From Tachypleus tridentatus (Eukaryota > Arthropoda > Merostomata > Xiphosura > Limulidae): a stretch of DNA of 64,000 nt. Position 1 is the stretch's first letter, and the number at the start of each line of letters is the position of its first letter. Under the pieces are notes generated by a model. The model did no database searches and was not told the DNA's origin. It saw only the letters and a list, made by a program, of their open reading frames with translations. Shown piece after piece: positions 1-64,000 of this stretch. The position numbers were made by a program, and so were the translations under genes. Where the stretch lies: positions 47,402,035 to 47,466,034 of the forward strand of contig NC_134831.1 of assembly GCF_004210375.1 (NCBI RefSeq), in the 5' to 3' direction.

Positions 1-831
1 TATATATATATATTTGGTGAAAATGAATACAGTTTAATGAAGTTAAATAAGCAAAATCACAAGAAAGGACTGCGTTAAAAACAGCGAGTCCAAACTCCTG
101 ACTAATTATATTAGTTTATTATAACTTAAAAAAACAAACCGAAACAAAAACAAAATAAACAAAAAACGCTCTACTAATTGAAAATATCCCAGGGTATAAG
201 GTATAATGTGCTATTATAAAATATATCCTATGTTTTGGAGGTGACTAAAGAGGTAGGACCCACATTTGTTTTACAGTTTTTGCTTAAATTTTCTAATTTC
301 TAATGACTATTTTTAGTTATGAAGAAGGTAATTTAACAACTTGACACTACTTTATGCGGATGTACATGTTGCTGTATACAAAAGCTTGTTTAGAACGTGA
401 TAGTCAGAGTAGACTTGGTGAATGGGTGGTGGTTTGGAGCTATACTAGTTTATTTGGATAGCTGGATGAGATGCTTCATGCTGGTGTAGTTTGTTCGCTC
501 TTTTGGTAGGAAGGCACTAATTTCTATTTTTATATCTATTGCTATTATTTTATTTCTTATGTGAGACTGGCGAATGGAGGTCAAGACTGATAGATAGTTT
601 CTCCCCATCGCAATGTGGGTTCTAGTTCTTCAGTTACCTCCAAAACCTAGGGCACATTTTATAATCTCACATTATAGCTTACACCCTGGGATCTTTTCAC
701 TTAATGTAGCGTTTTTGTTCAACGTATTTTTGTTTCGCCTTGTTTTTGAGTTATTACATATTAATATAGATATATAATAATTTAGTTAAGATTGTCTGAC
801 GCCATTTTTAATTCTCTAAGGGGAAAGGTTT
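1..831. other. non-coding, no gene seen
   Basis: The window opens on a short (TA)n run. The rest is AT-rich sequence with no open frame of note and no repeat that I could tie to another part of the window. Confidence 0.5.
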
Positions 832-1030
832 GGAGCAACACGAGGCTATTTGCGCTAGCCGTCCCTAATTTAGCAATGTAAGACAAGATTGAACGCAGCT
901 GGTCATCACCATCCACCGCCAATTTTTGGCCTACTCTTTTACAAACGAATAGTGGAATGGACCGTAACATTATAACGCCTCCATGGCTGAAAGGGCGAGC
1001 ATGTTTGGTGTGACAGAGATTCGAACCCAA
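832..1030 (-). repeat. tRNA-derived SINE, 5'-truncated
   Basis: This is the minus-strand body of the main SINE family of the window. Its shared blocks are the 'cccactattcgttggtaaaa' region, the '(g/t)gactagctgccttccct' region and the 'aaattagggacggctagc' region. Homology stops just after the B-box-like 'ggttcgaatc', so most of the tRNA head is missing. An open frame across it (782-1090, minus) is accidental. Confidence 0.8.
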
Positions 1031-1237
1031 GGGGGAAGGTGTAACGTATTTAATAATATATATATTTATCTTAATATCGATGTTTACCATAGTTAAACAA
1101 TATATTTAGAAATGCACGTAATTTATGTTATTAAATATGTATTGCGAAAATTCCACCTATTCTATAAATTTATAGAAAAATCAACGATATACAGCAGAAT
1201 TGACCCAGACCTGGCAGGAGTAGCTACTACGGCACTC

Positions 1238-1355
1238 GTCCCCAGCTGGCACAGAGGTAATTCTACGGATTTACAATGCTTAAATCAGGGGTTCGATTCC
1301 CCTCGGTGGACTCAGCAGATAGCCCAATGTGACTTTACTATAAGAAACACACACT
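1238..1355 (+). repeat. tRNA-like short repeat (family B)
   Basis: It contains an A-box-like 'agctggcacagaggtaa' and a B-box arm 'aggggttcgattcccctc', then a tail 'gactcagcagatagcccaat' and 'aacacacac'. The same unit recurs at 4770, 5944, 13920, 38735 and 51335. The acceptor stem does not pair fully, so I call it a tRNA-derived repeat and not a working tRNA gene. Confidence 0.7.
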
Positions 1356-1525
1356 ACTGCACTCAACATCAATCTCTAGTACTTAGCAAAAGAAGTTTTA
1401 CCTTTTAAACTCTTACTTAAATTGTTTTCAGAACATGAGAAGAAGCAAACTGCTCGTCAACTGATCAAGTTGAAGGATGGCAAAAGGAGTCCCGATTTTT
1501 CACAGTTAGTTTTATCTTCTAAAAT

Positions 1526-1804
1526 GGCCTGGCATGGCCAAGCGCGTGAGGCGTGCGACTCGTGATCCGAGGGTCGCGGGTTCGCGCCCGCGTCGCGCTA
1601 AACATGCTCGCCCTCCTAGCCGTGGGGGCGTATAATGTGACGGTCAATCCCACTATTCGTTGGTAAAAGAGTAGCCCAAGAGTTGGTGGTGGGTGGTGAT
1701 GACTAGCTGCCTTCCCTCTAGTCTTACACTGCTAAATTAGGGACGGCTAGCACGGATAGCCCTCGAGTAGCTTTGTGCGAAATTCCAAAACATACAACAA
1801 ACAA
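1526..1804 (+). repeat. tRNA-derived SINE, near full length
   Basis: This is a complete copy: tRNA-like head with 'tggccaagcgcgtgaggcg' (A box) and 'gggttcgcgcccgcg' (B box), conserved body, and an A/C-rich tail. It is flanked by a perfect 12-bp target site duplication, atcttctaaaat, at 1514-1525 and 1805-1816. The duplication fits LINE-driven retroposition. Strong GC content in the head makes it stand out from its AT-rich surroundings. Confidence 0.9.
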
Positions 1805-1816
1805 ATCTTCTAAAAT

Positions 1817-2527
1817 TGCCGTTCTTTGCATGGCAGAAAAGTATAGCTGCTGTTCAATCTTCTTCTTATCGATATTCATTGGTTACGCTTGCCATCGACA
1901 CAATGGACTACTAATGGTGATTTCCAGGAAGCTGCTACGTTTGGTTTCTTCACCATGCCAAATGGTAAACGATCTTTGTGAAACAGCAGTTATACTCATC
2001 ACAGACTTTGCAATCACCATAACAGAAGATGAAAAGCAGAGGTAACTCATGCTGCAAACAGTCGAAAATCACCGTCGCAATGTTTCAGGTTTCCTAAAAC
2101 TCACGGAAACATCTACATTGCTGTTTTCTGTGACTGTATCTTTGTTTAAATCCATCTACAGTGGCTTTTTTACTTTATTTTCAAACTCATTGATTAAATT
2201 TAATATTGACTGCATGAAATACGAATTTTCTGATGCATTAGTACTTTAGTTACAATCTCGACTAAAATGTTTGCATACTGTTCTATTCTGAAGTTATTGT
2301 CTATGTGCATGAAGTAGTTATTAAGTAAATGTCTGAGCAGTAACAGAGTAGGTGCATATGATTGTACAAACAAGTTCAACTTGTTATTCTGGTTTGTATA
2401 AGTTGCTTTAACTATTAATTCATCAAAATGAACATACATTTTTACAAAATGGTGTGCTTTGTGTATAATAGTTTTTGAAACAGATCAATGCTTTCTTCAA
2501 ACTATTCCACTGTACTTGGTGTAGAAT
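1817..2527 (+). other. non-coding, no gene seen
   Basis: Short open frames at 1773-2045 and 2049-2249 have no recognisable motif; the first starts inside the SINE tail. I see no repeat or RNA here. Confidence 0.4.
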
Positions 2528-2812
2528 CATGCCTCATCACGTGCCAAGAATTGTAGGGCATTAAATTGTTCGACTGTCCACAAATGGTATAAAGCAAACA
2601 GACATTACCAGAACACTAGGGTACCCAATTGTAATGTATTCTGAATTCTGAAACGTCATTGGAATACACGAAACGTTGTTCCAGGAAAGTCTAGTGGTAA
2701 AAGCCGAAAAACGGCTGCTGAAGATGTCTGTGCTTTGATCAGGTTAACACGTCAAGATTGAAAGAAGTATTTCAACACTTTAGGACAGGAACAGCACGAG
2801 CAGTTTTATTTC
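2528..2812 (+). pseudogene. Tc1-like transposase remnant, N-terminal part
   Basis: Conceptual translation in shifting frames gives fragments such as IVRLSTNGIKQTDITRTLG and VVPGKSSGKSRKTAAED, which fit the helix-turn-helix DNA-binding region and linker of Tc1/mariner transposases. Stops and frameshifts break it throughout. It may belong with the C-terminal debris at 3720-4330, in which case about 0.9 kb of unrelated DNA separates the two halves. Identification is by recall of the family. Confidence 0.55.
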
Positions 2813-3719
2813 AATTTGTAATAGTCTAAAATGAATGCGCTGCTACAATCAGGATTCAACAACGAAAACACAATTTATTCAAATGACAATACGTAGAAAT
2901 AAGTTTAACACAGTTCATAAACAAATGCTTAGCTAGAACTTCATATCAATATCAGTAAGCAATTTGTCATAAATATTATTAAATGAATAATAATGGACTC
3001 AAGAGAAAAACCACAAAGACGAAACCTAACTCTGATAAGCAAAAAGTACAGTAAATACAATATTCAAACAATACCTTTCAGTATCAAGTGGCAAACAACA
3101 ATAACTATACTTTTCCATAACTATCTTGTGATTTTCTCTCTCATGGTGAGGATTTTGGTCGAGTATTTATCCACAGAGTAGGTCACGAGAGTACAACCTC
3201 AGGTGATTGTAAATTTACCTACATACTCTTCTTCTACATTAATAGTATCTCTACATCATTGCTATAGAAGCTGATGTAAGTTCCATCATACACACTTATA
3301 TATTTACTCAAATTCAAATTATTATGTAGATGATGAGTTAGCATTTTAATGCAACTAAAGCTTCATAGATAAACTAAATGATAGAAGGAAATAATAATAA
3401 TAAACGATAAATACAACCGTAATAAAATATATATAATTTGCTATTTCATACTTCTCCCCTTGAAAAACGAACTGATGAGTTAAATCAGTTTGTATAAGAT
3501 ATCCCAACTTTTGTAACCTTACTTTTAACTCCATCTTTATACTGACATTATGAATCCTTTACAGTTTAAGCTTAGATACCTCACAAAAGATAAAATTATT
3601 GTTTTTGAAACTTCAGTTAAATCTTCTACGATTTCTGACTCTGGTTTGGCTTATCAAAAATTTAACTTTTTGAAAACTAGCTAACTATGATAATTAACTC
3701 TGTTACGTGATTTTAATGT
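2813..3719. other. AT-rich spacer between two Tc1 fragments
   Basis: No coding similarity seen. It could be an insertion that split the Tc1 copy, but I found no clear target duplication or paired ends. Confidence 0.3.
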
Positions 3720-4330
3720 CCTTTAAGGAGGAGATAAAGGTACGCCACCACAGTATTTATTGAAGGATGAGAAGTGGACACACCAGCAGAAGTGTTGTTT
3801 CTTTTTTTGTGAGTGAATGACTGGAAACACATCATCGTTTCATATGAGTCCTGTTTCCAGCTTTAGTAGGATTAATTTTGTCTTTTGCCTGGAAAACAGA
3901 TGAGAGAAGACTGTCTTTCCTACAGTTATACGTTACATAGGAGGTGGCGCAGTACATGCTTGAGCAGTTATTCATCGTGGTGTAAAAATTGCTCTTAAGG
4001 TCCTACATGGAAAGGTCAATAACGCCTTCTAAAGGCATCACATGAAGACGATATTTTTCATATAATAGGGCAAAGTTTGGCAACAATTTTGTGTTTCAGG
4101 ATGACAATGCTAATGCCCAAAGTACATGTATTGTACAGGCAGAACTGAGTTGAAAAATTATTAACCAAGACCTTAGAACAGCTACTGTGGATGATTTATA
4201 ATACCTCCTAGTGACAAGTTTGAATGAAATGATGGTGGATTACATCAATAGCCTCATCGAAGCATGCCATGTTATATTGCAGAGGTTATTAGAGTTAGAG
4301 GAGGACCAAACAAGTACTAAATATTTAAGA
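3720..4330 (+). pseudogene. Tc1-like transposase remnant, catalytic part
   Basis: Fragments include VNDWKHIIVSYESCFQL, which resembles the first catalytic block of Tc1 transposases with Tyr where Asp is expected, and sequence around 4100 ('caggatgacaatgctaatgc') that reads QDDNANA, the second catalytic block. Many stops are present. It lies downstream of, and in the same orientation as, the N-terminal remnant at 2528-2812. Confidence 0.5.
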
Positions 4331-4769
4331 TGAACTGATAAAGACAAAGAGTAATTATAATGATTTGATATTCTATTTTGGCATCATGTATATGTTTTTG
4401 TTATGTTTCGTTGTGATTCAATTATACATCTTTCTTTTTTGGTCTAATAAAATTGTTTGATTTTCTAATAAATTGTTCATGACGTCCATAGAATCTGCCT
4501 CATTATACAAATTATATTCGTAAATATTTAATATAACATGTATTTCATAGTTTCACAGCCTTAGATTAATTTGCATTTTCATCTTAATAATGATGTGATT
4601 ACCAGTTACAAACTACGCAAACATTTTGACCAAGACTACAAATCTAATAAATAGTGAACCATTTAAAATTATTCATTTTGTAGTGGTCAAGCTTAAGTGA
4701 TATTTTATACTTCAAACACGAATCTGGTCGTTTAGAGTAATCAACGTAATGGTGAAATGCTTAGAAAGC

Positions 4770-4862
4770 GTGTGTTTATCTGCTGAGTCCATCGAGGGGA
4801 ATTAAACCCCTGATTTTAGCATTGTAAATCCGTAGACTAACTGCTGTACCAGCGGGGGACTC
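4770..4862 (-). repeat. tRNA-like short repeat (family B)
   Basis: Minus-strand copy containing 'gaggggaattaaacccctga' (B-box arm) and 'ctgtaccagcggggga' (A-box end). It abuts the left edge of the 108-bp tandem array. Confidence 0.7.
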
Positions 4863-4865
4863 CTA

Positions 4866-7575
4866 CTGACTGTTTTACACAGTGGTAATAAGTAGAATAA
4901 AAGGTCGTCTTTAACATGGTATCTGTTACTTCTCCAGAATAGCAACAGTTTTAACAGTTAGCGGTTAAACTGCTTAGTTAGTTTATACGGAGTTAATCAA
5001 AAGAATAAACGACTTTCTTGAATCCACTATCTGTTACAATTTCCTAAATTATTAAAATTTTAGCAAACAGAATTTAAATTTCTTTACTAGCTTACACGGA
5101 AATAATTAATCGAATAAATGGCCATATTGAGCACAGTACTTTTATTTCCTGGAGTAAAACAGTGTTAAAGGCCAGCGGATAAAGTACTTAACTGCTTTAC
5201 AGCTTTCTTGATTACGGTATCTTTCTTTCCATAGTAATAACATAATAGTTTACCCCCAAAGTAATTATTCGAATAAACGGTCGTCTTCAATACAGTATCT
5301 TTACTTTTATATAGTAACAACAGTTCTAGCAACCAGTGATTAAACTACTTCACTTGGTTACATAGTGGTAATTAGTGGAATAAACGGCCGTTTTGTGAAC
5401 GGTATATCTCACTTTTTCAGAGTGCCTAACGTTTTAACAGCTAGTAGTTAAACTGCTTAACTAGTTTATTTATAAATAATTAGTATAATAAACGACAGTC
5501 TTAAGCACAGTGTACTCTCTAGTTGTCTAAAGTATTAACGGTTTTAATGGCTGGAGATTAAGCTGCTTTAGTAACATACTCGGAAGTAATTGGTACAATA
5601 AACAGCAATCTTAAGAACAGTAACTTTCACTTTTCCAGAGCAACAACAGTTCTAAATAGCAATGAATATTCTACTTAAATAGTTTACACAGTAGAAGTTA
5701 CTGGCGTAAATGACCCCCATATCTTTTACCAAGTAACTACAATTTTAATGGTCAGTGGAAAGATTAATTGACATGGAGGTAATTAGTCGAATATGTATCT
5801 TTTGAGCTCCACATTTTTCATGTACTGTGTAACAACAGTGCTAACAATGGAATGTCGAAGAAATACTAGATGGCTTGTAGGATAAGTGGCCGCCTAAGGA
5901 AGAGTATTTTTCTTCTCTAGAGCAAACACAGTTCTAAGAAAGTGTGTCTCTGTTTTCTTATAGCAAAGCCACATCGGGCTATTTGCTGAGTTCACCGAGA
6001 GGAAACGAGCCGCTAAAAATGACTGGTTAGTTCTCTTGACTAATTTGCATGGAAGTAGTTCGTAGAATATATGGTCGTTTTGCACATAGTATATTTTACT
6101 TCTCCAGAGTAAAAACTGTTCTAATAGTCCATGGATAATATACGTGACTTGGTGGTACGGACATAATTCGTTGAATAAATAGCCGTCTTTAGCACAGTAT
6201 CTTACTGCTCCAAAGTATTAACAGCTCTAACAGGCAGTGGTTAATCTGTTTGACTAGTTTGCTGAAGGGTAACATAAGCATCTATCTCGAGCAGAGTAAC
6301 AATTATTCTAACAGTCAATTATTAATATTGTTAACTACTTTTGACTGCAGAGGTAATTTGTAGAATAAATTTCTGTCTCAAGCACAGTACCTTACTGCTA
6401 CTCGTAGAGTAGCAACTGGTATAAGAGTCAAAGAGCCAATGGTAAATCTCCTTGTCTTCTTTACATGGAGGTAATCAGTAAAATAAATGGCCCTCTTGAG
6501 TACGGTATCTGTTACTTCTACAAAGTAACAATAGTTCTAACAGACAAAGGTTAAAGTATTTGGCTAGTTTACATGGAGATAATTAGTTAAATAAATGGCC
6601 CTCTTGAGTACGGTATCTGTTACTTCTACAAAGTAACAATAGTTCTAACAGACAAAGGTTAGAGTATTTGGCCAGTTTACATGGAGATAATTAGTTAAAT
6701 AAATGGCCCTCTTGAGTACGGTATCTGTTACTTCTACAAAGTAACAATAGTTCTAACAGACAAAGGTTAGAGTATTTGGCTAGTTTACATGGAGATAATT
6801 AGTTAAATAAATGGCCGTCTTTAGCATACTATCATACTTCTTCATTATAACAACGGTTCTATCAGATAGGGATTAAACTGACTGACTACACGGAGATAAT
6901 TAGTTAAATATCCACCTTTAGCACAATATGCTACTTTTCCAGAGAAAAAACAGTTTTAACGGCCAATGGTTAAACTGTTTTTCTAGTTTACACATGGGTA
7001 ATTATACTTAGGCATATTATCTTACTTCTTCAAACTAAGAAAAGTTTTATTAGCCAGTAGCTAAACTACTTTTGTAGTTTAAACAAGGCTACTGAGTAGA
7101 ATAAACGTCCTTCTTGAGCACAGTATCTTACTTCTCCAGAGTAACAAGAGTTTTAGAGTGCTTGAATAGTTTACAAGGAGGTAATTTGTAGAACCAATGG
7201 ACGTCACGGGCAGAATACTTTACTTCTGTACAGTAAGAACAGTTTTACCAACCAGTGAATAAACCACTTTATTTCATTACAAGGAGACAATTATCTGAAT
7301 AAAAGGCAGTCTGGAGCACGGTATCTTACTTTTCTGCAGTAACGACAATTCTAACAATCAGTTCACAGGCCGCTCGTCTACTTTAGACATACATAAGTAG
7401 CAGAATAATTGGCCGTCTTGAGCATAGAAGTAAATAAATTGGGTAGCCTAACCATTTTACAATCAATGGATAAACTGGACCAACTTGGGAAGCGGTAATT
7501 AGTTGAATAAATTGCTTAAAATTGTTTTAAACGCAGTATCTAACTTCTTGAAAATGAACAGTTTTAGTTGCGATC
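4866..7575. repeat. degenerate 108-bp tandem repeat array
   Basis: About 24 diverged units fill 2.7 kb. The recurring landmarks are 'gtttacatggaggtaatta', 'gaataaatggccgtctt', 'gcacagtatcttacttct', 'agagtaacaacagttctaac' and 'ggttaaactgcttgactag'. Three units at 6481-6804 are almost identical with an exact 108-bp step (starts 6481, 6589, 6697, then 6805), while the outer units are heavily mutated and vary in length. One tRNA-like repeat fragment interrupts it near 5944. This pattern is that of an old satellite or minisatellite with a recently homogenised core. Confidence 0.85.
5944..6012 (-). repeat. tRNA-like repeat fragment (family B) inside the tandem array
   Basis: The block 'tatagcaaagccacatcggg' followed by 'gctgagttcaccgagaggaa' matches the 3' part of family B in reverse. 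The tRNA arm is decayed. Confidence 0.55.
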
Positions 7576-8899
7576 TACTGGATACAAATATACTGACACA
7601 CGTGAAATATTCTTCATTTTTATTTTTAAAATTTAATATGGTTTTTTTTATCTGGTATCTTTTAAAATAATCCGATACAAGATGAAAGTTATAGTGATAG
7701 GTAGTCAATGATTCAAATTGCTAAACCGTCTATGCCTTCGTACGTCCATCCAGAATCTCTCTTTTCGAGCTCATTCATTTTTCTGATAGTTTTTAACAGC
7801 ATCTCTATAATAATCTTCCGAAGTAGTCGACCTTAGTATTATTTAATTTTTACTTTTCAATGAAAATTCGTTTTTTGTTGTTTCTTTCTTTACTTCAACA
7901 AACATAATACATTTTAACATTAATCTTTAAATCCATTTCATGTCTTAACTCATCAATTTTAGGAAGAACAATATTTTTCTATATTAAACAAAGATTCATG
8001 TTAATTTATATAATTTAGACATTGTTTATGAAATAAATTATCAATAGTCCTTCGTAAGCTGTTTCTATTTCTTAATTATTTTCAGTTTTATGTAATCCTT
8101 TCTTATGCTCTTTGCTTTCGATGTGGACGTTATTACAAGATGGTTTATAATATTTGTCACAAACATCAAATTTTATCTGTTTCTGCCTATGTTTCATTGG
8201 TTTATCAGTTCAACTTTTATGAAACTTGTATTCTCTGGCAAATATTTCTCTTTCTTTCTTATCGATAAAAATATTTAAATTATTTTTAGAATTAATAAAA
8301 ATAAGCAAATGCTAAAAATATAAAGAGACAGTCAGAGACTTAACCCATTTAACATACAAGCTCACATTTTTTTCCATTAATGAAAGTTGATTGTAGATCA
8401 AAACGTACTTGGCAGATAAATTTACTGCCTGCAGAAGTCTTATTATCAGTAAGAAAAATTGATGAATATAAACTAAGACAAAACCATAAATATAACACTT
8501 AATATTTAAATGAGAAAGTTCTTAGTAAGCATGGGAGATAGTATTTGCATAATGTTTAATGTAGTTAATTAAGTGCAGAAAATTATAAATGAACAAAAAC
8601 TAAAATATATGAAATGAGCACCCGTGTGGCATTGAGAGCTAACAAACATCATCAGTTTCTTTTAATTAAAATAATTATTTAGGGGAATATCTTTATTATG
8701 TTATCAGACCTCAAAACTGTAATGTTCATTTAAGATTAAAATTATTAGAAAATTATCCAGATATGGAAATTATTTTTGAGAATTCTTTATGAACCTAATA
8801 AAATCCATCTAATCCAAAAATTAAATTTATCTAGGTGTCCTAACCATCTTACAAATATTTTATTACTTTTTTCTAACGATTTTAATAACACTAAATGAA
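7576..8899. other. AT-rich non-coding region
   Basis: No convincing ORF or repeat. The minus-strand frame at 7499-7708 is low-complexity and overlaps the array edge. Confidence 0.4.
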
Positions 8900-9736
8900 T
8901 AGTTTTCACCATAATAAATGAAAGAATTTGAGATCTAGCGAGTGTAACTAGTTATTATAAAAATGATAAGCGTTCTGAGTATAAGCAACATTGCAAAGAT
9001 GAAGTTTTACCGATGTAAAATGATTAATCTAGTTATGTTTTAAACATTAAAGATATAAACGATAATAGTGGCTATATTTGTCCAGAATTAAAGCAAGATG
9101 GAGCTACAATTGGTACTGGCACTGATAATGTAACGTTACTTGACATTGGAATTGTATCTTAACATTCCTACGAAAAGTGGAGCCTAATAGGCACCAGAGC
9201 AACTTGAAACGTTATTAATATTAGGCTAATAATTTTGTATTTAAATGAAATTGCCATTTAAATCCATTAATGAATGGATTAACGGAAAAAAAAAAACTAA
9301 CGTGGCGGGGTTCAGTTTAGAGAGAGAGAAATCCGAAGAGTTCTCTCTCCAACTGGGGTGTTCAGGAACTTTGTAGTTCCTCTTCGTCCCCTTTCGTGGA
9401 TTGTTATTAGGATTGAGTGGTGGGTTTTTTTTTATTATTATTTTAATAAATTAATTATCGTTATTATTCTTGACTTTTTGGGTGGGGAATGTCTCACTAA
9501 ATGGTCTTTTGGGTGGAGGCAAAGGTAGCAGTGGAAAGAAGGAAAGGTCGGGACCTGTCTCGAAAAGAAAAAGTTGGGTAGATGTGAACATGAATGTAAT
9601 TCATTCAAGTTCAAATCAAATCAAACGGCCCGATTCTGGGTCGGGCAAAAAGGTTGCCTGGGCTGGGATCTAGAAATCCAATGCCTGAAGATTTTGATGT
9701 GGGGGGAAACGGGAGTACCCCGAGAAAACCCACTTT

Positions 9737-9772
9737 CACACGACAGGCGCCGAAAGTTTTGCCTGTCGTGTG
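9737..9772. other. perfect 12-bp stem hairpin in the LINE-like insertion
   Basis: 'cacacgacaggc' (9737-9748) and 'gcctgtcgtgtg' (9761-9772) pair perfectly across a 12-base loop. It lies downstream of the RT reading frame on the minus strand, where a 3'-UTR would be. Confidence 0.75.
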
Positions 9773-9823
9773 CCCTGTACCTGAAAAAAAGGAATTCATG
9801 TTAATAACATAGTTATTATGTAT

Positions 9824-10800
9824 TTAGACTCTTTGTTGAGTGGATTGTGATTCTTGAAATATGTTGTATGGTGATATGTATTTTGTTGGTGCACTTGATA
9901 ATTTGTGTAGTGATGCCGTTAGTTTGTTTCTGTTTTCTGCTTTTCGATAATATTTCATAGAAAGTTCTGTTATTCTATCTCTTATAGTTGGTAAATTACT
10001 AATTTGGTGTAGATAATTTGTTGGTGTAAAAGATGGTAAACTGAATGCGGATTTTAATATTTTGTTTTGTTGCACTTGGATTTTTTGGAGTGTGTTGTTT
10101 GACATGTTGTATGTTACTTGACATCCGTACTCTATTAGTGGACGGATGTAAGCCTTGTATATTTGTATAATGGTGTTCGGTGCGCATTTCGATTGTTTAC
10201 CGGTTATAGTCTTCAGATATGAAATCCTTTTCTTATTGATGAGTGTATATTGTTTATGTGTTTTTCCATGTTAGTTTTGTGTCGAAAGTGACGCCAAGGA
10301 ATGTGATGTTTTTGCTCATGTTAATGGTTGTGTTTCCAAGTGATAGTTTTATTTTTTCTAGATTTTTTCTTTGCTTCTTTAGTTTTCTATAGAAGGTGAT
10401 TGCTTGTGTTTTTGTCGGATTTAACACGACCCTCCACTTGTTGCTCCATGTTGAGACGTTGTTTAGTGATTCTTGTACGCGAGACATGGCCATTACTGGG
10501 TTTCTGGAGGTGCTCCAGATTGCGATGTCATCTGCGTATTGTGAATTGTGTGTGTATGTTAGATTTGGAAAAGGTATGTCACTGACGAAAATTATGTAAA
10601 GAAGTGGAGAGAGGACTGATCCTTGGGGCACTCCTGCCGTTATATTAAATAATTTGGATATGGTTTTATTGACTTTTACTTGTGCTGTTCTATTGGTTAA
10701 AAAATTTGAAATCCATTTGACTATCGTAGGATTTATTTGTAGGTGGTTTAGTTTGTATATGATGGCATTGTGCCAAACGCTGTCGAATGCTTTTTTGACA
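9824..10800 (-). pseudogene. Jockey/CR1-type LINE reverse transcriptase, partial
   Basis: The minus-strand frame 10254-10631 carries PQGSVLSPLLYIIFVSDI followed by QYADDIAIW. These are RT blocks with the catalytic YADD box, then the thumb-region sequence NKWRVVLNPTKTQAITF. The frame 9824-10105 continues with a C-terminal block (LPTIRDRITELSMKYYRKAE) usual after the RT in Jockey-like elements. The two parts lie in different frames, with the join between 10105 and 10254. The sequence upstream of the PQGS block (10632-10800) still reads as RT in another frame. The N-terminal endonuclease is absent. The family is a non-LTR retrotransposon; the clade is uncertain. Confidence 0.8.
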
Positions 10801-13036
10801 TCTAGGAATAATGGATTAACGAGATTCCCACTGTTCCTATCTACTATCTAGCGAAACCACAGCCATGGGAACGGGCTTGGAGAAATCAGGACTAGAAACG
10901 TCTTTTCGTAAGAGTGTTAAGATCTGAATTATGTATTGGTAATGCAATGATTGAAAAAACTGAATACCCATTTGTAGAACATCATATAAAACGATTAATA
11001 AAACTTGCAAATGATTGAAGCACTATTGAAGCAATTAACATGCTTTATCATAGAGACTTTTCAGAAAGCTTAAGCAACCAATTTTCGAATCTGATGGCAA
11101 TTAAACAACAACATTAAAATTGATAAACTAATATTAACAATTAAACTTAATGCTCCTTACAAAGAAGGTTTCACCAGAAGGTAGATTCTAATAAAAAATA
11201 ATAATCAAATAAAATTATGGATTCCAATTAGACACGGTTTTGGAATCTTTAATGCTTTAAGAAAAGATATTTCAGATATTGATGTGAAATTACCTTCAGG
11301 TGAAATAATAGTAATGATATGATTTATACACACACAAACATATGTATAGATATATATAATGAAAATTATAAAGCTACAATAAGTGATATTTCGTTATGGT
11401 TACCACATATTAAACTCTATTCCAACAAGAAATTTGAATATCCTAGTTTCACTTTAAATTCTTAAGCTAGTGTGGAAATCAGTTTTATGGAAATAAAGTT
11501 ATTAAAAGTGATGCTCAGAATGAAGCAAGTGGTAAACATCTCGTAAACACTTAAATTAACGAAGTTAGAAACATTTATGTTGTTTTCCAATTTCAAGATA
11601 AAAAAGTCAAAACGAAACAGCATGATTTTCGATAACATTGTTGCACTAAGAACGTGGGTTAGGATTAATAATAATGAATATCCTACTGTTGAAGATTATG
11701 CTGCTTCATTTGAGGTTGAATAATTAGATTACTATAGATATTACTAAGATATGTTAGCAGCTGGGCTAAATAATATTTATACAGAAACTAGATGTTTATT
11801 AAGCTATACCAGTTACGGAAGAGTGTATCCAATAATTTGTTTTAGTGTTTCGAATCACGTACGTTTCCTATGATATGTGATTAATTTGAAGATTAAGTTC
11901 TTCCGGCAACTCAGACAAGCGCCAGCAAAACGGTATTGGTTTTATTTCTTATTAGTTCAGAAGGAATGAAGAATGTTTATAATAAAATTTCGAAACTCTG
12001 GAAACATTTTACTGATAACAAAGAAGTTATTTATTTCCATATGGTAATCTATATGAAAAGGTATATCACAACCATATAAAGTCCACCTGAAAACGGTTTT
12101 CAGTCAAATGATGATGATGATTATGATGTTGATGATAAACAATTAAAAAACTTTAAATACACAACTGGTAATAATTATGCTGCTAATTTATCGCTATTGC
12201 TTAGAAAAACAAACAAAATCGATGATAAATATTTAAATAATATTTTAATAGAAATAAAGATGGCTTATACGTACTGAAAGTATTGCTATCAATTAATGTT
12301 AATTTTGATGCTGCTAATATGCGTTTTAAGAATATTTCGAAGCCAAAAGAAAATTTTGATCCGGTTAATAAAAATGTGTGTGTGAAAAAACAATTAATCA
12401 ATTCGAATATTTTAATACAATATTAGAAACTAATATAAATAAGAAATAAAATCAAAAGATTCAATGAATAATATTAATGCTTTTAATACAGAAACTGTGA
12501 GTAAATTACAATATTTGGAAAATAATTCATTAATATTGACTAAAGTTATATACTTGTTGTAAACGAAAATACCATAGAAAAGTTAATAGAATTAATACGA
12601 GAAACTACTGAAGTAAAAAAATTATGGAGATAAAACATTAGAATCTAACACAAGTGAATTGAAAAGTTACATAAATGAAGTCGAAAAAGTTTATAAATAT
12701 TCGTGCAATATTTGGAAATAACTCATTAATAGAGAGCAGTGCGAAAAATAACAAAATTATAAATGCTGAGGATCCTTTTGCAGAAAACGATACTGTATCT
12801 AAGTTATTTAAGGCATTCATCATTTTTTTATGAAACTAGTGTCTAGTGTTATTTACGTATTATTAACAGATTTGAATCTGTTTAAGTATGATATTGGAGG
12901 AAAACGTTCATATAGAATTAGAAATAAATATAATATGAAGTTAGTTTTATCACAAATAAATTTTAATGAAAGAAACTATAATTTCGGAACACTAGCAACC
13001 ACGTTAAAAACTGATTATATATTGGATCATACGTAA

Positions 13037-13640
13037 ATATTATTTAAAATATATTTCTGATTTTTTTTTCGTGTTTGATTAGCATGTTCAGAGATCTGAC
13101 CTGAACTGGTAACATTGAAAAACTTCTATCCAATTGAGCATGCTCTCCACTACAACTGATAATACCCCAAACTGCTAAATCTTGTACGTGTAACTTATGA
13201 ACGTCTCTCACATTAAAATGTTTTCTTCGCTCTGATACTATTTTAATATTTTCAAAGCAAAAGTCACAAAGGAATTTGAGACTTTCTCTGGATTCTGATA
13301 AAGATCGTAGTCAGTCGTGAGTATTTGCTATACACTTAAACAACAAACATCTAAATGAACGATAACTTAGTATATAAAAAAATAAAATAATTATGACATT
13401 TCGCTAACAAATATCATTATATACAAAATACTTTACCCTGGCGAGATATTGGTAAGTTTATGGACTTGCAACACTGAAATTAAGGTTTCGATTTCACGCG
13501 ATTGACAATACAGATAACCTATTTTGAAGCTTTGAACGAAGACAGCAACTATTTGAAAACAAAGATATTTGTTTCATAACAAGGACTACGTTTTTATAAA
13601 GATAACACTTACATACGGACTTCCAAACGCCTTATTTCTC
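13037..13640. other. non-coding, no gene seen
   Basis: AT-rich sequence with no recognised feature. Confidence 0.4.
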
Positions 13641-13649
13641 TTATAAAAT

Positions 13650-13780
13650 TTATCCCTCAGTTGTACAACAGTAGGTCTAGACTTGTACTGCTAGGAATCG
13701 GGTTTTAATACACCTGGTGGGCAGAGCACATGTAGTCCTTTGTGTACGATTGCGCTTACCTACAAACAATTATAAAATGT
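13650..13780 (+). repeat. tRNA-like short repeat (family C)
   Basis: It carries 'tgtacaacagtaggtctaga', a decayed B box 'gggttttaatacacct', 'ggtgggcagagcacatgtag' and a 'gcgcttacctacaaacaa' tail. Family C recurs at 21250, 25295, 38310, 40500 and 55395, always with a 'ggtgggcagagcacagat'-type block. Confidence 0.6.
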
Positions 13781-13919
13781 GTATATCAATTATTTTCTGT
13801 CCATAAATTGAATGCAGTCTGGTACCGTTGAATAGATTAGGTTTTTTCTTCTCCCACGATGAAAGATAGTTCTTTGACATTGCATAATACTCATGGATTC
13901 TGAATTTAACTAATTATTG

Positions 13920-14036
13920 TCCCCCTCTAGTACAGCGGTATGTCTCCGGATTTACAACGCTAAAATCAGGGGTTTGATTCCCCTCGGTGAGCTGAGCAGA
14001 TAGCCCTTTGCTATAACGAAAACACACACACACGCA
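13920..14036 (+). repeat. tRNA-like short repeat (family B)
   Basis: A well-kept copy: 'ctagtacagcggtatgtct' (A box), 'aggggtttgattcccctc' (B-box arm), 'gagcagatagccc' and a run of 'acacacacac'. Confidence 0.75.
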
Positions 14037-14124
14037 ACTCATTATTATAAGTAAGAAAGAAACATGGCGCACAGAAAGTAAAATTGATTCAAAGCAAAGA
14101 TTTGAGTAACTTTAATTTTTGTGT

Positions 14125-14320
14125 TGCAGGAATAACAGTTACTGTATAAAACTAAATTACTTGTTAACTTCCAATAATGACTAACAATTACTGTATGAAA
14201 CTAAATTGCTCGTCAATGATGGCTGACAATTACTGCATGAAAGTAAGTTACCTATTATCTTATCATGATGACTAGCAATTACTGTATAAAACTGTTACAT
14301 GTTAACTTAACATGGTGGTC
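14125..14320. repeat. short tandem repeat, about 45-52 bp units
   Basis: Four diverged copies of a unit centred on 'acaattactgtatgaaacta' begin near 14133, 14185, 14229 and 14275. Spacing is uneven. Confidence 0.65.
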
Positions 14321-14329
14321 GTTTGCAGT

Positions 14330-15382
14330 ATTCATTTAAATTACTTTTACTCTCCGTTTTCCATTTGTCTTTTATATAAATGCCACTCTTGATCTTTTTA
14401 GCTTTAGTTGGCTAGACTCGTTCTTTCTTTTTGTTAGTGCTGTTGGTTCAGTTGTTCATCATACACGTGCTTAAGGTAAACTAAATTATAAAAAGGTGCT
14501 CATTATCCAGTTATATAACTCACACTGTGTAGTGCACCATGAAAATAAAAGGCCAAGGGTGACAGAATGAGACCCTGTCTTTTAAGTAGTAGTAGATTAT
14601 TTCCCAACTACACTAGAATATTCAGTTGTGTTATCAAACTAATGTATAGGGCAGAAAGGCTAAATGTTTTAGAAAATTAGTAGTTTACAAAGCCCAGTTA
14701 ATTCAACGTACAAATCCTTTTCTTGTTTTATAGAGTAAAAATAAAGTATTGAAGACAGTACACATACATGCATATGTACGAAACCATAAGCACATTTTGG
14801 ATGCTTCATAATATTTTGATTTTGCCGTTACATTTTGGTGAACTGGATGTGCTCTGGTTTCTAGTTTATTAAATCTTACATAATTAGTTTGCATTGAATT
14901 ATTTCTGTGGCAACATGTCTTCAGTACGATGTCTCATGTCAATTCAGTTTGTTTTCACATATTGTTATACAAATGAAAAATATAAAATCAGGCTGAAACA
15001 ATAATGCTAAAAAAATATACTAAAAAGTATGAAAGTTATTCCTGTATTTTATAAGCTAAGGTGGTTCAGTATGATTTACAATGGCTTATGTGTTATTCTA
15101 AATAGATTCTGTAATAATAAAGTCAAATGGTAAGTTTATTACATTTAGTTGCAGCAAAATGATATAATGAGATCATACTTTAAAGGCTTAACATAGGAAT
15201 ATGACTCATCCCAAATATCATAACGTGTTATATGTAAATACGTGCTTAGAAAGTGAAACTATGTGTTAAGTTATATATAAAGTTAAATAACTGTCCTTTT
15301 AAGGACAGCAAAATTATACAAAATAAATTATCAGTTATAATAAGTACCTCATTCAAATAATAAATAATAAAAACTGATATAA
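14330..15382. other. non-coding, no gene seen
   Basis: AT-rich; the minus-strand frame at 14703-14894 has no motif. Confidence 0.4.
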
Positions 15383-15589
15383 TTATAATACAGGGGTTCC
15401 CAACCGGTGGGTCGCGAAGCCTTGGCAGAGGGGTCGCAAAGCCTTGGCAGGGGAGTCGCGAAGCCTTGTTAGAAGTAGCTTGGGATAACATTAATTTTAT
15501 TTCATCAATTACATTTTCATGCCTTTACATTTTTTTTTTTTTTCGGTGCAAAGCAAAACGTGTGCTACGTTAGTTCAATGTCATTAGGT

Positions 15590-15760
15590 GATATTATGTA
15601 TGTATGTATGTATGCGTGCCTGTGAGTGAATGTGTATGTGTCTGCAACTGTATGTATGTGTGTACTAGTGAGTAGCGAGTATGTGAGTGCACGCGTATGT
15701 ACGTATGCTTGTGTGTCTGTTTAGCTGTGATTAAGTGTGTGTGTGTGTGTGTGTGTGCTC
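15590..15760. repeat. TATG and GT microsatellites in the hAT 5' region
   Basis: Simple repeats of tatg type near 15597-15615 and an uninterrupted (gt) run near 15734-15757. The opposite-strand equivalent is shorter in hAT copy 2. Confidence 0.8.
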
Positions 15761-15981
15761 GCTGTCGACACGTGAGTCACATGTCCGTTGCTGATTGGTG
15801 GATGACGAATCACGCGACTGGCCACGCTCCCTTCCCTCCCAATACTTACCCCATCAGTACTCTACCTGCACCCCCCACAAGTAGTCAGTGTAAGATCTAC
15901 AGTTGCCAAAGCGTTCATTATTCAACATTTTTATTTTATTTTAACAAGGAGATAAGTAAGCAGTAGAGGTGAGTTGTGTCC

Positions 15982-17764
15982 ATGGCTAAACGGCGCAGAT
16001 ACTCAGAATGCTACCTCAACATTGGCTTCACCACTGTGCTCGCCAACGACGACATCGAGAAACCACAGTGTGTTTTGTGCCATGCTGTCCTGAGTGCAGA
16101 GTCAATGAAACCATCAAAACTCAAGCGTCATCTCGAGACGAAACATCCAGAAGACGCAAAGAAGGGTTTGGATTTCTTCAAACGGCATGAACGGTGTCTT
16201 AAAAGCCAAAGAATCGATAGAAGTGGGTCGTTTCAGCAGCAGAGTGCAGCCGTAGTGGAAGCTTCATATGAGATTGCATTCGAAATTGCTAAACAAAAAA
16301 AGCCTCACACGATTGGAGAAACACTTCTTAAACCCTGCATGATGAAAGCAGTAAATCTTATTCTTGGAGAAGCCAGTGCAAAGAAGATGCAGCATGTATC
16401 CCTGTCAAATAATACTATACAGAGGCGCATTTCTAAAATGTCTATGGATGTGAAGGAACAGGTTTTGACTGAAATCAAGGGTTCCCCTTTGTTCTCCTTT
16501 CAGCTCGACGAGTCAACAGATGTAAGTTCATGTTCTCAGTTGCTTGTCTTCGTGAGATACATTAATTAAGGTGACATCAAAGACGAATTCTTATTCTGCA
16601 GTGCACTTGAAACCACAACAAAAGCTGATGATGTCATGGAAAAAGTTTCAACTTTTTTTCAAGACGAAGATCTTCAATGGGAAAACGTGAGTGGGGTTTG
16701 TACGGATGGGGCACCGGCTATGCTGGGATCGAAATCAGGATACCAGTCGAGAGTGAAGAAGCTAGCACCTCAAGCACAGGGCATCCACTGCATGATTCAC
16801 CGATATGCTCTCGCCAGTAAGACTCTCCCTGCCTCTCTGCAGGAAGTGCTTGAATCTGTAATCAAAATTGTAAATTATGTGAAGACTCAAGCACTCAACA
16901 CTCGCCTATTCAAAGAACTATGCAAAGATATGAATGCTGACCACGAAGTCCTTCTCTTCTACACAGCAGTACGTTGGTTGTCGAAAGGAAACGTTATTAA
17001 TCGTGTCTTTGAAATGAAAGATGAAATAAAGCTATTCCTGGAGACTCAAGAAAGGAAAGATCTTGTAGCTCACTTCGAAGATGAAGTATGGAATAAAAGG
17101 GTTGCGTACCTAGCCGACATTTTTTGACCAGCTGAACAAGCTCAATTTGAAGCTTCAAGGATGGGAAACACATGTTCTCCTTTTTCAAGATAGTCTTCGG
17201 GCCTTTGTTTCCAAACTGCAGAACTGGCGTCGGAAAACCAATCTTGGAAACATCGCTATGTTTGAAAAACTTTGTGGAGTGACGGATGAGTCTCATATCC
17301 AACTGGATCAGTTCCTCAAGGATGAGATTACCGAACATCTTCAGTCTCTAGAAAAGGAAGTCGAGCGTTACTTCCCTGAGCTGTCACAGGAACAGGAGGC
17401 CCTGGTAAGGAACCCATTTTGTACTGAACTTGATGTATCCAGCATCCCAGATGATATCCAAGATGAATTTCTGGATCTAAGGAACGACTCTTCAGCTCGT
17501 AATCTCTTCAAGGTGAAATCCGTGACTCAGTTCTGGTGCGCTATGTATCAGTCATACTCCAAAGTCAGCATGATAGCTTTACGTGTCCTTGTTCCATTTG
17601 CTTCTACCTACTTGTGTGAGGCAGGAGTTTCCACTCTTGTCAATATAAAAACAAAGAATAGGAACAGATTGGATGTTGGAGATGACATGAGACTGGCTCT
17701 AACAAACGCTCGGCCATGAATTTCAAAGCTTGCTGCTGAAATGCAAAATCAGGCATCTCACTAG
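15982..17764 (+). pseudogene. hAT transposase (ZBED5/Charlie-like), three lesions
   Basis: The first ATG is at 15982 and the original stop at 17762. In order, the product has a BED-type zinc finger (CVLC ... HLETKH), a helical linker, and the RNase H-like core with FQLDESTDVS and GVCTDGAPAMLGSKSG acidic motifs. It then has the AVRWLSKGNV box and a C-terminal dimerisation region (FASTYLCEAGVSTLVNIKTK). Comparison with copy 2 shows where it broke: TCA to TAA at 16567-16569, a one-base gain in the T run at 17119-17127, and CGA to TGA at 17717-17719. Host proteins of the ZBED5 group descend from such transposases, but this copy sits inside intact transposon ends and is a plain dead transposase. 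Confidence 0.92.
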
Positions 17765-18108
17765 CTGGGTTGGATAGCTGTTCAAACCTATGTTAATATT
17801 ATTTTAAGAAATATATGTTCTTTTTGTGAATTCAGGTTGGACCAATGTGATTTAATTTGCTAATAAATAATTACAAAATTTTTAAATATTTTTAGATGTT
17901 TCTTTCCCTCTCCTTCACAGAAAATAAAAGAAAAATTAAGCTGCTGATAGTAAGCTCTAAATAAGGGGTCATATGGGTTTCAAACTTTTAGGTAAGGGGT
18001 CGCGAGTGCCAAAAGGTTGGGAACCCCTGTTATAATAGTTATCTCACTCACTTGTGAAAGTGAAACAAAAGGTTTCCTATAGAACATGTTTTAATTCTTA
18101 AACGTGTA

Positions 18109-18372
18109 GGGCCCAGATGATTAGGATGCTCGACTCGCAATCTGAAGATTGTGGGTTCTAATCTCTTTCGCATCTAATATGCTCGTCCCTTCAGCTGTGA
18201 ATGTGTCATAATGCGATGGTCAATCCCACTATTTGTTGGTAAAAGAGTAGCACAAGAGTTGGCGGTGGGTGGTGACGACTAGCTACTTTCCTTCCAGTCT
18301 TACACTGCTAAATTAGGAATGGCTAGCGCAAATAGTCCTCATGTAGCTTTGCACGAAATTCGAAACTAACCA
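18109..18372 (+). repeat. tRNA-derived SINE, diverged
   Basis: Head 'gcccagatgattaggatgct' with 'tgtgggttctaatctc' as decayed B box, then the conserved body and a 'gaaattcgaaactaaccaaa' tail. It starts about 80 bp beyond hAT copy 1. Confidence 0.85.
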
Positions 18373-19213
18373 AACCTATAGAAGACTACCTGCTTAAAGT
18401 TACACTATCTTTAGTAATTATGCTATCTTTGGCACGAACAAATAGGGTACAAGTACATACGTTAAATGACATTTTTTCAGGAACAATAATAGTCGCAGTT
18501 ACATGGGTATAATAAAGAGAAGCTAGTGAACGTGAAATTTAAATAAATGCTCTTTTCAAGACAATAATTGTAAAACAAGCTTACTCTACAGAATAAAATT
18601 ATTATCTGCTCTTAACATGAAAACTATAAATGGAAGTTGAAATCTGTATGCAATTCTATGTAACAGTGTCTGCCTTTGTAAAACATATGCAATACAAATA
18701 AATATATAAATGGTAACAAAAACATAAGTTAAGACCAATATGCAGTCTCAAGTGTTTAATGTTTTACATATAAAACAAAATGAAAAAAATCAATGTTATG
18801 CATAGTAAAACCAATCACCTACAGAATCTTATTAATATGATCCACCTAGTAGCATCATTAGCTAACAGAAACACTATCTGCCTTTGTAAAACTTACGTTT
18901 GTTAAAACTATAAAGTAACGCGTGTAAAATGAAATATTTTATTAAGGACAATAAAAATTATAGTTATATGGATAGCATAAAAGAAACCACTGAAAAAGTA
19001 AGAGTTTCTTAAGTTTGAATGTTAAATAAGCGTCCTTTTCAGGATAACAAGTGTTTTACCTATAAAAATTCAGGATACGTAAAAAGCATGAATAAAAATG
19101 AAAGTATATTAGTTAGTTATCACCCTTAGATTCCATCAAGGAACATAGGGCCGCAATCACTTGCGGATTCTTCAACAGGTATTTAAGTGAGTAGGTTGTT
19201 AACCCGCTGCACC
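18373..19213. other. AT-rich non-coding region
   Basis: No ORF or RNA seen. Loosely repeated phrases ('acaataaaaattat', 'aataaatg') suggest an old, very diverged tandem structure, but I could not define a unit. Confidence 0.35.
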
Positions 19214-19418
19214 GAGCCGTCCCTAATTTAGCAGTGTAAGACTAGAGGGAAGGCAGCTAGTCACCACCACCCACCGCCAACTCTTGGGCTACTCTTTTAC
19301 CAACGAATAGTAGGATTGACCGTCACATTAAACGCCCCCACGGATGGGAGGGCGAGCATGTTTAGCGCGACGCGGGCGCGAACCCGCGACCCTTACGCGC
19401 TTGGCCATGCCAGGCCTG
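19214..19418 (-). repeat. tRNA-derived SINE with deletion in the tRNA head
   Basis: The body is well conserved. Between the A-box side ('gcgcttggccatgccaggcc') and the B box ('gcgggcgcgaacccgcgac') about 24 bases present in the 1526 copy are missing, removing the anticodon-arm equivalent. Confidence 0.85.
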
Positions 19419-20159
19419 AAAGTATATTACTATATAGTAAATAAAGATTGACTGCCTCATTTAATATAAAAATATTTCAGCAGTGCAATACAAATGCTAT
19501 CCAGCTCTAAAAAATTATGCATGTTAAATGTAGAATAAAAATTAATAACATAATGAAGGGTTTTATACATAAAATAACTGTATTACTTTTAAATCAAAAT
19601 TAAATCTAGCCATTGATTACATGTTGAAACATCTATGAATACATCAAGATGCTTGTATTTCTACTTCTTGGAACTACGAAATCACCATCTCTGACATTCT
19701 GTTGTCATGTCTTCTTTCATGGTGGCTTAACAATGCACTCTCTTGTGACACTTTGTGAAACTTATGAATGAAGAAATATAAATAACTTGCAAGTTAACTT
19801 CTTATGTTCTAGATGGTAAAGAAATATAAGCAATAAATTACATAACTGGTTTCTCTCTAGCTTATTTGTTGATGAAGAAACTTCACTATATCCCAACTAA
19901 ACTGTTTTTGTCCCTACATTACCAATGAATAAAAACGTTGATATCTCATAACTGAAACAATTTTGTTGCAGATGATAAAAATGTTAGTAATGTATAATAT
20001 TATTCACTTTATTTCAGATGATAAAGAAACTTTGCTACATCAGAGTATAACTGGTTTTCATTCATATTATCTATGATGAAGAAATGTTACTTTCTCACAA
20101 ATAACCGGGTCTTTCCCAGGTTAACCCTTTATAAAGAAACGTAAATAGCTTATAGCCAA

Positions 20160-20715
20160 GGCACAAAACTGAGGTCTATACTATGTAAAAACTACACTGA
20201 CAAACACCACACCAACATTATTTATAAAATACAATGTGATAACTGCCACGACTTCTATATTGGAGAAACAAGTAGAAAAATGGAAACCAGATTCAAAGAA
20301 CATAAAAAGTCACCTTCACACGTTTTCGAACACTGCAAGTCAAATAAGCACAACATAACCATAGAAAACACTCAAATACTAAATAAAGAAACAATCATAA
20401 ACAAACGCAAAATTAAAGAAGCCTTACTTATGCAACAACTTAAACCCAAAATAAACCAATTTAAAGGAATGCCTTTACACCTATATTAATATAATAAAAT
20501 AAATAAAATTTATATTCAAACATCTAATACCGCCCTCTACATTCCGACACTCATTTACACAACCCCTTCCAAACATGTGGTCAGCTTCCGGTCTGTTACC
20601 TCTTTCTTTGTGAACCTGACGATGACGAAGAAGAACGAAACGTTGTTCGCTCTTCTATGTAAAATATTTTCTCAACCCAAACGAGCCGTTTTTGCACATA
20701 TATTTACAAGGGAGA
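20160..20715 (+). mobile_element. Penelope-like retroelement, 3' part
   Basis: It consists of the C-terminal GIY-YIG coding region followed by about 225 bp of 3' sequence. No reverse transcriptase precedes it, so the insertion is strongly 5'-truncated. It lies inside the tandem array. Confidence 0.7.
20163..20489 (+). CDS. Penelope-like GIY-YIG endonuclease domain, partial
   Basis: The frame is open from about 20160 without an ATG until 20280, so it is the C-terminal end of a longer protein. It contains IIYKIQCDNCHDFYIGETSR: the 'Y' and 'YIGET' pair of the GIY-YIG nuclease core preceded by the CxxC pair seen in Penelope-like endonucleases. ETRFKEHKK follows, with the conserved Arg and His. 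A basic helical tail ends in PKINQFKGMPLHLY. In this family the domain nicks target DNA for retrotransposition. The reverse transcriptase half is missing, so the copy cannot be autonomous. Confidence 0.8.
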   Translation, partial: TKLRSILCKNYTDKHHTNIIYKIQCDNCHDFYIGETSRKMETRFKEHKKSPSHVFEHCKSNKHNITIENTQILNKETIINKRKIKEALLMQQLKPKINQFKGMPLHLY

Positions 20716-21249
20716 AATGATGCGAACTCAGAATAAGCCTGATTTTTTTTTCTGATTAGTTATGGTGAAAGAAACGTTACTAACTCACAACTAAACTAGT
20801 CGTGTTATAGACTATCCTTGGATGAACAAACTTCACCAACTCCTAACTGGTTTTGTTCTAAATGATAAAAAAACGTAACCAACTCAGAACCTAACTGTTG
20901 TTTTTCAGATCATAAAGAAATGTCATTAGCTCTCAACTTAACTTCTTTTGTTCCAAATTATAAAGACATGTTACTAACTCATAAATTTTAGTTTTATTCC
21001 AAATTATTTTTGAATAAAGAACCGTAACTAACTCAAAACGTAACTGGTTTTGTCCTAGATTATCTGTATAATCTTTAATGTTTTCAGCAACTTGTATGCC
21101 ACTCTTTATGTTTGATATGCAATGACTATTTTAATGCAGTTGGAGGTAATAATATATCTTTTTCATAATCTCAGAAACCACGCACGAAACGTAAGGTAAA
21201 GTTCACACACACATACACTTTATGACATCTATTGCAAAATTTGAAACAC

Positions 21250-21392
21250 TGCCCCCTAACCCTAGTGCCACAATGTTATGTCTGCAGACCCACAACGCTA
21301 GAAACCGGGTTTTGTAACCAGTGGTGGGCAAAGCACAGATAGCTCATTGTGTAGCTTTGTGCTTAATTCCAAACAATCAATTAATCTTGAGC
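21250..21392 (+). repeat. tRNA-like short repeat (family C)
   Basis: It reads 'tgttatgtctgcagaccca', 'cgctagaaaccgggttttg' and 'ggtgggcaaagcacagatag', and then 'tgtagctttgtgcttaatt'. This is a good example of the family C body. Confidence 0.7.
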
Positions 21393-24300
21393 CACTATTA
21401 ATACTGAAACCTGTTCTGCTTGAACTGCTAAATCATTCAATGTCTTAATTACACATTTTGATATCGAATGCTGTGTAATTATAGAAGCTAATAACGCTGT
21501 GTAAAAACAATGAAACTACGGGCATTCTTGCTTTTTAAACTGTGTTTTTTAAAATTGTCTAATTTTTGTACTTTTATTGTAAAATATTATTTGAAATGGG
21601 ATAAAATCAAATTTAAATAATCTATGGCAAATATCATAAAACATGTAAAAAAGTTTCAATGAAGGAAAAAAACCATCTACCTAATCATTATGTTTGCCAG
21701 AAATACATTGTTTTAGCTAGTAAGGATGAAAACATAACCATACATTTATCATCACGAGTTTTAACATCGTTTCAATGGCAGATACAGTGTTTCCATCCAG
21801 GATCTCTCCAAGTTTGAGTTTTATTTTAAACGTTTTGCAAACAATAAGAACAGTTAATCTTTATTAAGTGGAAATGTCACAATATGCTATCTTCGCTTTG
21901 CCCAACGCAGGAATCAGTCTCTAAATTTTTCGTTATAAGCCTCCAGGTTTACCCATAAGTGAGAAAGCAATCAACTAAGAGAAAAGAAATAAACTACATG
22001 TTTTTAGAATATCTGCATTTTTATTCTAATTAATCTAAAGAATTTCTGCATATCACATATTAAATCATAACCGAAACGTACAAAACCAACCACATAGCTG
22101 ACGTCACAAAAATATACCAAGTGAACATAACAATCAAGCTCCACTTACTTGAGATTTCTTACAGAGAAATTATAATTATGTTTTGAAATCATTGTTCATA
22201 TTAGGTAACAGAATAGAAACAGGAATCATATCTATAAAACATTGATCATGAGTGATACAGTCATAGAAACAGAGAAGTATGCAACCGTATTCCCTTTCCT
22301 ACAGTGGTAAGACCACTACTCTAAATTCACCAATGGAAAATAATTATGAACATACTCACAAACCAATTGTAAGACTAAGATAGATGCCTTAGGGAAATTA
22401 AAACTTCACTTGACACATCCTGGCATGAAAATTTAGATTTTTTTTCTCAGGTGAAAACAACACCAAAAAATAATTTTTTTTTTGTAAATATTTGAAATAA
22501 CAGCTTCAAATTATTATATTAGTTTCACTGAAGCAAAAGAAATGTTTTGAGCATTCGGACAACGCGTTCCTTACAAGAAATTAAACCTCAATGTGCGTGA
22601 GTTGAATAACGACGAATGTGACAAAACTTACCACAAAAAACTCTCCTAATTTTCTAAATAAATTATAATTTTGTAGTCAACTAGCTCTTAGTAGTAGGGA
22701 ATTTGACGGCCTAAATATTTTTAAGTTTCTCAAATAGCGTTACAAGTAATGACTAGATGTAGGTGTTTTATCTTTCTTGATTGATGTTTACACTAGTTTT
22801 CTTTTATCTTGCCTTACCACTTTTTTCTAATCCATAAAAACAGGTAAGAATTTTTTTTTTTGCTTTTAGTACTAACTGAATATTTTGAATGCAGAAAAAG
22901 AGAGAAACATCTCCACTATTTTTTTCTGCTTCTTTTTGCGCAAGTCACTCTAGGATCAACTGTTTGGGTTCACAAGTGCCAATGACACTAATGTAGTTGT
23001 TCTAATAAATTCACAGGAAGTATCATGAAACAAGTATAACCTATTACAACGGGCAAATAAATTAGTATATTTTATCCCAATAAACACAATCTGCAATCAC
23101 AAGGTTGCAGAATTAGCAAACAGAGGTATTGTAGCAGAAGCTATTGAGATGTTCTTAAAATTAACTAAACTTGAAGATTGGGGAATCAGTTCCCAGCATG
23201 TATGGTCTAGATAGGAACATTTTGAAGTTATTAGCTAAAACCTGTTGTGTGAAAGTACGTGCAGAACTAGTTGAAAAATACATCATGGGGTTAATTTTAA
23301 TGATTTAGTTATCAGCGAAAAAAGAACACTCAACACCCACTTGGATTGTTGTGATAACTTATAATTGTACAGCCCCTTCTCTTCTTTGCCTTATGTGTGA
23401 ACTTTATATTAATATAGTTTATAGATTACTCAATGTTTCAAATTGAAGACTGAAGACCAGTCTTCATAGTAACCAATTGTTAGAAGTGTCTAAGAATAAG
23501 ATAAGTACTCGAACACAACGTTTTTCAAATTATTGGTTTTATGTTGTTGTCGATTTACATTTTTGACAATACTTTTTCAAGAAGTAACAAGAAGCTGTTT
23601 TCAAGCTTCTCAAGGAGTTAAAATTTATCATTTGAGCAGTAAACACCATCACTATAAAACACTGATCTTAGAATTTGTTCTACTCAAAGTACTTCCTATA
23701 AAACATTAGAATAGAATGGATAGATTTTATGCGCTCGGCCTATTGAACTTGAATTTTATATAGATTTATAATATCCCAGCTGTATTAGCAAATCTGGGCT
23801 TTGCTTTAACGAAATATCTGTTCTTTTACTTAACAGAAACACTTAAAATGATGATGATATTTACCTGTTTATTTGAGGAAAGATAAGCCGTACAATATTC
23901 TTCGAGCTACAAATACAGCTCCTACATCAGTGTTTCATTTTCATTATCGTGAATTTGTAATTCTCGTCTATCTACAGATCACTTAATATAACCATTTAAG
24001 TATTGACTGTATCTTCTATTAGTTATGAGAATTTCACAGTTCAAAATTGGATCTAGGACGTAAACTGCATATTTTTATTATGCTATCATGGCGCATATTA
24101 CAATAAGTTTTCATTCCTTCTAAAGTCTACCATTGATCCTCACGATTTTACTGAAAATTTTGCTACTAAAATAGCTGTAAACGTTTTGATTATTACTTGA
24201 TTTTTTTAGAAAAACGTTTACCTTGATTTCTGTATCTTTCTCTGATTTAATCAGCCTTATTCACACACTTAAATATCCTCGCCCATTTTTATCATGCTTT

Positions 24301-25294
24301 GGAATGTCTTGAAAAGTAAAATATGTTTAAATTATCGAACAGTTGACAATCCTACGTAATGAATGTTTGATATATTGGTTAAAACTTTTGTTTTCCTTTC
24401 TGTTCCTCTAGCTACAATCTCTTTACTTTTTGACAGAAACTGTTCTTTCTTAATTTCATATTGAACATATCAGTATATTTTCTTTTCTACGTGGAACATA
24501 CTTTTATCCTAATGATTGTCCTCATTATAACTTTAGAATAGAGCTTTCCAATCGCACACATCATGTTACTTATAATCGACTTTAAATGGCTTCTTGTGTC
24601 ATTAAATATATTCAAACGTGATCTTATAATATAGCTATTGTGGAACATCTGACTGTATAATTATACTGTTTCTCTATCTTTTAAGAAATTATTCTATTTA
24701 CTTTGGACTGCAGATTCTGTTGTATCTTATTGTTTACGTCGCATTGTTCTCTACATTCTTGCAGATTTGTTTAACTATTTCTTCTAGTTAATATTGTGAA
24801 TGGTTGATTATTCTTAGTGATCAAGCGTTTTGTCAGTAATTAACACAGCCTTTGTTCAATAAGATTAACCTGTAATGATTTTTGCCTGCTTCTAATCAAT
24901 ATACACAAAGTTTTTTTCTGGACTTTTATAATATGATAGATAAACTACTGGGTCTGAAAAATAACATAAAAAGGAAATAATAAAAATAATTGTTTTAAAA
25001 AGAATAATTTATCACTTGAAGAGTGAACTTAGGAGATGAGAAATATGTTAAAATATTAAGTTTCAAAAATACCAAAAATGTAGTAACATAGCTGAGAAAT
25101 TTTAAAAATTTTAAACAATAAAGTTATTAAACCTATAGAATCCAAATATTCAACTGTTCTTCTGATTTTTGTAATTATACTTTTAAAGCTATTGGTGAAC
25201 TGAATGACCCAGTCTACTTATCCTTAATTTTTCTAGGAATTTAACAGTTCACAATTGTAATTGTGCCATGAAGAATATTTACTTTTAACTCGCC
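21393..25294. other. 3.9 kb of AT-rich non-coding DNA, nothing recognised
   Basis: No ORF above 60 codons and no repeat seen elsewhere in the window. It contains homopolymer T runs (for example near 22440-22480 and 22850). Confidence 0.4.
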
Positions 25295-25415
25295 ATCTAC
25301 AGTAACCCAGAGGAAGGCCGACGACTGATAACGCTAAAACCAGGTTTCGATACCCGTGGTGGACATAATAGCAAAGATAATCAATTGTATAACTTTGTGC
25401 TTAACAAACAAACCT
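25295..25415 (+). repeat. tRNA-like short repeat (family C)
   Basis: Diverged copy with 'aacgctaaaaccaggtttcg', 'atacccgtggtggacata' and a 'ctttgtgcttaacaaacaaa' tail. Confidence 0.6.
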
Positions 25416-26733
25416 TAAAAAGTTTAAAATACGTTTTATAAACTTAGTTTTAAGCAAAAGCTTTTTGTTTATATGTGTAACTTTATTTATCATGCATTGT
25501 ATCTATGTACTGGTGTAATTTTATCATGTTTAAATTGGTAGTTTCAACTATATTTTAATATGTGATTAATTTGATCCATGCGCACATGATTTTTCTTCAG
25601 TTATATATTAAATTTGTCTTACAGGTAAAGTTGAGGCAGATACTCTACGAAATATGATGAACAGGTTTTCTTTTTGTATTGTAATTGACTTTTTGAAGAA
25701 GAAATGGGTGGTGATAATGTAGAGTTTACCATCAATAACTTACCTAACTTCAAACAATTCTGGTTTCTTGTATCCCTTAATTTCTGTATTCTGGGCGGGG
25801 TACATCTATGTTGCTGGAACGTAAACACTTTAGCAATTTGTCGAAACCACAGTAGAAATGTTCTATAGCTTAAATAATACGTTATCAGATGGCGATTTAA
25901 AATATATATTATTTGAAAGTGGCATTACCATCCGCCAATCATACATAAGATGGTTTATTTTTATATATATAGATATATATATACAAACAAACTAAGTACA
26001 TTAAACTCTTTTTATCATCATAGTCTAAAACATCAATACCATACAATGAAGCAGCATGACAGTACTTAAACTTAGAAGTATAATATTATGGACTACTGGA
26101 AGGATATTTGTCAGTATTGCTTGATACCAATCATATGCGTTAACTTAAGTCGAGAAGCAAAACAGCTACAACTGATATTATGCCAGAACCTTATAGAAAT
26201 GTAATTTTTTACAGTGTATACTTGTTGTGGAAGAGTATTCTCATCTGTATTACAACTTAGAGTCCTCTTTACAGTGAAACTGTGGGTCTCGATAATGTTT
26301 TAAATGACAGACATTCACAACTTTACTAGAGAATTGGTTCAGGTAAGAACTGCTGCATTTTTAGGTTTAATCGTGGTCTTTATTATGTGTAAGAATGATC
26401 ATAGAAAAATCCACAAATGTCAACTAAATCTGAAAGTTAAGGAGTTTTTCGGGAAGTTGTCTAGAAAACAACTATTTTTAAGTCTATATGCAGGGTCATT
26501 TTCATGTACTTGCTGAATATACATGTAGTGAGATGGTAACAGATCACATCACTTTTTAAATACTGACAAAGTCTGGAAACTATGGAAGTTGCTCTTCTTT
26601 ATGCACGTATTTTTAGCACGTGTCCTCACTGATACTGATTTGTAACAAAATTAGCCTGTCAGAATATAGTCAACAATACCAGTTTTACAAGTGAACCTTC
26701 TGGGAGGGGATTCAATGTCAGTGTACAGCGGCA
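25416..26733. other. region downstream of the RASL10-like gene
   Basis: No other gene is visible. On the minus strand it should hold the 3'-UTR of the small GTPase gene. A candidate AATAAA polyadenylation signal on that strand is at 26379-26384, about 360 bases after the coding region. A short TA-rich run lies near 25965-25985. Confidence 0.4.
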
Positions 26734-26741
26734 TCACAGTA

Positions 26742-27332
26742 TCATACACTTGTTTCCCTGAATCCTTCTAAGCGCACAGTGGCGGAACTTGGTTTCTGTC
26801 CAAATTGAATATCATCTACAGCCTTCAACAGTTCTTTAAATAAAAACATTACGTGCCAGTTATACCGTGCTGAACATTCAATGTAACCACATTTCCAATG
26901 TTTCTTAACTAGACTGGCAATTTCTCTTCGGTCACGTGATGCACTGAGGTCGTGCTTGTTGCCAACTACAAAGACAGGCACATTCTGCATGTTACGAGTT
27001 TCAAAGATCTGATCACGAAGATGTTTCACGTACTGGAAAGTCTCCGGTGAGGTAAGGTCAAATACAAGGACGTAGGCATGGGCGCTTCGCAAGCCATGAT
27101 ACTGAAATTCTCTCCACTCATATAAGGAATTTGCGGGAAAGTTTGTGATCATGGGCATATCTGAAATCCTCAACTCATACAAGTGATCGTTAATGAAAAC
27201 AGAAGGAAAGAAAGTTTGCTTGACCTTTGTCGTGTGATATTCATCTGTAAATTCGTTCCACACAAATTGGCGTATGATAGATGTCTTCCCCACAGCAGGT
27301 GCACCGAGCACCACAAGCTTCACCAAATTCAT
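26742..27332 (-). CDS. RASL10B: Ras-like small GTPase, RASL10 family
   Basis: The product is a 196-residue GTP-binding protein in one uninterrupted exon. Motifs in order are G1 GAPAVGKT (10-17), the atypical G3 DMP (58-60, in place of the Ras DxxG), G4 NKHD (125-128) and G5 ECSA (152-155). RASL10-type context includes GLRSAHAYVLVFDL and KCGYIECSARYNWH. The ATG at 27332 is the first after an in-frame stop at 27378-27380, so the start is secure. A polypyrimidine tract and AG near 27444 suggest a 5'-UTR intron ends about 110 bases upstream. RASL10 proteins are membrane-associated Ras relatives ending in a CaaX box. Here the frame ends in RETSV, but one base out of frame the sequence reads GNKCMIL then stop (26734-26736), an obvious CaaX. 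A single-base loss in the CCC run at 26756-26758, real or a sequence error, explains this. Confidence 0.88.
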   Translation of the reverse strand: MNLVKLVVLGAPAVGKTSIIRQFVWNEFTDEYHTTKVKQTFFPSVFINDHLYELRISDMPMITNFPANSLYEWREFQYHGLRSAHAYVLVFDLTSPETFQYVKHLRDQIFETRNMQNVPVFVVGNKHDLSASRDRREIASLVKKHWKCGYIECSARYNWHVMFLFKELLKAVDDIQFGQKPSSATVRLEGFRETSV

Positions 27333-27442
27333 GACGTCATTCCGATCGTTTGCTGGACGACGATACCTAGTGTTACATTACTGTTATCTTGTAGAAGACT
27401 GGCAAGCAAAATGTGTCACTATCATTTTTCATGCTGCAATCA

Positions 27443-27458
27443 CCTGAAAAAAAAGTAA
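27443..27458 (-). promoter_or_regulatory. candidate 3' splice site of a 5'-UTR intron
   Basis: On the minus strand a run of eight T is followed by CAG and then GTGATTGCAG. It lies 110 bases upstream of the small GTPase start codon and has the polypyrimidine-AG form of an intron end. The upstream exon is not identified. Confidence 0.45.
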
Positions 27459-27459
27459 T

Positions 27460-30152
27460 GTTAAGTCAGATAAATTAACGATATTCTTATGTACCTCAAA
27501 TAGGATCGAGTTCAAATTACGAACTATGATTCTAGACGTCATATAAAATTACATATAGAAGAAAACGTTTTCATTCTCTTTCCTCATGACGTACTTCAAT
27601 GCTTCTTTTCCACATATGAATGTTTTAATGCCCTTCTTCTAGTGTGAAAGAAGAAAACTATGATTAATTTGCTCTGAATAAAACAAAACTACAAGTCACA
27701 TGCCATTCATAAAGATACTGTAAATCACGAACGAGAGGTGGAAGTAACTCATTTCTTATCACGAGTATTTCGAATGAAAAACTTCATGTGTATAATACAG
27801 GGTGAGTTAATGAACAACTTTAAATTTAATTACAAGAAAGTCCATATATATTATACACCATCTTTTAACAACTATGGACAGAAAGTTAGTCTACCATTTA
27901 GATGTGAAATAACTTCTATTCATTTCAAAACTAAAAGAAGCAATAGAGATACCAGTGACTTGCATATCTCGTGAAAAACGCATAACTTGCATATTTAGCT
28001 GATTTTTTTCATATGATTGCACGCGAACCTTCAGAATCCAAACATTCCGAAAAATTAAACCTTGGATCCTGAACCACTCCATACTAGAACTTTAAAGAAA
28101 TGATACTGATTTTGTTTTTATGTAGTAGTATAATATTACAAACATACATACTGGACGAGGTAAACACATGCTATAACACTAATAAAAATTGGAAGCAGAA
28201 ACTAGTAACAGTAATTCCATATATTGAACTGTAAATAAAAATATTGTGTTTTAGGGTCTTCCTAATAATATTATGTACATTTTGAGCCATAATACAGAGA
28301 GTTATATTACACCTTCAGCTGGAAGTCTAAGTTGTACCATTGTAAAGTTGTTTGTTACAAAAGTTTTTAACATACTCACAAAGGTTTCATTAAATTCAAG
28401 AGCGTTGAAATACATCTAGTTAATGAATAGTATGACCATATTGATATTTTCTAGCGAAGAAGAAATTTACGGAAATATTGTAAAACGTTTCAACGTGCAC
28501 ACACTAGGGGAACAAAACTTAGGTTGCCACCATTAAAATGCCTATTTAAAACAAAATACATTAAAAGGAAAAACAAATAACATTGAAAAGTCCGATAATA
28601 CTAGGGCTAAGCTTTTTCTTCTATATTGGCAACGAAAAACAAAGGAAAAGAGCCGTCTTCAAATCGTAATTTAAAATAATTACAACTCTTTCCATGTGGA
28701 GAAATGATATCCAAGACCAATCATATCTGTGTCTGAACAATAAACTACAAACCACTCAGTCATTAACTGTTTTTAGAAAGGGTTCATGTGTGGTCGGGAA
28801 GGTCAGTTCATAGTCGGACTCAAAGGACTTCTAGCTTACTTAGATTAGTTCATGAGTTTTTTGTTCAGAAAGATGTTTAAACCTTATGAAATACCTGTGC
28901 TAATTGCAGTGTTGTAACAGTAGAAGACTTCTAGAAAATAGTCACCTTTCTTTCTTGTTCTGGAAAACAACTGCATATTTAGAATTTGTTTATGGTTTTC
29001 TCATAACGGTTTTTCACACTATCATATATACAACTTTCATTTCCAATTTTATTACGATATGCTCAAACTAGCGCATACACAATTGTTTTCGATTTTCTCA
29101 TAATGGTTTTCAAATGAAACAACCTGTTAAAATTTTTACTTATCTGTAATGTTTTTAAAGGTAACGAAGTATATTTTCAGAAGAGCAACACCTATTATAT
29201 TCATAAATTGAAATGAAATGTGTCAGGGGCCAACGCATCTCCATAAGTAACCTATTGATATTATAATCTAAACGTTATCAAAATTAGGCGTTCCGTGATT
29301 ATTTTTTCGTTTTGTTTTAAGCACTAAACTGCACAATGAATTATCGATATGAACTGAGATTATTAACCTATAAGCTTACCACTGAAACACTGAGGGAAGT
29401 AGTTAGGAAGTTTATTTAGACATGTCTGTTAATAAATATGTATAAGTGCACAGTAACCTTCCGAACACCCTGTATAAACATATTAGCTTATCAATTACTG
29501 GATTAGCTTTTACAAAACAATGTTTTAGATTCTGTGCATATTACTATTTCAGTTATAGTTTATATCACTTATTTAACATCATGTGAAAACGAACACTAAG
29601 ATATCGTGACACATTGGACTAAAGTCATGCCACTACATAAATAAACGAATAACGGATTTAGTGCAAACTAAATATGTAATATTTCACTTTGGAGATTCAG
29701 AAAACCTCTTTTACACTTAAAATATTTTCCTCACATAAATTTTGAAACAGTAATAGGGTAACATACAATGTATCCTCCTCCACTTCATAGAAGAATAATC
29801 AAATATATTACTCGTCAGTTACAAATTAGTGTTCTGAGATTTTCTTATATAACGCTTCTTTCATCGTTAATATATTTAGGTAAAATTACAGACTTACATT
29901 TATCGACAAACCTTCCAGATATATTAATATACGATAAGCAGCTTAGTTTATAAAATACTGGATTAATTTTTATACAACTTTTATACATTTCAATTCAGCA
30001 TGCAAGATCTTTAATACTATTTATAAACAAACAGGCATCAATCAAAGTTTAACCAGAACTTCAAATGTAACGGTAGAAATCAGATTCTTATCGTAACAGA
30101 TATTTGGAATTTTTCAAAAGATGTGTTACATACTGTCACGTTACACTGCTAT
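27460..30152. other. upstream/intronic DNA of the RASL10-like gene, nothing else recognised
   Basis: AT-rich sequence without coding signal. A weak reversed family C repeat may lie near 29312-29400 ('aagcactaaactgcacaatg'), but it is too decayed for a firm call. Confidence 0.35.
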
Positions 30153-30160
30153 CATTACAA

Positions 30161-32758
30161 CAGGGATTCCCAACCTTTTGGGACTCGCGACCCCTTACCT
30201 AAAAGTTTGAAACCCATGTGACCCCGTACTTAGAACTTACTATCAGCAGCTTAATTTTTCTTTTATTTTCTGTGAAGGAGAAGGAAAGAAACATCTAAAA
30301 CAAATATTTAAAAATTCTGTAATTATTTATTAGCAAATTAAATCACATTGGTCCAACCTGAATTCACAAAAAAGAACATATATTTCTTAAAATAATATTA
30401 ACATAGGTTTGAACAGCTATCCAACCCAGCTAGTGAGATGCCTGATGTTGCATTTCAGCAGCAAGCTTTGAAATTCGTGGCCGAGCGTTTGTTAGAGCTA
30501 GTCTCATGTCATCTCCAACATCCAATCTGTTCCTATTCTTTGTTTTTATATTGACAAGAGTGGAAACTCCTGCCTCACACAAGTAGGTAGAAGCAAATGG
30601 AACAAGGACACGTAAAGCTATCATGCTGACTTTGGAGTATGACTGATACATAGCGCACCAGAACTGAGTCACGGATTTCACCTTGAAGAGATTACGAGCT
30701 GAAGAGTCGTTCCTTAGATCCAGAAATTCATCTTGGATATCATCTGGGATGCTGGATACATCAAGTTCAGTACAAAATGGGTTCCTTACCAGGGCCTCCT
30801 GTTCCCGTGATAGCTCAGGGAAGTAACGCTCGACTTCCTTTTTCTAGAGACTGAAGATGTTCGGTAATCTCATCCTTGAGGAACTGATCCAGTTGGATCT
30901 GAGACTCATCCGTCACTCCACAAAGTTTTTCAAACATAGCGATGTTTCCAAGATTGGTTTTCCGACGCCAGTTCTGCAGTTTGGAAACAAAGGCCCGAAG
31001 ACTATCTTGAAAAAGGAGAACATGTGTTTCCCTTCCTTGAAGCTTCAAATTGAGCTTGTTCAGCTGGTCAGAATTGTCGGCTAGGTACGCAACCCTTTTA
31101 TTCCATACTTCATCTTCGAAGTGAGCTACAAGATCTTTCCTTTCTTGAGTCTCCAGGAATAGCTTTATTTCATCTTTCATTTCAAAGATACAATTAATAA
31201 CGTTTCCTTTCGACAACCAACGTACTGCTGTGTAGAAGAGAAGGACTTCGTGGTCAGCATTCATGTCTTTGCATAGTTCTTTGAATAGGCGAGTGTTTAG
31301 TGCTTGAGTCTTCACATAATTTACAATTTTGATTACAGATTCAAGCACTTCCTGCAGAGAGGCAGGGAGAGTCTTACTGGCGAGAGCATATCGGTGAATC
31401 ATGCAGTGGATGCCCTTTGCTTGAGGTGCTAGCTTCTTCACTCTCGACTGGAATCCTGATTTCGATCCCAGCATAGCCGGTGCCCCATCCGTACAAACCC
31501 CACTAACGTTTTTCCATTGAAGATCTTCGTCTTGAAAAAAAGTTGAAACTTTTTCCATGACATCATCAGCTTTTGTTGTGGTTTCAAATGCACTGCAAAA
31601 TAAGAATTCGTCTTTGATGTCACCTGAATTAATGTATCTCACGAAGACAAGCAACTGAAAACATGTACTTACATCTGTTGACTCGTCGAGCTGAAAGGAC
31701 AACAAAGGGGAACCCTTGATTTCAGTCAAAACCTGTTCCTTCACATCCATAGACATTTTAGAAATGCGCCTCTGTATAGTATTATTTGACAGGGATACTT
31801 GCTGCATCTTCTTTGCACTGGCTTCTCCAAGAATAAGATTTACTGCTTTCATCATGCAGGGTTTAAGAAGTGTTTCTCCAATCGTGTGAGGCTTTTTTTT
31901 GTTTAGCAATTTCGAATGCAATCTCATATGAAGCTTCCACTACGGCTGCACTCTGCTGCTGAAACGACCCACTTCTATCGATTCTTTGGCTTTTAAGACA
32001 CCGTTCATGCCGTTTGAAGAAATCCAAACCATTCTTTGCGTGTTCTGGATGTTTCAAAACACACTGTGGTTTCTCGATGCCGTCTTTGGCGAGCACAGTG
32101 GTGAAGCCAATGTTGAGGTTGCATTCTGAGTATTTGCGCCGTTTAGCCATGGACACAACTCACCTCTACTGCTTACTTATCTCCTTGTTAAAATAAAATA
32201 AAAATGTTGAATAATGAACGCTTTGGCAACTGTAGATCTTACACTGACTACTTGTGGGGGGTGCAGGTAGAGTACTGATGGGGTAAGTATTGGGAGGGAA
32301 GGGAGCGTGGCCAGTCGCGCGATTCGTCATCCACCAATCAGCAACGGACATGTGACTCACGTGTCGACAGCGAGCACACACACACACACACTTAATCACA
32401 GCTAAACAGACACACAAGCATACGTACATGCGCGTGCACTCACATACTCGCTACTCACTAGTACACACATACATACAGTTGCAGACACATACACATTCAC
32501 ACAGGCACATTCACACAGGCACGCATACATACACCCATAATATCACCTAATGACATTGAACTAACGTAGCACACGTTTTGCTTTGCACCGAAACAAAAAA
32601 ATGTAAGAGCATGAAAATGTAATTGATGAAAGAAAATTAATATTATCCCAAGCTACTTCTAACAAGGCTTCGCGACTCCCCTGCCAAGGCTTTGCGACCC
32701 CCTTGCCAAGGCTTCGCGACCCCACAGGGGGTCGCGACCCACCGGTTGGGAACCCCTG
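30161..32758 (-). mobile_element. hAT transposon, copy 2 (inverted relative to copy 1, inactive)
   Basis: The element is 2598 bp with ends cagggattcccaacc and ggttgggaacccctg. The 8-bp flanks cattacaa (30153-30160) and cataagaa (32759-32766) match at six positions and are probably a worn target duplication. It carries the same single gene as copy 1 in opposite orientation and is nearly identical along its length. Its subterminal 22-bp repeats lie at the right end (32660-32735). Confidence 0.93.
30430..32150 (-). pseudogene. hAT transposase copy 2, BED finger deleted
   Basis: The ATG lies at 32150 and the stop at 30430-30432. Compared with copy 1, a 63-bp in-frame deletion (junction near 32054) removes 21 residues. 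These include the second Cys and the first His of the BED zinc finger, so DNA binding is lost. One-base gains occur in the T run at 31893-31900 and in the T run at 30839-30843 (plus-strand view). The catalytic core (FQLDESTDVS, GVCTDGAPAMLGSKSG) and the C-terminal dimerisation region are otherwise open. None of the copy 1 lesions is shared, so the two copies decayed independently. Confidence 0.92.
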
Positions 32759-33014
32759 CATAAGAACAATGAGTACAATATGGCGATACATCTGCAAGTT
32801 CTATGATCTCACGATAAAAAGTACGGTCTACAACCAAAAAACGCATCTCACCTTTTACATAAAATCAGTTTATAAAAAAATCCCACGTGAGACATTGACC
32901 AATGTGATTAGATTTATTCCCAAGAGGCCATTGTTCAAAGACCACACTTATTATAATTTAGTTAGTATTATTCTTACCGTATAAGATAATCAAGCTTAAA
33001 TTCTTAATTCTTAA

Positions 33015-33257
33015 ACAAGGGTGCTTGTTTCGTAACCTAAGGATCGTGGACTCGAATTTCTATCGCACCAAACATGCTCGTCTTTTCAGCCATGAAGGCG
33101 TTATAATGTGACTTTCAATCCCACTATTCGTTGGTAAAAGAGTAGCCCAAGAGATGGCGGTGGGTGGTGATGACTAGCTGCCTTTCCTCTTGTCTTAGAC
33201 TGTTAAGATGTAGATAGTCCTCGTGTAGTTTTGCGCGAAATGTATAACAAAACAAAC
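33015..33257 (+). repeat. tRNA-derived SINE, diverged
   Basis: Decayed tRNA head followed by a good body ('cccactattcgttggtaaaa', 'gcggtgggtggtgatgacta') and a shortened 3' part. Confidence 0.8.
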
Positions 33258-34262
33258 TTAAAAGTCGACGATATTATCATACGATTTTCGAAAGATAGTA
33301 AAGCTCACTGTAGTAATAGAAATAGTAAAAGTCATAAAGTGCATCACATGGTTCTCTCTTACGTTACAGTCATAAACACATATGTTCTTACATTGAGGAG
33401 CCAAAAGTGTCTAACAGGAACAAGATGAATGTTAACCACTGTTGATGTTTTATAATCATTAATAAAAAGTCCGTTTGATAATAAATAAGTGTACAATGTG
33501 AAGTTTCTAGATGTTATAACGTATTTTTAATCGATAAAATAAAAAAAATGAGGGATCTGTATTTGACGGCAACCTCGAGACGATCCTTAAAATGTAGACA
33601 CGTACCCGATTAATAACTGACCTAACTTCTTCCGAACAGAGTCGCAAAACCTTATATTCAATCTGTGGCGACTTTCTTAACTTACGGGAAGTCCGAACAC
33701 ATGACAACAAGATTAGTCGTATCTCTCTTCAAGTCATGAATTTCCAATGACGAGACTGGACTGAAAGCCTTTTGTGACGTACATCGTTTCCGACAAAACT
33801 TTTCACACAGTATTAAAGTTTGTAAGGTTAGCAAAACCTTAAATACCTTATTAAATGATGTCAATAGTGTTTTGGAATAGTTTTCTGCATCATTACGTAA
33901 AGTGAAAGAACTGATAAACTCATTTTTACTGACTGTTAAGTTTAATGCCGTGCGAACTCTCTTCTCCATTGTCAGACTAACATAGAACTTACTTTGGTTT
34001 TAAAGTATATTTTGCAATGATAAACAGTAAACATCACGTATTTACAAAAATGTGTAAGAATCGTCTTTTCTTGTAGACTACATCTTTTTTCGTAAAAACC
34101 AAGAAAATTAGAATAATTTTGTCAAAAACTGTTACAGATTTTGTTCTTAAAAAGACGCATTATTTATGATAAATCTTAGATAAAGCAATATTTTCCTAAC
34201 TTGTGTGGTACTGCATAATTTTGATTTTACTTACGTATATCGACGGTAACATTAATCTAAGG
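33258..34262. other. non-coding, no gene seen
   Basis: Several 60-95 codon frames occur on both strands, none with a recognisable motif. Confidence 0.35.
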
Positions 34263-34419
34263 CAGTGGTTCCCAACTTTTTTATATTCCGCACCCCTAAA
34301 AAATTTTTTATATGCTCTCGCACCCTTCACAGTAAATTTTGAATATATAGAACAGTACCCTTAATATAAACAAAAACAAAACAGAAATGTTGTCTCGCAC
34401 CCCTGGTTGGGAACCACTG
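34263..34419. mobile_element. hAT-type MITE, 157 bp
   Basis: Terminal inverted repeats cagtggttcccaac and ggttgggaaccactg resemble the ends of the two large hAT copies. The interior has only short AT-rich sequence and internal direct repeats of 'cgcacccct' type. Flanking 8-mers match only partly (atctaagg / attcgagg), so it is old. Confidence 0.85.
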
Positions 34420-35684
34420 ATTCGAGGTCAAGCACGTCAGTTTTAGGCAGTTACGGAGGGGTTATGTTAAGGTCAATGTCCAGCATGATGGACGTAGAAT
34501 TTCTAAGTAGAGAAACTTTCTATGATCATATTAACTCGAATCATTTTAAGGAATGCCCCTTATGTTCATTTATGGTGATTTATTCTATTTGACTAATAAC
34601 ATGCTGGAACAAATACATACTTTGGGTATTATTACATTGAGCTGTAGGTCAGTGCTTTATAAACTAAGACGTTTTCATAAACAGTACATTAGTATATCGT
34701 AAATTTTTATTAGCAAATGTTTCAGTATGTGTGATACTTGTTAAATCTGTTATTCTACTTAAATATGTTAACGATAAACCGTGAGCATTATATAAGAAAA
34801 TCAGAGAACACTAATTTGTAATTGTCAGTCACTATATTTGGTGATTCTTCTACGAAGTGGAAGATAATACATCGTATGTTACCTTATTATTGTTTCAAAA
34901 TATATGTGAAGAAAATATTTCAAATATAAAAGGTTTTCTGAGCCTACAAAGTGAAATCTTACATGTCTAGTTTGCAATGAATCATTTATTCGTTTATTTA
35001 TGTAATTGCATGATATTATTACAATGTGTCACAATAAATTCAGTGTTTGTTTTCAAATAATGTTACACAAGTGAAAATTATAAAATATAACTGAAATAGT
35101 AACATGGACACTGCATCTCAACAGGTATGTTTAATAAAGAATTAAAGATACTCATTAATCAATACAGGAACTATAAGAATAGTAAATTATACTTGAACGA
35201 TTTAACATTTAACTCAAGATGAATGGTAAGACTTTAAACAATGGACACTACCAGCAGCTAAGTTTATTCAACCTAAATAACATCAGGAGTTTTTACTGAA
35301 ATGTCTCAATCACATAATTCGTGTTTTGTATGGCGAGTCAAAAAATGTTTATATCCAGTTTACTACTTACTGTAATGTTAATACCATTTTTCAATTCTTA
35401 CTTTTTCAAATAAATCAGAATAGAGATGGCTAGGGAATTTTTAGTAACTTTATATTGTGATAAAGTTATGCATAACATAGTTGGACCTCAATAAATGTTT
35501 ATATAATACCTTCTGGTCTTAAATCACATAATTTCTTTAAATGATTTAACTTAATTTGTCTTCATACATTATTATAAGTTATTTCTATGCACGTTTTAAG
35601 GCGAGCAAACTCAAACCACGATATTAAGTGTGCAAACCTTTTCTGGGAAAATTATTTTTTTCTATCTAAATTCCTCGTCACGCT
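34420..35684. other. non-coding, no gene seen
   Basis: AT-rich with no recognised feature. Confidence 0.4.
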
Positions 35685-35850
35685 AAGCATACTCGCCTTT
35701 TCAGCCGTGGAGGCGTTATAAAGTGACAGCCAATCCCACTATTAGTTGGTAAAAGAGTAACCTAAGAGTTGGCTGTGGATAGTCTTAAACTGCCAGATTA
35801 GGGACGGCTAGCCTCAGATAGCCCTTGTTCAGCTTTACACAAATTCAAAA
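35685..35850 (+). repeat. tRNA-derived SINE, 5'-truncated with internal deletion
   Basis: The body is recognisable from 'tcacgctaagcatactcgcc', but the block between 'gagttggctgtgg' and 'agtcttaaactgc' has lost about 25 bases present in other copies. Confidence 0.75.
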
Positions 35851-36530
35851 ACGAATATAAACAAATATTTATAGTTTTTTTATATTCGATCTATTAAGAA
35901 ATTTCTGTAATACATTATAATAATTTTAATCTTTTTATTTTATTGTTATATGCCTTAAGTAGAAGAACATTTGGAATTAATTTCAATCTTTTACATTAAT
36001 TTGCAAAAAATTTCAAAATTTAATATTTTCCCAGTTTCGCAAGTGTATAAAGTATAATTTTTTATATCTCTTCTTTACCATATTCGCCATGATATACGTT
36101 TAGTAACGTATTTTAATTATAAATAAGAAATTAAGAAAGACAATATAGCATTATCGTGTTAAAGAACGTATACTAGACAGACAAACTTCATAGCCCTAGT
36201 ATATTGTTTTTGATACAATGAAATTGATTCAACTCTTGACTTTGAAAACAATATTACACAATTTAACAAATATATTATATATAATCCCAGTTCGATTGCG
36301 ACATCAAATCCTAGAAATTTCTAGGCAGGCTACTTAAAGGTGAATTTTTCAGAAAAAAAGAAAACTTTGCAGTCAAAAGAACTACTCATACTGATTAATT
36401 TTGCAGGTTCACATTTTTTATAAAAAATATATGCTAATAAATGAAACATAGAACTTGGTGCTGAAAGAGCCCTTTCCGAGCAGCAATCCGAACGTTTTAG
36501 TTTTTACGTTTGCCACTAGGAAAAGTACTG

Positions 36531-36550
36531 TGACGTAATAGTTGCCAAAC
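36531..36550 (+). repeat. left arm of a perfect 20-bp inverted repeat
   Basis: The sequence tgacgtaatagttgccaaac is exactly reverse-complemented at 37867-37886. It begins with TGACGTAA, a bZIP (CREB/ATF type) recognition sequence. Confidence 0.85.
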
Positions 36551-36561
36551 GTTGAATGTAA

Positions 36562-36808
36562 ATAAACATTACCAGTGCACACGGAGAAACAGAGGCGGAG
36601 TCTGTTTTGATTTTGTGTTCTGAACAGTGTCAAGTAGCGCCATATCAATTCGAACCTACTCTCAACGAACCTGGAACAGTTACTTTTGACACAGATCTGA
36701 AAAGTTCTAGTGATGAGGACAGTTCCACGAACGAGAGTAGCAGAACTGTGAGTGATACTGATAGCGCCCAGGCCGGTTGCAGTCGGTCATACCTCCATTG
36801 GAAGAATG
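36562..36808 (+). CDS. acidic Ser-rich exon-like ORF, possibly P2X7-like N-terminus
   Basis: The open frame runs from a stop at 36559-36561 to a GTAAGC splice-donor-like site at 36809. It encodes a peptide containing VAPYQFEP, then a Ser/Asp/Glu-rich stretch (SSSDEDSSTNESS) and a basic end. No ATG lies in the open part, so the real start is unknown. The PYQFEP motif followed by an acidic stretch recalls the N-termini of invertebrate 'P2X purinoceptor 7-like' proteins. The cysteine-rich domain expected next was not found downstream. It may be an orphan exon or a fragment carried by a mobile element. Confidence 0.3.
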
Positions 36809-37389
36809 GTAAGCCTAAGTCATGACAACAAATATGGTCTGTATTATTTTACGTGCAATTTTAAGCATCTCGAAACGTGTCTGGTGTTTATACATTATTG
36901 GTATCACAGACTGGGTTTTATTTGTTTATACTTTGCCGACTATGGTAACTAATACTCAGCCCTTCCACAATCATTGTACCGGATATTTATGACTCGTTAC
37001 AAAATGAATTCAATTATACGTCATAATTCTGTCTATAAAATCAAACTACATGTAACAGTCTGAATAGTTAATTTATCTTGAAATTTTAAATTTGAAAAAT
37101 GGAATTCTTCAAACTTTTCCATATTTAAAAATGATACAAAAACATCTACAGAATGATCTACCAGCTTTTACTCTTGGAATATACTCTGTTTGGGATAGAT
37201 TTGTCCACTGTCTAGAGTAGGAAATCAAGGTTTCACTGACTTTCAGGTGCCACAAATGCAAAACACGCTCATGAATGTGAAATATGTATGTCTAGTTACA
37301 TTCTTCAAAAATTGTACTTTTTAAATTATTATATTATACTAGTTATTGTTTATTGCTTTATACTGCACACATACCTTTAAGTTTGTTCT

Positions 37390-37755
37390 TTAAGTGATGG
37401 CAAAGGATGGCTTCAGAGGGGTGGAACATGTACGCTGCAGGCTGAGATCACTCCTCAGCTCTACACGAGGAAAGATGGTGGGGACGATCCTGTCTACTGC
37501 CATTGGCTTTTTCAGTCTCAACCTGCCTGGCTTGAAACCCACGGAATCCAAAGCAGTGAGATCCGACACAAAATATGAGCGTTCAAAGTGATCTTAACAA
37601 AGCTTTGCATGGTGTGACGGAGTACAATTCTTCCTATTGACCATCCGCACCCACTGTCCCAACTTTGCTGGTTCCTTCTCCTTGCACGGAAACGAAAAGA
37701 AGCTTTTGCCCGATGCCGAAGCGTTTTTACAAACATAAGCTACGCAGTAAACCAT
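37390..37755 (-). pseudogene. THAP-type zinc finger protein with one in-frame stop
   Basis: From ATG 37755 the frame encodes MVYCVAYVCKN, then KSFFSFP, LGQWVRMVNRK, HHAKLC, a stop, DHFERSYF and finally IVPTIFP. These are the THAP landmarks: the first Cys pair, the conserved Trp and Pro, the C-x2-H pair and the terminal AVPTIF-like box. The stop (TAA, 37594-37596) sits exactly where Ser is usual in the CSDHF motif. The frame closes at 37390-37392, giving about 120 codons with no further domain. THAP domains are zinc-dependent DNA-binding modules found in host regulators and in P-element-type transposases. A single nonsense change or sequence error could be responsible. Confidence 0.7.
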
Positions 37756-37866
37756 GTTATCATAAAAAATAGTCTCACAAAGTATGTAATTCGAAAAAAG
37801 CACCGATATATTTATATAAAACACCAGCACTGGAAGGAACACAATGGTCGGCGCGCAGCGAAGCGT

Positions 37867-37886
37867 GTTTGGCAACTATTACGTCA
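37867..37886 (-). repeat. right arm of the perfect 20-bp inverted repeat
   Basis: Reverse complement of 36531-36550. It lies 112 bases upstream of the THAP start codon on the minus strand, as the left arm lies just upstream of the acidic ORF on the plus strand. Confidence 0.85.
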
Positions 37887-37889
37887 TAG

Positions 37890-38305
37890 TTGTAAAACGT
37901 CAAATAAACAGCCGAACGACCAAGAGGAACTTGAGTTCGAGGACCCGCATATTTTGTTTCATTTTTTACTCAAAAACTAAAGTGTTTAAAAATATGGCAA
38001 CCATACTGGAATTATACCTAATTAAAGTACAGTTTCTAAGGCAATTATTAAATTTGTTGAAAATTCGTCTTTAATGACATCATTTACAATCTGTATCTCC
38101 CTCCTAGCCAAAACATAAATTACATTAGAAATCTATATTACAACAGTATGTATACGGATGGTCAATGCCAGATCTAATTATTATTTAAGTATGATTTCAT
38201 ATTTTGTGGGTTTCTGTTTAGATATTTTAACATCTTAATATTATGACAAAATACAGTCAGAACAAAACAGTAACATATCCTACCTCCAACAATATACCTT
38301 TACAT
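37890..38305. other. non-coding, no gene seen
   Basis: No recognised feature; the 76-codon frame at 37844-38074 covers the inverted repeat arm and has no motif. Confidence 0.35.
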
Positions 38306-38309
38306 AGCC

Positions 38310-38430
38310 TCTTGTAGTATGTCTGCGGATTTATACTACTAGAAACTAAGTTTAGATACCCATGGTGGGCAGAGCACAGATGCCCCTTTATGCAACTTTG
38401 AGCATAATAACAAAATAAACAAACAAACAA
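38310..38430 (+). repeat. tRNA-like short repeat (family C)
   Basis: It holds 'gtagtatgtctgcggattta', 'agatacccatggtgggca' and 'gagcacagatgcccctt', and ends in an 'aaacaaacaaacaa' tail. Confidence 0.65.
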
Positions 38431-38440
38431 GGAAATGTTT

Positions 38441-38692
38441 GGTCCAGCATAGGTCGGTAGTTGTGGCGCTCGACTGAAAGTCGCGGGTTCGAATTCCGGT
38501 CACACTAAACATGCTCACCCTTTCAGACATGGGGGCGTTATAATGTGATGGTTAATCCCACTGTTCGTCAGTAAAAGAGTAGCCCAAGAATTGGCAGTGG
38601 GTGGTGATGACTTGTTGCTAACACTTCTAAATTATGGACGGCTAGCGCAGATAGCTTTCGCACTGTTTTGCTCGAAATTCAAAACCAAACGC
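38441..38692 (+). repeat. tRNA-derived SINE
   Basis: Head 'tagttgtggcgctcgactga' with B box 'gcgggttcgaattccgg', conserved body and tail 'cgaaattcaaaaccaaac'. Confidence 0.85.
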
Positions 38693-38734
38693 CTTTACAA
38701 AGTTCAAAATCACAAGTTTTCGGCACTAACTGAA

Positions 38735-38856
38735 GTGTTTCCCGCTGGTAGAGCCATAAGTCTGCGGATTTACAAAGCTAAAATCAGCGTTCGACTCCCC
38801 TAGGTGCTCTCAGCAGATATCCCGATGTGGCTTTGGTGTAAGGAAAACACACACAA
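38735..38856 (+). repeat. tRNA-like short repeat (family B)
   Basis: It contains 'cccgctggtagagccataag', 'cagcgttcgactcccctag' and 'tctcagcagatatcccgatg', with an 'aaaacacacac' end. Three repeats of different types sit head to tail over 38310-38856. Confidence 0.7.
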
Positions 38857-39075
38857 AATAACAGAAGTTCTCATAACTTAGAAGTAAGGCAGATTATTAG
38901 CAACACTGGCCTCCAAATATAAGGCTACTTTAATGAAACAGCGGAACTGACAGTCTTTTACAATGCCCCTGTAGCGACAATAGGCAAAAGGGACATACAA
39001 AGTATAGAACCCTTAGGGCACTAAAGCTGATACAATGTGGTTTTAAACCGTTTGCATCACATTGTATTTGTTTAA

Positions 39076-39206
39076 CACTCCTACGAAAAGTGGGGCCTAA
39101 TAGGCCCCAGAGCAACTTGAAAGGTTATTAATATTAGGCTAATAATTTTGTATTTAAATGAAATTGCCATTTAAATCCATTAATGAATGGATTAACGAGA
39201 TTCCCA

Positions 39207-39241
<35 letters not shown>

Positions 39242-39292
39242 GGGGAACGGGCTTGAAGAAATCAGGACTAGAAACGTCTTTTCGTAGGAGTG
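39076..39292. mobile_element. piggyBac-type MITE, intact, 217 bp
   Basis: The ends cactcctacgaaaag and cttttcgtaggagtg are perfect 15-bp inverted repeats, flanked by TTAA at 39072-39075 and 39293-39296. The interior matches the split copy at 9163-10916 and is non-coding. The TTAA target and short TIRs point to mobilisation by a piggyBac-type transposase from elsewhere in the genome. Confidence 0.92.
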
Positions 39293-39654
39293 TTAAGTGA
39301 TTAATTTCATATACATAACTATACATGTAAGGAAGTATACTTCTGGAGAAACTCTCCCAAACGCATGGTTCACAATGGAACTCAATATAAATATAGACAC
39401 ACATACAGGATATGGGTAAATTAATGTGCACAAGAAAATCATTAATAAAAGATGAAAGATCGTTTTGGAGTAAGATAGTCATATGTATTGTACTGTATAC
39501 GAGATCTTTAATAGTCTCGGATGTAGTGTAAAACATCTATAACTCACTCAGATAAGCCAAACGTGCTCTAGAAACGAAAGAAGCGTTCACTTATTAGAAC
39601 ATTGCAAATAAGCAGAAAACAACCTTTGTAAACTCCACAGTTACATTATATTAC

Positions 39655-40050
39655 GTAGTATAATTTATTTCGGGGAAGTCTCCGATTTATTACGTTACGT
39701 ATGTAAACTTATTACTATTTCAAACAACTGGAAACTTTAAGTTAGAAGATAATTAGCTGTAAATATGTATTACATTTACGGTATTTGCCAACAAGATTGA
39801 TATACAAAATTTTCTTTTTTTTTAAGCAATCTTAATATACAAAAATACAATTTATAATAATGGTTACTTCAGGTAGTTATTAAAAATATTTTTACAAACT
39901 ACACTGAGTCTTCAACCCGGTCTTGAACGGAATATTTTATCGACGATCCAGGTCCACGACAGGCAAATTAATTATAAGTTGATACTGCCACACCTCGCTT
40001 AAGCTTGCTAGCTTGAATGTAGTCAAGACATTTCTTGCGTATAAGCCAAA
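39655..40050 (+). repeat. old dispersed repeat, copy 1
   Basis: It shares ordered blocks with 45785-46200 in the same orientation, including 'aagtctccgatttattacgt', 'atttgccaacaagattga', 'acaatttataataatggtta' and 'actgagtcttcaacccggtc'. The type of element is unknown. Confidence 0.65.
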
Positions 40051-40499
40051 CGGCTTATAACAAGAACTTACACTTAACATACACAGCTGAATACTGTACT
40101 ACAGGAAAACATAGAAGAACAAAGAAATGAAAAATCATCCTTACAACCATATTTAAAGTACTAATTATTTGTTAAATATGGCGATCCGTGTCTTCTAGTG
40201 CACCATTTTAACAAATAATTAGAAAGCCCTAAAGATATGAAAATTTGGGCATCGATTAATTCTGGTAACATAAAGGTTACATTCTGCCCATATGTAAAAA
40301 TATATGAAAATGATATTTGTTAAAAAAAACTAAGTATAAAGATTCATCAGTTTGTAGAAGCTATATAAATGTTAAATTACAGAATACATCAAATTTAAGG
40401 TTTCATAGGAGCTACTATAATTGTTTCCAGTAATATTACTGTCAAACTTAATACGATAATTGATATTGATATGATACTGAAAGAAGTAGTCCTGTTATA

Positions 40500-40632
40500 C
40501 TTAGTGTATGCCCCACTCAACAGTCAGCAGCAAGTTTGAAAGACTGTTTTGCTAAAAATGAGTTTCGATACCCATAATGGGCACATCACAGATAGCTCAT
40601 TGTTTAGTTTTGTGTTTAACTACAAACAAACT
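40500..40632 (+). repeat. tRNA-like short repeat (family C), diverged
   Basis: It contains 'gagtttcgatacccataatg', 'ggcacatcacagatagctca' and a 'gtgtttaactacaaacaaac' tail. Confidence 0.6.
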
Positions 40633-40639
40633 TAATTCA

Positions 40640-41810
40640 TGGGTTGATACTGACATGTAAGAATATGGGAAGGGTAACGAGCTAATGGTATATTTAGCCA
40701 TTATATCTTGTAGCTGCAATTGCACTAAGTTAAATCAATTACGTTTGAAATCAAATAGTAAAATGTCGAGGTTAAGATTTTATATAAATTTATATGCAAA
40801 ACGTCAAATTTAAAGGTTCGTCTCTTTATACGACAATGTAGGCCTTGTAAAATAATGTTGCATATAAGAACATAGCACATACGGATGCAACAGAAATGTT
40901 ATTGAATATAAAGTGTCAGAAATGTGTAATTTTCGTGTTGTAATTGCCAAAACAGTACTCTGCTCAAAAGTAAACTCCCTGTAACAGAAGAGTACCTTGA
41001 ATAAACCAAGGTTTGTAAGAGAAAAAAAAACAGACTTTTGTTTTGACACAACAAAAATGTAAAAATTTATATTATGACTTACAGCGGAGTAGTTTTGGTA
41101 ACACTTATCATCATCAGGACTAGCACCTACAGTTAGTTATCTTCATCAGATTTCATAACTAATAGTATTAATGAACATTTTACCATTAATTGTGCTAAAA
41201 ATTGTTGGTTTTTGTTCCACTGTGGCTTCAAAGAAATGATAAAAACAAAAATTATATGAAAAACCAAATTATTAGTCTTAGGAGAATACGAAGAAATGAC
41301 CCTTACTAGATCTCCTAAACCTTTACCTGTTGAGAAAGCAACCTGATCTGTATGTCGACAATCTCCCCGTCTTCATAGTTTTTTTAAGCCACGTGTTTAT
41401 CTAACACTTTCTTCTGACGTAACTGAAGGAACGCACTGACATACTTAAGCTTTGATCGAAGTAATTAACAAATGAAGAAATGAACAAATAAGGGAGGGGT
41501 TTTAAAACTTAGAAATGAGTATGAACTACTAGGGTACACAGAAATGGCATACTGCAACACCACTATCACGTCATCAAGGCTGTGAATTCAAACCAGTAAT
41601 TCAAATTTGTATTCGAATGCTTGTACACGAGAAGCAGACAAAGACAACACTAGCGGAAATAGCCAGGCATAGATGGCTCACTAGCGCCCCCGAAACACAA
41701 GTAATCGATGAAGTTTGGCCGATTGTACAGCAAGCCGCCTGTCATCTTCAATAGCGTACAAAAGGTTCACAATAGGAAGAAAATAAATGATACCATTACA
41801 TTAGTAGATA
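40640..41810. other. non-coding, no gene seen
   Basis: AT-rich sequence; the 79-codon minus frame at 40810-41049 has no motif. Confidence 0.4.
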
Positions 41811-41814
41811 TAAA

Positions 41815-42035
41815 ACTTAGAATTGTAAGTTGTCAGAAAAATAGATAAAATAAAGTTTATAGATTGAAACAAAACTTATAAGTTGTTCGGAAGAAGAAAT
41901 AAAATACCATTTTTTCAAAAAACTAAAACTAATATATTGTCCGAAAGAAGAATTGGATCAAGATTTATGGACTAAAACAAAAACTTATATGGTGTTCGGA
42001 AGACTATGAGAACTAAAGTTTACAGACTAAAACAG
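41815..42035. repeat. short tandem repeat, about 60-bp units
   Basis: Three to four diverged units of the type 'aaagtttatagattgaaaca' plus 'aacttataagttgttcggaa' and 'gaagaa'. Confidence 0.6.
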
Positions 42036-42067
<32 letters not shown>

Positions 42068-42068
42068 T
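42036..42068. repeat. (TA)n microsatellite
   Basis: An uninterrupted run of ta dinucleotides following 'aaaacagatacata'. Confidence 0.9.
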
Positions 42069-42594
42069 TCACATACACACACCTTGAAATTAACATTATT
42101 TGCAAATGAACTCATATTATCATTTCCGAACCAAAATAATTTTGGATTGACCGAGTAACTGACAGATGTGTTAACTTAGATTGCCGTGCAATAGCGTCGG
42201 GACAAGATAATATTTTATCACTCTTTAGATGTTATGTGAGTAATTCTTCCATGTCATTAAATAATGTTTTAATTTCAACACTATAATAATGCTTTACTGA
42301 TCCCAAATGGGTGAGAATACTTATTTTTTAGAATTCCCATATACCTGTACCAAAGGCATGTCATAAGGGTTCTGCTTGGCTGAACATAATGATCACATTT
42401 AGGTCTAAAATAACTGTCGTGGTGTCACATGTAGTGTCTTAACTATATAAAACGAAGCTAGCAAGGAACTAGAATATGGTTTTGCTATATGCTAGAATAA
42501 ATAAATTTAATAACACTCCAAAAATAAACCTTGTTAAAAACAGTATTTAACATTATATGTTAAGTTTTGTTGTCATTTCACTACTTAAAAAACG

Positions 42595-43672
42595 TAGAAA
42601 ATTGTCAGTAGAGAAGAGAGTTCACCTAGAAACTTTACGTGATGCTGGTTGGACTCTCTAACAAATTGCTGTAGACTAGAAATGCTTATAAAACACTGCT
42701 AAGTAAATTCTAGATCATGCAACCAAGACAGATAAATATGAAAATAGGGAAGAAAGAGGCAAAACACCTAAACTAATTGATACTGATGCTATATATTTTT
42801 GTTTATCCAGCCTTAGGGACAGAAAGAAGACTGCCACTGATCTCAAGCATGCAATAAATGACAGTGTACCAAATGACAAAAAGTGTCAAGAAGACTCAAT
42901 AAAAATGGAATATTTGGTCGTGTAGAAGTTAAAACACCTTTACTTCTATCTCCAAATATTGTCGAGAGACTGAAATCTGCTAAAAAGTACGAAAACTGGA
43001 TTGTTGATGATGTACAGACGAGTCTAAGTTTTATAACATATTTGGTTCAAAGTGTAGGTTGTACGTCTGGCAGAAGAAATGTGAAAGATAGGAGCTACCA
43101 TGGAGCATGGGGGAGGCAGTGTGAAGGTTTGGGGGTGTTTTTCTGCTGATGTGAAAAGATATGGAACAATAGACCAGCGCAGGTACCATTTGATAATAAT
43201 TCATCATGGTAAATCCTTTGATAAAGAATTTTACTACCATGAAGATAATGACCCCAAACATACATCCAACCTATGCAAAAATTACTTAGCTAAATATGAA
43301 GCTGTTGGATTCATTCAAATGGTGTAATGGCTCCCACAGAGCCCAGATCTTAACCCAATGGAGCAGGTCTGAGACTCGATAGGTCAAAAACTTGACAAAT
43401 CATAACTTACTTCCAAAGAAATTTATGGGTGATTGTTAGAGACATTAAATGTGTTGCAACAATGCCTAAAAGACGTTTTGCAGTTATTAAAGCAAAAGAT
43501 GACAAACAAAATATTAAGTATTTGCTGAACGTAAGCACTTTCACCGACTTTCTGTTGTACTAGATAGGAAGATTAGTAAATTTTTAATGTTTCACATTGA
43601 GTTATCTTTATTGTTTTTTAAAAGTATCCTAAAATCAAATTTTCGATTTTGTCCTAACACTTTTGCACAATA
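42595..43672 (+). pseudogene. Tc1-like DD34E transposase remnant
   Basis: Broken plus-strand frames give, in order, an N-terminal helix-turn-helix region (EKRVHLETLRDAGWTL), then MEHGGGSVKVWGCFSADVKR, then HEDNDPKHTSNLCKNYL (second catalytic Asp), then WLPQSPDLNPMEQV (third acidic residue). About ten stops or shifts interrupt it. The first catalytic Asp block is too decayed to place. The right terminal repeat 'tcctaacacttttgcacaat' is seen at 43653-43672; I could not find its partner at the left, so that end is probably deleted. Confidence 0.8.
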
Positions 43673-43679
43673 CTCTAAA

Positions 43680-45780
43680 TGAATAACGTTCTTTTACTTC
43701 ATTTACGCTTTCCTATAAAGCGTATTTTATGACACCGATTAAATCAAAGCGACATAAGTTTAATAAACCCTGTTACATCAGTTTTAGTTGTTTAAAACAA
43801 ATTTGATTTTCAATATCTGTCTTTATTCTGATATCTCTCTTCAAGTTTCACAGTGCAATATCTCTTCACTTACACGATACCATACGGTGATATCTCTATT
43901 ATCCTACTGAAAACAAACAACAGGATTTGCACTTACTTTTTTCACATCATAATACAGAGTCATCTGTATTTTCCTTCATTTCGTCATAAATTGAGCCCTA
44001 ATTCCATCTTATTTACTTTCACTACGTCTAGAGCTAATCTCTACTCACTTCTTTTATACCAAGAATACTATCTCTTTTTACTTTTTACACACTGTAGTAT
44101 TAATGGGGTACAGTCAATCAAAAGACAAAAAAAAAAAAAACATTAAGCCTTAAGGAATAGATTTTATTTTTAATTTAACCTTTGAAATTGTGTGTAGACA
44201 CGAGCTTTCATATTATTCCAAGACCTAAATTATTTTATGTTATTTTATTGGTATTGAAAAGTACTTAAAAGCTCCAAGTATATATAAATTACTGTTATAA
44301 GATACCTAACTGCAGTTCTTTGATTTGCCAGCCCAAGCTGTGCTGATAAGCCTTCAATAGGTGAAATGCAGTCCATAGCAGAGGGCTCAACCAATCATAC
44401 TCATAACTGAAAACAAGTTATTTCTACTGCAGTAATGTGGACTTCTATAAGCTTAAAATCACTCAACTTACGTATTCACCATGTCACCTAAACATCTGTT
44501 TCTAAAGTATGCTTAGAAGTGGCACTCTACACGGTCGACTCAATAAAGCATGGAAATGAAACTGCAGGTAAGAGTACACATTTCCAGAAACCTTACAGAG
44601 CTGGCTATATATAAAAGTATCCCCCATATTTTTTCCTAGCTTCAGGGATAGCGTTCAGCTGTTAATTTCTTCCTTAACCATTGAATAGTAATGTTCATTT
44701 TCCGGGTCTACTCCATTTCATTTACATCTACGTTTTTGCAACAAGAAACGAAAGATAGAGCATTAGATATTTTTTATGAATATTTACCAAACATGTGGAC
44801 ATAAGATCAATGTATAAAGACAAAGAGCTTGGATAGTAGGAGGTTTAAACACAACGGAAGAACAGATGCAATTGTGTAAGTTTTCATTGCCAATATTTGA
44901 ATTAGTTCATTTGTTCATCATAGTTTATTGCCATCTATAAGTATAAAGTGCCAACACTACCAACCCAAAATAAAACTAAATAATTCAACACATTATAAAT
45001 AGTCAAGAAAAAAAACAGTAAATAAATACTGTTACAATGTGTATGTTTCTAGTGAAAATTACAACAAGCATGCAGCATAATTCTGAAAAACATGACCATT
45101 ATCATCTAATATTTTCTTCCCCTCTCTGTTTTAATCTTTCCAGGATACAGAACAGACCCTGTAATAGAGCTTTAGCTTTTGAAGCTAGTGAGCCGGTTTC
45201 GAATCATTGTGATAACACTAAAAATATCTGTACTTTAAGCGATTGATAGATGGTGGGTTGTTGGGTGCTGATGGCTGGCTACCTTCCCTGTGGCGAGTAG
45301 ATGAAATTCAGAGATTGCGGCGAAATGCCTTGGTAGTTGTACCACATATACAGTATAAGGAATTATCTATTTTCACCTCAAGATTACGAACAGATTTCAT
45401 AACGTATAACTACGTTTTATCAACTCAACTATCACTGTCTATACGAATCTAACGTTTCCATATGCATATTTGCTCCATAACATCATTACTGATATTTCTT
45501 ATTTAAAGTCAAAACTAGAAGTTTTATACGATACACCATCCAAACGATAGTTATATTTATGTTCAGCTAATATTTCCTGCAATGTTTGGTGACTTAGGTG
45601 TTCTAGCTGTCATTAATTATTAACAGCTTGGCAACCACTACTATTCAAGATTATATCACTCCGCACTCTTCATAAAAATTTGATGAAACAAAAGGATATG
45701 TACATTGTTTTCAAGTGATGAAGAATTTCTACGCTGCTAGTCCTGTTGTACCTCTGAAACTCTGTAATCTATAACCTTAT
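43680..45780. other. non-coding, no gene seen
   Basis: Includes a poly(A) run near 44128 and, at about 45190-45310, a stretch loosely like a decayed SINE body ('gatggctggctaccttccct'). No coding signal. Confidence 0.35.
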
Positions 45781-45784
45781 CTTA

Positions 45785-46230
45785 TAATTTTCTTATTATC
45801 TTATAATTTATCTCGGACGAGTCTCCTATTTATGTTACATACGTTATATATTATGATTTCAAACAGCCGGAAGTTTTAATTCGAATTTAGAAGTTAATTA
45901 AATGTCGATATGTATTAAATTTATGGCATTTGCCAACAAAATCACACTTTTCTTTCTTGTTACAAATGTATTTTAATATACATACAGTAATACAATTTAT
46001 AATAACGGTTATTACAAATAATGTTTTATATACAAGAGTTTAAGAAACGTATAAACAATACTGAGTCATATCTGGTCGGGAACTGAATCTTTTGCGACTT
46101 TCACTGAGAGCGAATTAATTTTATGTTGTTACACAGGTACACTTTTCTTGACGGCTTCAAGCACACGTAAGTTTTTCACTGACAACAACACGCATTGTCC
46201 TTGTAGAAATACTAACGTCCTAAGTTAATT
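45785..46230 (+). repeat. old dispersed repeat, copy 2
   Basis: It shares ordered blocks with 39655-40050: 'gagtctcctatttatgttac', 'gcatttgccaacaaaatcac', 'acaatttataataacggtta' and 'actgagtcatatctggtcgg'. Both copies are heavily diverged. Confidence 0.65.
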
Positions 46231-46239
46231 CACTGAAGT

Positions 46240-48770
46240 TAAACGGTTTGTAATGTTCAAAATCTCCAAACGTTCCTCGTCAGATATTTGTAGTTTTCCG
46301 ATTAATAAGAGCTTATCACAATTATAGCTTCCAAAACTTATAGTATACTGACAATAGAAGATCAACAAAATTTTTCAACTGGCTCTCGGTGGATCGATTT
46401 ATAAACTTTAAGCGAATTCTAGAATGTTTAGTTGGTCCAAGAATATTCGAAGATACGGTAGTGCTTTCATAAAACATATATTGTTTATATTTACTCTGGA
46501 GAATTTTCTACAAATTTATAGAACAGGCGGGACTTGCATAATACACATTTAATAATATAAGTTACACACACTTCTAAGTATATATATTATACTGAAACAA
46601 ACATAGACATTAAAATAATTTTAAATTATTTATACATCCGATATAGATCAAAGTTTCTGGTTTTCTATGGTTCCTAAACGACATTTCTAGGCTACTAGAC
46701 CTGTTGATGCTGTATAGCAAAACTATATTTTTACAACATTATTATCAAATAAGCGATTAAATCTGCTCGTACTATAAAGCTCGTATGTAGACTCTCTATG
46801 GCGCTGGTCCTATTAGTGCAATAATTCTGCAATACTTTGATACAATTGCTCCTTCTCGATGATTCATAAGCCAATTCAGTGATACACGAGTTACTGTACA
46901 TACAAATAATAAGTGTATTTCATGAATTCTAAATTTGAAAACATTTCTTTAGTTATTGTAAAGCAAAATTATCTGTCAGACATTAGCGTACGACTTGCAT
47001 GCCCTTCACATGTTCTATACTATTCTGTTTCGATTCTACTGTCACTGGTATCCATTTCCATGATGAATGGATAATCTTTTTTTGAATCACTTACCACTAG
47101 TGTATAAAGTACACAACATCTGAGCAAGTACAATGACTTTTTATAGACCTCATTTCACCTAAATTAAAACGTAGCACTCAAGCTTTTGGAAGACATAATA
47201 AAATTTTCACTAACCTCTGGCACAACTCCAGACAACATGGTAAAGTCAGCAGTGGGACTGCAGCTTAACTCATTTAGTTTCTTAACTGGTCCATTTCTAG
47301 ATATTACAGAATTCTACCTCAAAAGCGGCCTATGTTGTATTCAGTTCTGCCTCTCCCCAAGTCAGAGTTTCAAGTGAAATACCCATTGAAAAGTATCGAC
47401 CTTTACATGTTTTTATAACCATTAATAAATTGCTATTTAGTTACTTTTCATTTTAAAGATAACAATTACTATCTCATTTTCCAACAAGTGCCAAACACGT
47501 AAAAATTATACCCATCGAGATCAACAAATCAACCATAGAAAACACGCTTAAAATGGTCTCTTCATTTCAAAATCAAAATTGCAAAATCTTTCCCAGTTTT
47601 GTATTTTAATGCATTATTAGTCAACATTTCAGACATTCTAAACATGTTTGTTTAGCTTCTGTTTAATACAATACATGTGTTGGCACATATCTGGTATCCT
47701 TTTGTCCTAATTAACGTTATCATAGGCTTCGTCCTCAAGCAAGTCCCGATTGAGACACAATCAAATAGTTTAATGTCGTTACCCTAAGTCACCATACACA
47801 GTCTCATTAACTAGAACAAAAACTTAAATTTTTGTTTGTGTATTAATAATATTAATTAACATGAAATAGCAATAAAGAAAGCTCGAATGTGTCGAAAATA
47901 TTTTCTTCAATACCAATACTTCTGACAGTTTGCTCTATCTATTGTCGTTTTTTTTCGTTCACTTCTTGTCATAACAATTTTCGCCCGTTGTTAAACTCGG
48001 TTATACATGCGAACAAAGCTTTTGATAGTGCAGTATGTTTTATTAAAGATGTATCTTTATTTAAAATGATTCCACATCTATTTAAAACTCATTTTAATTG
48101 AACAGATTACTACCTCTGTTCAACGTTTCCCTAAAACATCTAAATACAATAAACATTTACTCTCTCAACAACTCATTTCGCCAATATTCATAATAAGTCT
48201 TAACATATTTTGCCTATTAGTATTCAAGGAGGCAGAACAGTCAGTGACAGCATTGGACAAGAAAATAACCGAAAAAATATTAGTGAGTTGAGAGTTTATT
48301 GTAGAGATTTACTTTTTATTTGTATTAGAATTATTTAACGAACTTCACAATCTAGGACGGGACACAGTGTAGTAAGCTATATTTTTAATGTCATAATATT
48401 GTAGCTAAAGGATGTAGAAGGCTGAGAGAGTTCTAATGTGTGACGTAAGTTTTTGTAGTATAATAAAAGGAATATAAATACAAGAAATTTGCCAAGTGCG
48501 TGAGATTATTTTTTACCAGTCAGCATGTCAGCTAAAAAGTTAAGTAACTTGATTTGTTTTACGTTAGTTAACGTCATTTATGACGTAGTCCTAGAGCGAG
48601 TTACGGAAGTATGCAAGTTTGTAGAAATTCTAAAAAAAGAAGAACATAATATAAGTTACTATCATTATATCGATTATATTATAAATGATTTTCACCAAAT
48701 AATTCAAATGATCCCGCCAACGAATTATGGTGATACAAGAGTATCATTAATGTGTTATTATCTTATTCGC
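46240..48770. other. non-coding, no convincing gene
   Basis: Short frames exist (47186-47377, 47889-48101) without motifs. Near 48465-48524 TATA-like AT sequence precedes the 83-codon frame 48525-48776 (MSAKKLSNLICFTL...), which I cannot assign and consider more likely chance than gene. Confidence 0.3.
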
Positions 48771-48776
48771 CACTAG

Positions 48777-49440
48777 ACTTTTCTGTCAATACTGTTGCCC
48801 TTGGAAATAACATACATAACACCAATCTTATCACTTAATACTAATGCAGTGAGAAACAGATCAAAGAAGTCATGTAATTAAATGTTATTGGCTTATTTAA
48901 CACTAATCTAATCTGTCATTACTATCAAGCTCAGTAACAGTTTATACAATGTTAAACATGCAACAAAACCACACAGTTGTTCTAACATCTGTTTTATACC
49001 ACATTTCAACTGCAATTGGAAAAAGTCAACATAACACAAATTTAACTACTCAATACTACCTTAAACTACTGTCAGTAACAGTTTATACCAGATTAATTTG
49101 ACATATATGGAATGAATAAGTTTCCTCACTATTGATACATTCAACAACTATTTATCTAGCATTAATTGAATCCCTTGCTATTAATGTAATTAACAATAGT
49201 TTATCTAACATTAATCTTATCTTCACTGTTACTATAGTTAGCAACAATTTATACAACAATGTCCTGATCCCTCAATACTACCATGGCTAAATGTATTTAC
49301 ATAGTATTAATCTAATTTTGCAATTTGATCAGCAATACATTTTACACCAATTACCTTACATTTCAAATCTACCTCAGTGTAACACAGTACATAAGAATCA
49401 TTTAATACACCCTTAAACATCAGTGTTTACAACAATAATC
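48777..49440. repeat. degenerate ~55-60-bp tandem array
   Basis: Recurring phrases 'cagtaacagtttatacaa', 'cattaatcttatc', 'ctcaatactacc' and 'accaatctta' appear in rotation for about 650 bases, with no exact period left. Confidence 0.6.
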
Positions 49441-49444
49441 AAAT

Positions 49445-50560
49445 TCTTCATTGTTTCCGAAAACAGAAAATAAATGATAATATTGTCGATTTCTGGTACT
49501 TCAGTAACAAAGAAATTAAACATTTACGATAAATGTTATTTAAGATCTTATTTAAACAAGTGAAATCGGTTTCTTTTTAAATGTTATAGCGTATTCATAT
49601 TAAATATTACATCTTCAGTTACAGTAACAAAGTTTACATAAAATGTGCTGAAACAATCGTTCCAAAGGGCCAAAGGAAAAAAGACGATCGAAGTATCTTT
49701 TTCTACTCTCATTCATTCATAGTTCACGTGGTATCGGGCTTGGAAATACTCAAAAGGATGAGTTGGAAAAAAACTCTGACAAGCAACCAGTCCAATTCTT
49801 TGACCTACTTTTCTGTATTGATCTCTTGTTAGTCTAGAAAAAAATGTACATGATGACCAGCTTATCACTTTCTCATGCACAAACTGACAGATCAATTTCT
49901 GACTCAAAGTCACTGAATTTCTATAAACAGTTTAATCTTGTAACATCATTAGAGTTTAATAATGAAAAAGTGTTAATGTAAATAAAATAGTTCGTTCAGT
50001 GCATGGCTTCAAAACCATGGTTCAGATCTGAATAAGCAAATTTACTTTCGCTTTCAACTGAAAGTACATGAAACTATGTGTTTCAAACCTTTACAGCTTC
50101 TCAAAACTTCCTAATCAACATTTTTTGAGGTTTTTGTTATCTGTAATTTTTTAGATTTTTTAACCAAGATTGGATAAATGCTGTATTTGTCTTATCAGAT
50201 CCATGTCATTAAAATGCTCTCTCTAAGAATTAGTATCATTTTGGGGTATTTTCTACACAAAAACACAACCATTTTTGTTTTCATTCCTAGAGTTAATGTT
50301 AAAATAACACTTTAGTATTAAAAATTCGAAAGAAATGTTATTATTGGTATTAGATTATAAGCCTCGACTTTACAAAAGCATCAGTGGTTTATAAGAAGTG
50401 ACCAATTAAACAAGAAAACTATTTCTTGGCATTAACGTACTGTTATCTTTTGTGTAAGTATAATTAATATCAGGTGAGACATTGTTTCTCAGATTATACG
50501 GTAACCATAGAAATGTCATTACCCACTATTTCATTTATTAGGAGACTACTTCATATGTCG
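49445..50560. other. non-coding, no gene seen
   Basis: No recognised feature. Confidence 0.4.
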
Positions 50561-50564
50561 GATC

Positions 50565-50930
50565 TGCGACGGCTACTTCAAGTAATAGTACACTGTATGT
50601 GAAAATATGCCATAACTACAGTACTTGGTATATTAGGTCGAGCTGTGACTACTTCAAATCATAGTACCTGGTAATGTAGGCCCTGTTGTAACTTTTTAAG
50701 TAAAAGCACACGGTATATCAAGCCCTGCCATGACTACTTTATGTGATAGTACCTCATATCCTTATATATCAGGTCTTTTCATGATTACTCCATGTGATAA
50801 TACTCTATATATTAAGTCTTGCTGTGACTATTTTATGTAATAGTTAGGATCTGCCATGACTGCTTTACATAATAGTACCAGGTATGACAGGTTCTGCCGT
50901 CACTATTTCAAGTGATGATACCCGTATTTT
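50565..50930. repeat. degenerate ~45-60-bp tandem array
   Basis: Six to seven units of 'tgactacttcaagtaatagt' plus 'acctggtatatcaggtc' and 'ctgccg/ctgctg'. Unit length varies through small deletions. Confidence 0.7.
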
Positions 50931-51334
50931 TTGATATTAAATGCTCTTGGTTATGAAGTAATTAGTGGGCTTAATTCTAAGCGGTATCTCTTCAAGTGGC
51001 TGGTTTTAAGTTTTATCCGTCTTATTAGTTTAATGACATCAACCAGACTTTTCTTTTATGTCATTAATAAGCAGTTTTACAAATATTGGTGCAGAAAAGG
51101 GTTTGCAATTCAGAAAAAAATTATTCTAAATAAAGCGAACAGTTTATTTAAATCAGATTTCGTCATGCAAGCAACATCAGAGCAAAATATATTAATTTAT
51201 GTGTAATCTATTTGACAAAGTTCAATATATTTCTTCCAAGAAATTAGCAAAATAATATCTAATGGCATCTCTCATTCATTGTGAGTATCTCTCTCTTTTT
51301 AATTTATCTATGTTTTTATAAACATTAAATTTGG

Positions 51335-51420
51335 AATATGTATGCGTATGTTTTCCTATAGCAAAGCCACATCAGACTATCTACTGAATACACCGAGGGG
51401 AATCGAACCCCTGATTTTAT
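51335..51420 (-). repeat. tRNA-like short repeat (family B)
   Basis: Reverse copy with 'tatagcaaagccacatcaga' and 'gaggggaatcgaacccctga', and a 5' end missing beyond the B box. Confidence 0.7.
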
Positions 51421-51424
51421 GGAA

Positions 51425-52057
51425 TATGTAAAAATATTAATTTATCCTATTTGTATTTTCGAGTTTTATTTGAAAAAAACTGTCGTTGTGTTTTAAATTA
51501 CTTTCTTAAGAACTTGGAAGTGTTATATTCTCCGTTTAATTTTACACACATACATAGGAATGTAACATAACTTGTGTACGGTATTGTAAAATCACTAACA
51601 ACTTCAGTTAGAACATCGACTGAAATACCATATTAAGTGTGTTAAGATTATTGGAGTGATCTTTTAAAGAAATCTCAGATGGGATGAACAAATTTTAATG
51701 ATTTCAAATAAACTTACAAAAGGTATTTATATTTTGAAAAGGTGTAAGAAAATTTTATTTGTATGGATGAGTTATCAGATTTATTATTCCATCTTTATAG
51801 TCAAATGACTTTTGTTTAAGTGTCTGAGATCTAAATATCGGTGCTTGAACACTTCTATTTACACCACCACAATATATTTTACTGTCCAAGAAGAGCATTA
51901 GCTCCAAGTCCAAGGTGCTTTTACTTCTCTCTTTTTATTTTAAATCAAATTAATTTCAACATTTCGACTACCCCTAATTTCAGATTATTCATACTTTTCT
52001 ATTAATGATTGCATGTAACATTTTATGTGTGTATGTGTGAGGGTATGTTTTTAATTA
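51425..52057. other. non-coding, no gene seen
   Basis: No recognised feature up to the start of the 52-kb element. Confidence 0.4.
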
Positions 52058-52260
52058 CACTATGTAACAAATTTTTACTTTTTCTTGTTCCTGGACAGAA
52101 AGTGTTATTTCCCAATTGCTTATGCCTAAAGTAAACGGAAAAGACCTATTTTTCTCTTCAAACTTTGCTTTTATGACCTGAGTAATGAAATTTTCAAATT
52201 TATCCATTTTCCAGAACATTCCAAGTAGATTCAGTGCTGAGTAGCTGATAGATAATTTTT

Positions 52261-52370
52261 TCGAACTTACAAGAATTTTCAAGAACTTTCTAGAATATTG
52301 TAGAATTTACAAGAATTTTCTATAACTTACGAGAATTTTCAAGAACCTTTTAGAATTTTCTAGAACTTTC
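52261..52370. promoter_or_regulatory. eleven in-phase nnGAAnnTTC decamers (HSE-like array)
   Basis: Read in consecutive tens from 52261, every unit fits nnGAAnnTTC or differs from it by one or two bases; six of the eleven are exact. Units 2 and 3 followed by the next GAA (52273-52295) make a perfect five-box heat-shock element (alternating nGAAn/nTTCn). An earlier HSE-like block, ttccagaacattcc, lies at 52209-52222. Heat-shock factor binds three or more such alternating boxes. The array sits about 110 bases before the decayed reading frame of the element, in promoter position. Confidence 0.7.
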
Positions 52371-52483
52371 CATAGTAATATGTATTCAGAGGCTCACCAC
52401 TCACCACTTCAATTTAGTTCTAGCTTCCCAAGTGAACACATAGACATATTCAAGGAGGATTTACCAAGTTTCTCTGTCATATT

Positions 52484-53130
52484 TGCCTTTGGGATAGTAG
52501 GGGTACTACAGCGCACCACAACAGGAAGCACTGGCTACAACGGACCGATTTCTCTGTGGGGAGGCACAATGTCAAGCGTGAGCCACTAGTGGACCTTCAG
52601 AAGGTGTTGTTCCCACCATTGCACATAAATTTGGTCTTATTTAACAATCTGTCTTGATAAGGAGTCTGCAACCTTCAAGTACCTTCGAGACTTCTTCCCT
52701 AACCTATCTAGGGCAAAGATCAAAGCTGATGTCTTTGTTGGACCACAAATAAAGAAGATCCTCGAGTGCACAGAATTCCCCAAGAAGCTCAGTAGGAAGG
52801 AAAAAAAAGCTTTGGACAGCTTTGTCGCAATGGTTTGGGGCTTCTTGGGCAATCACAAGGAAATTATGTGGAAGTGAGTGAGGCTCTAGTGAAGAACTAC
52901 GGCAAAATGGACTGCAGGATGTCTCTGAAAGTCCATATCCTCGACGCTCATCTTGATAAATTAAAGGAGAACATGGAAGCAAACTTAGAGGAGTAAGGCG
53001 AGCGCTTCCACCGACGTATACTGGACTTTGAATGCCGCTACCAAGAAGCGTATAGCAAAAACATGATGGGAGACTATATTTGGGAGCTGATACATGAAAG
53101 TTATTTATATTACAGTAGTAAATCTTGAAA
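52484..53130 (+). pseudogene. decayed protein gene of the 52-kb TIR element
   Basis: The gene is spread over three frames. At 52484-52636 CLWDSRGTTAHHNRKHW runs on to REPLVDLQKVLFPPLHI. At 52671-52876 TFKYLRDFFPNLSRAKIK runs on to the end near IMWK. At 52871-53130 DCRMSLKVHILDAHLDKL, a TAA at 52994-52996, then GERFHRRILDFECRYQEAYS and MMGDYIWELIHES. I recognise the last blocks as a family that recurs, uncharacterised, in many arthropod genomes; its function is not known to me. The conserved HAHLD/GERFHQD-like spacing suggests a nuclease-type fold, but this is a guess. Confidence 0.6.
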
Positions 53131-53439
53131 ACTACTCACTTCTAAACATTTTTGTATAACTTTGGTGTAAATATATGCAAATCTTGATTCATATGTTGTT
53201 TTATTCAGACCTTATGTAAATGAAAATGTGAAATTTGCCTGTTAATTTCTAATAGGTTAATTTCTAAATTTCATTATCCAGGTCACAAAAGCAAAGTTTG
53301 AAGGTAATAATGGTTATTTTCTGTACTTTTACAACATAAGCAATTACGAAATAACACATACTATCCAGAAACAAAATTTGTGTTACATAGTGTTATTTAT
53401 CTTATCTGTAAATAAATAAAAATAATAAATAGTAATGAG

Positions 53440-53710
53440 ACAATCCCTTCTTCACTTGGTATATGATTTAGATACTCTATGCAGTTTACTCCAAGCTCAT
53501 ATTTAGCTGTTTTTAACTTTTAAGCCTACTTCACTTAACTTGGCTAGTATTTCCTTCATAACTCTTAAGAGATTATCCAACTTATTCTCGTATATACCAA
53601 TGTTATCTACGTAAGTCATAAAGCGCTATCATAAGTCTCTGCAGAATTGCTGGAGCATTCTTTTGTCACATAGGCATTAGATTAATTCATATAACCCACA
53701 AGGTATGAAA
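53440..53710 (-). pseudogene. Ty3/Gypsy-type reverse transcriptase fragment
   Basis: Minus-strand frames read MTYVDNIGIYENKLDNLLRV then AKLSEVGLKVKNS, and, one frame over, YELGVNCIEYLNHIPSEEG. This is the order of the Gypsy RT: the catalytic YVDD box (here YVDN, one catalytic Asp lost), the helix after it, and the 'EFLGHxxS' block. Upstream, PCGLYELI matches the 'FGLxxAP' region position. It starts only about 50 bases after the TIR element. No LTR was found. Confidence 0.65.
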
Positions 53711-53714
53711 TTCG

Positions 53715-54780
53715 CTGTTTTCTTTTTGTCTTCTTCTCATGAGGTTTACATTATTCACATTAATTACATTCAGTTTATGTATTTTTATATTCATCTAAAT
53801 TCAACATTGGATGGTAACTATATTTGTTATATGATATTTAGTTTATGTATTTACAGGACATTATATTTAACAGCAAAAGTTAACCATTTCATGTTAATTT
53901 AAATGTGTTTGTGTATTTTACAGTTTGTACTGGACGTTGTAAAGTAACTAATTCGATGCCTAAACGCTCCGAATGTTTCCGTTTGTGTGTGACTTTTCCA
54001 GAAATAACAAACGACTGGTTTAGAGAGCTACACCTTTCCAGACGAAAAAGACCTTTTCATTAGGTCTCCCCTCACTTTTCTTCTCCAATAAGTCGTTCAT
54101 ATATTTGAAATCAACAATAAACATTAAATAGCATTGTTTTGAATAGGTTTTTTGGCCAAATGGTGAGGTAAACCACCTGGAACAATTTTAAAAATCTTTT
54201 CCTTGATGATTTGACTTTAAAATTTCTCAATCTTTTTTCCTGCATTTAAATTCTCCATAATTATGATCTCATTAACAGCTGAATTATTTATCTCACTGTT
54301 GACTTTTTCATTTATTTCTTCTGTTTCATTTAGTTTTGTTGTAACAAATTCCATCTAAAAGCCTTCTTTCCTTATAACTACTTACAAAAAACTAAATATG
54401 TTTAACCTCATTACTATTAACTTTGATAAGCTGAAGTTCAACAGGATGTAACTCACATTTCATATATAACGTCACTCCTCTCTCTCGCTCTCTTTTAGTA
54501 CTCCATTCTTTTTCAATAACCCTGTATTGTGAATAAATTATTGTTATCAAAATTGTATAAATTTAACCATGTTTCCAAAATGCTTCATTCTATTTGGTGT
54601 TCTGAGGTGATCTGTCTTATATTTTATACTTTTACCATTTCAATAATAACATTTTAGCCTACCTTTAAAATTACTTCTACACTTTCTTCCAACCTAGTAA
54701 TTTCCTCTCCATCTTATTTTTTTATTATTATTGTGTCTTTAACCACTGTCTAGTTCTAGTTTAAAACTGTTATGCATATT
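53715..54780. other. probable retroelement debris, not assignable
   Basis: Minus-strand translation of 54000-54370 is protein-like in places (VNSEINNSAVNEIIIMENLN), but I cannot place it. The remainder is AT-rich. Confidence 0.3.
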
Positions 54781-54789
54781 TGAGTTCAT

Positions 54790-55260
54790 AGCGCTTGCGA
54801 ACAAGTCAATTCCTAGACTATTTAAATGTATACCGTCAATTCCAAAAATGCTCTTTTTCTATTGAGCTGATCCCACAAATCCAACCAACTAACCTATTCA
54901 TCCTTGCATATTAACCTAAATCTAACATTCAGTCCTAGTGAGCTACTTATAATTTTATCCCCACAGTTAAGTCTCTGAAGTATTCGTGACAGAGCTACAT
55001 TAATTCTTTTACCGTTTCTAACTAGTTTTATCAAGCCCTTGTACCTACCAGTTATCTCCTTTACCCTGTCTTTCTCTACAATATTAAATTATCTGTGTAC
55101 AAAAGAAACTGCATCACTGCTAGCAGTCATTACTTTATCACTTGCTCTGCCCTTGGATATCATAATTTAGTTCTTTTCTCGTTATTTACCCCAAAAATAC
55201 CACAAGATATATTAGAAAACCATGCATAACTATAACCACCTAATCTGCTCCCTTTGTTTT
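54790..55260 (-). pseudogene. CR1-like LINE ORF1 esterase-domain remnant
   Basis: Broken minus-strand frames give RYKGLIKLVRNGKRINVALS, RLNCGDKIISSSLGLNVRFR, SWLDLWDQLNRKRAFFGIDG and IHLNSLGIDLFASAM. The arrangement, ending in D-x-x-H within 'DGIHLNSLG', fits the SGNH-hydrolase (esterase) domain carried by the first ORF of CR1-type LINEs. Stops and shifts are frequent. Confidence 0.5.
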
Positions 55261-55394
55261 TCTCCCCTCCCTTAGTCCTTCATATGAACAAGTTACAGAC
55301 CGAAATAGCTTAAATAACAAAATCTGGTCATTATAATTAACAGCCGATCATTTTGAAACCAACTTAAAAAAATAAAATACAAAAGTATAAGTTC

Positions 55395-55515
55395 CTTTCA
55401 GTTGTACAGTGTCGTGTTTAAGGATTATACTCCTAGAAATCGGGTTTCGATATCCATGGTGGGCAGAGAACAGGCACTTTTTGTATAACTTTATGCTTAA
55501 TAACAAACAACAACA
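55395..55515 (+). repeat. tRNA-like short repeat (family C)
   Basis: It contains 'aaatcgggtttcgatatcca', 'tggtgggcagagaacaggca' and a 'gcttaataacaaacaacaac' tail. Confidence 0.65.
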
Positions 55516-55519
55516 AACG

Positions 55520-57229
55520 TATAGAAATCGTGAAAGCAAAGAAGTAAAAACATTATAGTGAATATATTCTACCATCTTCTAGAAACAATATGTCTGCACG
55601 GATTTATTCTTGATTTAGTGGGACGGTTTGTTTTATATTGTTTGAATGATTGTTAAAATGCTATCCAGCATTTACAACTTACATTTGTTTTAACTATAAC
55701 TGTAATTACTCAATATAATTTATGCACATACAGGGGGAGGTGTGGGGGTTCTGCCAAACCCCTATTTTTGTGATGTAAGGAAATATGCTTATATAGTCAT
55801 AGAGTAGCTGTTTATGGTACTTATCGTTTTATACATAGCTTACGTTATTTTGATGAAGCATTAGCACTTTTTGGAATGTAATAATCGTATTTATTGGTTT
55901 CTCTTAATCCTTTGTAGTTGGAAGCCCAGAGCCATACTGCTACTTTTAGGTTTGTAGGTCAGATTCTTTATATTAGGTGTTTGTGAATTGTTAGCAATAA
56001 ATTTGAACAATAAATAAACAGCAACACGGTTCACTTGTTTTTAAATGATACTTTAAAGCACATCAAACTTATATACAAATGTTCGTTACATTGTTGGTTA
56101 TTACAGTTGCATTCAGAACTTTAAACAATTGTTTTTTTCTCGTCTGAGTTCACACAGGCTGGTTCAATTACTTTAGAACACAACCGACAAGACGAATTCT
56201 TCTTCTCTGTTTTATTGTTATAATACAGTGTGTGATAATTTCACTTTAAAAATCACCACTATACGATCTTTATGGCTAGAACATTCAACTGAATACTGTG
56301 TATTTTGATACATGAATATTCAGTAAAACAGCGAGAAAATTTTAGAAAATTCTAGTAGCATGATGTAATGACATTACAGTTGAATACAACATATAATTCG
56401 TAAACAAAATTGCCGTAGATTTTGCTTCTAAAAAAACAACTAAATATGACATCCGTGCTATATAAAATATCCAAATATTAATATTAACATGCCACGAATT
56501 AGTTAATCACAAGCCCAACGTGCAAGTACAGGAAATAGTTCCACGGAAGATTACTTCCATAAAACAGTAACATCCTTTTTCTTCACTACATTAGCAGTAA
56601 TATTTCCTAACAGATTTGATGTTCATGTAAAGCAAGCAACATCAATTAAGAAACTTATGCCATCAAAACTCACACAAGCGTTTTCTTCAGTATCCAGCAA
56701 GCTATAGATTTTTACTGTGAAGATTTGCCATATTCCGATATTTCTAATAAATAACATCATCGTGGAAAAAAGGTTGCTTTTCAAACTTAAATTAGTAATA
56801 TAATTTAACAATTAGTTACTTCTGTGCACGTAGATAATACAAAACTTTACTATAATAAAACATACGTTTTTGTTAATTTAAGTCTAGTTTCCCGTGCAGT
56901 GCTACAACAGAACGATAATTTGTTGAATTTCCATTGGATGTTTGTCTTAAGGGAAAGAGGTTTATATTAAGTTTCACTATATACGTATATATATTCTTCT
57001 TCTTAAATAAAACAGTCGAATACTTTGCATAATTAAAAAGTGATACAGATTATTTCTGAATAAGATTGGTACAATGACACATGTCTTAAAAGGAAGTGTT
57101 GTCTTAAATCTATGAATAGGCCAGTTCGCATCTGAATAATGCGCTCTAGTTAACGATAGACATTTGGTTAATCACAGTATACTCTCGTTCAAAATAAGTA
57201 AAGGATGTCCTTAAATTATTTGAACCACT
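55520..57229. other. non-coding, no gene seen
   Basis: AT-rich; no ORF with a motif and no repeat matched elsewhere in the window. Confidence 0.4.
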
Positions 57230-57465
57230 TTTAAAATTAATAACCTGACATAACTCCGTTGGAATTTTTTCTTGTATGCGTGTGGGGAGGATGAAAGACC
57301 AAGTATATTAGACATCTATGTGTGATATCGTGAATCTTTGTCACAGAATAATCGATTCAATAAGGAATGTGACTCTTGAGATGCTGAGCAATAACTGGAG
57401 AGAAACAGTGTATCGTCTAGACATTTTTCGAGCAACAAACGCCACACATATGTAAGTATACTAAG
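57230..57465 (+). pseudogene. mariner-like transposase C-terminal remnant
   Basis: Fragments PLEFFL, then CDIVNLCHRIIDSIRNVTLE and MLSNNWRETVYRLDIFRATN in changing frames fit the C-terminal end of a mariner-like DDE transposase, after the last catalytic residue. No terminal repeats were recognised. Confidence 0.5.
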
Positions 57466-57756
57466 ATAAGAATAGACCTTTATGAGCTGTTCATCAAGTT
57501 AAATAAAATCTGGGTACTCTATCTATGATAGACTTTTTAACTATTTTTAAAATGGGCCAGACATTTTTGGACACTCTTTATAAGTTTTAAGTTGTTTAGT
57601 ATGGTAGACGAATGTCCGTCATCATATACAATTATTTCATGACCACATTTCCAGAACAAATATTTTTTTTAAAATTTTGATATGTTCGAGAATTGAACAC
57701 TATGAATACTTTATTGTCTATTAAATCAAAATTTCATAACAGGTGTTCATCTATAA

Positions 57757-58035
57757 TAATAAAAGAGCATGTATGCGTATGTGTGTGAGTTACCGCTATA
57801 GCTTCAGGAGGAAAGAACCGAGAGACTTGAAATTTACCCCATGTTAAGGGGATTCTGAGAGTGTGGACCTAAGTATTATTTTTTAGATTTTTTTCTGTCA
57901 TATAATAATAAAAAAGCCTGTCTGTGTGTGTGTAACCGACATTGTTAGAGATATGAAATTTTGCAGGCATATTAAAGGGATTATAAAGGTGTGCACCTGG
58001 GTATTATGTTTTAGATTTGACTCAAACAATTTTGG
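57757..58035 (+). repeat. tandem pair of ~140-bp diverged repeats
   Basis: Two head-to-tail copies begin 'tataataataaaa' (57752 and 57900) and share 'gtgtgtgtg', 'gagatatgaaattttgcagg' type and 'ggtgtgcacctgggtattat' type blocks, and a 'ttttagattt' end. Confidence 0.65.
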
Positions 58036-58039
58036 CCAC

Positions 58040-59090
58040 GTTTTTGCCCTATAGACCTTAAGCCACATAATTATGCTTCCTGGAGGTCTTTAGAGGAATA
58101 TCACATTTTTTTTCTAATTCTCACTTACTGAATAAACAATACGTGGAGGTTTCCTGCCAAGTGCTCCTTTTCAACACAAAAATGGGAAGAAAAATACAAA
58201 TCTTAGAATTAAAAAAATGATTAATTGACTTGAGATTGAGGAAAGGCAGCAACCAACGAAAAAAAATATGAATCTGAAAATATTGGAGAATGAAAAGAAC
58301 TCAAATAAAATTAGAGAAAGATAAAACGAATCTGACAAAGTAAATTAAAACTATTTCCCTTGAAAAAAGTTAAATTAAATTACGTTTGAGAAATGACAAC
58401 AGAAAAAATCAATTAAAGAACTGGAGCATTGGAGTAGCTATAGAAGTAAGTTAGATAATGGAGACACTCGAGTCGTACATGAAGCCCCTTTGAACCATAA
58501 GATAATCTCAGAATTCCGCAGCGGACTGTGGGCATTTTATGTTATTGAATAGCACCCAAAAGGATGAGAGCAAGGAAAAGGAAGGTATTGTCTCATTATG
58601 CTCTTTTGCTTTCTAAGAGAGTTCTTGATTGTTGTACACGTATTAAATACCAGAAAACTTAAAATTCATAAGTTGTTAACTCCAATGTAATTCAGTAGAC
58701 GTGATTCTAATAGATTTTCAATATTTCATTCTAATCAATAATTAGTTTTTAATTAACAGTCTTACACTTAGCAGTTTTAAAAATTCTAAACTCTAATATA
58801 CTGATCGAATGTTTTGTTTATTCATACTCTTGATATACTGTGAAGTAAGAGAGACTGTTGACCTTTGTACGTGTTTTGATCGATATCTCCATATGTTCAT
58901 GGGCTTGTACGTCAACATGGTTAATATAAGACATCGCACAGTTTCTGCATGTGTAAAAATAAATTATTCGGAAAGCAATCCTTCTTGTGGGAAAAAATGA
59001 TTTAGTCTAAAGTTAAGTTTATAGCAACCTTACCATTAAACATAAAATTATTGTTAATTTCCAATTCACCCCAAACGTGATCCTAAAATA
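58040..59090. other. non-coding, no gene seen
   Basis: A-rich purine tracts over 58180-58400; no recognised gene. Confidence 0.4.
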
Positions 59091-59672
59091 GCGTACAATA
59101 ACTGTTCAACAGGCCCGGCATGGCCAGGTGGGTTAAGACGTTCGACTCGTAATCCGAGGGTCGCGGGTTCGAATCACCTTCACACCAAACATGCTCTTCC
59201 TTTCAGCCGTGAGGGCGATATATGTGACGATCAATCCCACTATTCGTTGGTAAAAGAGTAGCCCAAGGGTTGGCGGTGGGTAGTGATGACTAGCTGCCTT
59301 CCCTCTAGACTTACACTGCTAAATTAGGGACGCTAGTGCAAATAGTTCTCGCTTAGCTTTCCGCAAAATTAAAAAACAAACAAACAATAACTGTTCAAAA
59401 TTCTACATCGAAGAAACCGGACGAAAATTGGAAATAAAATTTACAGAACAAAATAAAAATCCTCCTGTATTTACCACTATATTAACATATAAAACCTATA
59501 TTTACCACTATATAAACATATAAAACCACAATAAGTCTGTACAAAACACTGCAATTTTAAACAAAGAACCAAAAATCAACAAATGCAAAATAAAGGAAAT
59601 AATCTTAAATGAACAAAACAATCTTACTCTAAACCAACACTCTGGGGTACCAAGATATCTTTACTAAGATGT
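59091..59672 (+). pseudogene. Penelope-like GIY-YIG remnant interrupted by a SINE
   Basis: Across the SINE, the flanks read YNNCSKFYIEETGRKLEIKF, matching the CxxC/YIGET/R-x-F core of the 20.2-kb Penelope-like copy (Glu replaces the Gly of YIG). Downstream, EPKINKCKIKEIILNEQNN and QHSGVPRYLY correspond to its C-terminal tail. A 30-40 bp internal duplication ('atatttaccactata') and stops have broken it. Confidence 0.65.
59110..59384 (+). repeat. tRNA-derived SINE with 15-bp TSD
   Basis: It is full length: head 'ggcccggcatggccaggtgg', B box 'gcgggttcgaatcacc', conserved body, tail of 'aaaaaacaaacaa'. A perfect 15-bp duplication, acaataactgttcaa, lies at 59095-59109 and 59385-59399. It is inserted in the Penelope-like remnant. 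Confidence 0.95.
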
Positions 59673-59722
59673 TAAGCAATCTCCTCTCGTGCGATCTGTT
59701 TGTTCCATACTGTATACATATA

Positions 59723-61303
59723 CACTGCTGGCCAAAATCTTAAGACCAATAAACATAAAAAAAAAATATGCATTTTGCGTTGTTAGACGCAACCACTTAT
59801 TTGAGTATGGCTTAGAAAGATGAAAATAAGAAAAGGGAAAATAAAAACAAAAACCTTTTTAGCATTTAATAGGGAAAATATGAACATTGTGAAATTAGCC
59901 TAAATACTAGCTGGTCAAAAGTTTAAGACCATACCAAAAAGATGTCCTAAACAGGGTAGGAAATGGCCAATAGGAGGTCTCAGTAGTGAGTTGCACGGCC
60001 GTCATTGCGAATAACTTCAAACATTAGCTTTCGCATGATCAATGTAAGCGTTTGCAGAAGTCTGGCTGGAATGTTATTCCAAGTGGTGACGATGGCTTCA
60101 CGAAGATCATGCACTGTTTGGAATTGACGTCCATTTCTATAAACTTCTCTTGCCATCTACCCCGAAACATTTTCAATGGGGTTCTGTTCGGGTGTACACG
60201 CAGGATGGTAAAAAAAAATCGTGTTACTCGCCATGTAAAAGTCCTTTGTACTCCAGGCATTGTGGATTGCAGCATTGTCCTGCTGAAAGATTCAATCATT
60301 TCCATACAAGCGAGGGCCTTCATTCAATAAGGATGCTCTTTCCAACATGCCAATGTAGCCAGCTGCTGTTTGACGCCCCTGTATAACTTGAAGATCCATT
60401 GTTCCATAGAAGGAGAAAGCACTCCAGATCATGATGAAATCTCCGCCACTGTGTCGTGTAGAAAATGTTTCCGGTGGCATATCCTTATCGTGCCAGTAAC
60501 GTTGGAAGCCATCTGGACCATCCAGGTTAAATCTTTTCTCACCAGAGAACGAAACCTTCTTTCACTTTTTTACGTCCTATGTTTGGTGCTTCTCAACAAA
60601 GTTTAACCAAGCTGTTTCGTGGTGTGAAAGGAGGCGTGGCCTTTCAAGAGATTTACAGTTTGTAAAACCTTTCTCTCGTAGATGCTGTCTTATTGTTCTT
60701 GAGCTGCATTCTGCCTCAGTAAGGGCCTTAATCTGGTTCGACGATCGACTAGTGTCTTGCTGGACAACCCGTAAAATTCTCCTGTTCAACGCCGGTGAAA
60801 TTTTTTTGGACCGACCAGTTGAAATTGTCATTCTGTATCTCTCAGGGTCTTTTAAGAAATTTGCAACAGCAGTTTTACTATGCCCAATCTCACCAGCGAT
60901 GGCACGCTGAGAGAGACCTTGCTTTTGCAGCTTGACAATTTTGCCACGTTCAAACTCTGTCAACTTTTAAGCCTTTGCCATGTTTTTACCCAATGTAACA
61001 CAGGAGATGTCAGTGGGAGATGTTGACAACACTAATGGTTGAACACAAATGACTAAATTAAATTATGTGTTTGCCGATTAAAGCTTCGGTTCAATATGGT
61101 CTTAAACTTTTGACCAGCTAGTATTTAGGCTAATTTCATAGTGTTTACATTTTTCCTATTAAATGCTAAAAAAGTTTATTTTTATTTTCCCTTTTCTTAT
61201 TTTCATCTTTCAAAGCTCTACTCAAACAAGTGGCTGAGTTTAACAACACAAAATGCATATTTTTTCATAATGTTCATTGGCCTTAAGATTTTGGCCAGAA
61301 GTG
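59723..61303 (-). mobile_element. Tc1-like transposon, full length, IR/DR ends, inactive
   Basis: The element is 1581 bp flanked by TA (59721-59722 and 61304-61305). The ends are about 210-bp inverted repeats (59723-59933 and 61095-61303). Each carries an outer motif 'tggccaaaatcttaagacca' and an inner motif 'ggtcaaaagtttaagaccat' in direct orientation. That is the IR/DR arrangement of Sleeping Beauty-type elements, in which transposase binds both motifs. Between them is one transposase gene on the minus strand. Confidence 0.93.
59980..60981 (-). pseudogene. Tc1-like DD34E transposase, five stops, no frameshift
   Basis: A single frame of 334 codons runs from ATG 60981 to TGA 59980-59982, the usual length for Tc1 transposases. 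It has the paired-like DNA-binding domain (GKIVKLQKQGLSQRAIAGEI ... GRSKKISPALNRRILRVVQQ) and [14 protein letters not shown], where Gly (60541-60543) replaces the first catalytic Asp. QQDNAAIH has the second Asp, and the Glu of TPEQNPIENV follows with exactly 34 residues between. The C-terminus is intact. Stops: TAA at codon 5 (60967-60969); TAG at 60577-60579, TGA near 60562, TGA at 60292-60294 and TAG near 60160, the last four where Trp is expected. Confidence 0.92.
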
Positions 61304-61305
61304 TA

Positions 61306-62560
61306 TATGCATCTCAATAATTTTTCAAAGATTTTCGGCAGTTTTTACGAAATGCCCCTTCAAGTTATGCATAAAAAAATAGCATTCATATTTCTCTTTC
61401 TATTTCTTCTGGTATTTAACCGAAGTCAGTAGAGAGAGTAAAGAAGAGGAAACATCAGGGGTTGACGAATGAACATCACTAGTTTCAAGATTCGTCATCA
61501 ACACCACAATTCATTACACGTAATCTATGTTTCTGTGTATCAAACTGTAGAACTGATATCTTCTACAGACTTTAACACAGACAAATCAAATCACATATTT
61601 AAATAATGTACAAAACACCCCAACCCCCGTATTCAAAACTGGAAGTAACATGTGACTGAGAATATCTGGTCTTTCAGTAGAATATAGTGTTCTAGATTTT
61701 TTGCTTTTAAATCGTTAGTGAAAGCGAGTTACAAAGTTTCTATTTTAGTTTTCAAATCCCTTTTACGAATTCTGTTGTTCATTTTTTCTAAATATTTTTG
61801 CACTAGAAATGGGAAACCAAAGCATACCCTGTTTAATATACGTCTTTTACAAGCTTAACATATGACAAAGCATACCCTGTTTAATATACGTCTTTTACAT
61901 ATGAACGTTTTGTTATGGCAATATCCACAAACTTTCGGTTTTCTCGGAAGGATCTACGGATTAATGTCGTGGGCCACAAATCGTTTGGTCCAAAATTTGT
62001 GATACAATGACAGTGAAGAGTAATACAAAAGTAAAGATATCAGTCGATGAACTCCAGAATACTCTGACTTGATCAAACTGGCGTGTCTGTCCAAGGTCCT
62101 ATAGACTTAAGCATATTGTTCTTTTATGTGCCTCATTCAAGTCGTTCAGTTCGTTTGATTTTATATCCAATATCCTCTGGTGTCATTCTATATAATAAGA
62201 ATAGAAAAACCCATTGAAGTAAAAAAAAAATATGTATCGTAAATAAGAAAGATTAATACAATAATTAGTATAAAGTATCGGTTCTCACCAAATACCCGAC
62301 AATAGAATGAAATTGTTAAAATAATCAATGAGATACAATAGTTGCTCTATGTGAGAACGTTGCACTTTGCATATCGGAAGCAACATGTGATTTACAAATA
62401 ATCAAACCACACGCTTATGTTGATAAAACAAATAATTAGCACTTTGCTTAAATTTAACGGTAATTATGCAAGAGATGATTATTTAAGAAAAACGAATATT
62501 AAATACTAACAACCAATATTCGTTATAACAACTTAATAAAGACTTATATTACAAAAATAT
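61306..62560. other. non-coding, no gene seen
   Basis: A short direct duplication, 'gcataccctgtttaatatac' plus 'gtcttttaca', occurs at about 61823 and 61868. Nothing else recognised. Confidence 0.5.
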
Positions 62561-62561
62561 A

Positions 62562-62838
62562 CATGGCCAAGCGTGCTAAGGCGTGCGAATCGTAATCTGA
62601 GGGTCTGGGGTTCGCATCCCCGTCGCGCCAAACATGCTCGCCATCCCAGCCGTGGGGGCGTTATAATATTACGGTCAATCCCACTATTCGTTGGTAAAAG
62701 AGTAGCCCAAGAGTAAGCGGTGGGTGGTGATTACTAGCTGCCTTCCCTCTAGTCTTACACTACTAAATTAGGGACGGCTAGCACAGATAGCCCTCCAGTA
62801 GCTTTGTGCAAAATTAAAAAAAACAACAAAAAAAACAA
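62562..62838 (+). repeat. tRNA-derived SINE
   Basis: It starts 'catggccaagcgtgctaagg', has B box 'ggggttcgcatccccg', a well-kept body and a long A/C tail. It lacks the first ten or so bases of the family. Confidence 0.9.
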
Positions 62839-62839
62839 A

Positions 62840-63640
62840 TACAACACTGATCTCAGGTCAGCATGTCATTGTATGATGATAAAACTCAAGTATTTGAACG
62901 AGTTTTCATTAATAAGCTATTTTTATTTTCAAATAAATACTTAACTTACATATTTAAAGAAGTGATTAACTCACTTAATGTCTATTTGTCTTGATTAGCG
63001 ATCTTTGAATAGAGATGGTGTGATTCCTCAAACGTATATGTTGAACGTGAAACCATTAAAGACAATCTTCTACTTTTGATAGGAACAGATATAAATGGCC
63101 GTAACATAAAAGCAATAAATTAACATAAAAAAATGAAATATAATCAATTACGTCTTCATAGAAACTAAGTTAGGATACTTCGAAAACACTTAAAAGCGTT
63201 CTTTTCATATTTCAAAAATATACCTTACCTCTTAGAAGAGATCTTCTTCTGTAAATAACAGATATACATTGAGATCTACTGTTTAAGTTATCGACTCATT
63301 AAGGTAACTGTTGAAATTATACTATAATTTAGTTTTCTTTGTGGGCGTCCACGGGGAAGGGGGACTTAACGCTGCTTATTACACTTAATTTTCAATTTTA
63401 ATAAAAGTTGCCAGGTTTGTTATCAGCATATTTACTTAAAATCTCTAGATATATACCCTGTAGCTAAATATTAAAAAGGTCACTACGAGACGATTTCTTG
63501 GATATTAGACGTGATAATTCTCACTCAAGTCATCAAAGAGACTGATGCAGTCTCGCGGACATCCTCTGACTCTTGGCACAGCGTGATCGGGGTAAAGCTG
63601 TTGTCTCCTGTCAGAAACAGCAGCAGCAGGTTATCAGTAG
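62840..63640. other. non-coding, no gene seen
   Basis: AT-rich until about 63510, then more balanced sequence leading into the promoter-like region. Confidence 0.4.
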
Positions 63641-63643
63641 TCT

Positions 63644-63675
63644 TATAAATATCCCATCAGACTGTGCAGTCAAGG
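63644..63675 (+). promoter_or_regulatory. candidate TATA-type core promoter
   Basis: TATAAATA at 63644-63651 is followed about 28 bases later by 'gtgcagtcaagg', an initiator-like sequence. A short ORF starts at 63725. The local rise in complexity after a long AT-rich stretch supports a real gene start, but there is no product to confirm it. Confidence 0.35.
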
Positions 63676-63724
63676 TTAACCACAATTCACTTTTGTGAAG
63701 TAAATATAAGTGCAAGTCTGCAGT

Positions 63725-63868
63725 ATGGCTAATCTTACAAGTATTAAACTCATCAAATCTGACTATGGAAGTTTGCTTATTCTCTTTACTGTAGGGACTA
63801 TAATAGATTTTAACTTTGCCCCTAACTCAGGAAAAAGTTCTGCAAACGTCCACGATTCTACTGCTTAA
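63725..63868 (+). CDS. short ORF, possible first exon, unknown
   Basis: From the ATG at 63725 the frame encodes 47 residues, starting MANLTSIKLIKSDYGSLLIL and containing a short hydrophobic stretch (SLLILFTVGTII). It resembles a weak signal or membrane segment. It lies 50-80 bases downstream of a TATA-type promoter candidate and has no upstream ATG in that leader. No family recognised; the frame might leave by a splice donor before the stop. Confidence 0.25.
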   Translation: MANLTSIKLIKSDYGSLLILFTVGTIIDFNFAPNSGKSSANVHDSTA

Positions 63869-64000
63869 ATTGCCCAGTGATTGAGATATGCTGTTCAAAT
63901 CTATTAGAGAAGTTTTAGTGCGACACAAATGTGGTGGAATTATCCAGAAATAAATAGTTTAGATAAATTTACTAAGAAAAGAAAAAACTCTGAACATTGA

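Follow-up and report, generated by a model that had tools for sequence, protein, structure and literature searches.

Does a run of heat-shock-like motifs inside a mobile element mark a heat-driven promoter, or a short tandem repeat whose likeness to one is incidental? The question is raised by eleven decamers of the form nnGAAnnTTC at positions 52261-52370 (plus strand) of a 64,000-nucleotide stretch of Tachypleus tridentatus DNA, which was analysed as a whole and is hereafter called the window. A sequence-only reading had described these decamers as having at most two changes each and no slip of phase, and counts of changes together with Tandem Repeats Finder confirm it. Read in tens from 52261, the units depart from nnGAAnnTTC by 1, 0, 0, 1, 1, 0, 2, 0, 1, 0 and 0 changes, or 6 mismatches at the 66 GAA/TTC positions; Tandem Repeats Finder, which detected the array independently, scored periods of 10, 20 and 30 at 94, 125 and 121. 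A degenerate decamer with two changes (52251-52260, plus strand) stands in phase with the array. The 110 bp from 52261 to 52370 are the best stretch of that length for nnGAAnnTTC in the whole window, whereas in 20 windows simulated with a first-order Markov model the best stretches had 29-34 mismatches. A GC content of only 29-41% in 2-kb steps would favour a chance origin in AT-rich DNA, but the distance between 6 mismatches and 29-34, along with the independent detection of the repeat, rules this out, and we give it virtually no credence.

Three alternating boxes are enough for binding by heat-shock factor (HSF). Sixteen of the 22 boxes of the array are perfect (10 of 11 GAA and 6 of 11 TTC), falling in runs of 1, 5, 1, 2, 3 and 4, so that the 22 boxes of the sequence-only reading can be counted if changes are allowed and shrink to 16 under a strict definition. 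Because so many boxes are perfect, and because at least three alternating nGAAn/nTTCn boxes occur in perfect runs of five, four and three, the array formally contains strong heat shock elements (HSEs). The whole window holds four strict three-box sites of the form GAAnnTTCnnGAA and three of the form TTCnnGAAnnTTC, where 50 simulations averaged 0.5 and 0.44, respectively. Six of these seven sites lie inside the array; the seventh is TTCcaGAAcaTTC at 52209-52221 (plus strand), 39 bp upstream of the array and one base off its phase, and it is the upstream HSE-like block already noted there. A hairpin formed by the palindromic units was considered and rejected, since 91 of 100 shuffles folded at least as well as the single-stranded DNA of 52140-52500. 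No known structured RNA was found in the whole window by Rfam at gathering score.

Comparable arrays were found in other DNA. Runs of at least five consecutive perfect GAAnnTTC units were found in one viral contig (L001) and in seven prokaryote genome stretches (L002-L008, assigned by record titles). L001 looks like a bacterial virus, its sequence being rich in GC and densely open. With two changes per unit allowed, the eight arrays measure 5-10 units. Some of the bacterial and archaeal arrays are nearly uniform, and L004 and L005 have 10 units each. Arrays of the control palindromes AAGnnCTT and AGAnnTCT turned up in 3 and 5 viral contigs against 1 for GAAnnTTC, all small raw counts; among the viral control arrays (L009-L016), L012 comes from a 408-kb contig. 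Bacteria and archaea are not known to have HSF, and since arrays occur in them and other palindromes are no rarer, period-ten palindromic arrays arise without HSF. Such arrays are, on these small counts, not special to GAA/TTC.

The array in the window lies inside a terminal-inverted-repeat element of 1,335 bp (52058-53392). The left inverted repeat (52058-52208, plus strand) starts CACTATGTAACA and the right one (53251-53392, minus strand) ends CATAGTG; they are about 140-150 bp long and match at 77% over an ungapped 124 bp and at 74% across 158 columns. TTA stands on both sides (52055-52057 and 53393-53395), a possible 3-bp target-site duplication that could match by chance. The array begins 52 bp inward of the left inverted repeat. 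No decamer array adjoins the right one, and outside the array the element's best four-unit stretch mismatches at 8 of 24 positions. A blastn search of the window found no second copy of the element, the hits being the element itself, its arms and shifted matches of the array; the remaining matches are 14-57 bp long, with E values of at least 0.07. Together with the gene remnant described below, the inverted repeats and the TTA flanks bear out the earlier view that the array sits in a decayed mobile element.

Several other features were recorded in the window. One element is present in two copies of opposite orientation (15409-18036 and 30154-32722) that are 97.8% identical across one stretch of 1,903 bp and 94.4% across another of 679 bp; in each copy one end carries a 22-bp tandem repeat, and the element contains one open frame with a borderline BED zinc finger. 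It is probably a young hAT-like transposon. A reverse transcriptase fragment (RVT_1, E value of 1.4e-28) lies at 10254-10844 (minus strand), a Tc3-type transposase fragment (6.5e-10) at 60577-60963 (minus strand), and a weak GIY-YIG match (20.6 bits, the curated cut-off being 22.6), which we take to be possibly part of a Penelope-like element, at 20145-20486. A 210-residue open frame at 26742-27374 (minus strand) matches the Ras family (2.9e-26) and is likely to be a normal gene, or an exon, of the host. A 108-bp tandem repeat is found at 6460-6821, with 3.4 copies at 97% and more diverged copies across about 4874-7343. Interspersed repeat motifs known from horseshoe crab genomes are present as well.

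The gene of the array-bearing element is represented by a decayed remnant at 52448-53131 (plus strand), interrupted by a stop and by two or more frame changes. Aligned to the 562-residue protein P0130 it covers residues 327-558, with 121 of 236 aligned positions identical; the start codon and the first 326 residues are missing from this copy. The array is therefore the promoter of no complete gene here, and the promoter position once ascribed to it does not hold; internal deletion would have brought it close to the rear of the coding sequence. The remnant has 294 related proteins at E values of 0.001 or less among 343 candidates, and P0051, a longer family member, has 2,164 among 3,479. The sources among the best 120 of the 294 include sturgeons, lamprey, piranha, frog, a tunicate, Rhagoletis flies and a moth, with T. 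tridentatus itself contributing six of the 120 entries. Judged by these matches, the predicted protein is a member of a large, multi-copy animal family. A comparison of 61 members with Pfam (E values of 0.01 or less) gave weak zf-AD matches in nine and GRAS, BIR and DUF3198 in one member each, and no match to a known transposase model; six family proteins gave weak Pfam matches, the best with an E value of 0.0087. Three matches to PDB sequences (E values of about 0.5) were taken as chance. Residues D263, D317 and E515 (P0130 numbering) are invariant in the 61 aligned members and would fit a DDE transposase; D263 and D317 fall within the residues lost from the remnant in the window.

The ends of the element recall more than one class of transposon. 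En/Spm (CACTA) elements have CACTR ends and a 3-bp target-site duplication; here CACTATG is found at both ends and TTA at both flanks, a 3-bp match being weak alone. The element is not filed as CACTA because Pfam shows no transposase family, of En/Spm type or any other, in the 61 members. Transib and ProtoRAG elements have a 5-bp target-site duplication, whereas the flanks here read AATTA and TTATT; any likeness to ProtoRAG elements or V(D)J signals would lie in the CACTATG end alone. Helitrons are without terminal inverted repeats, unlike this element. We judge it likely, in one assessment with the reading of the array set out below, that this is an animal DNA transposon with terminal inverted repeats, non-autonomous and internally deleted.

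The fate of the array in other copies was followed through predicted proteins. An open frame running through the left inverted repeat and over the array's edge has five related proteins among six candidates, of which P0226 is the only one to read on into the place of the array. Residues 1-55 of P0226 contain no array-compatible peptide: the best 20-residue window has 14 mismatches at 36 positions, against a mean of 13.6 and a minimum of 10 in shuffles of the same residues and 2 of 36 in the window's own array. Over the whole length of the five relatives, the best 20-residue windows have 11-15 mismatches at 36 positions. None of the 225 family proteins passes a test for ten-residue periodicity, and a set of 14 four- or five-letter peptide words of the decamer array yielded one word each in P0043 and P0225 among these proteins. 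The single informative relative, P0226, shows no array. A 25-base pattern of the inverted repeat gave no stretch among viral contigs; the family protein alignment gave 42 peptide-pattern stretches there and six in prokaryote genome contigs, none of which was confirmed by tblastn.

Whether the GAA/TTC positions have been kept while the spacers varied was asked column by column. Spacer columns 2 and 7 deviate at 3 of 22 positions against 6 of 66 in the core (Fisher p=0.69), and columns 1 and 6 at 5 of 11 in each; because of the latter two, the four spacer columns together exceed the core (13 of 44 against 6 of 66, p=0.009), although 12 of the 210 possible choices of four columns reach 13 deviations. 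This excess favours an HSE reading. Spacer variation beyond that of the boxes is thus found in columns 1 and 6 and absent from columns 2 and 7, which are as constant as the core. Because HSF boxes prefer an A in front of GAA, a constant column 2 is not purely evidence against HSF. In columns 1 and 6 nearly every unit has one of two bases (T6/A4/G1 and T6/C5), and the pattern of these columns returns six units further on (8 of 10, p=0.009; p=0.019 for any lag from one to seven); over all ten columns this lag gives a weaker signal, 41 of 50 (p=0.029; any lag, p=0.096). A 55-bp block at 52254-52308 shares 46 of 55 bases with a second copy 60 bp downstream at 52314-52368 (both plus strand). The six-unit recurrence and the repeated block are as the duplication of a mixed block would leave, and the spacer excess, which comes from a comparison of boxes and spacers within one copy, is confounded by it. 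Tandem expansion, which the sequence-only reading had named as an alternative, is favoured by this recurrence, by the 55-bp block and by the constancy of columns 2 and 7.

The inverted repeats provide a yardstick of drift. Their arms differ at 26 of 139 positions, or about 9.4% per arm, and the core of the array deviates by 9.1% (binomial p=1.0); the yardstick is a rough one, deviation from the array's own majority being different in kind from a difference between arms. By this measure the core is not visibly held back. Between one gap event (MAFFT, inside the arms) and four separate the two arms, which leads to an expectation of 0.4-1.6 indels per 110 bp and a probability of about 0.67 to 0.21 of finding none. 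The absence of any indel from the array is accordingly unremarkable, and so is its retention of phase, which had been called striking.

We therefore regard the array as probably a minisatellite in a dead, internally deleted, non-autonomous transposon, with an HSE content that is real but incidental. What is directly seen is the array, the pair of inverted repeats with their matching TTA flanks, and the remnant of the gene, which lacks its front. The decamer would first have multiplied through slippage or unequal exchange, some six units would then have been duplicated together, and the array would since have decayed by point mutation about as fast as the remainder of the dead element. As its best runs fit the HSF consensus, HSF could probably bind them; this potential follows from the sequence of the unit, and selection for it is unsupported here. 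A different account makes the array a heat-shock enhancer, now or formerly in intact copies, where HSF trimers would bind several of the runs and raise transcription of the transposon gene under stress. It draws on the perfect boxes and their runs, on the additional site at 52209-52221 and on the four-column spacer excess, and Caenorhabditis Helitrons (PMC6927752) offer it a good precedent, ONSEN (PMC8376061) a further one. However, no gene start lies downstream in this copy, the core drifts as the inverted repeats do, the excess spacer variation is confined to two columns that recur in blocks, and P0226 reads past the place of the array without showing it, which as one predicted protein is weak evidence. 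We consider such an enhancer unlikely, and the suggestion that the element is or was switched on by heat is not upheld.

The decamers might also be subterminal binding sites of the element's own transposase, in a CACTA-like arrangement. Subterminal repeats bound by transposon proteins are found in En/Spm-type elements, and the placement of the array just inside one inverted repeat, with CACTATG ends and TTA flanks, would suit this role; but the array is present at one end and absent from the right end, the protein family matches no known transposase model and P0226 seems to be without the array, which together make the idea improbable. Improbable, too, is the broader proposal that a family of inverted-repeat transposons, common across animals and with a protein that Pfam leaves unnamed, uses tandem HSE arrays as its own stress promoter, its non-autonomous copies having scattered HSF sites in chelicerates. 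If it were true, family-wide HSE arrays would form a non-Helitron parallel to the Caenorhabditis case, and a conserved HSE block here would mean that another transposon group, unrelated to the first, carries heat-inducible sites through an animal genome. The minisatellite, as it stands, is a decamer repeat able to mimic a strong HSE cluster, and its lesson is that runs of this kind should be called regulatory only after their spacer columns, possible block duplication and a neutral yardstick have been examined.

A literature search found no publication uniting heat shock elements, transposable elements and nGAAn tandem repeats, and the known systems each share part of what is seen here. Caenorhabditis Helitrons likewise carry tandem, overlapping HSE-like sites in a DNA transposon, with more than 100 HSEs reported in some copies; their arrays are bound by HSF-1 and their heat response was measured, whereas the array here is known from sequence alone and lies in an inverted-repeat element, and among the genomes tested, HSE enrichment in Helitrons was reported for Caenorhabditis alone (PMC6927752). 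ONSEN of Arabidopsis has the very role that had been proposed for the present element, being a mobile element activated by heat through its HSEs, but it is an LTR retrotransposon with the HSEs in its LTR, and its activation by HSFA2 has been demonstrated (PMC8376061). Human satellite III is, like the array, a tandem repeat of short units with putative HSEs; it is a large pericentric satellite transcribed through HSF1 in stressed cells and stands outside this kind of transposon (PMC9032817). Tandem repeats within transposons are well documented (PMC9659126, PMC6947457), with examples in ENSAT1 of Atenspm, (GTCY)n of a lepidopteran MITE-like element and miDNA4 of a Xenopus MITE (PMC9659126). Their units and element families differ from those described here, and HSE likeness goes unmentioned in the sections of that source consulted, but like the array in T. 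tridentatus they are tandem repeats in the end or 5' region of transposons that are mostly non-autonomous (PMC9659126).
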